Virus record (IMG/VR): IMGVR_UViG_3300037493_001409
Coordinates: 1-36,618 of that record
From: a virus
DNA: 36,618 nt
Reading direction: 5' to 3' (one strand)
This document shows, piece by piece, positions 1 through 36,618 of this stretch; the first letter of the stretch is position 1; each line of letters opens with the position of its first letter. The position numbers and the translations under genes are program-made. Under the pieces are notes generated by a model. It saw nothing but the letters and a program-made list of their open reading frames with translations. It had not been told where the DNA came from and searched no databases.

Positions 1-125
1 TGCTGGTGATAATACAGGCTGGAATTTTGGTGGAACCCCTGATGTGAATACTGAAGTTGGGTATCGGCTAAGATCATTTACACAAACCCGGAGATTTTAA
101 AATGACGATGAACATTAAAGCAGTT
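1..125. repeat. Left copy of the 125-bp terminal direct repeat (circular contig overlap)
   Basis: Bases 1-125 are identical to 36494-36618. The repeat holds the last codons of the 35574-36593 gene, its stop at 98-100 and the start of the next gene at 102. Because it lies inside ordinary coding sequence, it is best read as an assembly overlap of a circular or circularly permuted molecule, not as a dedicated phage end. Confidence 0.95.
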
Positions 126-407
126 ACCTCCTGCATTGGTTACCAACAGATCACATCTTTGTCTTCTGCCGCCAATTTGACTGTCCCAACAACAGACAAA
201 AATGGCATGAACCAAAAGCCTACCTTTGCGCTGATTATTTGCGAAACCCAAAATGTGCGGTGGCGTGATGATGGCACAGCGCCAACAGCTTCTGTGGGTA
301 TGCCTTTAATTCCAAGTGTCCCTTTGCAATATGATGGCGATTTGTCCAAGATTCAGTTTATTGAACAAGCAGGAAGCGCCAAGCTAAATATTAGCTACTA
401 TGCTTAA
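102..407 (+). CDS. Small virion-associated-type protein, unknown function
   Basis: A 101-residue protein that I do not recognise. It is soluble-looking, rich in Thr, Ser and Ala, with no membrane segment or catalytic motif. The ATG follows the stop of the upstream fibre-like gene (98-100) by one base, and a GGAG lies about 8 bases upstream inside that gene, so the two are probably co-translated. A second ATG two codons in (MTMN) is possible. Its place in the late operon between a fibre-like gene and the scaffold suggests a virion or assembly role, but that is inference from position only. Confidence 0.7.
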   Translation: MTMNIKAVTSCIGYQQITSLSSAANLTVPTTDKNGMNQKPTFALIICETQNVRWRDDGTAPTASVGMPLIPSVPLQYDGDLSKIQFIEQAGSAKLNISYYA

Positions 408-669
408 AACTGCTTCTGGCCCAATTCTTGGGTTTATGAAATTGTGCAGCTTTAACGGTTGGACTTCCTTCTGGGGGGACATTTATGTCCTTCCCGGTCT
501 GGAGTCTAACCAGACATTGATTGCCCATGAGTCAGAGCATTTGCGTCAGATTAAGGAAGATGGGATATTTTGGTTTACGGTAAAGTATCTGTATTGGCTC
601 TGCAAGTACGGATATTTAAAGAATCCGTATGAGATACAAGCTAGAACTGCTGCTGGTCAGCCAATATGA
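400..669 (+). CDS. Putative small zinc metallopeptidase (HExxH)
   Basis: An 89-residue protein with HESEH at residues 43-47, a match to the HExxH zinc-protease signature, in a helix context (LIAHESEHLRQI). A conserved-looking NPYEIQAR follows at 75-82, where Glu78 could be the third zinc ligand as in gluzincins. The rest is aromatic-rich. The ATG at 400 overlaps the stop of the upstream gene by 8 bases, so translation is probably coupled. An internal ATG at 436 is an alternative start. It sits directly before the scaffold gene. Function could be virion maturation or host-envelope processing; P22-type phages do not normally use a prohead protease, so the role is open. The domain is small and activity is unproven. 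Confidence 0.7.
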   Translation: MLKTASGPILGFMKLCSFNGWTSFWGDIYVLPGLESNQTLIAHESEHLRQIKEDGIFWFTVKYLYWLCKYGYLKNPYEIQARTAAGQPI

Positions 670-713
670 GTAAGCATATAATTAATTAAACCGTATCGGC
701 CAGGTTGACCGAG

Positions 714-727
714 GAATCTAAGGATTC
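714..727 (+). promoter_or_regulatory. Small hairpin over the scaffold ribosome-binding site
   Basis: GAATC (714-718) and GATTC (723-727) pair around a TAAG loop. The AAGGA ribosome-binding site of the scaffold gene (720-724) is partly inside the loop and right arm. The stem is only 5 bp, so it may be chance; if it forms it could lower scaffold translation. Confidence 0.25.
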
Positions 728-733
728 AGAAAA

Positions 734-1477
734 ATGACTGATGAAGTCGAAAACCTAGCGGTTACACCCGTGCCAGAACAGATCGCAACGGCTGCGCCTG
801 AGTCTGTAGTTGAAACGCCGGAAGCTAAGAGTTTCTCGCAAGAAGAACTTGATGCTGCCATTGGAAAACGCCTCGCAAGAGAGCAACGGAAGTGGGAAAG
901 AGATCAAGCGCAACGCCAAGCAGAAGTGCAGACGTTGAGAGCGCCAAGTAATGATTACTCCGCAGAAGGTAACCCTGATGCGGCAGTCTTGCAAAAGGCT
1001 GAAGAAATTGTTGCCCGGCGTGATGCTGCAAAACAGCAATCGCAAGTTCTTGATAGCTATCACGAGCGTGAAGAAGAAGCGCGTGGAAAGTACGATGACT
1101 TTGAACAAGTCGCGTATAACCCCAAGCTGACGATTACGAATGTAATGGCTGAAGCGATACAGTCTTCGGACATTGGCCCTGAGTTAGCTTACTACCTCGG
1201 TTCCAACCCCAAAGATGCTGATCGTATCTCGCGTCTAGCGCCATTGAGCCAGGCTAAAGAGATTGGGAAGATTGAGGCTAAATTAGCCACCGACCCTCCC
1301 ATGAGAAAAACGACGTCTGCGCCAGCGCCGATTTCACCCGTTAGTGCGCGGTCTTCTGGATCACCAGCAATGGACACTACCGACCCTCGTTCAATTAAAA
1401 CGATGTCGGCCTCACAGTGGATTGAAGCAGACCGTGTGCGACAAATGAAGAAGTGGGAAGCACAGCGTATCCGCTAA
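734..1477 (+). CDS. Capsid scaffolding protein
   Basis: A 247-residue protein, mostly charged and helical with no hydrophobic core. The N-terminus is acidic and Pro/Glu-rich (residues 1-35). It is followed by a basic coiled-coil-like stretch (about 36-75, KRLAREQRKWERDQAQRQ), a central helical part and a Ser/Pro-rich linker near 195-220. The C-terminal segment ends MKKWEAQRIR, and a basic C-terminal helix is what P22-type scaffolds use to bind coat protein. Its position directly upstream of the coat gene (24-base gap) is the standard one. Start supported by AAGGA 9 bases upstream. Assigned from position and composition, since scaffold sequences are poorly conserved. Confidence 0.85.
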   Translation: MTDEVENLAVTPVPEQIATAAPESVVETPEAKSFSQEELDAAIGKRLAREQRKWERDQAQRQAEVQTLRAPSNDYSAEGNPDAAVLQKAEEIVARRDAAKQQSQVLDSYHEREEEARGKYDDFEQVAYNPKLTITNVMAEAIQSSDIGPELAYYLGSNPKDADRISRLAPLSQAKEIGKIEAKLATDPPMRKTTSAPAPISPVSARSSGSPAMDTTDPRSIKTMSASQWIEADRVRQMKKWEAQRIR

Positions 1478-1501
1478 TTTTGACTTTATAAGGAACTCAT
1501 C

Positions 1502-2710
1502 ATGAGTAATTCGATTCTAACGATTGACATGATTACCCGGAAAGCTCTCGAAATCCTCGAGAACAACTTGGTAATCACCCGTAACGTAAACCGTCAGTAC
1601 GACGACAGCTTTGCTGTTGAAGGCGCTAAGATTGGTTCTACACTGCGTATTCGCCTGCCTGACCGCGCTTTGGTCACTGACGGAGCCGCCCTGCAAGTTC
1701 AGGACGACAACGAACAGTTCACCACTTTGACTGTCGCCAACCAAAAGCATATCGGTGTCAACTTCACATCTGCTGAATTGACTATGCAATTGGATGACTT
1801 CGCAGAACGTGTGCTCAAGCCTCGTATCAGCCAGTTGGCCTCCAGCATTGATGCTGACGTTGCTAACGCTTACAAGGCTATCTACGCTTCTGTTGGCACA
1901 CCCGGCACTACTCCATCGACTTCTTTGGTTCTGTTGCAAGCTCAACAAAAACTGAATGAGAACGCTGCTGTTATGTCGCCACGCTACGCTACGGTTAACC
2001 CCGCAGCCAACGCTGGTTTGGTTGAAGGCATGAAGGGCTTGTTCAATCCTACTGACACCGTGTCACGCCAGTTTAAAAACGGCATGATGGGAACTGGTGT
2101 TCTGGGCTTTGATGAAGTCAATATGTCTCAGTCAATCAAGGTTCACACCACTGGCTCACGCGCTGGTACGATCTTGGTTAACGAAAGCATTTCTGCCCAA
2201 GGTCAAGCCACTATCACTTTGGACGGCTTTAGCAGCGGTACTACAGTGACTGTTGGCGATGTGTTCACCATTGCAAATGTGTATGCAGTTAACCCACAAA
2301 CTCGTGAGTCAACTGGTTCGCTTCAGCAATTCGTAGTCACTACTGCCCAAGCAGCGTCTGGCGCTGATATGGTCAACATGACTATCAGCCCTGCAATCTT
2401 TACCAGCGCAAGCGCATTGGCTACTGTTGATAGCTTCCCTGCTAACAACGCTGCCGTGACTTTCCTTGGTTCTGCATCGACTGCATACCCACAGAACTTG
2501 GTTTACCACAAAGATGCGATCACCTTCGCAACTGCTGACTTGTTGCTGCCTCAAGGCGTTGACATGGCTGCTCGTGCAAACCACAACGGTATCAGCTTGC
2601 GTGTTGTTCGTCAGTATGACATCAACAACGACCGCCTGCCTTGCCGTATTGACGTTCTGTATGGCTTTAGCACCATTCGTCCACAGATGGCTTGCCGCAT
2701 CTGGGGCTAA
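1502..2710 (+). CDS. Major capsid (coat) protein, P22 gp5-like
   Basis: 402 residues, close to the size of P22 coat protein (430). It has the family's features: a helical N-terminus (LTIDMITRKALEILENN), a segment resembling the E-loop and long helix region, a Thr/Ser/Val-rich central part (about 225-300) in the place of the P22 insertion domain, and a C-terminus with LRVVRQYDINNDRLPCRIDVLYG, matching the conserved end of P22-type coats. It builds the icosahedral shell around the scaffold. Start follows AAGGAACTCATC. A strong hairpin terminator follows the stop directly, which would allow a short, abundant coat mRNA. Assignment to the P22 coat family is from recalled similarity. Confidence 0.9.
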   Translation: MSNSILTIDMITRKALEILENNLVITRNVNRQYDDSFAVEGAKIGSTLRIRLPDRALVTDGAALQVQDDNEQFTTLTVANQKHIGVNFTSAELTMQLDDFAERVLKPRISQLASSIDADVANAYKAIYASVGTPGTTPSTSLVLLQAQQKLNENAAVMSPRYATVNPAANAGLVEGMKGLFNPTDTVSRQFKNGMMGTGVLGFDEVNMSQSIKVHTTGSRAGTILVNESISAQGQATITLDGFSSGTTVTVGDVFTIANVYAVNPQTRESTGSLQQFVVTTAQAASGADMVNMTISPAIFTSASALATVDSFPANNAAVTFLGSASTAYPQNLVYHKDAITFATADLLLPQGVDMAARANHNGISLRVVRQYDINNDRLPCRIDVLYGFSTIRPQMACRIWG

Positions 2711-2718
2711 ATTGAAAT

Positions 2719-2739
2719 GGGGCTTCGGCCCCTTTCTTC
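2719..2739 (+). terminator. Intrinsic terminator after the coat gene (UUCG loop)
   Basis: GGGGC (2719-2723), loop TTCG, GCCCC (2728-2732), then TTTCTTC. It is the first of three near-identical hairpins that separate the coat gene and the next two genes. The T-run is interrupted, so partial read-through is likely. Confidence 0.85.
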
Positions 2740-2763
2740 GTAACACATTTAAAGGAAATTATC

Positions 2764-3171
2764 ATGGCACTCCCTAATGGCGCTGGTGGTTATCAAGTCG
2801 GTGACGGCAATTTGCTTGAAGCGCAATTGACCGTTCAAACTATCCCTACCACTTTGACAGGCGACACCACGTTGACTGCTGCTCAAGTGGCAGTTGGTTT
2901 GGTTGTTTGTACAAAAGCCTCGGACGCTACATTGACTGTGACTCTGCCTACCGCAGCGTTGCTTGATGCAGCTATTCCAAGTGCAAAAGTTGGTTCATCT
3001 TTTGAATTGACCATTTGCAACAACGGCAATGCTGGTGCATCGTCTACCGTGCCTGTTACTACAGGTACTGGTATCACGGTGTTTGGCTCTGTCACCATCG
3101 CACGTTTTGGCGCTCACACGTACCGTTTTGTGAAGACTGGTGACGCTGCTTACTCTGCCTTCCTGAAGTAA
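2764..3171 (+). CDS. Putative capsid decoration / head-associated protein
   Basis: A 135-residue, Thr/Ala/Val-rich, low-charge protein, predicted to be mostly beta strand. It sits between two terminators directly after the coat gene, with its own AAAGGAAATTATC leader. I recognise no domain. Single-gene cassettes with a terminator after the coat gene are typical of abundant head-decoration proteins, so that role is inferred from context. The second half (VTTGTGITVFGSVTIARFGAHTYRF) looks like a beta sandwich or trimerising fold. A head fibre or a tail component remains possible. Confidence 0.75.
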   Translation: MALPNGAGGYQVGDGNLLEAQLTVQTIPTTLTGDTTLTAAQVAVGLVVCTKASDATLTVTLPTAALLDAAIPSAKVGSSFELTICNNGNAGASSTVPVTTGTGITVFGSVTIARFGAHTYRFVKTGDAAYSAFLK

Positions 3172-3179
3172 ATTGAATG

Positions 3180-3200
3180 GGGGCTTCGGCCCCTATTTTT
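3180..3200 (+). terminator. Second UUCG-loop intrinsic terminator
   Basis: GGGGC (3180-3184), TTCG loop, GCCCC (3189-3193) and TATTTTT. The bases just upstream (taaattgaatg) also match the first terminator region (taaattgaaatg), so the whole intergenic cassette is repeated, not just the hairpin. Confidence 0.88.
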
Positions 3201-3212
3201 AAAGGAAACATC

Positions 3213-3545
3213 ATGGCAAACTCAAAACCTGTTGGCGTTGCGTATTCTGATCCAGAACTTGTTGCTGGCACTACCATTACTGGCGCGACAATTACTGGCG
3301 CTACCATTACTGGTTCTACTTCAACAACTGCTACCGTTAGCGGTACGTTTACTTCTACCGCCACCACTGGCGCAACGATTGCAAACGCTACTGCTGGTCT
3401 GTACTTTTTGACTACCGCCATTACTGCAAACGTGACTACAACCGCTGCACCTGTTGGTTCGATTGGTACAACTTCCAATGCTACTGGCGCTGGTAAGTTG
3501 TTCGTTTCTGACGGCTCTAAATGGCAATTCGCTGTAGTTGCTTAA
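3213..3545 (+). CDS. Repeat-rich small virion-type protein with KPVGVAY N-terminus
   Basis: 110 residues. The start at 3213 is chosen over an in-frame upstream codon because AAAGGAAACATC lies just before it and the earlier region is a terminator. After an N-terminal KPVGVAYSDPELVAG there are short repeats of the TITGA type (about residues 21-38), a pattern of stacked beta turns, then a Thr/Ala-rich stretch and a compact C-terminus (GKLFVSDGSKWQFAVVA). The N-terminal motif recurs in the 29984-30436 gene (KPIGVAYLDQDIDGG). Low charge and repeat content suggest an exposed structural protein, possibly a head fibre or decoration protein. Function not established. Confidence 0.75.
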   Translation: MANSKPVGVAYSDPELVAGTTITGATITGATITGSTSTTATVSGTFTSTATTGATIANATAGLYFLTTAITANVTTTAAPVGSIGTTSNATGAGKLFVSDGSKWQFAVVA

Positions 3546-3552
3546 ACTAAAC

Positions 3553-3574
3553 GGGGGCTTCGGCCCCCTTTTTT
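3553..3574 (+). terminator. Third UUCG-loop intrinsic terminator
   Basis: GGGGGC (3553-3558), TTCG loop, GCCCCC (3563-3568) and an uninterrupted T6. This is the strongest of the three hairpins by stem length and T-run. Genes downstream need read-through or another promoter. Confidence 0.9.
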
Positions 3575-3579
3575 GCTCA

Positions 3580-3771
3580 ATGAATATTTATCTAAAACAT
3601 CCAGTTCACGGCAATAAAGTTGCCACGATGGAACTTGAAGCCGTATATGATGAAGATCATGGCTGGTCGCGGTACAATCCCGATATGCCTGACCTAGTCT
3701 CTGAATTTGAGACGAATGCGTTGAGCATCAAACGCAAATACACGCGCAAGGCTGTAACCGAGGAAATCTGA
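3580..3771 (+). CDS. Small hypothetical protein
   Basis: 63 residues starting MNIYLKHPVHG. Upstream in-frame codons lie inside the terminator, so 3580 is the sensible start. The protein is charged, with an acidic middle (YDEDHGWSRYNPDMPDLVSEFE) and a basic tail (KRKYTRKAVTEE). The ribosome-binding site is weak; the start lies only 5 bases after the T-run. It ends one base before the gp4-like gene. Function unknown; it may be a small head-completion or assembly factor by position. Confidence 0.7.
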   Translation: MNIYLKHPVHGNKVATMELEAVYDEDHGWSRYNPDMPDLVSEFETNALSIKRKYTRKAVTEEI

Positions 3772-3772
3772 T

Positions 3773-4489
3773 ATGACAACCTACACGGCTGGCGACCAAA
3801 TTAATCGGGCGCTTCGTTTGCTCGGAATCTTAGCTGAAGGTGAAACACCGTCTGCCGCTACTTCTCAAGATGCTTTGATTGCGCTGAATCAGATGATTGA
3901 CAGTTGGTCAATTGAGCGTTTGATGGCGTACAGCACCATTGACCAGATATTTACTTGGCCTGTTGGTGAGATTAGTCGGACACTTGGCCCAACTGGTGAC
4001 TTTATTGGCGTACGGCCTGTGTTGCTGGACGAAGCCACCTACTTTCGTGACCCCGGAACAAACGTCAGCTACGGCATAAAGTTCATCAATCAGCAACAGT
4101 ACAACGGTATTGCGGTCAAGACGGTAACTTCAACATATCCACAGGTAATGTGGACAAATATGGAGTTTCCAGACATAAGGATGTACATTTATCCAAAGCC
4201 AACAAGGGCTTTGGAATGGCACTTTGTATCGGTAGAGGTACTTGACCAGCCTGCAACCTTGTCCACAAATCTGTACTTCCCACCGGGGTACATGAGGGCG
4301 TTTACTTACAACTTGGCAATGGAGTTCGCCCCTGAGTTTGGCGTAGAACCAAGCCCCCAAGTGCAACGTATTGCCATGACTTCTAAGCGTGACTTGAAGC
4401 GCATTAACAACCCTGACGACATTATGTCGATGCCTTACAGTCTGGTTGCCAACCGTCAACGCTTTAATATTTTTGCTGGAAATTATTAA
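3773..4489 (+). CDS. Tail accessory factor / packaged DNA stabilisation protein, P22 gp4-like
   Basis: 238 residues. The N-terminus (AGDQINRALRLLGILAEGETPS...DALIALNQMIDSWSIERL) and the YIYPKPTRALEWH and FPPGYMRAFTYNLAMEFAPEFG segments fit the P22 gp4-like tail accessory family, which binds under the portal ring after packaging and connects it to gp10. The C-terminus (SKRDLKRINNPDDIMSMPYSL) is typical of the family. The stop overlaps the ATG of the gp10-like gene (TTAATG), the same order as P22 (gp4 then gp10). P22 gp4 is shorter (166 aa); longer versions are common in environmental relatives. Confidence 0.85.
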   Translation: MTTYTAGDQINRALRLLGILAEGETPSAATSQDALIALNQMIDSWSIERLMAYSTIDQIFTWPVGEISRTLGPTGDFIGVRPVLLDEATYFRDPGTNVSYGIKFINQQQYNGIAVKTVTSTYPQVMWTNMEFPDIRMYIYPKPTRALEWHFVSVEVLDQPATLSTNLYFPPGYMRAFTYNLAMEFAPEFGVEPSPQVQRIAMTSKRDLKRINNPDDIMSMPYSLVANRQRFNIFAGNY

Positions 4490-5955
4490 TGCAAACGCCT
4501 ATCCTCGGTGCTTCGTATGTTGCCCGTAGCATCAACGCTGCGGATAACAGGTGCGTCAATCTTTTTCCTGAAGCCATTCCAGAAGGCGGCAAGACTGCGG
4601 GGTTTTTAAACCGCGCACCCGGTTTGGAGTTCTTGCAGACCATAGGCACTGGCCCGATTCGGGCGCTATGGGCGCACCAGACCAACGGTTCTGATTTCTA
4701 CGTTGTTTCGGGTATAGAAGTGTATAAAGTAACCAGTATGACGGGAACCCCTGTCAAGATTGGCGATGTCTCTGGTACAGGCCCGGTGTCGATTGCTGAC
4801 AACGGCGGCGTTTTGTTTTTCGCTTGCAACGGCCCAAGCTATACCTGGTACGAACCAACCAATGAGTTCAACCAGATTACGGACGTTAACTTTCCCGGTG
4901 CAGTCACGGTTGCGTATATTGACACACTGTTTGTGTTCAACGAACCCAATAGCCAACGGGTATGGTCAGTGGTTAGCCAAGATGCTATTACCGGGGATTT
5001 CATTTATCCTTTGGTCTTTGACCCATTAACCTTTGCCAGTGTTGACGGTTCACCCGATGGTGTGGTGGCTATCAATGTTGACCATAGGCAAATGTGGGTG
5101 TTCGGTACAGACTCCACGGAGGTCTGGTATGACGTTGGCGGCTCTGCCTTCCCATTAAGCCCCATTCAAGGCGCTTTTAACGAGATTGGATGTGTAGCTG
5201 CATTCAGCGTAGCCAAACTGGATAACACGTTGTTCTGGCTTGGTACAGACGCTCGTGGACAAGGTATCGTTTACAAGGCAAACGGCTACGCTGGCGTAAG
5301 GGTTTCTACTCATGCCATTGAATACGCCATTGCTCAGTATGGAAACATATCAAACGCGCTTGCTTACACTTACCAGCAAGAAGGCCATGCTTTCTATGTG
5401 CTGACATTCCCAAGCGCGAATGCCACTTGGGTCTACGATGTGTCTACCCAAGCATGGCATGAACGCGCTGGTTTTGTAGACGGCGAGTTTACCCGGCATC
5501 GTAGCAACTGCCAGTGCAACTTTGGTGGTAACACCCTTGTGGGCGACTTTGCAAACGGCAATCTTTACCGTTTGAATCTGGACGTTTACTCTGACAATGG
5601 TGGGATTCAGAAATGGTTGCGCTCTTGGAGGGCGCTGCCAATGGGTCAAAACAATCTCAAGCGCACGGCGCAGCACAGTCTTCAACTTGACGCTGAAACA
5701 GGTGTAGGGCTGAATACGGGTCAGGGTTCTACGCCTGAAGTGATGTTGCGCTGGTCGGATGATGGCGGTCACACGTTTTCTAACGAGCACTGGCGGCAGA
5801 TGGGCGCTATCGGTCAGTTTGGTTACCGTACTATCTGGCGTAGGCTTGGTATGACGCAGAAGATTCGTGACCGGGTTTATGAAGTGTCTGGCACTGATCC
5901 GGTAAAGATTGCCATTATGGGCGCTGAGTTGCTTATCTCACCGACTGCAAGCTAA
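4489..5955 (+). CDS. Packaged DNA stabilisation protein, P22 gp10-like
   Basis: 488 residues, close to P22 gp10 (472). The protein is rich in repeated beta-strand units with Trp, Tyr and Gly, such as ADNRCVNLFPE near the start, MWVFGTDSTEVWYDVGG in the middle and VMLRWSDDGGHTFSNE near the C-terminus. gp10 forms a hexameric ring below gp4 that closes the portal channel and binds the tail needle. Start and stop are both coupled to neighbours (TAATG at 4487-4491 and 5953-5957). Assignment is firm from order, length and recalled family motifs. Confidence 0.88.
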   Translation: MQTPILGASYVARSINAADNRCVNLFPEAIPEGGKTAGFLNRAPGLEFLQTIGTGPIRALWAHQTNGSDFYVVSGIEVYKVTSMTGTPVKIGDVSGTGPVSIADNGGVLFFACNGPSYTWYEPTNEFNQITDVNFPGAVTVAYIDTLFVFNEPNSQRVWSVVSQDAITGDFIYPLVFDPLTFASVDGSPDGVVAINVDHRQMWVFGTDSTEVWYDVGGSAFPLSPIQGAFNEIGCVAAFSVAKLDNTLFWLGTDARGQGIVYKANGYAGVRVSTHAIEYAIAQYGNISNALAYTYQQEGHAFYVLTFPSANATWVYDVSTQAWHERAGFVDGEFTRHRSNCQCNFGGNTLVGDFANGNLYRLNLDVYSDNGGIQKWLRSWRALPMGQNNLKRTAQHSLQLDAETGVGLNTGQGSTPEVMLRWSDDGGHTFSNEHWRQMGAIGQFGYRTIWRRLGMTQKIRDRVYEVSGTDPVKIAIMGAELLISPTAS

Positions 5956-6815
5956 TGGCTACCAACATCACACAGATACCAGCCCCGCGAGTTCCTTTGG
6001 TGGACTTGCAGACCAACACGGTTTCGCGTGAGTGGTTTATGTGGTTCAACAATATCTATTCGATTGCAGGCACAGGGACAGGCATCGTTGCGGTCGTCAA
6101 TGGCGGCACTGGCTTGGGAACTATTCCAACCAACGGTAAGTTACTGATTGGCAACGGTACGGGTTATTCGCTCAACACTTTGGGCGTTGGTACTGGCATT
6201 TCAGTGACCAATGGCGCGGGGACTATTCTTGTAACCAACACTCTGCCTGACCTAACCGTCGTGCTGACAGGTGCTGGAACAACGGTGGTTACTGGTACTT
6301 ACCCTAACTTCACCATTACCTCAAACGATGCGTTTGTCGGTACAGTCACCAGTGTGGGCGGTACGGGTACGGTCAATGGCATTACACTGACGGGTACAGT
6401 TACAACTGCTGGCAGTCTAACGCTTGGTGGAACTCTCAGCGGTGTGAGTTTGACTACGCAAGTCAGTGGTACGTTACCTATCGCCAACGGCGGTACTGGA
6501 ACTACCTCTACGACATTCGTGAATCTTACAACCAATGTGACGGGTACTTTGCCTATTGCGAATGGTGGCACTGGTACAACGTCCACAACGTTTGTTGACC
6601 TGACAACCAATGTTTCAGGCATCTTGCCTGTGGCAAATGGCGGTACAGGCACTGGCGTTGGCTATTTGGTTGCCGGATTACCCGCGGCAGGAACAGCAGG
6701 GCGTAGGTCTTGGGTGACTGATGCTTTGGCCCCGGCGTTTGGTGCAGCAGTCGTTGGTGGCGGTGCGGTGGTTATTCCGGTGTTTGATAATGGTGCAGCT
6801 TGGATTGTGGGTTGA
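5955..6815 (+). CDS. Tail needle/fibre-type protein with NGGTGTTS repeats
   Basis: 286 residues. The N-terminus (about 1-40, with SREWFMWFNNIYSIAG) resembles the short attachment domains of phage tail proteins. The rest is Gly/Thr/Val-rich with low charge. From residue 170 there are three 25-residue repeats built around V(S/T)G(T/I)LP(I/V)ANGGTGT, a pattern common in trimeric tail fibres. It lies directly after the gp10-like gene, where P22 has gp26 (tail needle), so a needle or central fibre role is plausible. The C-terminus (GRRSWVTDALAPAFG... VFDNGAAWIVG) is a typical fibre tip. No enzyme motif is seen. Confidence 0.8.
   Translation: MATNITQIPAPRVPLVDLQTNTVSREWFMWFNNIYSIAGTGTGIVAVVNGGTGLGTIPTNGKLLIGNGTGYSLNTLGVGTGISVTNGAGTILVTNTLPDLTVVLTGAGTTVVTGTYPNFTITSNDAFVGTVTSVGGTGTVNGITLTGTVTTAGSLTLGGTLSGVSLTTQVSGTLPIANGGTGTTSTTFVNLTTNVTGTLPIANGGTGTTSTTFVDLTTNVSGILPVANGGTGTGVGYLVAGLPAAGTAGRRSWVTDALAPAFGAAVVGGGAVVIPVFDNGAAWIVG
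6462..6656 (+). repeat. Three 75-bp coding repeats in the tail protein gene
   Basis: Units start at 6462, 6537 and 6612. The first two are complete 25-codon units ending in TTFV(N/D)LTTN; the third is partial. The codons differ between units, so the repeat is older than a simple recent duplication or is kept by protein-level selection. Confidence 0.85.
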
Positions 6816-6816
6816 T

Positions 6817-7281
6817 ATGCAAATAACTTATGGGCCTGAATTTACAGTTGCTGCACCTATGGATATGCGTTCACGGGTATTGGCGCTGCAAGCAGAAGTC
6901 TCTAAAATGGTTCAATATGAGCCCATAACTAAGCATACGTTTCATGGTGGTATGTATTGCCGTGAAGTATTTCGTGATGCTGGCGTGCTGGTTGTAGGTA
7001 AAGTACACAAAAAAGAACACTTTTATCTTATTGTGTCTGGAACAGTTGCAATTACCACTGATGATGGGGTACAACGTATTACTGGCCCACAGATGTTATG
7101 CAGTAAGCCAGGAACAAAACGCGCCGTATATGCAGAAACAGATGCGTTGTGCATGACGTTCCACAGAGTAGAATCAACCAATATTGAAGATGCAGAGTCT
7201 GAATTGGTTGAAGATGAGCCTAATTCAATGTATGGATTAGGCAATCAAATCAAACATGAATCAATAGGAGTATCGCCATGA
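6817..7281 (+). CDS. Cupin-domain protein in the tail module
   Basis: 154 residues. The ATG at 6817 follows the previous stop by one base; an earlier in-frame start would overlap the tail gene deeply. Residues about 40-116 look like a single small beta-barrel cupin: GKVHKKEHFYLIVSGTVAI carries His64 and His68 and the Gly at the end of motif 1, and KPGTKRAVYAETDALCMTFH fits motif 2. The tail is acidic (EDAESELVEDEPN). Cupins bind metal or sugars; the substrate here is unknown. It may be a virion or fibre-associated factor, since it sits between tail and ejection genes and overlaps the next gene by ATGA. Confidence 0.75.
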   Translation: MQITYGPEFTVAAPMDMRSRVLALQAEVSKMVQYEPITKHTFHGGMYCREVFRDAGVLVVGKVHKKEHFYLIVSGTVAITTDDGVQRITGPQMLCSKPGTKRAVYAETDALCMTFHRVESTNIEDAESELVEDEPNSMYGLGNQIKHESIGVSP

Positions 7282-8192
7282 CTTTTTGGGTTGCAGGGGC
7301 CGCACTTGCAGGCGGTTTAATCGCATCTAGAGGCCAATCTAGTGCTGCATCAACACAAGCTGACGCTGCCCGTGAAGGTGCTGCCGTACAAGCGCAGTCG
7401 AATAAAGAAGCACTTGCCCTACAGCGGCAAATGTACGACGAGCAAAAGGCGTTACAAGAACCGTACCGTCAAGCTGGCCTGACTGCTCAAAATGCGCTGA
7501 TGCAAAAGTTGGGTTTGGGAGGTGATAAAACTGCTGCGGACTATGGTGCAGCAAACAAACAATTTTCAATGGCTGGTTTTGACCCCAATTCATTGATGAA
7601 GAATTTTAGCGCGTCTGATTTTCAACAAGACCCAGGCTACGCTTTTAGACTGTCCGAAGGTTTGAAAACGCTGCAAAGCAATGCCCGTGCAAGAGGCGGT
7701 GCAGTTTCAGGCGCTACCATGAAGGGCGCAGTAAATTATGCGGGTGATGCTGCATCACAAGAGTACCAAAATGCCTTTAACCGTTATCAGGCAGGCCGCG
7801 CTACGCAAGGTCAAGAGTATGGGAATGCGTTTAATCGGTTTCAAACCAATCGCACTAATATGCTTCAGCCCCTTGGTAACTTGATGGCATCTGGTCAGAA
7901 TGCAGCCAGCAACCAAGGCGCTGCTGCTGGTTCTTACGGATCGTCTGGTGCAAATCTGATGACAGGTGCTGGTCAGGCAATGGCTGGGGGTATTACAGGT
8001 GCTGGTCAAGCAACTGCTGCTGGTCAGTTAGGGTTTGGCAATACGATCAGTAATGCGCTGAATACGGGTGCAAGCGCGTATCAAAACCAACAAAACTTTA
8101 ATCAGTATTTGGCTTCTAGGCAACCGTCTTATGGCTATATGCCTTCTAATTATGATACGACAGTACCTATGCAACCTGGTGGAGGTTATTAA
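7278..8192 (+). CDS. DNA ejection (pilot) protein, P22 gp7-like position
   Basis: 304 residues. The N-terminus is a hydrophobic Gly/Ala helix (WVAGAALAGGLIASRG), followed by an Ala/Gln-rich helical region (25-65), a middle with DPGYAFRLSEGLKTLQSNARARGG, which recurs in phage ejection proteins, and a long Gly/Ala/Ser/Asn-rich low-complexity tail. Such proteins leave the virion with the DNA and help build a channel across the envelope. It is the first of three consecutive ejection-type genes (7278-12357), matching the gp7-gp20-gp16 trio of P22 in number. The start overlaps the cupin stop (ATGA). Confidence 0.82.
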   Translation: MTFWVAGAALAGGLIASRGQSSAASTQADAAREGAAVQAQSNKEALALQRQMYDEQKALQEPYRQAGLTAQNALMQKLGLGGDKTAADYGAANKQFSMAGFDPNSLMKNFSASDFQQDPGYAFRLSEGLKTLQSNARARGGAVSGATMKGAVNYAGDAASQEYQNAFNRYQAGRATQGQEYGNAFNRFQTNRTNMLQPLGNLMASGQNAASNQGAAAGSYGSSGANLMTGAGQAMAGGITGAGQATAAGQLGFGNTISNALNTGASAYQNQQNFNQYLASRQPSYGYMPSNYDTTVPMQPGGGY

Positions 8193-8194
8193 TC

Positions 8195-9517
8195 ATGGCT
8201 GATCTCAACGCCCTAATTGCCCAAGGCACACAGTTTCAAGCGCCTGTCAATCCATTTGTCCAATATGCACAGATGCAACAGTTGCAGCAAGGTGAACAAG
8301 CAAATCAACTGAATCAGATGAAGATGCAGGAGTATCAACGTGGCATGGAGGAAACCAATGCCATGAGGCGGCTTGACCCTAATTCTCCATCCTACCTTGC
8401 AGACATTACTCGTATCAACCCTGAAAAGGGGTTTGCCTTGGGTAAGATGAGACAAGAAGCTAAGACCGCAGGCACGGAAGGGCAGATTAAAGATACAAAA
8501 TTGATTGCTGATAAGTTGGCACTGTTACCTGACGCTTACCGTATGGCAGATACGCCAGAGGCATATTTAGCGTTGCATCAATCTGTACACGCTGATCCAG
8601 TGCTTGGGCCTTATCTTAAAAGTTTAGGCGCAACACCAGAAAAAGGCATGGCAACTTTGCAAAACGCAGTACAAACTGGAAAGTTTAACGAACTGCGTAT
8701 GGGGTCAATGCAGAGTGTTAGTCAATTGCTTGACAGCATGAAACCATTAACAGTAGCTGCTGGTAGTTCTGTGTACAACCCACAAGCAGGAACCTTTACC
8801 CAAGCACCACGATCGGAGCAATTGAAGACTCCTGCTGAAGAAGCCCAAGCAATTCGGTTGGCACAAGCTGGCCGTGCTCCTGCCCAACCTCGACCAGAAC
8901 AACCACCAGTCGCAGTGGTTGATCCAGTGACAGGTAAACAGGTGTTTGTTTCCCGTGAAGAGGCACTGAGGGGTCGAATGACTCCTGCTGCCTCAATGGA
9001 AGGATTGGCACCAAGGGAGATTCAGAAACGTGAATCTGTATTACCACAAGCAACATCGGCTGTTAAGGGCTTTGAAGCTAAGAGTGATAGCTTTGTTAAA
9101 GACCTTACAGCGTTGAGAGATCACCCCGGACTTAACCAGATCACCGGACTTGTTGCTGGGCGAGTGCCTGCTGTAACAGGTGCTGGAAGGGCTGCTCAGG
9201 CGTTGTACGATAAAGTGATAGCCAAGGGTGGGTTTCAAGCTCTCCAAGACCTTCGTGATGCGTCCAAGACGGGTGGTGCTTTGGGTAATGTGTCGAACCA
9301 AGAGGGTAAACAACTGGCATCGTCATTTGCCGCCATTAACCGCACACAGGATGCCAACGATATGAAAGCCGCACTCGATCAAGCAATTGCTGATGTGCAA
9401 GGTAGTCGCACACGGATTCGTGAAGCGTATGACCAAACCTACTCGTATAAGTCTGGTGGTTCACCTTCATCTGGTGCATCTGGTGGTGTTGACTCATCTA
9501 ACCCACTTCTTCGCTAA
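8195..9517 (+). CDS. DNA ejection protein, second of three
   Basis: 440 residues. The N-terminus (about 1-50) is Gln-rich and helical, with QYAQMQQLQQGEQANQLNQ. The middle is Ala/Pro/Gln-rich (about 190-250), and the C-terminal half carries a helical segment, GFEAKSDSFVKDLTALRDHPGLNQITGLVAGRV, and a conserved-looking end (AIADVQGSRTRIREAYDQTY). The architecture and place fit a P22 gp20-like ejection protein, but there is no clear sequence signature; the call rests on gene order and composition. It starts two bases after the previous stop. Confidence 0.75.
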   Translation: MADLNALIAQGTQFQAPVNPFVQYAQMQQLQQGEQANQLNQMKMQEYQRGMEETNAMRRLDPNSPSYLADITRINPEKGFALGKMRQEAKTAGTEGQIKDTKLIADKLALLPDAYRMADTPEAYLALHQSVHADPVLGPYLKSLGATPEKGMATLQNAVQTGKFNELRMGSMQSVSQLLDSMKPLTVAAGSSVYNPQAGTFTQAPRSEQLKTPAEEAQAIRLAQAGRAPAQPRPEQPPVAVVDPVTGKQVFVSREEALRGRMTPAASMEGLAPREIQKRESVLPQATSAVKGFEAKSDSFVKDLTALRDHPGLNQITGLVAGRVPAVTGAGRAAQALYDKVIAKGGFQALQDLRDASKTGGALGNVSNQEGKQLASSFAAINRTQDANDMKAALDQAIADVQGSRTRIREAYDQTYSYKSGGSPSSGASGGVDSSNPLLR

Positions 9518-9525
9518 GGATTGAA

Positions 9526-12357
9526 ATGGCAGACCTATCATCTCTTCTTAAAGACCCTAACTACACTGGCGCTAATGATGCGACGAAGCAAGCCATATTT
9601 GATAAGTTTTCACAACAAGATGTAAACTTTACAGGCGCTAATCCGCAAACACAATCTGCGATTCGCGCCAAGTTTGGTTTAACCAATGCACCCGCAGCAG
9701 CACCCTCTGAATGGGACACTACAACTGGCCCTCAGATTGGTATGCCGCCTGAAAGTGGAATACCTACTGGTCGTAAACGCGGTATGTTAGATATTTTGTC
9801 TGCGCCTTTTGAAATGGGGCAGGAATTGTCGCAAAAACCTCGCGCTGAACAAGCGGCGTTTATTGCGCCAACAGTAGAAGCGTTGGGTGCAGCGGGTGGA
9901 GGCGCTCTAGGCTCTATGGCAGGGCCACCAGGTGCAATTGCTGGCGCTGGTGCTGGTTATGCGGCTGCCAAAGGTTTAATGCGGAGTCTTGCGGGTACAA
10001 ATTTGCAAGGCACTATTCCTGAAATCGGATTGCAAGTTGGAACTGATGTAGCCACGGGTGCGTTGCAAGAAGGTATTGGGCGTGCTGCTGTTCCTGCACT
10101 TGGAAAAGCTATAGGGTATGTTGGCCCCAAACTTGGAAAAATGTATGAAGGCGCAAAAAACATCGTAATGCCTTCAGGTTTAAAAACCTCTGGTCTTGCA
10201 GATGCTTTGGAAAACAATCCCGTGTTAATGGGACAAGTTAAAAGTCTGCTGGAGCAAGGCAAAACGATAGAGCAAGCCGCAGCTATTACTAATAGTCCGG
10301 GACTTGCTACTTTTGCCAAAACAGCGCGTAATGCGTCAAGTTCTACCCAACGGCTTTACAACGAGTTGGATGATGCTTTACGAGCCACTCAAACTAACCA
10401 ACTTGCAACTGCTGCTCAAAATGTCAATGCACTAACGCAACAGAACTTGCCTTTGGCTACAGCTTCACCGACTGCGCCTCGCCGTGCAGTACAACAAGCA
10501 TTGGCTGGTGAAGCCGCCACGTTGCAGGGTCAAAAAGCCGCCATGACAGGTCAATTGACCGCTGAACAGCAGGCCGCAGAAGCTGCGCTTGCTGGACAAC
10601 GCCAAGGTGTTGAAACTGGCATAACTAACGTCAGCCAATTAGAAACTGGTCAAGCCTTGGCAAAAGCTAGTGAAGCCGTTCTTGAAAATACTCGGCGCAC
10701 TGTGACTGGCCCTGCGTATCAAGCGGCGTTTGAGGCTGCACCAGAAGCCACCATCAATTTGTCAGGCTTGGCAGGAGTAGCTAAAGGCCAGCGCGGTGAA
10801 CTGCTCACCCAACTGAAAGGTTTAGCGCCTAATTCTGCTGCTTTGTTGGAACGCTATGGCCCAAGGGAAGTTGAGTCTATGGTGCAAGGTGTACCTGTAA
10901 AGCAGACTATTCCTCCTGCGCCTATTACGCTGGAAGAAGCACACGCCATTCGTCAAGCTATTAACATTGACCGGGCAGCACTCAAAGGTTCTAATGAATC
11001 TGGCGCAAACATTACTCGCGCCCGGCTCAGTGAACTGTACGATTCGCTGAATTCAGCTATTAATCGTGATGTTGCGCCAGAAGCTAAAGCATTGTTTGAA
11101 GATGCCAATACTCTGTTTAAAGAACGTATCGTTGATGTCTTTCGTACAGGACAACCTTCTAATCTGACACGCACCAGCACACTGAATCAACCCATGCTTT
11201 TGCCTGGGGATATTGTCAGTAAAGCCATGGCAGACGAAGGCAGTACCATGCAATTCTTGAAAGTATTCAAGCAAGATGCAGCGGCAATGCAAAATTTGAA
11301 AACTGGCGTAGAAGACTTGTACCGTCAACAAGTTCTGGCTGGTGGTAAAGCAGCTACACCTGAAGCCCACGCTAAGTTTATGTTTGATAATGCCAAACAA
11401 CTAGGCGCATTGGATAGCGCTGGTTTGGGAATGAGTACCAGGCTTAATCAAATTGGTGGTCAGATTAAAGGTTTGACAACGGCTGAACAAACCTTGGCAG
11501 CGCAAGGTAAAGCTATTCCAAGCAAAGTGGCAGAAGCGTTTAAAGCAGAAGATGAAGCCCTGAATCTGGCTTCTACTACGTTGGGATTTAAGCAAACCGA
11601 CAAACTGCGTTCGGCTATCGTATCCAACCCTGAAACCGCAGGGCAAGCCTTATCGCGCATGGATGCACCAGCCAAGTCTTCACTGGCTCGGGGTGTTATG
11701 CAGGATGCTGGAAAAGCCTCTGACCCATTGAAACACTTGACTGACAATGAGTCAGGCATTATGCGGGTGCTGAAAGCCAATGACCCGAAAACCGCCCAAT
11801 CTACGTTTACCGCAGCTAAAGATGCAGCGGAACTGGCTAAGATTATTGAAGAAACAGGCAATAAGTTAGGTATGAAAACGCCAACTAACGCTATGGTTAC
11901 TCAGCAAAATCTGTCTAAGTTAACGCAAGATTTACCCCAAGTCCGTGCAGTGGTCAAAGATATTCAAGATCAGTTAGCCCAAGGTAAAACGTTTGATGAA
12001 TTGGCAGCACAAGGTTCTTTAGGCAAAAACTCTGCCTTGAGATTGTTTCGGGAAGAAACTACCCCCCATATTTTTCCGTTAAACAAAATATGGTCTATCG
12101 CTAATATGGTGTTGGGTCGTTTAGAAGGACGGATTGATAAAAAGTTGGCAGTTGAGATTGCCACTGAGTTATCCAATTCAGCCACCGCAGCGGCGGCAGT
12201 GGGTAAAGCCCAAGCAAAACAATTAGGTGCTGGTGCAACCAGTAAAGAAGTTGCCAGCAGGCTTAACCAATTTGTTTCACCATCTGCGACTGGAGTTGCC
12301 ATTGGTAACGCCCTAGCCCCGACTCCAAGAATTGAGCTGAGTGGTATGGCTAATTAG
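9526..12357 (+). CDS. Large DNA ejection protein, third of three
   Basis: 943 residues, the largest protein of the genome. The N-terminus has two imperfect repeats of about 22 residues, NYTGANDATKQAIFDKF and NFTGANPQTQSAIRAKF, a motif found at the start of many phage internal proteins. Residues about 115-160 form a Gly/Ala-rich hydrophobic stretch (GAAGGGALGSMAGPPGAIAGAGAGYAAA), which could insert into membrane. The remainder is long, helical and Ala/Gln/Lys-rich. This fits the large internal protein (gp16-like) ejected into the cell ahead of DNA. I see no lysozyme or transglycosylase motif in it. Start preceded by AAGGATTGAA. Confidence 0.82.
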   Translation: MADLSSLLKDPNYTGANDATKQAIFDKFSQQDVNFTGANPQTQSAIRAKFGLTNAPAAAPSEWDTTTGPQIGMPPESGIPTGRKRGMLDILSAPFEMGQELSQKPRAEQAAFIAPTVEALGAAGGGALGSMAGPPGAIAGAGAGYAAAKGLMRSLAGTNLQGTIPEIGLQVGTDVATGALQEGIGRAAVPALGKAIGYVGPKLGKMYEGAKNIVMPSGLKTSGLADALENNPVLMGQVKSLLEQGKTIEQAAAITNSPGLATFAKTARNASSSTQRLYNELDDALRATQTNQLATAAQNVNALTQQNLPLATASPTAPRRAVQQALAGEAATLQGQKAAMTGQLTAEQQAAEAALAGQRQGVETGITNVSQLETGQALAKASEAVLENTRRTVTGPAYQAAFEAAPEATINLSGLAGVAKGQRGELLTQLKGLAPNSAALLERYGPREVESMVQGVPVKQTIPPAPITLEEAHAIRQAINIDRAALKGSNESGANITRARLSELYDSLNSAINRDVAPEAKALFEDANTLFKERIVDVFRTGQPSNLTRTSTLNQPMLLPGDIVSKAMADEGSTMQFLKVFKQDAAAMQNLKTGVEDLYRQQVLAGGKAATPEAHAKFMFDNAKQLGALDSAGLGMSTRLNQIGGQIKGLTTAEQTLAAQGKAIPSKVAEAFKAEDEALNLASTTLGFKQTDKLRSAIVSNPETAGQALSRMDAPAKSSLARGVMQDAGKASDPLKHLTDNESGIMRVLKANDPKTAQSTFTAAKDAAELAKIIEETGNKLGMKTPTNAMVTQQNLSKLTQDLPQVRAVVKDIQDQLAQGKTFDELAAQGSLGKNSALRLFREETTPHIFPLNKIWSIANMVLGRLEGRIDKKLAVEIATELSNSATAAAAVGKAQAKQLGAGATSKEVASRLNQFVSPSATGVAIGNALAPTPRIELSGMAN

Positions 12358-12399
12358 TTAATGGTCTAAAATGTCAAAAATCATTACTTGACCCACATC

Positions 12400-12828
12400 A
12401 TGACATCAGACTCCTTAAATCGGCGTGCTTCAGATCGCAGACCACCTGACATTGAGGGCATGATTGCCGAAGAAAATGACCCAAAGCAAAGGGCATTTCT
12501 GATTGTGATGAACACGATGAACCAGAACCTAGTTGCTAATACTGAAACAATTCGTGTCATTAGTAGCAAGTTAGACGGACACTTGAGCAACTACGACATT
12601 CAGACAAAGTTGGAACAAGAATGGGTCAACAAGGGCAAAGGAATGTGGAAAGTGCTGGCATGGGTATTGGGCATCGTGCAAACTGTAGTTCTGCTTGTAT
12701 GCGTGCAACTGCGTACCGACCTAGCTGGCATCCATACAACCCTCACCATCATTGCTCAGGAAAATGCCATGCAGGAAGCGCGTTTAAACGGCATGGATAA
12801 AATATTGCCCAATGGTAACAAGCCTTAA
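12400..12828 (+). CDS. Single-span membrane protein of the lysis region
   Basis: 142 residues with one clear membrane segment (about 83-104, WKVLAWVLGIVQTVVLLVCVQL), a charged cytoplasmic-type N-terminus and a helical C-terminus. A TTG four codons earlier is possible, but ATG at 12400 is preferred; neither has a strong ribosome-binding site. It lies just before the lysozyme region and its last codons overlap the ATG of the broken lysozyme. Possible roles are a spanin-like or holin/antiholin accessory protein; the sequence does not decide. Confidence 0.7.
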   Translation: MTSDSLNRRASDRRPPDIEGMIAEENDPKQRAFLIVMNTMNQNLVANTETIRVISSKLDGHLSNYDIQTKLEQEWVNKGKGMWKVLAWVLGIVQTVVLLVCVQLRTDLAGIHTTLTIIAQENAMQEARLNGMDKILPNGNKP

Positions 12829-12931
12829 CGAGCAACTCAGGCGCGACGAAGGTGAAGTCTTATCGGCTTACCCTGACAGCCTTGAACCTTTTTTTAGGGT
12901 CGCGGCCTTTTCAATTGGCCATCCCTCATGA
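12812..12931 (+). pseudogene. Truncated lysozyme N-terminus (disrupted by HNH insertion)
   Basis: A 39-codon open frame starting MVTSLNEQLRRDEGE. Residues 7-24 (EQLRRDEGEVLSAYPDSL) closely match residues 12-29 of the intact lysozyme at 13530 (EQLRRDEGEILYAYADSL), including the catalytic Glu (E13) and Asp (D22) at the T4-lysozyme spacing. Homology stops at about 12883, before the position of the catalytic Thr; the remaining codons (from EPFFRV) are antisense to the HNH gene. The nucleotide sequence differs from the intact copy mainly at synonymous sites, so it is an old or foreign allele, not a fresh duplication. It can encode no active enzyme. Confidence 0.85.
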
Positions 12932-13500
12932 AGACGGCTGTGCATGAGGGTAACGGGTATGCCGTTCCGTTTTGCGATTTGGCTCCACGCCTCGCCTTGG
13001 TCATTTTTCAAAACAAACCGTCTGTTAATGTTCTGCGTCAATGCAGTGGCCCAAGTGCAATTTTCAGGCGAGTAGTTCCCGTTCACGTCTTTTCGCTCAA
13101 TGGATAACGCATCGTCATAGCCGCTGACTAAAGCCCAATCTCGAAATGGAACAAATGAACTCCACTCGCTGCAAATTGATATGCCACGCCCTGCGTAATT
13201 TTTGTAGCTGGATGTGTTTGGGTTGGTGCATCGGGTACGCATGGCTTTCCATATTCTGTGCAGCCGCGTTCCAGAGCCTCCGTGCGTTAGCAGCGGCTTG
13301 TTTAATTCCAAAGCGCATCCGCACGAAGCACTTTTCCCAGCTCTTAAATCGCATCCTGATGGTGTTCCGCTTTTCCCACACTCGCACAGGCATGACCACA
13401 GAGCAGCCCCTTTTGGGGAGTTTCCATTCTGCTTTATTACAGTCCATCGGCCAAAAACTTGTCCGGTTAAATCAATCAGTCTTGAGTTTTTAGTCATCAT
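12868..13500 (-). CDS. HNH-type homing endonuclease (free-standing)
   Basis: 210 residues on the strand opposite to the late operon. The N-terminal part (LTGQVFGRWTVI, then C37, C39, C41 and C60-G-C62) looks like a zinc-binding module. The core has YKNYAGRGISIC (99-110) followed by SIERKDVNGNYSPENCTWAT (133-152) and QNINRR, the arrangement of the phage HNH/AP2-type endonuclease family, whose His-Me finger cuts one specific site. A helix-turn-helix-like C-terminus (WSQIAKRNGIPVTLMHSRLHEGWP) may bind DNA. Its stop codon lies inside the lysozyme fragment. It starts MMTK with no ribosome-binding site but a good extended -10 element just upstream. Neighbours show that it interrupted a lysozyme gene. 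Confidence 0.85.
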   Translation of the reverse strand: MMTKNSRLIDLTGQVFGRWTVIKQNGNSPKGAALWSCLCECGKSGTPSGCDLRAGKSASCGCALELNKPLLTHGGSGTRLHRIWKAMRTRCTNPNTSSYKNYAGRGISICSEWSSFVPFRDWALVSGYDDALSIERKDVNGNYSPENCTWATALTQNINRRFVLKNDQGEAWSQIAKRNGIPVTLMHSRLHEGWPIEKAATLKKGSRLSG

Positions 13501-13502
13501 TC

Positions 13503-13511
13503 ATTATATCA
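13503..13511 (-). promoter_or_regulatory. Extended -10 promoter for the HNH gene
   Basis: On the minus strand the sequence reads TGATATAAT, a perfect extended -10 (TGnTATAAT), ending 3 bases before the ATG at 13500. Transcription would start about at the first codon, giving a leaderless or nearly leaderless mRNA antisense to the lysis genes. No good -35 is visible, as is usual for extended -10 promoters. Confidence 0.5.
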
Positions 13512-13529
13512 AGACACGCTAGGATTTAT

Positions 13530-13970
13530 ATGGAAAACATCACCAAAATAACCAATATTTCAGAGCAATTACGAAGGGACGAAGGGGAAATTTTGTATGC
13601 CTACGCTGATTCTCTTTCATTCCTTACAATCGGGGTTGGACGCTTGATAGACAAGCGCCGTAACGGTGGCATTACACCCGAAGAATCTGCGTATCTTCTG
13701 AACAATGATATTCAGCGCAAGACCGCCGAAGTCTTCAAGGCTCTGCCTTGGGTGAAAGACCTAGATCAGATCAGGCTCAACGTCCTCATCAATATGGCGT
13801 TCCAGTTGGGCGTAGAAGGCTTGCTGGCGTTTAAAACCACCTTATCCCTAGTGCAGGGCGGCAATTACGACAAAGCCGCTGAGAACATGATTCTGAGCAA
13901 GTGGCACAGTCAGACACCAGAACGGTGTGAGCGCCTAGCGAAGCAGATGCGAACCGGGGTTTGGGTTTAA
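13530..13970 (+). CDS. Endolysin, T4-type lysozyme (GH24)
   Basis: 146 residues. The catalytic triad of T4-type lysozymes is visible as Glu18 (RRDEGE), Asp27 (YADSL) and Thr33 (FLTIGVG), with the same 9 and 6 residue spacing as T4 E11/D20/T26. The rest (YLLNNDIQRKTAEVFKALPW, RLNVLINMAFQLGVEGLLAFK, ERCERLAKQMRTGVW) fits the phage lysozyme family. It cleaves the glycan of peptidoglycan at the end of infection. No signal peptide or signal-anchor is seen, so it needs the holin for release. Start supported by AGGATTTAT. The stop overlaps the holin start (TAATG). It lies directly behind the HNH gene and likely is the functional copy that replaced the broken one. Confidence 0.93.
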   Translation: MENITKITNISEQLRRDEGEILYAYADSLSFLTIGVGRLIDKRRNGGITPEESAYLLNNDIQRKTAEVFKALPWVKDLDQIRLNVLINMAFQLGVEGLLAFKTTLSLVQGGNYDKAAENMILSKWHSQTPERCERLAKQMRTGVWV

Positions 13971-14485
13971 TGGATTGGCTTGCAACCCTCAAGTCAGTGG
14001 CCCCGACCGTAGCGGCGGCACTTTTTGGCCCATTGGGTGCGGTTGCCATAGCCTCTGTTGGTGAATTGTTGGGCGTGTCCGAGGCCACAAAAGATAAGAT
14101 AAGCGATATTATCTTAACTGGACAGATGACACCTGAGCAGGTTGGCAAGCTGAAAGAACTCGAACTGGAGTACCAGAACAACGAAAAGGAGCGTGGGTTC
14201 AAATACGCTGAACTCAGCTTCAAAGACCGTGACTCAGCACGCACCGCCAACGTGTCAGGAGGCACTCAGAAGCCTTTGTTCTGGTTAAGCCTGCTACTGC
14301 TATCAATTACCCTTGGCACAGAGTGCATGGTGCTGTTTAAAGGTTATCCCGAAGGCACAGACCCGCTAGTTGTTGGGCGTGTGCTTGGTTTGATGGATGC
14401 CGTTGCCATGCTCGTCCTTAGTTACTGGTACGGCACGACAAACGGTTCGGCTATGAAGACTGAACTACTCGTTGCGAAGACCTGA
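13970..14485 (+). CDS. Holin, GTA_holin_3TM-like
   Basis: 171 residues with three hydrophobic segments: an N-terminal Ala/Gly-rich one (about 8-36), a strong one in PLFWLSLLLLSITLGTECMVLF and one in VLGLMDAVAMLVLSYWYG. The sequence between (KDRDSARTANVSGGTQKPLFW) and the end (YGTTNGSAMKTELLVAKT) match what I recall of the three-helix holin family first described in gene-transfer agents. It would permeabilise the inner membrane so that the lysozyme escapes. ATG at 13970 overlaps the lysozyme stop and is preferred over a TTG three codons earlier. Its last 21 bases overlap the convergent gene at 14465. Confidence 0.85.
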   Translation: MDWLATLKSVAPTVAAALFGPLGAVAIASVGELLGVSEATKDKISDIILTGQMTPEQVGKLKELELEYQNNEKERGFKYAELSFKDRDSARTANVSGGTQKPLFWLSLLLLSITLGTECMVLFKGYPEGTDPLVVGRVLGLMDAVAMLVLSYWYGTTNGSAMKTELLVAKT

Positions 14486-14707
14486 GCGAGATTCCAAGCA
14501 CTCAATCAGCTTCTCAAGATAGTGCCGCGCCTTCTGCACATCCTTCAGCCCGTCCTTGTCCTTGTACCTGGCGATGTACTTCAGCACATTACCCCGCAGG
14601 AAGCCTTCAAATTGCTCTGGACTCATCCATGCTTCCATTGCCTCCCAAGGTTGCACTTTCTTACTGGTGTAATGGTCGCCACCAACTTGTATCTCATTTG
14701 CACTCAT
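14465..14707 (-). CDS. DUF3310 family protein (SaV-like)
   Basis: 80 residues. QVGGDHYTSKKVQPWEAMEAW followed by FLRGNVLKYIARYKDKDGLKDVQKARHYLEKLIE is the signature of DUF3310, a small helical family widespread in phages, sometimes labelled a nucleotide kinase without firm proof. It is the last gene of the minus-strand operon and its start overlaps the upstream stop (ATGA at 14704-14707). No terminator follows; the 3' end runs 21 bases into the holin gene on the other strand. Confidence 0.88.
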   Translation of the reverse strand: MSANEIQVGGDHYTSKKVQPWEAMEAWMSPEQFEGFLRGNVLKYIARYKDKDGLKDVQKARHYLEKLIECLESRSGLRNE

Positions 14708-15174
14708 GTCGTCGCCTTAGTTAATTGAATATCATGTGGTTTTGGCTTTCCCGCCAGTATTGCGTGTAATCTCTTTTCAGTGACACGGTGACAGTGAATC
14801 ATGGTTCTGGCAGGCAGCGACTCCAAGACCATTGAGTAGTCTTCAAGGATGGCCCGCACCGCCTGAATGCCAGCGCCAGTAAGACGGATTGACTTACCAG
14901 CAAAGCTACGCTGTCCAGCCTCTGCCAAGGCGCGAATAGCATCAAACAGTAAATGGTTGCTATCGTCCACCCGTCCACCTTCAATCAAGGTTTCCATGAG
15001 GTTTACCGCATCGGAGCAGACCGCCCAATCATCTTTCGTTGGCTCAACGGCTGTCTCAAGTGCAGCCAGGCCACTCCACATCCGAGTCAACTGGTGGCGG
15101 CGTTGCTTCTCATTCATGGGTTCCGTGGGGCTGGCAAGCATGGCATCCCACATCGAGTATGTTTCTTTTTTCAT
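14704..15174 (-). CDS. Hypothetical early protein
   Basis: 156 residues starting MKKETYSMWDAMLASPTEPM. A TTG 11 codons upstream is possible, but ATG at 15174 overlaps the stop of the upstream gene as ATGA, the pattern used all along this operon, so it is preferred. The protein is helical and soluble, with conserved-looking stretches (TKDDWAVCSDAVNLMETLIEGG; LTGAGIQAVRAILEDYSMVLESL). I recall similar unnamed proteins in other phages of proteobacteria but no function. No enzyme motif is seen. Confidence 0.75.
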   Translation of the reverse strand: MKKETYSMWDAMLASPTEPMNEKQRRHQLTRMWSGLAALETAVEPTKDDWAVCSDAVNLMETLIEGGRVDDSNHLLFDAIRALAEAGQRSFAGKSIRLTGAGIQAVRAILEDYSMVLESLPARTMIHCHRVTEKRLHAILAGKPKPHDIQLTKATT

Positions 15175-15404
15175 CTTTTCTTGGGCAGTGACTGCCAGTG
15201 TGTCCAAAATTGTTCACCCTTGTATGGGCCATAAGAAGCAACACCACCAGAACTAAGCAATTGCAGCTTGACGTTGCGAGGGGTATTGACACCAATGGGA
15301 AGCCAATAAACTTCGGTACTGACTGCGACAGTCTGGTCAGTGTTGAGTGTGTGTGTACAAGTGCGGCCTTGGTCACACTTTTGATTGCATGGTGGGCAAG
15401 TCAT
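15171..15404 (-). CDS. Cys-rich small protein
   Basis: 77 residues starting MTCPPCNQKCDQGRTCTH: four cysteines (3, 6, 10, 16) in the first 16 residues suggest a metal-binding knuckle. The remainder is polar with VYWLPIGVNTPRNVKLQLLSSGGVASYGPYKGEQFWTHW, a pattern I know from small phage proteins of unknown role. Start chosen for the GGAAAGG ribosome-binding site and the ATGA overlap with the upstream stop (15401-15404). Confidence 0.75.
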   Translation of the reverse strand: MTCPPCNQKCDQGRTCTHTLNTDQTVAVSTEVYWLPIGVNTPRNVKLQLLSSGGVASYGPYKGEQFWTHWQSLPKKR

Positions 15405-15544
15405 TTTGTGCCTTTCCAAATTCTGTATTGCATCCAGACCGCACATTGCGTCCGTTTATAACCAGCAGCCCGAATCTTTTTATAGGCATCTGCACGGTTA
15501 TGAGCGTGAAGCACAATGTCGATTTCTGCGTCAGTCCATTTCAT
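15401..15544 (-). CDS. Small putative helix-turn-helix protein
   Basis: 47 residues: MKWTDAEIDIVLHAHNRADAY... AAGYKRTQCAVWMQYRIW. The spacing of W3, the two short helices and the W/R-rich last helix resembles a SANT/Myb-like or homeodomain-like DNA-binding unit. A longer frame upstream exists, but the ATG at 15544 overlaps the stop of the membrane microprotein as ATGA, so the short form is likely right. Could regulate early genes; no direct evidence. Confidence 0.6.
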   Translation of the reverse strand: MKWTDAEIDIVLHAHNRADAYKKIRAAGYKRTQCAVWMQYRIWKGTK

Positions 15545-15657
15545 GAGAAGCCCCACATCACAGCGTAAATAAACCAAAGGAAAATACCTACCGGGGCAGG
15601 TACATGAGGAGAAAGCCAAATTGCAGCAAGTAGCCCAAACATTTGTGTGTTGCTCAT
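15541..15657 (-). CDS. 38-aa membrane microprotein
   Basis: Reads MSNTQMFGLLAAIWLSP then a short Pro-rich turn and GIFLWFIYAVMWGFS. Two short hydrophobic stretches separated by HVPAPV suggest a hairpin or single membrane-spanning peptide. Both ends are coupled by ATGA overlaps (15654-15657 and 15541-15544), which is the main evidence that it is a gene. No function known. Confidence 0.6.
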   Translation of the reverse strand: MSNTQMFGLLAAIWLSPHVPAPVGIFLWFIYAVMWGFS

Positions 15658-15917
15658 GGCAGTTTGTTCCCGTAGTCGTCAAATGTTCGCCCTTGTGGTG
15701 GGCAGCAAGTGTGAAGACTGACCGGGCCAAGCGCACCCATCAACCTCTTGCCGCAGCGGTGGCAGAAGTGGCGCTCAGCTAAATAAGATATAGCCACGTT
15801 TTGTTCAGCGTTAGACCACCCGGCTTCATAGCCCTGTTTAAAGGATTTGCAATCGTCGGGGTAATGCGTCTGTGCATACTCCTTCATCGCTATGTCTAAG
15901 GCTTCTTCTTTAGTCAT
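15654..15917 (-). CDS. Small zinc-finger-like early protein (MTKE cassette)
   Basis: 87 residues starting MTKEEALDIAMKEYAQ, with CAGGAGAAGAATC before the ATG. Helical first half (CKSFKQGYEAGWSNAEQNVAISYLAERHF), then CHRCGKRL and HTCC, which together could bind one zinc. The longer open frame upstream lacks a ribosome-binding site. It shares its start region (ATGACTAAAGA) with the two genes upstream. Function unknown. Confidence 0.72.
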   Translation of the reverse strand: MTKEEALDIAMKEYAQTHYPDDCKSFKQGYEAGWSNAEQNVAISYLAERHFCHRCGKRLMGALGPVSLHTCCPPQGRTFDDYGNKLP

Positions 15918-16176
15918 GATTCTTCTCCTGTTCCAATGCTGCTCTTGTCTGCTTTGTAATTCGCTCCGCATCTTCTGCAAGTGTCCTTGCTTTGATTGGG
16001 CTATAGGGGCTTTTGTAACTGCACTTTGGGCAGACCAGCCATTCCGTAAGCGGCTCATGCTCGGGCTGTGCCAAGGCTTCTTCCGCTGCTGCAACCGTTC
16101 CGGGACATACGCCCAAGTGTCGTGTTGCCTGTAGCAAGTTTTCAAGCGCTGTGCGAAGGGCTCCGTCTTTAGTCAT
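15910..16176 (-). CDS. Small early protein with CxxC (MTKD cassette)
   Basis: 88 residues starting MTKDGALRTALENLLQATRH; GAGGAAAAGAATA precedes the ATG. It contains EEALAQPEHEP, nearly the same as EVLAQPEQEP in the upstream gene, and LVCPKCSYKSPYSP, half a zinc ribbon. The C-terminus is a charged helix ending EKNHD, whose codons overlap the next start by 8 bases. It is clearly a mosaic relative of its neighbours. Function unknown. Confidence 0.72.
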   Translation of the reverse strand: MTKDGALRTALENLLQATRHLGVCPGTVAAAEEALAQPEHEPLTEWLVCPKCSYKSPYSPIKARTLAEDAERITKQTRAALEQEKNHD

Positions 16177-16585
16177 TATTCTTTTCCTCAAGAATTTGTT
16201 CTGCCCACTTTGCACCCGTTAAAAACTTGGTGTCTCCAACCCACTCCTCCGGTAAGTCACCCCAATTCAACCCAACCCATGTGCGCTTTGGTGGGGCGGC
16301 ATAAAGGGGCGTGCTGCTATTTCCACCTGCCTTGCGACATACTTCAGCAAAATGATCTTCCCCAATCATCCCTATTCGTGCCACAGGCTCCTGCTCTGGC
16401 TGTGCCAACACCTCTTTGATCGAATCTAATGTCCATGCAGCGATACCAATAAAGTTAAATGCCTCCCGTGCGTGCCATTTTGTTCTGCCCTCTTCCGACA
16501 TTTCAGGCGGCGCAGCCATTCCTGCAAATGCAATCTTTTTCAGCGCCTCAAGCGCCAGCTTCAGTGCTTCACGTTCTTTAGTCAT
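16169..16585 (-). CDS. Early protein with LAQPEQEP and WVGL motifs (MTKE cassette)
   Basis: 138 residues starting MTKEREALKLALEALKKIAF, with AAAGGAGCTTAATC before the ATG. The N-terminal helix is of a type common in phage early proteins, followed by a central helix (REAFNFIGIAAWTLDSIKEVL), LAQPEQEP, PLYAAPP, and a C-terminal WVGLNWGDLPEEWVGD...FLTGAKWAEQILEEK. It shares the middle motif with the next gene and the WVGL...EWV end with the previous one. Function unknown. Confidence 0.75.
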   Translation of the reverse strand: MTKEREALKLALEALKKIAFAGMAAPPEMSEEGRTKWHAREAFNFIGIAAWTLDSIKEVLAQPEQEPVARIGMIGEDHFAEVCRKAGGNSSTPLYAAPPKRTWVGLNWGDLPEEWVGDTKFLTGAKWAEQILEEKNND

Positions 16586-16829
16586 GATTAAGCTCCTTTA
16601 GTTTGGCTTCGATGGCTCGGGCTACCAGTAAATCTCGCCGCCCTACTGCCCCCGCATTTGTGACCCACTCATCCGTCAGCCCAACCCACGGGCGCGGTTC
16701 ACACGCCTTGGCACACTCTGCAATAATTAGTGCAGCAAACTTTTCTGCGGCTTCGTGTGCGTTGCCCCCTCGACTGCTTGGGCCTAGGAGTCCCGCTTGT
16801 TCAGCAAGTTCTTGTATGCGGTTGTTCAT
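16578..16829 (-). CDS. Early protein with WVGL motif
   Basis: 83 residues starting MNNRIQELAEQAGL, with helical AHEAAEKFAALIIAECAKACE, a common opening in phage early proteins, and PWVGLTDEWVTNAGAVGRRDLLVARAIEAKLKEL at the end. The start overlaps the stop of the upstream 32-aa frame (ATGA) and GAGGATG lies about 10 bases upstream. Its last 8 coding bases overlap the next start. Function unknown. Confidence 0.75.
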   Translation of the reverse strand: MNNRIQELAEQAGLLGPSSRGGNAHEAAEKFAALIIAECAKACEPRPWVGLTDEWVTNAGAVGRRDLLVARAIEAKLKELNHD

Positions 16830-16924
16830 AGCGGTGCATCCTCATGGTTGTTAGGGTTGAACTTAGGCAGCGGTGCGTTTGGCTGTCGTACTGGCAGCGT
16901 TAAGGGGAAGGGCCAGTTAGTCAT
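16826..16924 (-). CDS. 32-aa Pro-rich microprotein
   Basis: Reads MTNWPFPLTLPVRQPN then APLPKFNPNNHEDAPL. The ATG at 16924 lies inside the stop region of the upstream microprotein (8-base overlap, ATGACTAA) with AAGGATG before it, and its own stop overlaps the next start as ATGA. The proline pattern resembles short phage peptides but has no known function. Confidence 0.55.
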   Translation of the reverse strand: MTNWPFPLTLPVRQPNAPLPKFNPNNHEDAPL

Positions 16925-17015
16925 TGCAGTCATCCTTCATAATTAAATACAGCACATACCCCGCGCCTAGACACAAAGCCACGGCAATCAAGAGCACACC
17001 AAATAAGATAATCAT
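16917..17015 (-). CDS. 32-aa single-span membrane microprotein
   Basis: Reads MIIFGV-type: residues 1-26 are hydrophobic (MIILFGVLLIAVALCLGAG then YVLYLIM) and the tail is KDDCND. A single membrane helix with a charged C-terminal end. The start overlaps the upstream stop (ATGA, 17012-17015) and the end overlaps the next start. Function unknown. Confidence 0.6.
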   Translation of the reverse strand: MIILFGVLLIAVALCLGAGYVLYLIMKDDCND

Positions 17016-17335
17016 GTGGAAAACCCTCTGCTTTGGCATTTCAAAGCATCATCTGCACCCGGACGCATTTGCTGGAATATCTCACCGTCACCAGTGCGGT
17101 AAGTATCACGATCCCAAATGCTTGCATTGGCAGGCGTAGCAGCACCTTTTAACTTAGGCATCAGGACAGCACCACCGCGCACATATCGCGAAGGGTTCTT
17201 GTCGGTCAGCGGGGCTAGTGCATGGGCCGGGTTGTGCCGATTCTCACGCAATACTTTGCGAGTGCGTTCTTCAATGCTGCGTGTAATCTGTGCTTCGCCA
17301 CTTTTGCGTGATAGCCCGGTCAGTTGGCGATTCAT
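17012..17335 (-). CDS. Hypothetical basic early protein
   Basis: 107 residues, basic in the first half (MNRQLTGLSRKSGEAQ... RTRKVLRENRHN), then NPSRYVRGGAVLMPKLKGAATPAN and IWDRDTYRTGDGEIFQQMRPGADDALKCQSRG. The start overlaps the upstream stop (ATGA). The repeated R/K residues suggest nucleic-acid contact, but no known fold is apparent. I do not recognise the family. Confidence 0.72.
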   Translation of the reverse strand: MNRQLTGLSRKSGEAQITRSIEERTRKVLRENRHNPAHALAPLTDKNPSRYVRGGAVLMPKLKGAATPANASIWDRDTYRTGDGEIFQQMRPGADDALKCQSRGFST

Positions 17336-17517
17336 TTGGCATACCCCAGATATGTCGTCAGACGCTTGATTCGGTCATTGTGGTACTCAGACATACGGTG
17401 CGCGTATTCTTGGCTCGTTTGGGCCTCTAACAAACCGCGCTGCGCTTGCTCTAACTCGCGTACCGCCAGCGTCATTGCGCTTGGTGCTCTAAATAGTTCT
17501 TTTAGTTTTTCAATCAT
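17332..17517 (-). CDS. Small coiled-coil early protein
   Basis: 61 residues, entirely helical by composition: MIEKLKELFRAPSAMTLAVRELEQAQRGLLEAQTSQEYAHRMSEYHNDRIKRL. Hydrophobic residues with heptad-like spacing suggest a coiled coil. This kind of small helical protein (EYHNDRIKRL) is frequent in phage early regions. Coupled by ATGA overlaps on both sides. Function unknown. Confidence 0.72.
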   Translation of the reverse strand: MIEKLKELFRAPSAMTLAVRELEQAQRGLLEAQTSQEYAHRMSEYHNDRIKRLTTYLGYAK

Positions 17518-17702
17518 GGTTTTCTTCCTATTTTTAAAAGTTCAATACGTTCACGGTTAGTGCGTAAGGTGCTGTACCGTTGGTGGATACGCTCCAACAT
17601 CTTCACCCGTTTGTGTACGGTTTTTTCTTCTTCTAACAAGTCCAACAATTGTTGTTCTGTATATTCGTTTGCTTCAAGATGGAATTTTCTCCAAGTTTTC
17701 AA
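17514..17702 (-). CDS. Small helical early protein with TTG start
   Basis: 62 residues, highly charged and helical (EQQLLDLLEEEKTVHKRVKMLERIHQRYSTLRTNRERIELLKIG). The start is a TTG at 17702 with a strong GGAGGT ribosome-binding site 6 bases upstream; no ATG exists near. It overlaps the end of the 54-aa gene by 29 bases in another frame. Could be a DNA-binding or oligomerising helical protein; no family recognised. Confidence 0.7.
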   Translation of the reverse strand: MKTWRKFHLEANEYTEQQLLDLLEEEKTVHKRVKMLERIHQRYSTLRTNRERIELLKIGRKP

Positions 17703-17838
17703 TTTTGACCTCCAGTTCAGTAATTTTTAGATTGACTTTTTGATAAGCCCGATTCGCACTGTTGTACGTCCGGGTACGGATTAAACGTTCTGCTTTCGCA
17801 GCTCTTAGTTTTGCTTTGATTTGAAGTAATCTTTTCAT
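17674..17838 (-). CDS. 54-aa basic coiled-coil protein
   Basis: Reads MKRLLQIKAKLRAAKAERLI then RTRTYNSANRAYQKVNLKITELEVKIENLEKIPS in the reverse strand. Basic first half and a leucine/isoleucine heptad in the second. It starts 39 bases after the primase-helicase stop and has no ribosome-binding site. A TATAAC 3 bases before the ATG might be the -10 of a promoter giving a leaderless mRNA. The strong ribosome-binding site of the next gene lies inside it. Confidence 0.55.
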   Translation of the reverse strand: MKRLLQIKAKLRAAKAERLIRTRTYNSANRAYQKVNLKITELEVKIENLEKIPS

Positions 17839-17876
17839 GTTATAAAGTTTATCACGGTTAAAAGTAAATAGTTAAA

Positions 17877-19895
17877 TTATTTTTTCAGAATCATTCCTGA
17901 TGCTGTGCCGGGTTCCACCACAATCCAGCCGTTCTCTTGCGGTTCAATCAAACCCGCATCAATTAATTTCTTGATGTAAGTTCCCGGCGCTTCCATCGAG
18001 CCAATCAAATTACGTCTAGAACCTACGGTGCTGGACTTGGGATTAGCTTGAATGCCATTCTTTACGGCGTAGTCGGTCAGCACTGACCTTGTGAGGTACG
18101 GCAAACCGCCACGGTCTTCTGCGCCTGATTCCCACCATGCACGTTCAAAATCAACAAACACTTGGCCTTCTTCTTTTTTCTTGACTTCGGGTTGTTGGCC
18201 TTTGACTACGACTGCACTGGTAACGGCTTCCCCGTCTTCATCAAGCCAACCGGGTATTGCTACGGATTCCAAGTCAACGTAAACCGTCTGCGCCATTTCA
18301 GCGTCTTTGCTCTTGCGCTGGACAATCTGCATGGACGCACCTGGCTTGCCGGGAATGATGCTTATCTCAATGTCCAAAGCGCCACGCCATGCTGACGAAC
18401 CCCGTGCGCGGTGTTGGGCTTCCTCTGACACGCCAGTGTGGTGAACCAGAATCACGGTGCAATCGAACTCTTGCATCAAGGCTGCACACGCATCAAGCAT
18501 GGTCTTAGCATCTTGTGCGCTGTTCTCGTCACCCGCCATGAATCGGTGCAGGGTGTCTACCGTAATGACGTTGGGTTTAATCTTGAGCGCCCGGACTGCT
18601 TCCACCACCTTGAGATAACCGGGTGCGGTATTCAGGTCTAACCCTGATTTGGACACCCACATATTCAGGCTGGTCACGCTGTTCTTATGCTTCCAGGCGG
18701 CAATCCGGCTTCGCAATCCGTGGTGGCCTTCGCCTGCCAAATAAACCATGTTTCCAGCTTTGACCTTGTGGCCTAACCAAGTTGGTTTGCCTGATGCAAT
18801 GTGCAGCATCCAATCCAAAGTTACGAATGTTTTACCGCCTCCACTCGGGCCATGCACCATCACTAAGGCTTGGTCTTGTATCCAATGCTTCACAAGCCAT
18901 GAAAGGGGTGCTGGCTGCTCTGAAAACCCATCGGCAGGGATTAGGTAGTCTGTTGCAATTGGTGGCTTTAAAAGCAAAGCCAAGTCATGCCCTGCTTGCA
19001 CGAAATCGTTTGCGTCACCAAGGACAGGCGGCATAGTCATACGAACCCCAAATTTTGCGCTGGCTTGTTCTGCGTAGCGTAGGCCCACGCCACTTGCGTC
19101 ATTGTCGGCAACAATGCAAATGTCCAAGGTTGGATTACTCGCCTTGAGAATGCCCGTGATAGGGACTAGGTTGCTGGCGCTGTAAGCCACGGCACAGGGT
19201 TGTCCTGTTACGGCTTGAATGGTGGCGGCGGTTGCAAAACCTTCAGCAATGTAAAGCGTATCGGCTTCGTCCAGACTGCCCAACATCCAGAACATGGAGC
19301 CAGTTGCACCGCCGGGGTGGTATTTCTTGTCACCGTCACCCGATATATATTGGATGCTGGCAAGTTCACCGTCTTCGTTGTACAAAGGAACCATCAAACG
19401 CCCGTCACCCGTCACCCGTGCGCCATGTGGACTGATTCCCTTCTTGGCTAAGTACGGGTGTTCGGGGCTGGCTGCTCCACCTTCTGACCAGATCAATTCC
19501 ACGGTTTGCGCTGCAACTTCGCGGGTCTTGGCTTGCTCTGCATCACGCTTGGTCTTGGCTTCGGCAAACCGTTTGGTCTGCGCCATTTCCTCGGCTACGG
19601 TAAGGCTGCGTCCAATCTCTGCCTTCCATGTGAGTTCAACACCAGAACGCCAGCAACCGAATCGTCCTGCGGGAATACCATCATTGAACGCCACGTACCA
19701 GCCAGGCTTATCGTGACCGCCTTCGCCTTTGGTTCCACTGTTGAATCGGTGCAGCTTACCGTCTAAGTAAATAATTTCTGGTGGCTTTAAACCAACGCCA
19801 AGCATGGCATCCTTTAGTTGGTCTTCAGGTGCAGAAACCTGCTTTGGAGGGGGTGGTGACCAAGGGCCACCGAAGATACTTGCAAGGTCTGACAT
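17877..19895 (-). CDS. Primase-helicase (Toprim + RepA-like ATPase)
   Basis: 672 residues. The N-terminal part (about 1-200) resembles the region before Toprim in phage primases, but has no CxxC zinc finger. Toprim motifs follow: IAEGFATAATI with Glu218, VADNDASG (D264, D266) and GDANDF (294-298). The second half is a RecA-fold helicase of the RepA/AAA_25 type: Walker A GPSGGGKT (349-356), Walker B VITVDT (443-448), VHHTG (484-488) and RGSSA (498-502). A winged-helix-like C-terminus ends the protein. It would unwind DNA and lay primers for the host polymerase. AAAGGATG precedes the ATG. It opens the minus-strand operon, divergent from the Sak4-like gene. Confidence 0.9.
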   Translation of the reverse strand: MSDLASIFGGPWSPPPPKQVSAPEDQLKDAMLGVGLKPPEIIYLDGKLHRFNSGTKGEGGHDKPGWYVAFNDGIPAGRFGCWRSGVELTWKAEIGRSLTVAEEMAQTKRFAEAKTKRDAEQAKTREVAAQTVELIWSEGGAASPEHPYLAKKGISPHGARVTGDGRLMVPLYNEDGELASIQYISGDGDKKYHPGGATGSMFWMLGSLDEADTLYIAEGFATAATIQAVTGQPCAVAYSASNLVPITGILKASNPTLDICIVADNDASGVGLRYAEQASAKFGVRMTMPPVLGDANDFVQAGHDLALLLKPPIATDYLIPADGFSEQPAPLSWLVKHWIQDQALVMVHGPSGGGKTFVTLDWMLHIASGKPTWLGHKVKAGNMVYLAGEGHHGLRSRIAAWKHKNSVTSLNMWVSKSGLDLNTAPGYLKVVEAVRALKIKPNVITVDTLHRFMAGDENSAQDAKTMLDACAALMQEFDCTVILVHHTGVSEEAQHRARGSSAWRGALDIEISIIPGKPGASMQIVQRKSKDAEMAQTVYVDLESVAIPGWLDEDGEAVTSAVVVKGQQPEVKKKEEGQVFVDFERAWWESGAEDRGGLPYLTRSVLTDYAVKNGIQANPKSSTVGSRRNLIGSMEAPGTYIKKLIDAGLIEPQENGWIVVEPGTASGMILKK

Positions 19896-19923
19896 TTATT
19901 TTTCATCCTTTGTTAAAAAGTTG

Positions 19924-19954
19924 TTGACACTGTACCATGAACTTATGCTAAACT
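19924..19954 (+). promoter_or_regulatory. Candidate promoter for the recombination operon
   Basis: TTGACA at 19924-19929 is a perfect -35. TAAACT at 19949-19954, preceded by TG one base upstream (TGcTAAACT), could serve as extended -10 with a long 19-base spacer. The region lies in the 113-base gap between the divergent primase-helicase and Sak4-like genes. The start of transcription is unproven. Confidence 0.55.
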
Positions 19955-20008
19955 GCAATCACATTACGAACTGAGTCCAGACGGTAATGCAAACTGAAGG
20001 AGAGCCAT

Positions 20009-20674
20009 ATGGCTATTTCATTGAAACGTACGGGCGGTTTATCTGCGCATGGTGTCAAGGTGCTGGTATACGGCGCGGCTGGTGCGGGAAAGACTTCCCT
20101 TATCAAGACGTTGCCGAATGTCGTTGTATTGTCTGCCGAGGGCGGTCTGCTGTCTATCCAAGACGCTGACTTACCGTATCTGGAGATTACAAGTATGGAA
20201 GATTTGCGTGAGGCTTACAGTTGGGTTCTGGAATCTGAGTACAAAAGCGTAGCACTCGATTCAATCAGCGAAATCGCTGAAGTCTGTTTGAACTACGAAA
20301 AGAAGGTCAACAAAGACCCACGCGCTGCATACGGTGCAATGCAGGAACAAATGGCTGACATCATTCGGGCCTTCCGTGACTTGCCAAACCGCCATGTATT
20401 GATGACTGCCAAACTGGAGAAAACACAGGATGAAATGGGCCGGGTACTGTACAGCCCATCAATGCCGGGTAACAAAACTGGTCAGGCATTGCCTTACTTC
20501 TTTGATGAAGTGTTGGCCTTGCGTGTTGAAAAGGATGCCGAGGGCAACACCCAACGCGCCTTAATGTGCGACTCTGATGGCTTGTGGCTTGCCAAAGACC
20601 GTAGCGGCAAACTTGGTGCATGGGAAGCACCAGACTTGAACGCCATTATCGAAAAGATTGGTGGTGCAGCATGA
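20009..20674 (+). CDS. Sak4-like ATPase (single-strand annealing, AAA_24)
   Basis: 221 residues. Walker A GAAGAGKT at 22-29 follows GVKVLVYG; LPNVVVLSAEGGLLSI and VALDSISEIAEV (Walker B-like) are typical of the phage nucleotide-binding AAA_24/Sak4 family. Rad51-like Sak4 proteins anneal or pair single-stranded DNA in phage recombination and work with the phage SSB. AAGGAG lies 6 bases before the ATG. First gene of the plus operon with a DUF669-like protein and a RecB-type nuclease, the usual partners. The start of the next gene overlaps by ATGA. Confidence 0.88.
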   Translation: MAISLKRTGGLSAHGVKVLVYGAAGAGKTSLIKTLPNVVVLSAEGGLLSIQDADLPYLEITSMEDLREAYSWVLESEYKSVALDSISEIAEVCLNYEKKVNKDPRAAYGAMQEQMADIIRAFRDLPNRHVLMTAKLEKTQDEMGRVLYSPSMPGNKTGQALPYFFDEVLALRVEKDAEGNTQRALMCDSDGLWLAKDRSGKLGAWEAPDLNAIIEKIGGAA

Positions 20675-20868
20675 GTGCCCCATCGGTTGGTTTGATTGCC
20701 TTGTGGACAGGCGAATTGTCTTCTAACGTGGAACACATGAAAAATATGTGCATTCACCAAATGAAAGATGATGAACTCGCACAGTTCAGTATCTTTGCTC
20801 AAAATGCTAGTTATTCCTTAGCATCACTTATGAAATACGTACAACAAATTCAGGAGAATGAACAATGA
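20671..20868 (+). CDS. Small hypothetical protein
   Basis: 65 residues starting MSAPSVGLIALWTGELSSNVEHM. Mostly helical with several Met and His (MKNMCIHQMKDDELAQFSIF) and a helical C-terminus. The ATG overlaps the Sak4-like stop (ATGA), and the stop overlaps the next start the same way. An earlier in-frame start would run deep into the Sak4-like gene. Function unknown. Confidence 0.72.
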   Translation: MSAPSVGLIALWTGELSSNVEHMKNMCIHQMKDDELAQFSIFAQNASYSLASLMKYVQQIQENEQ

Positions 20869-21236
20869 CACTTTATCAAGAATGGCTAGATGCCAAGGCG
20901 CGGGAAACCGCTGCGGTTGCTGACCGTCGCAATCTCGAAGACCAAATGATTGTTGCGTTTCATGTTCCTAAAAACTTGGATACCACCATCAAACAAGAAC
21001 TTGATGGCTACGTTATCAAGATGGAGGGTCGAATCAACAAAAAGATTGACGCTGACAAGTTACAAATGCTGGCGGCTGAAGCTGGCCTATCTGAACACCT
21101 TACCAGCCTCTTTCGCTGGAAACCCGAAATCATTGCGAAGGCTTGGGGAGCAGCAGATGAAGCTATCACTAAGCCTTTGCTTGATGCCATTACGTCCACA
21201 CCCGGACGCCCAACTTTCACCATTACCAAGGAATAA
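20865..21236 (+). CDS. Hypothetical recombination-operon protein
   Basis: 123 residues: a charged helical N-terminus (MTLYQEWLDAKARETAAVADRRNLEDQMIVAF), then a small mixed region (TTIKQELDGYVIKMEGRINKKIDADKLQMLAAEAGL) and FRWKPEIIAKAWGAADEAIT. The pattern recurs in proteins encoded next to Sak4/SSB genes in other phages, so a role in the recombination complex is likely, but I know no activity. AGGAG precedes the ATG, which overlaps the upstream stop (ATGA). Confidence 0.78.
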   Translation: MTLYQEWLDAKARETAAVADRRNLEDQMIVAFHVPKNLDTTIKQELDGYVIKMEGRINKKIDADKLQMLAAEAGLSEHLTSLFRWKPEIIAKAWGAADEAITKPLLDAITSTPGRPTFTITKE

Positions 21237-21238
21237 TC

Positions 21239-21718
21239 ATGGCTTTTTTAGATGAAGAATTTAGCGTTGACTCGCTTCCCGTATCGACCAGCAACTTTGA
21301 CCCATTGCCCGAAGGCTGGTACAACGCCACGATTACAGGCGCAGAAATTAAAGCCACTAAAGCAGGCGATGGAAAGTACATTGCTTGCAAGTACACCATT
21401 ACAGGCCCATCACACCAAGGCCGGGTTATTTTTGGCAACTTGAACATTAAGAACGCCAGCACTAAGGCAGAAGAAATTGGTCGGCAACAGTTGGGCGAGA
21501 TCATGCGTGCTATCGGCTTGGTTAAGGTGTCGGACACTGACCAATTGATCGGCGGTAACCTTGGCATCAAACTGTCAGTGAAGACGGGCGAGTATGCAGG
21601 CAATGAAGTGAAGGGCTTTAAATCATTGGGCGGTTCACCGTCACCGATGGCTAAACCATCATCAATGCCAACTGCACCTGGCCTTGCCAAAGCTGCACCA
21701 CCTTGGTTGAAAAAGTAA
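21239..21718 (+). CDS. DUF669-like protein (probable SSB role)
   Basis: 159 residues. FDPLPEGWYNATITGAEIKATKAGDGKYIACKYTI, followed by RVIFGNLNIKNASTKAEEIGRQQLGEIMRAIG and a D(T/Q)LIGGNLGIKLSVKTGEYAGNEVKGF segment, is characteristic of DUF669, a family usually linked to phage recombination genes and thought to act like a single-strand DNA-binding protein. The C-terminus is Pro/Ala-rich and ends PWLKK; unlike typical SSB tails it is not acidic. AAGGAATAATC precedes the start. Confidence 0.85.
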   Translation: MAFLDEEFSVDSLPVSTSNFDPLPEGWYNATITGAEIKATKAGDGKYIACKYTITGPSHQGRVIFGNLNIKNASTKAEEIGRQQLGEIMRAIGLVKVSDTDQLIGGNLGIKLSVKTGEYAGNEVKGFKSLGGSPSPMAKPSSMPTAPGLAKAAPPWLKK

Positions 21719-21727
21719 TCAAAAAAA

Positions 21728-21751
21728 TACCCCGCTTGTAACGGCGGGGTA
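21728..21751. terminator. Hairpin with T-tract on the minus strand
   Basis: TACCCCGC (21728-21735) pairs with GCGGGGTA (21744-21751) around a TTGTAACG loop. Seven A's lie before it (21721-21727) and five A's follow the paired arm, so on the minus strand it reads as a textbook intrinsic terminator. On the plus strand it has no T-run and would act as an intergenic hairpin before the nuclease gene. Possible roles: stop antisense transcription, or stabilise the upstream mRNA. Confidence 0.65.
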
Positions 21752-21772
21752 AAAATCAACAGGAGAGAAACC

Positions 21773-22780
21773 ATGAAGATTCCCGAACAAGATATTACCA
21801 TCACTTCCCTCATTGACGAAGCGCATGAATCCCGTTCTGAAAAGCCACGGGGCCACATGGGTTGCAGTACCTTGGGCCACCATTGCGAACGCTGGATGTG
21901 GTTGTCCTTCCGTTGGGCGGTGCAGGAGAAATTCAAAGGCCGTATATTGCGTTTGTTTCGCCGGGGCAACAATGAAGAAGCCACCATCATTAGCGACTTA
22001 CGCGCTATCGGCATGAGTGTGAACGGTACTCAACGCCGGGTTGACTTTGGTAGTCATGTTAGCGGCTCTCTGGACGGTATCGGCAAAGGCGTGCTTGGTG
22101 CACCAAAGACTGAGCACGTATTGGAATTTAAAACCCATAGTCTCAAGTCATTTAACGACTTGGAAAAAAACGGCGTTGCCAAGTCCAAGCCGATGCACTT
22201 CACGCAGTGCCAAGTTTATATGCACGGCACGGAGTTAAAACGAGCCTTGTATGTCGCAGTCTGCAAAGATGACGACCGTATCTACACCGAGCGTTTGGAG
22301 TATGACCGCGACCATGCGGTGAAAGCCATTGAAAAGGGTCAACGTCTGGCCCTGACTGACCGCCTACCGCCACCCATAAGCACTGACCCAAGCTGGTTTG
22401 AGTGCAAGATGTGCGCGGGGCATGAGTTCTGCCACAAGACCAAGACCACCAAGCAGGTTAACTGCCGGACCTGCGCCCACATTACGCCATTGTCTGATTC
22501 AACTTGGCATTGTGCCAAATGGGATGATGTTGTGCCGACTGACGCGCAGCACGAAGGTTGTGAATCTCATGTTCTGCACCCTGACTTAGTGCCGTGGAAG
22601 CGCCTGGACGGGCCTAGCGATTGGGTTGCGGTGTATGAGATAGACGGGCAAGGCTTGGCTAACGGTGAGCCAGGCGAGGGCGTGTATGGCAGCAAGGAAT
22701 TGTTAGCCAATGCTGCGGCTTGTCGTGACCCCGCGGTTAACCAGTTGCGCCAGGAATGGGATGGAAGGGTGGTTGGATAA
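21773..22780 (+). CDS. RecB/Cas4-like PD-(D/E)XK exonuclease with cysteine clusters
   Basis: 335 residues. The nuclease core shows GSLDG (D101), LEFKTH (E118, K120) and the downstream QCQVYMHG (Gln-x3-Tyr type), the order of RecB/Cas4 nucleases. HHCERWMW (C38) and Cx2Cx5C at 211-220 (C211, C214, C220) form the spacing of a 4Fe-4S cluster as in Cas4/AddB-type nucleases. A second cysteine set (C231, C234, C247, with more at 265) could bind zinc. It would resect DNA ends to make single strands for the Sak4-like protein. AGGAG before the ATG. The stop overlaps the helicase start (TAATG). Confidence 0.85.
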   Translation: MKIPEQDITITSLIDEAHESRSEKPRGHMGCSTLGHHCERWMWLSFRWAVQEKFKGRILRLFRRGNNEEATIISDLRAIGMSVNGTQRRVDFGSHVSGSLDGIGKGVLGAPKTEHVLEFKTHSLKSFNDLEKNGVAKSKPMHFTQCQVYMHGTELKRALYVAVCKDDDRIYTERLEYDRDHAVKAIEKGQRLALTDRLPPPISTDPSWFECKMCAGHEFCHKTKTTKQVNCRTCAHITPLSDSTWHCAKWDDVVPTDAQHEGCESHVLHPDLVPWKRLDGPSDWVAVYEIDGQGLANGEPGEGVYGSKELLANAAACRDPAVNQLRQEWDGRVVG

Positions 22781-24369
22781 TGTTGAGAGACTACCAACAA
22801 CGAACTATTGACCAGCTCTACGCATGGTTTGAAGCTGGGAACGTGGGCAACCCTTGTTTGGTGCTGCCTACCGGGTCAGGCAAAAGCCACATCATTGCAG
22901 CACTTTGCAAAGATGCTTTGCAATCATGGCCTGAGACACGCATATTGATGCTGACCCATGTGAAGGAACTGATTGAACAGAATGCTGAAAAGATGCGCCA
23001 GCACTGGCCCAATGCACCGATGGGCATTTACTCTGCCGGGTTGCGAAGTAAAGAATTAGGCGAGCCGATAACCTTTGCCGGGATTCAGTCAGTACGTACC
23101 AAGGCCGCGCAGATAGGTCACGTTGACCTTGTAATCATTGATGAGGCTCATCTGGTGAGCCACAAGGACGAGGGCGGCTATCGCACTTTTCTAACGGCGA
23201 TGGCACTCATTAACCCCAACTTGCGAATTATTGGATTGACCGCCAGCCCGTACCGCCTTGGACACGGCTACATCACGGACAAACCAGCCATATTCGACGC
23301 GCTGATTGAACCTGTGACCATTGAGGAACTGATACACAAGGGGTTTTTATCAACCCTGCGAAGCAAGCTGACCACCACCAAACTTGAAGTTGACGGGGTA
23401 CACAAGAGGGGCGGCGAGTACATTGATTCAGAACTTCAGGCCGCAGTCGATACCAAGGATAAGAACCTAAAAGTGGTGCGTGAAGTGATAAATCTTTCTA
23501 CAGAAAGGAAATCATGGTTATTTTTCTGTGCTGGCGTGGCTCATGCCCACCATATAAAAGATGCCTTGGTGGAGCAAGGGATTGTCGCTGAGTGCGTGAC
23601 GGGCGAGACACCGAGTAACGAACGCGCTCGAATACTGGCTGAATTCAAGGCAGGACGCATTCAAGCCCTGACCAATGCCAACGTACTCACGACGGGATTC
23701 GACGCGCCTGGGATTGATTTGATAGCCATGCTGCGCCCTACGATGTCGCCGGGGCTTTACGTCCAGATGGCAGGCCGGGGGCTACGCATAGCAGAAGGGA
23801 AAACCGATTGTCTGGTATTGGACTTTGCCGGAGTTGTTGAGCAACATGGCCCCATTACCGCCGTTAAGCCACCACCAAAAAAGGGCGACAAGGTAGGCGA
23901 AGCGCCCGTGAAGGTCTGCGACCATTGCCAAGAGATATGCGCTTTGAGTGTGCGAGTCTGCCCTGCGTGTGGCGAGGCATTCCCCGAACCAGTAAAAGCA
24001 GCTCTGAAATTGTCCAATCTGGACATCATGGGCGTGGAAGGCATCGATCTTGACGTGAGCGCCTGGACATGGCGTAAGCACATAAGCAAAGCCAGCAACA
24101 AGGATATGCTTTCAGTGACCTACTACGGGGGGCTGTCCGATATGCCCGTGACCGAGTATCTGGCAGTCACCCATGAGGGTTATGCCGGGGAAAAGAGCAG
24201 GCGCCTATTGGCAGACATGGCGCACCAGGCAGGCATTGAGTTAAATTATGGGTGGGTTGACCTACATGAAGTGGCCCAACTATTGACCGATGGCAGGCCA
24301 CCCGCACGCATAGAATTTAAGCGTGAAGGCCGTTTTTTTTCAATCATCAATAGGACATGGAATTTATGA
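22780..24369 (+). CDS. SF2 DEAD/DEAH-box helicase
   Basis: 529 residues starting MLRDYQQRTIDQLYAWF, the usual Q-motif-like opening of such helicases. Walker A PTGSGKS (30-36), DEAH (121-124), TAS (154-156) and motif VI QMAGRGLR (329-336) are all present. A CxxC...CxxC set at 380-397 (C380, C383, C394, C397) forms a zinc ribbon, followed by a C-terminal domain of unknown fold. UvsW-like roles in branch migration and recombination or restart are likely. An earlier in-frame codon is less likely because the ATG at 22780 overlaps the nuclease stop. Confidence 0.9.
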   Translation: MLRDYQQRTIDQLYAWFEAGNVGNPCLVLPTGSGKSHIIAALCKDALQSWPETRILMLTHVKELIEQNAEKMRQHWPNAPMGIYSAGLRSKELGEPITFAGIQSVRTKAAQIGHVDLVIIDEAHLVSHKDEGGYRTFLTAMALINPNLRIIGLTASPYRLGHGYITDKPAIFDALIEPVTIEELIHKGFLSTLRSKLTTTKLEVDGVHKRGGEYIDSELQAAVDTKDKNLKVVREVINLSTERKSWLFFCAGVAHAHHIKDALVEQGIVAECVTGETPSNERARILAEFKAGRIQALTNANVLTTGFDAPGIDLIAMLRPTMSPGLYVQMAGRGLRIAEGKTDCLVLDFAGVVEQHGPITAVKPPPKKGDKVGEAPVKVCDHCQEICALSVRVCPACGEAFPEPVKAALKLSNLDIMGVEGIDLDVSAWTWRKHISKASNKDMLSVTYYGGLSDMPVTEYLAVTHEGYAGEKSRRLLADMAHQAGIELNYGWVDLHEVAQLLTDGRPPARIEFKREGRFFSIINRTWNL

Positions 24370-24557
24370 GACACCCCGAACCCGCCATTGTGACGCTATA
24401 CCGCGCCACCCAGAAGGCAGAGCCACCGAAGGTATGCCACACTTGTGACCATTACACCCCGAACGGCCTATGTGCTGAATTCAACGCAGAGCCACCAGAA
24501 GCATTCGCCAATACACCGGGCGAGTGCTCATTGTGGGTTTGGGAGATTCCATTTTGA
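24366..24557 (+). CDS. Small Cys-rich protein
   Basis: 63 residues starting MRHPEPAIVTLYRATQ. CHTCDHYTPNGLCAEF and a later C form a CxxC...C...C set that may bind zinc (VCHTCDHY). The start at 24366 overlaps the helicase stop (ATGA), better than the ATG three codons earlier. Similar small CxxC-HY proteins occur in phages, without known function. Confidence 0.75.
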   Translation: MRHPEPAIVTLYRATQKAEPPKVCHTCDHYTPNGLCAEFNAEPPEAFANTPGECSLWVWEIPF

Positions 24558-24724
24558 TGAACAAAAAAGAATTATTGCAAATGGAGCGCCTGGAACGCTT
24601 ACTTGCCGTGGAGCGTGAGCGTGCCGAGAGCGCATGGGCGGGATACCGTGACGCACTGTATCAACTGGTGGATCTAAAAATGAAACTGGAAGCCGTGGAA
24701 AGGGCATTACATGGCACCGAGTGA
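24557..24724 (+). CDS. 55-aa coiled-coil protein
   Basis: Starts MNKKELLQMERLERLLAV and is helical throughout, with heptad-like leucines and a charged pattern (LYQLVDLKMKLEAVERAL). The ATG overlaps the previous stop (TGATG). Its last 14 coding bases overlap the VRR-NUC gene. Function unknown; it could be an oligomerising partner of neighbours. Confidence 0.7.
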   Translation: MNKKELLQMERLERLLAVERERAESAWAGYRDALYQLVDLKMKLEAVERALHGTE

Positions 24725-25046
24725 ACATTTAGAACAAGTACGCCTAGTCTCATGGTTCAGGCGCCAGTACCCCGATGTCCGTATCTTCGCTATCCCCAAT
24801 GGCGGGGGCCGTAGCATGAGCCAGGGGGCTGCATTGAAAGCCGAAGGGGTCCAGGCAGGGGTTCCAGATTTATTTGTTCCTGCTTGGCTATGCTGGATTG
24901 AAATGAAAAAGGAATCAGGGGGCGTGGTTTCGCCAGTTCAAAAGGACTGGATCCAGTACCTTGAAAGCATAGGCCACCGAGTAATCATAGGTCGAGGGTT
25001 TGAGGATGCCAAGAGCCAAATTGAAGGCATGAAAAAGCCCCATTGA
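24711..25046 (+). CDS. VRR-NUC domain endonuclease
   Basis: 111 residues. SEHLEQVRLVSWFRR at the start, AIPNGGGRSMSQGAALKAEGVQAGVPDLFV (D53) in the centre, WIEMKKESGGVVSPVQKDW (E64, K66, Q77) and the ending are the VRR-NUC signature, a PD-(D/E)XK nuclease seen as a stand-alone protein in phages and as the nuclease of FAN1. It may resolve branched DNA made during recombination. Its stop is inside the loop of the downstream terminator. Confidence 0.92.
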   Translation: MAPSEHLEQVRLVSWFRRQYPDVRIFAIPNGGGRSMSQGAALKAEGVQAGVPDLFVPAWLCWIEMKKESGGVVSPVQKDWIQYLESIGHRVIIGRGFEDAKSQIEGMKKPH

Positions 25047-25054
25047 AGGGGCTT
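25032..25054 (-). terminator. Bidirectional-position terminator between convergent operons
   Basis: AAGCCCC (25035-25041) pairs with GGGGCTT (25048-25054) around ATTGAA. On the minus strand the hairpin is followed by T5 (25036-25032), a good intrinsic terminator for the operon that comes from 26954. On the plus strand no T-run follows, so for the recombination operon it is weaker. Confidence 0.75.
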
Positions 25055-25072
25055 AAGTGGTTTGAGGGGGGC

Positions 25073-25129
25073 TTATAAGTTCAGGAGCAGGGCCAGCATA
25101 GCGGCGACAAGGGCGGCGACAATGAACAT
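25073..25129 (-). CDS. 18-aa hydrophobic microprotein (tentative)
   Basis: Reads MFIVAALVAAMLALLLNL and stops; a bare hydrophobic helix without charges. The ATG overlaps the stop of the upstream gene (TGATG), the linkage used elsewhere in this operon. It lies just before the terminator. Such tiny open frames are common by chance, so this is tentative. Confidence 0.35.
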   Translation of the reverse strand: MFIVAALVAAMLALLLNL

Positions 25130-25338
25130 CAGTCAGAGTAATGATAAATTGGCCCTGCTTCGCACCAAAAAGGTTCTGGATTCCACCCCGACTCTGCTTC
25201 TAGTTCAATGTAACGTCCTGTTTGTGGCGTGTAACCCGTGAGCATGGTTAAGGCGTGCCCGTCCTTTATCTCTTTCCTTGCAAGCTGACACGCAGCATGA
25301 TAATTCTGGTCACGTTTGGGATAATCTTGAATATTCAT
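25129..25338 (-). CDS. Hypothetical small protein
   Basis: 69 residues starting MNIQDYPKRDQNYHAACQLARKEIKDG. Pattern with MLTGYTPQTGRYIELEAESGW and FWCEAGPIYHYSD at the end, which I do not recognise. AAGGAATCG lies 8 bases before the start, and the ATG overlaps the stop of the upstream gene (TAATG). Soluble, acidic C-terminus. Confidence 0.72.
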   Translation of the reverse strand: MNIQDYPKRDQNYHAACQLARKEIKDGHALTMLTGYTPQTGRYIELEAESGWNPEPFWCEAGPIYHYSD

Positions 25339-25508
25339 TATTTCGATTCCTTGATTGTGAAGCTGTCAGGGGTTAAGGTTTTATCCATGAATAGCTTACG
25401 GGTGCAATAGTCGGGGGCTAATACATTGAGCCAGTGTTCTGCACGTTCTAATGTGTCACAAATACAATGCACCGCTAACGGGTTAATCTTTTCTATAACT
25501 TTATACAT
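25338..25508 (-). CDS. 56-aa hypothetical protein
   Basis: Reads MYKVIEKINPLAVHCICDTLE then RAEHWLNVLAPDYC and TRKLFMDKTLTPDSFTIKESK. Compact, alpha/beta-like. Pattern suggests a small ferredoxin-like or RNA/DNA-binding fold, but I do not recognise a family. The stop overlaps the next start (TAATG). Ribosome-binding site weak. Confidence 0.65.
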   Translation of the reverse strand: MYKVIEKINPLAVHCICDTLERAEHWLNVLAPDYCTRKLFMDKTLTPDSFTIKESK

Positions 25509-25510
25509 AC

Positions 25511-25606
25511 TTATTTCACCAGTACATCAAAATAAGAGAGAGCCAATAATAATAATGGCACGACAATAATAATTGTCGAGAATGTATTTAATAATATTAC
25601 TCGCAT
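25511..25606 (-). CDS. 31-aa single-span membrane microprotein
   Basis: Reads MRVILLNTFSTIIIVVPLLL then LALSYFDVLVK. One strongly hydrophobic helix of about 20 residues flanked by an Arg and a Lys. It overlaps the end of the upstream 59-aa gene by 10 bases and ends 2 bases before the next. Function unknown. Confidence 0.55.
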   Translation of the reverse strand: MRVILLNTFSTIIIVVPLLLLALSYFDVLVK

Positions 25607-25776
25607 ATATTATTCACCCGGTCGTCAAGTATTAAGATGCAATCCAGTAGGGCGTCGCCTACTGTTTCATTTTGTGGGAACCAGTTAACTATTGCATTCA
25701 GGCAGGCCAATAAATCATATTCTGAGCGAATAGCACGCAGTTGGGCGAGTAGTTGGGGGGTGGCTTGGCTATTCAT
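25597..25776 (-). CDS. 59-aa helical hypothetical protein
   Basis: Reads MNSQATPQLLAQLRAIRSEY then DLLACLNAIVNWF, PQNETVGDALLDC and ILILDDRVNNICE. Amphipathic helices, acidic, no motif. The ATG overlaps the stop of the upstream gene (ATGA, 25773-25776). Function unknown. Confidence 0.65.
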   Translation of the reverse strand: MNSQATPQLLAQLRAIRSEYDLLACLNAIVNWFPQNETVGDALLDCILILDDRVNNICE

Positions 25777-26054
25777 TTGGAAAGCCCGATACCGTACATC
25801 AACGCGCTGATTTTGTCTGACAATTCACGCGCTGGACCGTGACCACCGAATATATCGTTTATCCCTGTACCGCCCGACTGACTCATGCGGTGCAGAGCAT
25901 AACCCCCATAGGCGCATGATAGGCAGTAAACGCCCGGGTTACCGCCGATTACTTGACCATCGTCACCAGTGCGATAAATCGGGACATCCGCCAGGCCCAC
26001 CAGCGAATTCAAGTTCTTAATTTGCTGACGTAAAAATGATTGAGTGATTCTCAT
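25773..26054 (-). CDS. Hypothetical small protein with CxxC
   Basis: 93 residues: an N-terminal helix (MRITQSFLRQQIKNLNSLVG), a two-strand part with YCLSCAYGGYALHRM and a Gly-rich C-terminal part with GINDIFGGHGPARELSDKISAL. I recall such small proteins in other phages; no function is known. Start supported by CAGGAGAATAAAAC. Confidence 0.75.
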   Translation of the reverse strand: MRITQSFLRQQIKNLNSLVGLADVPIYRTGDDGQVIGGNPGVYCLSCAYGGYALHRMSQSGGTGINDIFGGHGPARELSDKISALMYGIGLSK

Positions 26055-26194
26055 GTTTTATTCTCCTGTTGGTGGATTGCACAATGCAAGCCCGTAAACC
26101 CTGACACGCAAGGCTTACAGAGTGCATTAATAGGTTGCTGGTGTAAACGGGCGAATATCGCTTGTGCTGGCTCGCAAGGGCATGATGATGGCAA
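26051..26194 (-). CDS. Possible small zinc-binding protein overlapping the clamp gene end (tentative)
   Basis: An open frame in the +1 frame relative to the end of the clamp-like gene. It ends ...INALCKPCVSGFTGLHCAI then HQQENKT, with CxxC and HCxIH spaced like a zinc site, and its stop overlaps the next start as ATGA. The only upstream start is a TTG at 26194, without ribosome-binding site; a start within the overlap or a frameshift from the clamp gene is also possible. Pattern and coupling support it; the start does not. Confidence 0.35.
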   Translation of the reverse strand: MPSSCPCEPAQAIFARLHQQPINALCKPCVSGFTGLHCAIHQQENKT

Positions 26195-26726
26195 AGCCGG
26201 TCATATTCTCGCCAGTCATCACGCCAGAACTAGAGCCAAATTGATGCAAGTGGGGGAATGATTTAGTCCCGTAGTTAAACCACAGTGAGACAGCCTGGCT
26301 CGCCTGTAACACCAGTTCAGCGTTATATTGTCCTGGCGCTGGCTCTGCATTTGGCCATTGTGAAACCCGGCGCCAGTCAGGGAATGAGCCATCAATTGGC
26401 TTGAATACGGTTGAGTTACCAAGTTGGTAGGTATCGGTTCCCACCAGTGTGAGAGTCAGAAAATCATTTTTATCTGATTTCAAAGCCTGTTTGATGGCAT
26501 CGGCTGGAATTATCATTTTCCATGGTCCAGGCTTTGCTTCGCCAGTCCAATTGATATTCTGAGCACGCACCAAGCCAGCAAATAAAGTGTAGCCATCACA
26601 TCCGACAATGTGCAGATCGCCATTGGAAGCGCATTCAAGCAACACGCCCATTAAATAGAAGCGAAGATCTTTTTTAGACGCGCATGAGAGAGCAGCTTTA
26701 AGGTGGTTTTTTTGAATATTAAGCAT
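26127..26726 (-). CDS. Short beta sliding clamp-like protein (DnaN-like)
   Basis: 199 residues, about half the usual beta clamp (366 in E. coli). Residues 20-50 (DLRFYLMGVLLE...GDLHIVGCDGYTLFA) align with E. coli DnaN domain 2 (DVRYYLNGMLFE...ATDGHRLAV). Residues 111-121 (IDGSFPDWRRV) match DGRFPDYRRV, and 180-185 (IIMPLR) match the C-terminal VVMPMR. These are the segments that form the hydrophobic pocket for polymerase and other partners. Domain 1 and the first half of domain 3 appear missing. A 14-residue extension follows MPLR, unlike cellular clamps. Could assemble as a higher oligomer or act as a decoy. AGGAAAA precedes the ATG. Homology judged by eye. Confidence 0.7.
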   Translation of the reverse strand: MLNIQKNHLKAALSCASKKDLRFYLMGVLLECASNGDLHIVGCDGYTLFAGLVRAQNINWTGEAKPGPWKMIIPADAIKQALKSDKNDFLTLTLVGTDTYQLGNSTVFKPIDGSFPDWRRVSQWPNAEPAPGQYNAELVLQASQAVSLWFNYGTKSFPHLHQFGSSSGVMTGENMTGFAIIMPLRASTSDIRPFTPATY

Positions 26727-26753
26727 GATAATTTTCCTGTTGAGTGAAGGGTA

Positions 26754-26772
26754 AGCCAGGGTAGGCCTGGCT
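26754..26772. other. Intergenic hairpin upstream of the clamp-like gene
   Basis: AGCCAGG (26754-26760) pairs with CCTGGCT (26766-26772) around GTAGG. No T-run follows on either strand, so it is not a classic terminator. It lies in the 54-base gap between the 57-aa gene and the clamp gene and might tune their relative expression. Confidence 0.45.
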
Positions 26773-26780
26773 CGTTTGAA

Positions 26781-26954
26781 TTAATAGTTGTAGGCTTTGC
26801 ATCCTAGAGCGGCGGCGAAGCGCTTAGCGTGCAGTTTAGTGTGAAAGTAGTGTTGGGCTTGGACTGACTCGCCAGACAAACCGGGTTGATTGTGAATCAC
26901 CAGTTCGAACTTGTGGCCTGTATGCTTAGGTGCAGTGAAGATCGATGCGAACAT
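26781..26954 (-). CDS. 57-aa hypothetical protein, first gene of its operon
   Basis: Starts MFASIFTAPKHTGHKFELVIHN; AGGAGAAAACA precedes the ATG, so this start is preferred over a TTG 29 codons upstream, which would cover the promoter region. Basic, His-rich, with a YFHTKLHAKRFAAALG helix. The length and pattern suggest a small single-domain binding protein. It is the first gene after the control region. Function unknown. Confidence 0.7.
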   Translation of the reverse strand: MFASIFTAPKHTGHKFELVIHNQPGLSGESVQAQHYFHTKLHAKRFAAALGCKAYNY

Positions 26955-27002
26955 TTGTTTTCTCCTGTTACGCCATGCGTGATTGCTTGGCATGGATAGA
27001 GT

Positions 27003-27040
27003 GTAACCGAATTTGTTACGCTGCAACTTAATTTGTTGCA
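27003..27040. promoter_or_regulatory. Two tandem operator-like dyads
   Basis: GTAAC-CGAATTT-GTTAC (27003-27019) and GCAAC-TTAATTT-GTTGC (27023-27039, extendable by one T/A pair to 27022-27040) share arm length, spacer length and the central AATTT, and start 20 bp apart, about two helical turns. This is what a dimeric repressor binding two sites on one face of the DNA would need. The repressor is unknown. Confidence 0.6.
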
Positions 27041-27064
27041 ATTATTTGTACTGATCGTTTATAC
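27013..27064. promoter_or_regulatory. Candidate divergent promoters sharing a palindromic -35
   Basis: TTGCAA (27036-27041) is its own reverse complement and can serve as -35 on both strands. On the minus strand TAACAA (27018-27013) follows at 17 bp and would drive the operon that starts at 26954. On the plus strand TTATAC (27059-27064) lies at 17 bp and could drive terS. The hexamers are imperfect, so this is tentative. Confidence 0.35.
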
Positions 27065-27076
27065 AGTGGTTTTATG

Positions 27077-27159
27077 AGTACATTGTTACACTATGTATGC
27101 ACTATGTACTATGTACAAAGTACATTGTTTACATACATAGTACATTGTGTACTATGTAC
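27077..27159. repeat. Cluster of ACTATGTAC and AGTACATTGT repeats
   Basis: ACTATGTA occurs at 27090, 27101, 27108 and 27151, and inverted at 27134-27141. AGTACATTGT occurs at 27077, 27119 and 27139. A 10-bp inverted repeat, TACATAGTAC / GTACTATGTA, spans 27134-27158. TGCACTATGTAC at 27098-27109 is the reverse complement of 12 bases of the word repeated within terS. The remaining part of the gene-free interval 26955-27270 has no convincing gene. Confidence 0.85.
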
Positions 27160-27195
27160 TTTTCTGACAAAAACAGGGCTACAAAGTACATACAC

Positions 27196-27221
27196 TACAT
27201 TATTCCCTAAGGAATAATGTA
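27196..27221. repeat. Perfect 11-bp-arm palindrome upstream of terS
   Basis: TACATTATTCC (27196-27206) and GGAATAATGTA (27211-27221) pair perfectly around CTAA. No T-run follows on either strand, so it is more likely a protein-binding site or cruciform element than a terminator. It ends 50 bases before the terS start. Confidence 0.8.
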
Positions 27222-27270
27222 TGTATGTATGCCTTGTGCGTCTTAAAATGTAGATTTTTGGGGGTGAAGT

Positions 27271-27843
27271 ATGGCTCGAATTGAAAACAGGGCGGAAATC
27301 TCGCTACAGATTTTGGATAGCATGGCGGGCGGTCAGAGCATGAGACAAAGCTGCTTGAAAGCAGGCATTGGAGCATCAACATGGTTGGACTGGTGTGCTG
27401 CTGACCGTGATTTAGACGAACGCTATGCACGCGCACGACTATCTTTGCTCGATGCGATGGTAGATCAGATCATCACCCTAGCTGATTCCCCGGTGGCTGT
27501 GCTCGATACTGGTGCTACTGATCCGGCCTTGGTGCGTCAGCGACAGTTGCAGATCGATGCTAGGCGCTGGATACTGTCAAAGCTCGCTCCGCGCATATAT
27601 GGCGATAAGCTCGATGTCAATGTCAGCGATACACGTATATCTATTAGCGGGGCTTTGGCGGCTGCGCAGGCCCGCCTAGTAGATGTGATTGACGTTACAC
27701 CCGTACATGCACTACACAATGTACATAGTGCACAGGAAGTGCATAGTGCATATGTACATAGTGCATCTGACAATGTACATAGTGCACCCGATGCACCACC
27801 TAAGCCCAGGCGCCTGCTACTTGATAGCTACATCGATGACTAA
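27271..27843 (+). CDS. terS: Terminase small subunit, Sf6 gp1-like
   Basis: 190 residues. The N-terminal part (RAEISLQILDSMAGGQSMRQSCLKAGIGASTWLDW) is a helix-turn-helix, followed by a central oligomerisation helix pair (RYARARLSLLDAMVDQIITLAD) and RQLQIDARRWILSKLAPRIYGDK, the conserved end of the Sf6-type small terminase domain. The C-terminal 45 residues are unusual: VHSA appears four times (151-172) followed by PPKPRRLLLDSY. The protein binds the packaging site and hands DNA to the large subunit. GGGGGTGA precedes the start. The VHSA codons contain the repeated word also found upstream of the gene. Confidence 0.9.
   Translation: MARIENRAEISLQILDSMAGGQSMRQSCLKAGIGASTWLDWCAADRDLDERYARARLSLLDAMVDQIITLADSPVAVLDTGATDPALVRQRQLQIDARRWILSKLAPRIYGDKLDVNVSDTRISISGALAAAQARLVDVIDVTPVHALHNVHSAQEVHSAYVHSASDNVHSAPDAPPKPRRLLLDSYIDD
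27720..27786 (+). repeat. TGTACATAGTGCA repeats inside terS
   Basis: Exact 13-mers at 27720-27732, 27753-27765 and 27774-27786, with a one-base variant (GTGCATAGTGCA) at 27739-27750. Each contributes VHSA to the protein. Spacing between exact copies is 33 and 21 bases. A 12-base inverted match sits at 27098-27109 upstream of the gene. Confidence 0.9.
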
Positions 27844-27999
27844 GGCCGCGACGAGGCCAGGGAGGAGGGCCGAGGCCAAAGGGCCAGCGGCTACGGAGCC
27901 TTCACAAACATTTTTATTTTTATTTTTAATTTATTAACATATATGCTTAAGTTACTTATTCTGTTTGGCCTTTTTTATTTTTTATTTTTTTATTAATAT

Positions 28000-29571
28000 A
28001 TGCAAACCACAATATATAAACCAGAAGACGAACAAGAATTAATGGCTGTCTTATGGAGTAATAAATTAAAAGATAATCCACTGGCGTTTGTTAAGTATGT
28101 ATTTCCGTGGGGTGTAAAAGGTACTCCTTTGGAACATTTCTCTGGCCCTAGAAAATGGCAGAGAGAGATATTGCAAGATATTACTGACCATATTGCAATT
28201 AATAATGAAGCCGCGAAAGCATTAGCGCCTAATGGTGCATCCCTATCCAACTCAGAGATTGCTTACAAGGTATTGCAAGAAGCAGTATCTAGTGGTCGTG
28301 GAATTGGAAAGTCGGCATTAGTGTCATGGCTGACTATATGGATGGTGTCAACTCGTATTGGCTCAACGACAATAATCTCAGCCAACTCAGAGAATCAATT
28401 ACGGTCAATTACTTGGGCTGAGATTACAAAGTGGCTGGCTATGTCATTGAACTCACATTGGTTTGAGGTGAGTGCGACAAGGGTGGCGCCTGCCAAGTGG
28501 TTGACTGATTTGGTTGAGAGTGATTTAAAGAAGGGTACAAGGTATTGGGGTGTGGAGGGCAGGCTGTGGTCGGCTGAGAATCCTGATGCTTATGCTGGTG
28601 TACACAACTTTGACGGTGTGCTGGTGATCTTTGATGAGGCATCGGGTATTGATGATTCGATTTGGTCGGTCACTGGTGGCTTCTTTACGGAGAACACGCC
28701 GAATCGGTTTTGGATGGCGTTCTCGAATCCACGGCGCAATACGGGGTATTTCTATGAGGCGTTTAATTCCAAGCGGGAGTTTTGGAAATCTCGGGTGGTG
28801 GACGCTCGGACGGTGGAGGGGACGGACAAGCAGGTGTATGAACGGATTATTAATGAGTATGGGCCGGACAGTGCGCAGGCTCATGTGGAGGTGTATGGGA
28901 TGTTTCCGAATGCGGGGGATGACCAGTTCATTTCTAGTTCGGTGGTGGATGATGCGATGAAGCGGCCTAAGTACAAGGATCAGTCTGCGCCGATTGTGAT
29001 TGGGGTTGACCCGGCGCGGTTTGGTGCGGATGCGACGGTGATTGCGGTGAGGCAAGGTCGGGATATTATTAAGATCATGCGGCATCGGGGGGACGATACG
29101 ATGACGGTGGTGGGCCATGTGATTGAAGCGATTGAGGAATTTAAGCCTACGCTGGTGGTGATTGATGAGGGGGGATTGGGCGCGGGGATTGTGGATAGGC
29201 TCAAGGAGCAACGCTATAAGATTAAGGGGGTCAACTTTGGCAATAAGGCCAAGAACCCTATAATGTATGGGAATATGAGGGCGCAAATGTGGGGCGATAT
29301 GCGGGACTGGCTCAAGTCAGCAAGCATTCCAAGTGATCGGTTCTTGAAAACTGATTTAATTTCGCCTATGATGAAGCCAGATTCTAGGGGGACTATCTTT
29401 CTGGAGTCCAAGAAGGACATGAAGTCACGGGGTTTGGCTTCACCTGACGCAGCGGATGCGATATGCGTGACGTTTGCGTTCCCGGTGGCGCATAGGGAGT
29501 ACACTGAAAAGGCTCGTACACTACGGGTTAGTGATCGTGGTGCGGTTTCAACTGGCTGGATGGGAAGTTAA
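28000..29571 (+). CDS. terL: Terminase large subunit
   Basis: 523 residues. ATPase: Walker A-like GRGIGKS (99-105) and Walker B VLVIFDE (207-213) with SGIDDSIWSVTGG after it. Nuclease: GVDPARFGADATVI (D337), LVVIDEGGLGAGI (D389) and SPDAADAI (482-489) supply the RNase H-like acidic residues. It pumps DNA through the portal and cuts the concatemer. No ribosome-binding site is seen before the ATG; an ATG at 28042 (M15) is an alternative. Base use changes inside the gene: 28021-28080 has about 32% G+C but 28861-28920 about 62%, with G far above C, suggesting a recombinant gene. Confidence 0.93.
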   Translation: MQTTIYKPEDEQELMAVLWSNKLKDNPLAFVKYVFPWGVKGTPLEHFSGPRKWQREILQDITDHIAINNEAAKALAPNGASLSNSEIAYKVLQEAVSSGRGIGKSALVSWLTIWMVSTRIGSTTIISANSENQLRSITWAEITKWLAMSLNSHWFEVSATRVAPAKWLTDLVESDLKKGTRYWGVEGRLWSAENPDAYAGVHNFDGVLVIFDEASGIDDSIWSVTGGFFTENTPNRFWMAFSNPRRNTGYFYEAFNSKREFWKSRVVDARTVEGTDKQVYERIINEYGPDSAQAHVEVYGMFPNAGDDQFISSSVVDDAMKRPKYKDQSAPIVIGVDPARFGADATVIAVRQGRDIIKIMRHRGDDTMTVVGHVIEAIEEFKPTLVVIDEGGLGAGIVDRLKEQRYKIKGVNFGNKAKNPIMYGNMRAQMWGDMRDWLKSASIPSDRFLKTDLISPMMKPDSRGTIFLESKKDMKSRGLASPDAADAICVTFAFPVAHREYTEKARTLRVSDRGAVSTGWMGS

Positions 29572-29826
29572 ATGAAGAAAACTGTTTCATTATCGGTTGG
29601 GCGCGGCGAGAAGCTGCCTACCTCCAAAGGCGCGGGTTTGACTGAAAAGGGGCGCGAGAAATACAACGCTGCCACTGGCTCAAATCTTAAGGCTCCCGCA
29701 CCCAACCCCAAGACCAAGGCCGATCAAGGCCGCAAGGATTCATTTTGCGCCCGTATGGGCGCGGTAGCGGCTAATGCCAAGGATGGCGAACGCGCCAAGG
29801 CTGCTCTTAAACGTTGGAAGTGTTAA
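29572..29826 (+). CDS. DUF6321-like small basic protein
   Basis: 84 residues starting MKKTVSLSVGRGEKLPTSKG. LTEKGREKYNAATGSNLKAPAPNP, then a Lys-rich middle and SFCARMGAVAANAKDGERAKAALKRWKC, is a pattern I recall from a small family in T7-like and P22-like environmental phages (labelled DUF6321). Very basic, so it may bind DNA; perhaps a virion or packaging accessory factor. It follows the terL stop directly, with no spacer. Confidence 0.78.
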   Translation: MKKTVSLSVGRGEKLPTSKGAGLTEKGREKYNAATGSNLKAPAPNPKTKADQGRKDSFCARMGAVAANAKDGERAKAALKRWKC

Positions 29827-29828
29827 TC

Positions 29829-29987
29829 ATGGCTACAAAACCCGGTCTCTATAGTAATATCCACGCGAAGCAGGCTCGTATAGCTGCGGGGTCTAAAGAG
29901 AAGATGCGTAAGCCTGGCACTGAGGGCGCACCGACTGCCAAGGCTTTCAAAGAATCTGCAAAGACGGCGAAGAAGGTGCACAAATGA
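29829..29987 (+). CDS. 52-aa basic small protein
   Basis: Starts MATKPGLYSNIHAKQARIAA and continues GSKEKMRKPGTEGAPTAKAF to KKVHK. The GLYSNIHAKQ-RI-AGS-EKMRKPG pattern recurs in many environmental phages between terminase and portal, with unknown function. Strongly basic. The stop overlaps the next start (ATGA). Two bases separate it from the upstream gene. Confidence 0.75.
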   Translation: MATKPGLYSNIHAKQARIAAGSKEKMRKPGTEGAPTAKAFKESAKTAKKVHK

Positions 29988-30436
29988 GCTTTACAAAACC
30001 AATTGGCGTAGCCTACCTTGACCAAGACATTGATGGCGGCATTATTGGCGCTACTAATCCCCAAAACATTACGGGCGCAATTATTTATGCCACTTCAAAG
30101 GTGGGGTACACCAATGGCGCGTATGGAACTATCACGCAAACGGGCAACAAGGCTTCGGGCGTAACACTCAATACATCCGCAGGGACGATTACTACAGCTA
30201 ATGCACAAATAGCACCTTCAGGTGAAGTCGCGTTTATTGTTACCAACAGCCAAGTGACTGCATTGGACACAGTTATTGTGAACATTGCTTCTGGCGCTAC
30301 AGCTACTTTTGCATATGTAATTGCTGTGGTGACCGTAACAAACGGCGCGTTTACAATTAACATTGGCAACATATCAAACAATGCGTATTCAGACATTCTG
30401 AAAATAAATTACGGTATTTTTCACGTTGAACCATAG
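29984..30436 (+). CDS. Hypothetical virion-type protein with KPIGVAY N-terminus
   Basis: 150 residues. MSFTKPIGVAYLDQDIDGG resembles the start of the 3213 gene, and NITGAIIYAT matches its TITGA-type repeats loosely. The rest is Thr/Val/Ala-rich and beta-like (GEVAFIVTNSQVTALDTVIVNIASGATATF). Low charge and high beta content suggest a structural protein, perhaps a head or fibre component. The start overlaps the upstream stop (ATGA). Function not established. Confidence 0.7.
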   Translation: MSFTKPIGVAYLDQDIDGGIIGATNPQNITGAIIYATSKVGYTNGAYGTITQTGNKASGVTLNTSAGTITTANAQIAPSGEVAFIVTNSQVTALDTVIVNIASGATATFAYVIAVVTVTNGAFTINIGNISNNAYSDILKINYGIFHVEP

Positions 30437-30443
30437 GATTTTT

Positions 30444-30593
30444 ATGCCACTCATCAAATCCAAGGCGCCCGAAGCCTTCCGTGCTAACGTCAAGGCAGAG
30501 GTCAAAAGCGGCAAACCTGTGGCTCAAAGTGTTGCAATTGCTTATTCGGTTAAGCGTGAAGCTGCTAAACCAGCACCTAAAGGTAAAAAATGA
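30444..30593 (+). CDS. 49-aa basic protein
   Basis: Starts MPLIKSKAPEAFRANVKAEV, then KSGKPVAQSVAIAYSVKR and AAKPAPKGKK. Lysine-rich and helical; the pattern K(S/A)GKP..Q.VAIAY..KR recurs in short phage proteins of unknown function encoded before the portal. AGGATTTTT precedes the ATG; the stop overlaps the portal start (ATGA). Confidence 0.72.
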   Translation: MPLIKSKAPEAFRANVKAEVKSGKPVAQSVAIAYSVKREAAKPAPKGKK

Positions 30594-32794
30594 GTGACAT
30601 TTCTGCTGCTGCCGCAGTTGCTGTTGGTGGTTCGTCTAAAGACAAAAGCGATGCCAGCATTCTTGCCACGGCGAGGTCTAGACTTGACATGGCTATGTCG
30701 GCACTGTCTGAGTCTCGGGAAGACGAAAACGACGACCTGAAGTTCTATGCTGGTTCACCAGACAATCACTGGCAATGGCCTGCTGACGTTTTGGCTACTC
30801 GCGGTGCGGTGCAAGGTCAAACGATCAATGCGCGGCCTACGCTGACTATCAATAAGCTGCCACAGCACGTTCGCCAAGTCACTAACGACCAGCGACAAAA
30901 CCGCCCAGGTGCAAAGGTCATTCCTGTTGACGACAATGCTGATATTGAGATTGCAGAAATCTTCAACGGCATGATTCGGCACATTGAATACATGAGTGAC
31001 GCTGACGTTGCTTATGACACCGCTTGTGAAAACCAAGTCGCGTATGGTGAAGGCTATGTCCGACTTTTGACAGAGTATTGCGACGACAACACGTTTGACC
31101 AAGACATCAAAATTGGTCGGATTCGCAACTCATTCTCGGTGTACATGGATCCAACGATGCAAGACCCTACTGGCGCAGATGCCAAGTATTGTTTTGTGAC
31201 GGAAGACCTGACCAAAGAAGAATTTACCCGGATGTACCCGGACGCATCCCCGATTACCACGCTTCAATCCTTGGGTGTTGGCGATCAGTCTATCTCCAAC
31301 TGGCTCAATGAAGACACTATCCGTATTGCGGATTACTATTACATTGACTATGACCCGGCTACGCTGAATTTGTACCCCGGCAATCAGACAGCATTTGTTG
31401 GAACGGCTGAAGACAAGGCGCTAAAAGCCTATTTTGGCAAACCCATCAAGTCGCGTGAGTCTGACCGCCAAAAAGTACGGTACTGCAAGATCAATGGCTA
31501 TGAAATCTTGGAGCAGCGCGAGTGGGTTGGCAAGTACATCCCCGTGGTTCGCATTGTTGGCAATGAATTTGAGGTAGATGGACGTTTGTACGTGTCGGGC
31601 CTAGTTCGGAATGCCAAGGACGCTCAACGTATGTACAACTATTGGGTGTCTCAAGAGGCAGAAATGCTTGCTTTGGCTCCCAAAGCCCCGTTTATTGGTT
31701 ACGGTGGTCAGTTTGAAGGCTACGAAGACAAGTGGAAGACCGCTAACACACAAAATTGGCCTTATTTGGAGGTCAATCCAGACGTTACAGACGGTCAAGG
31801 CGCTACGCTGCCACTACCACAGCGTGCTCAACCGCCAATGGCCTCCAGCGGCCTTCTACAGGCCAAGGCGGGTGCTGCTGAAGACATTAAATCCACGACA
31901 GGCCAGTACAACGCCTCATTGGGCATGGGTTCCAACGAACGTAGCGGCAAAGCCATTCTTGCGCGTCAGCGTGAGGGCGATGTTGGAACGTATCATTATG
32001 GTGACAACCTAGCCCGTGGGGTTCGGCACATTGCCCGTCAATTAATTGACATGATCCCCAAGATTTACGACACCCAACGTGTGGCTCGTATTATTGGTGA
32101 AGATGGTGAGACAAAGATGGTCAAGATTAACCCTGACCAACAACAACCCGTCAACAAGATTGTGGATGAGCAAGGCATCGTCATTGAGAAGATTTACAAC
32201 CCCGGCGTTGGTAAATACGATGTTGTGGCTACGACTGGCCCCGGCTACGCGACTAAGCGCCAAGAGGCTCTGGAAGCTATGGCACAGTTGTTGCAGGGTA
32301 ACCCGCAACTCTGGTCGGTGGCTGGCGACTTGTTTGTCAAGAACATGGATTGGCCTGGCGCTCAAGAAATGTCCAAACGCTTTGCCAAGACCATTGACCC
32401 TAAACTCATGGGCAATGGCGAAGACAATCCAGAATTGCAAGCTGCAACTCAGCAGATGCAAGCTATGGGTGCTGAGATGGAGCAGATGCACCAAATGCTT
32501 ATGAACGTCAACAAGAGCATGGAAGCCCGTGATCTGGAAATCAAAGAATTTGACTCTAAAGTTAAGGCTTTTGATGCTGAGACTAAGCGTATTTCAGCAG
32601 TACAAGCTGGCATGAGTGAAGCACAAATTCAAGACATTGCAATGGGTGTTGTTGCAGCCGCAATGGAATCCAATAGTATGATGATGTCTGGTATGTCTGA
32701 AATGCGTGAACCCATGCAAGAAGATATGGGCGAAATGCCAATGCAGGGTATGCCAATGCAAGGCGAAATGCCACCACAAGGAATGCCACAATGA
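30590..32794 (+). CDS. Portal protein, P22 gp1-like
   Basis: 734 residues, very near P22 portal (725). The sequence shows the family's pattern: RSRLDMAMSALSESREDENDDLKFYAGSPDN-HWQW at the start, PTLTINKLPQHVRQVTNDQRQNRPG, EGYVRLLTEYCDDN, a central clip/stem region and a long helical C-terminus. The last 40 residues are Met, Gln, Gly and Pro-rich (EMPMQGMPMQG), with helical MEQMHQMLMNVNKSMEARDLEIKEFDSKVKAFD before, which fits the barrel of P22-type portals. It forms the dodecameric entry for DNA. Start coupled to the upstream stop. Confidence 0.93.
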   Translation: MSDISAAAAVAVGGSSKDKSDASILATARSRLDMAMSALSESREDENDDLKFYAGSPDNHWQWPADVLATRGAVQGQTINARPTLTINKLPQHVRQVTNDQRQNRPGAKVIPVDDNADIEIAEIFNGMIRHIEYMSDADVAYDTACENQVAYGEGYVRLLTEYCDDNTFDQDIKIGRIRNSFSVYMDPTMQDPTGADAKYCFVTEDLTKEEFTRMYPDASPITTLQSLGVGDQSISNWLNEDTIRIADYYYIDYDPATLNLYPGNQTAFVGTAEDKALKAYFGKPIKSRESDRQKVRYCKINGYEILEQREWVGKYIPVVRIVGNEFEVDGRLYVSGLVRNAKDAQRMYNYWVSQEAEMLALAPKAPFIGYGGQFEGYEDKWKTANTQNWPYLEVNPDVTDGQGATLPLPQRAQPPMASSGLLQAKAGAAEDIKSTTGQYNASLGMGSNERSGKAILARQREGDVGTYHYGDNLARGVRHIARQLIDMIPKIYDTQRVARIIGEDGETKMVKINPDQQQPVNKIVDEQGIVIEKIYNPGVGKYDVVATTGPGYATKRQEALEAMAQLLQGNPQLWSVAGDLFVKNMDWPGAQEMSKRFAKTIDPKLMGNGEDNPELQAATQQMQAMGAEMEQMHQMLMNVNKSMEARDLEIKEFDSKVKAFDAETKRISAVQAGMSEAQIQDIAMGVVAAAMESNSMMMSGMSEMREPMQEDMGEMPMQGMPMQGEMPPQGMPQ

Positions 32795-33153
32795 AATGCA
32801 ATGATTTTCTAGGTATGCTGTTTTTGGCTCGGGATGTGACCCATTCCGTCCACTTAAATACACGCAGTTTTAGCAAACACAAGGCGCTCAATATCTTCTA
32901 CGACCGTATCGTTGGTGCGGCTGACGACTTTGCTGAAGCCTACCAAGGCAGGCATGGTCTAATTGGCCCAATTACTTTAATGTCGGCTAACAAAACCAAC
33001 AACGTGATTGAGTTTTTACAAGACCAACTTGCTGAAATTGAAGCCTGTCGCTATGAAGTCGCGCCAAAAACAGATTCTTCTTTGCAACAATTGATAGATA
33101 ATATTGTTGAAATTTATCTGCGTACATTGTACAAATTGCGCTTCTTGGCATAA
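32791..33153 (+). CDS. Helical small protein, DUF5856-like
   Basis: 120 residues, all helical, starting MKCNDFLGMLFLARDVTH. HSVHLNTRSFSKHKALNIFYDRI, VGAADDFAEAYQGRHGLIGPI and AEIEACRYEVAPKTDSSLQQLIDNIVEIYLRTLYKLRFL look like a ferritin/Dps-like four-helix arrangement with conserved H, E and D residues, and fit what I recall of DUF5856 in phages. The metal-like positions (H, E, D) suggest a bound ion. It overlaps the portal stop (ATGA). Function unknown. Confidence 0.65.
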   Translation: MKCNDFLGMLFLARDVTHSVHLNTRSFSKHKALNIFYDRIVGAADDFAEAYQGRHGLIGPITLMSANKTNNVIEFLQDQLAEIEACRYEVAPKTDSSLQQLIDNIVEIYLRTLYKLRFLA

Positions 33154-33162
33154 GGAATAAAA

Positions 33163-35562
33163 ATGACCGTCAATCTTTCCGCACTTGCTGGTGCCGGGCA
33201 ACAATTTTTAGACAATAGCGGCAATGTTTTGACTGGCGGTAAGTTATACACTTATGCTGCTGGTACTACAACACCACAAGTAGCCTACACATCATCATCT
33301 GGTGCAACTCCACTTAGCAATCCAATAATCTTAGATGCTGCTGGACGAGTTCCAACAGGTCAAATTTGGCTTACGATGGGTAGTAGCTACAAGTTTGTAC
33401 TTCAATCTAGTACAGATGTGCTGATTACAACATGGGACAACATTACTGGCACTTCTAGTAATGCTGCAACTATTTATTATTTACCAGCAGGAACAGGCGC
33501 GGTAGCTACCACAGTACAAGCCAAACTGCGTGAAAATGTCAGCGTGTTAGATTTTGGCGCTGTTGGCAATAATGTTACTAACGACACAGTTGCTATCCAA
33601 GCAGCTATTGATGCAACACCAACAGGCGGAAAATTGTACTTTCCAGCAGGGTACACATATTATTGCGCCTCACGCCTAATTATTAACAAAGCCGTAACTA
33701 TTTCAGCGTACGGAGCAACTGTGCGTTTTAACGGAACGCGCAGTGGTGGTTTACAAAACGATGCCATCAGCATTACAGCAAGCAACGTAAAAATTATGGG
33801 CGGGACTTGGAAAGAAGTCGCACCAACCACAAACAGTGGGCCGTATGGGTTTGCGTTTGCTGGTGTTGAAAACGACTCGGTAACGCCACCAACTTACATC
33901 GAAAACGTGGGCATTCAAGATGCGACCATTGTTGATTGGCAAGGTGAGAGTGTGATTTTTAGAATGTGTCAAAACTTTTATCTCACAAACTGCGACATTT
34001 CAAATATTGGTTACGCTGGTGTTCAAACACTATCAAGCAACCAAGGCGTGATTTCCAACAACAGAATTGGTGACATACACCCCACAGGCGTTGTTGCTTC
34101 AGGTGATAACGCCTACGGCATTGCAATCACTTGCAACAGCAGTGGTAACACTGTCGGTCGCCCGTTGTCCCATGATGTTGTTGTCACTGGTAACTACGTT
34201 TACAACGTCAAAACGTGGGAGGGAATTGACACGCACGGAGCGTACAGCATTTCAGTGACTGGCAACAGCGTTCGTAATTGCAGGTCTGGAATTGCGCTTG
34301 TTGGATATACAGGTGCAGTTGCTGCTAATGATGCAGGTGCTAGACGCTCTACTGTAACGGGCAACGCAATTGAAAACGACCCGTTAATTTTTGTAGCCCG
34401 TAGTGGTTTAACTTATGGAATTGTAATTGACGGTGATGTTCGTGCTGGCGGCGATACTGGTGATGGTGTCGTTGTTAGTGGTAATACATTGACATATTGC
34501 GGCGGTAAAAATATAACCGAATCGTTGGGTGCAATTGAATGTATCCTGATTAACAACCTCGTGGTGTCTGGTAACAGCATCAATGAGTCTGGCTCAAACG
34601 CAATCATGCTGTTCTCGTGCGTGAATTCTTTGGTGGATAGCAATTCAATTTATGAAATTGATCCATTTAACGCAGCATCGTTTCCTGTGGCAACTGCAAC
34701 CTTTAGCGGCAACCCAACAGCGGCAGACACAATAACATTAAACGGTGTTGCTTGTACGTTTGTGGCAACGTCAAGCGCCATTAATAGCAACACAGCAATT
34801 GATGTGTTAATTGGCGCAAGCCAAGCAGACACTATTACAAACTTGCAGACAATTCTTGTTACTGCTAGAGACACTGGCACAGCATCAGTAATGCCAAACG
34901 GATTACTGCAATTTACATCGTTTAGTAATAATGGAACTACATTCGTAGTGACATATCGTTACCCAACACGAATGCTGTCAATTTTTTGGACGGTTAGCGA
35001 ATCAAGTAGCGTTATTTCGTGGAGTGGTGCAAACCTCTCAATTCCACCAGATGATCGCGGTGCTGGCATTCGTATAGAACAATTAAGCGGCGGTGTAGCA
35101 CCGACTGGTCAAATAAGCAATAATTTTATTCGCAATCCAACTGCTTCAACAATATCCATTCGTGGAATCTGTCAAGTGTCAGACACAGAAATTAGCTACC
35201 GTGGTAATTCTTTGTCTGGTCTAGGTGTGTTGTACGATTTAGAAGGTTCAGCAGTTTTATCGTGTGGCAGCGTATCAAATTTATTTGAAAACTCTGTTGT
35301 CTATGATCTACCAAGCATTGCATCGGCTGCAACATTTGAGTTTTTTCTACCTTACCCAACTTCTGCTGGAACTGGCGCATCTGTAAGCGTTTCTACAAGC
35401 AATAATTTAAATGGATTGATTATGAGTGTGAGACCGCAATCGGAAGTAGCAATTGTTCAATTGTTTAACCCCACCGTTGGCGCAATTAACTTGGCAAACA
35501 CACGGTTTTCATACAAATATGAACAATTGCGTAATAATGGTAATTACGGCGCATTGACGTAA
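33163..35562 (+). CDS. Tailspike with head-binding domain and pectate-lyase-like beta helix
   Basis: 799 residues. Residues 1-97 look like the P22-type head-binding domain (GGKLYTYAAGTTTPQVAYT, NPIILDAAGRVPTGQIW, SYKFVLQSSTDVLITTWDNI). From about 127 (VSVLDFGAVGNNVTNDTVAIQAAIDATPTGGKLYFPAGYTY) a right-handed beta-helix of the pectate-lyase superfamily begins, with repeats of GN.V and SGN.I up to about 500. An extra domain of about 115 residues is inserted near 508-625. The C-terminus may trimerise. It probably binds and may degrade host polysaccharide; the active residues cannot be assigned. AAGGAATAAAA precedes the start. Confidence 0.88.
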   Translation: MTVNLSALAGAGQQFLDNSGNVLTGGKLYTYAAGTTTPQVAYTSSSGATPLSNPIILDAAGRVPTGQIWLTMGSSYKFVLQSSTDVLITTWDNITGTSSNAATIYYLPAGTGAVATTVQAKLRENVSVLDFGAVGNNVTNDTVAIQAAIDATPTGGKLYFPAGYTYYCASRLIINKAVTISAYGATVRFNGTRSGGLQNDAISITASNVKIMGGTWKEVAPTTNSGPYGFAFAGVENDSVTPPTYIENVGIQDATIVDWQGESVIFRMCQNFYLTNCDISNIGYAGVQTLSSNQGVISNNRIGDIHPTGVVASGDNAYGIAITCNSSGNTVGRPLSHDVVVTGNYVYNVKTWEGIDTHGAYSISVTGNSVRNCRSGIALVGYTGAVAANDAGARRSTVTGNAIENDPLIFVARSGLTYGIVIDGDVRAGGDTGDGVVVSGNTLTYCGGKNITESLGAIECILINNLVVSGNSINESGSNAIMLFSCVNSLVDSNSIYEIDPFNAASFPVATATFSGNPTAADTITLNGVACTFVATSSAINSNTAIDVLIGASQADTITNLQTILVTARDTGTASVMPNGLLQFTSFSNNGTTFVVTYRYPTRMLSIFWTVSESSSVISWSGANLSIPPDDRGAGIRIEQLSGGVAPTGQISNNFIRNPTASTISIRGICQVSDTEISYRGNSLSGLGVLYDLEGSAVLSCGSVSNLFENSVVYDLPSIASAATFEFFLPYPTSAGTGASVSVSTSNNLNGLIMSVRPQSEVAIVQLFNPTVGAINLANTRFSYKYEQLRNNGNYGALT

Positions 35563-35573
35563 AGGAAATAAAA

Positions 35574-36593
35574 ATGGCAACCAAATATTGGGTTGGTGGT
35601 GATGGGGTTTGGAGCAGCTTAACCAACTGGAGAACAACATCTGGCGGGGCCGTTGTTACAACTCCACCCAATTCTGCTGATGCTGCAAGGCTTGACGCTA
35701 ACTCATCCACCAGTGTTGTCACTGTTGATAGCAACATTAATATTCAAACCCTGACTTGTTCAGTGTTCACAGGTACGCTGGCCTTTGGTGCAAACACAGT
35801 TTCGGTAAACAGCACAGGTACTGTGTTTACTGGCTCCCTTACCATGACTGTTACTGGTACACCATTGATTATTGCAACTAACAGCAGCGCAACTGCAAGG
35901 ACTATTTCGCCTTTAGCAGTAACTGAAGCCAATAGCATTTCTTTTAGGATTACTGGTGGAACCGGTACTTTTGCTCTTTCAGCTAACAGCGCGGTTAAAA
36001 ATTTAGATTTTACTGATGGTGTAAATCCAACTGGATATGGTGGAGCGCAAACAGGCAACACCAGTTTTACCATTTATGGTAATTTTACAGCGTCAACCAA
36101 CATGACCAAAACTGCTGGCGTTGGAGTGGTTACGTTTGCAGCCACATTGGGCACAAAAACTATTACTACGGCTGGAGTGCTTTTTGATTGCCCGTTTACG
36201 TTTAATGGCATAAATGGAGCCTTTGCTTTTCAAGACGCATTAACGCAGGGGTCAACCCGGGCATTTACCGTTACTAACGGTACGGTGCAACTTAAAGCTG
36301 GTGTTACCAGCACTGTAGGCTCATTCGCGACATCTGGCACTACACGTAAATTCTTGCAAAGCACTTTAGCTGGCACACAAGCTACGTTATCGCAGGCAAC
36401 GGGTACGGTTGACGCTACTTATTTAACGATTCAAGATATTAAAACCAACGGCGGCGCTACATGGAATGCGTTTACCACTAGCGGAAACGTAGATGCTGGT
36501 GATAATACAGGCTGGAATTTTGGTGGAACCCCTGATGTGAATACTGAAGTTGGGTATCGGCTAAGATCATTTACACAAACCCGGAGATTTTAA
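35574..36593 (+). CDS. Fibre-like structural protein with WVGG..W..NW N-terminus
   Basis: 339 residues. KYWVGGDGVWSSLTNW at the start is a motif I know from phage and environmental surface proteins, followed by stacked beta repeats rich in Thr, Gly and Asn. The C-terminal part (TVDATYLTIQDIKTNGGATWNA, AGDNTGWNF) recurs in such proteins as a tail before the last basic segment (YRLRSFTQTRRF). It follows the tailspike by 11 bases with AAAGGAAATAAAA before the start. A second receptor-binding or accessory fibre is likely. Its end is repeated at 1-100. Confidence 0.8.
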   Translation: MATKYWVGGDGVWSSLTNWRTTSGGAVVTTPPNSADAARLDANSSTSVVTVDSNINIQTLTCSVFTGTLAFGANTVSVNSTGTVFTGSLTMTVTGTPLIIATNSSATARTISPLAVTEANSISFRITGGTGTFALSANSAVKNLDFTDGVNPTGYGGAQTGNTSFTIYGNFTASTNMTKTAGVGVVTFAATLGTKTITTAGVLFDCPFTFNGINGAFAFQDALTQGSTRAFTVTNGTVQLKAGVTSTVGSFATSGTTRKFLQSTLAGTQATLSQATGTVDATYLTIQDIKTNGGATWNAFTTSGNVDAGDNTGWNFGGTPDVNTEVGYRLRSFTQTRRF

Positions 36594-36618
36594 AATGACG
36601 ATGAACATTAAAGCAGTT
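36494..36618. repeat. Right copy of the 125-bp terminal direct repeat
   Basis: Identical to 1-125. It includes the stop of the 35574-36593 gene and the first 8 codons of the gene that starts at 102 (here at 36595), so the partial gene at the right edge is a duplicate of that gene and should not be counted twice. Confidence 0.95.

Follow-up and report, generated by a model that had tools for sequence, protein, structure and literature searches.

The helicase of the phage P4 alpha protein belongs to superfamily 3, and P4 has two iteron regions, ori1 and crr. Alpha joins a Toprim primase and a helicase to a C-terminal winged helix that binds the origin repeats (PMC4234260). The oriV of RSF1010 contains iterons and stem-loops (ssi) that are used by the primase, and the functions are split over three proteins (PMC4234260). 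The initiators of related phages can have their own iterons inside coding sequence, as described for lambda O, P22 18 and phage L 18 (PMC8022706), and in the PLE satellites of Vibrio cholerae an initiator domain and the origin covary while the remainder of the protein is conserved (PMC8263062). Packaging sites have been described in and around terS: in P22-like phages the pac site lies inside the gene (PMC9611059, PMC8022706), and in SPP1 the pac repeats lie around its start (PMC4737164).

The window, by which we mean the whole stretch of DNA that was analyzed, is a viral record of 36,618 bases with an exact 125-base terminal repeat, which indicates a circular assembly some 36.5 kb long. The first-pass annotation of this DNA had described a word repeated in and upstream of terS and had proposed it as a packaging site recognized by TerS, with terS self-repression or a replication origin as alternatives. 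Our analysis upholds its claims that selection acts on the DNA and that the two clusters belong together, does not support TerS recognition or the packaging site, and favors the origin. We consider it likely that the words are replication-origin iterons read by the C-terminal domain of a primase-helicase. As in SPP1, the repeats lie around terS, and as in P22 a site lies inside it; unlike the pac sites of both, the word is independent of the TerS type and the upstream dyads are common to phages with other terminases. The likeness to P4 consists of one protein with Toprim, helicase and a proposed C-terminal winged helix and of two separate clusters of one word, but the helicase is RecA-like (AAA_25, similar to RSF1010 RepA) rather than of superfamily 3, and the clusters are 0.5 kb apart around terS. 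A RepA-like helicase and putative iterons with stem-loops are shared with RSF1010, which keeps RepA, RepB' and RepC as three separate proteins; in the window the primase is fused to the helicase, with the C-terminal domain as the apparent reader. Lambdoid iterons lie inside the initiator gene itself; here the proposed ones lie in terS and its leader, the dyads being some 8 kb away from the primase-helicase gene. Compared with the two origin types and the RepA_N fold of PLE, we find about ten word classes and a primase-helicase.

Repeat clusters around terS

The features of the window used below are:

17877-19895, minus strand: primase-helicase (Toprim and AAA_25), proposed replication initiator, from domain matches and similarity to RSF1010 RepA
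17916-18104, minus strand: hypervariable winged-helix-like C-terminal domain of the primase-helicase, amino acids 598-660, proposed word reader
27077-27162, no strand: site I, proposed iteron array of direct and inverted word copies (ACTATGTA / TGCACTATGTAC / GTACATTGT), from the sequence and the dyad in relatives
27180-27232, no strand: site II, second dyad with a palindrome/hairpin at its center, from the sequence and the hairpins in relatives
27271-27843, plus strand: terS, small terminase (Sf6_terminase, PF20901)
27703-27787, no strand: cluster III, proposed iterons in the terS tail, with TGTACATAGTGCA three times exactly and once as a variant and with partial copies as well; own-word copies also in the tails of relatives
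27860-27921, plus strand: CE, conserved non-coding element, AGGGCC..aGGGCC.aCgg..aCGgA......AACAaTTTTT, from a 67-nt profile
28000-29571, plus strand: terL, large terminase, followed by a P22-like portal gene

The repeats are as the first-pass annotation gave them. Exact copies of TGTACATAGTGCA lie at 27720, 27753 and 27774 in the 3' end of terS, and a copy with two mismatches, AGTGCATAGTGCA, at 27738, 67 bases in all; in the translation of terS, VHSA occurs four times. Upstream of the gene, TGCACTATGTAC lies at 27098-27109 and ACTATGTA at 27090, 27101, 27108 and 27151, with an inverted copy at 27134. The window contains 8 copies of ACTATGTA (0.73 expected), a count reached in 0 of 100 shuffles. 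The upstream cluster is larger than had been recognized: it comprises site I and a second dyad, site II, which contains the 9-bp palindrome CATTATTCC-CTAA-GGAATAATG at 27198-27219. The repeats are gathered at one place of the genome, as an iteron-type origin requires. The 8-mers of the upstream region cover 88% of the 85-base terS tail, and elsewhere in the genome the best coverage is 28% and the mean 2%. When the tail was recoded synonymously 5000 times, the best recoding reached 48% coverage versus 86% observed; because random recoding falls this far short, the tail DNA is not accounted for by its peptide alone. The GC content is 32% in the region of sites I and II (27000-27199) and 15% at 27900-27999. 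GC skew has no turning point at the terS region and is uninformative for the origin, and Rfam and tRNA searches of the window returned nothing.

Searches with TerL and TerS gave about 160 loci, from which we compared the 39 genomes of the window's type, in which terS stands immediately before CE. All but a few of the 39 share one plan: site I is followed by a G-rich/CAAAAC spacer, then by site II with its palindrome, and then by terS, in whose last codons the word of that genome recurs a few times. The upstream dyad is found at the same place with a different sequence in about 38 relatives. The word differs by genome (TTGAATCG/CGATGCA, TTGCACAATG, TGCACTGTG, TTGCACTTTTTGCA, CTGCACCA, TGTACATAGTGCA and others) and drifts completely between genomes. 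Relatives that keep the VHSA peptide while the DNA changes freely, which the first-pass annotation had named as a refutation of its reading, were not seen: the relatives keep neither the peptide nor the word, only the match between the clusters. The 8-mers of a genome's own upstream region cover 0.19 of its terS tail versus 0.093 for those of other classes; the observed mean was reached in 0 of 5000 permutations of the tails among genomes, and a control stretch of terS gave 0.028 (own) and 0.025 (other). Against synonymous recoding, mean tail coverage was 0.213 versus 0.063; expectation was exceeded in 34 of 38 genomes, and 20 stood at the 5% level or better. Since the tails match their own upstream words beyond both chance and synonymous recoding, the DNA is under selection. 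Counting against the origin reading, the match is poor in four loci (L160, L179, L185 and L040), and two others (L170 and L169) have the same tail with different words. The hairpins at site II have a mean stem of 7.7 bp in the relatives versus 4.9 bp in shuffles, with 24 different arm sequences. The two contig ends of G052 each carry an origin-like dyad region; the two are not identical, and on a circular genome the distance between them would be about 1.3 kb.

The C-terminal domain of the primase-helicase

The primase-helicase has a Toprim primase domain (Toprim_3, PF13362), as in proteins of the P4 alpha type, and an AAA_25 helicase part that resembles RSF1010 RepA (1g8y, E 3.7e-5). The protein is 75-86% identical between phages of the window's type, and outside its C-terminal domain 75-93% identical between most word classes, but amino acids 598-660 fall into distinct types that follow the word classes. 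The sample consisted of 17 genomes that have both parts; they are related to each other, and their word classes were assigned by eye. In it, the partial Mantel correlation of upstream similarity with the C-terminal domain, controlling for the remainder of the protein, was 0.31-0.42, values reached by 0-2 of 3000 permutations; the reverse partial correlation was 0.18-0.19. In this modest sample the repeats therefore covary with the proposed DNA-binding domain of the putative initiator, as those of an iteron origin would. After domain types B, C, D and F had been seen, we forecast that type t2 would go with class A or class E, for neither of which a domain had been seen by then; all four t2 contigs (G054, G050, G051 and G052) carry class A words, within the forecast. 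Among genomes inspected after the types had been noted, two with a type D domain have D words (G053, L316) and two with a type B domain have B words (L308, L325). In G040 most of the primase is like that of other classes while the C-terminal domain and the word are of class B, which marks this genome, by its sequence, as a natural recombinant. Types t1 and t4 come with their own words, one of which, ATGCAGAAAACGCA, is present in both the dyad and the terS tail of G047. A counter-case is G048, whose domain shares 74-77% identity with type B although its word differs. Taken together, the word class appears to track the C-terminal domain, on evidence that we regard as good but not final, and because of this association the origin explains the clusters better than packaging does.

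The predicted structure of the C-terminal domain has the order strand-helix-helix-helix-strand-strand, which in a weak model (mean pLDDT 64) suggests a winged helix. The best Foldseek matches of the domain are mostly winged helices and are not significant, and a sequence search of the PDB with it found no similarity. A search for a close relative of the domain type that the window carries returned none. We infer binding, origin activity and the order of events as follows: the winged-helix-like domain would bind the dyads at sites I and II, the RSF1010-RepA-like helicase domain would then load and unwind the DNA, and the Toprim domain would prime, perhaps at the hairpin of site II. The cluster in the terS tail may serve as a second origin element like P4 crr or may link the initiator to the adjacent packaging site.

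If the origin reading is right, these genomes form a large natural data set in which about ten word classes are matched to domain types, and predicted replication origins become available for uncultured freshwater phages of a common group. Within an otherwise conserved primase-helicase, a winged-helix domain would then change together with its DNA site, giving a recognition code that is testable by swapping. Rapid turnover of origin specificity is expected under origin-directed attack or parasitism (compare PMC8263062); we saw no such opponent here. The origin reading would also correct the easy misreading of the terS repeats as a packaging site and point to a separate, strongly conserved element as the candidate for that site.

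Alternative explanations and the conserved element

That the clusters are the TerS-binding repeats of a pac site seems improbable to us. Their position in and around terS fits such a site, and the tail cluster lies consistently beside CE, which goes with this terminase; but a pac site should change with the DNA-binding domain (DBD) of TerS, and the DBD and the word are decoupled in both directions (Spearman 0.06). In the pair L160/L039 the DBDs are 94% identical and the words differ (upstream similarity 0.12), and in L220/L039 the DBDs are only 34% identical and the upstream DNA has a similarity of 0.96. We therefore rejected TerS as the reader of the word. As the TerS of Bacillus phage SF6 binds DNA without sequence specificity (PMC4737164), missing covariation is less than a full argument against TerS contact. 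A pac site should likewise go with the terminase genes, but three unrelated pairs of terminases stand beside the upstream dyads, and in G048 (68 kb), G050, G051 and G052 they adjoin unrelated small and large terminases and CE is absent. The upstream dyads thus go with the replication module. Across L159-L236, about eight types of TerS N-terminal DNA-binding domain occur on a conserved C-terminal half, swapped independently of the flanks. Among the left-flank genes within 4 kb, none clearly tracks the word beyond the terL baseline.

We also think it unlikely that the words are operators for the leftward and terS promoters, bound by a transcription regulator that might be the primase-helicase itself in an autoregulatory role. 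The region is divergent (the leftward gene ends at 27041 and terS runs rightward) and dyads would fit dimers, but there is no promoter excess, the tail cluster sits where the coding sequence of terS ends, and no protein other than a primase-helicase was seen to follow the word. Functionless repeats, spread by slippage and gene conversion and tolerated by the terS tail, would agree with a TerS tail that varies in length and sequence among the relatives and with the other kinds of repeats that some relatives have upstream of CE. They would not account for a dyad architecture and hairpin that persist though the sequence changes, for tails that follow the upstream word beyond synonymous expectation, or for the association of the word with a protein domain; this explanation is already disfavored, and we give it very little credence.

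The conserved element CE adjoins terS and terL and is followed by a T-rich stretch of 15% GC. The 67-nt profile has one match, on the same strand, in 73 of 73 loci with the region present, once per genome. CE goes with terL; relatives that have other terminases lack it. It also occurs in a second group of relatives, whose TerS and replication module are different and which carry other words upstream, in 5-13 copies. Because it occurs once per genome, on one strand and in all 73 loci, the second group included, CE is the best candidate for the packaging (pac) site of the window. Alternatively, it could be a late promoter or, with the adjoining 15% GC stretch, an unwinding element. Contig ends were considered as packaging ends and set aside: five contigs (L045, L067, L077, L114 and L068) start inside CE at differing positions, which assembly breaks would also explain. 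In five loci (L057, L072, L073, L079 and L066) a series of 16-bp palindromes, GTTAGTGNNCACTAAC, lies directly upstream of CE, and in L063 a TerS of the window's type and one of the second group stand on the two sides of CE.

Nothing comparable to the tail cluster was found in relatives with other terminases; the tail cluster therefore belongs to the arrangement of terS and CE seen here. One doubtful but conceivable role, on the origin reading, is a link between replication and packaging, in which a bound initiator would hold off the terminase at CE or position it there. If this link is true, the type of origin specificity is written twice, at the origin and at the packaging site.

A second group of relatives

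Ten loci of the second group (L092, L095, L103-L107, L086, L069 and L036) encode a different TerS of 146 amino acids and a DUF5906 helicase. Upstream of terL they have up to 13 copies of lineage-specific words of 9-10 bp (ATTGTCCACA, AATGACCCAA, TGCCAACAC, ATAGCCCACA and others), which often flank an AT-rich stretch. These words probably make up a further origin system, in which the word drifts as well. Among the proteins of this group, with its DUF5906 module, none showed an obviously hypervariable reader domain. A reading of the second-group TTGTCCACA words as sites of the host DnaA kind was rejected, a DnaA C-terminal domain being encoded in MW202483 only. This more distant relative (L116, MW202483.1) encodes a protein with a DnaA C-terminal domain and has many copies of TGTTTACAT upstream of terL.
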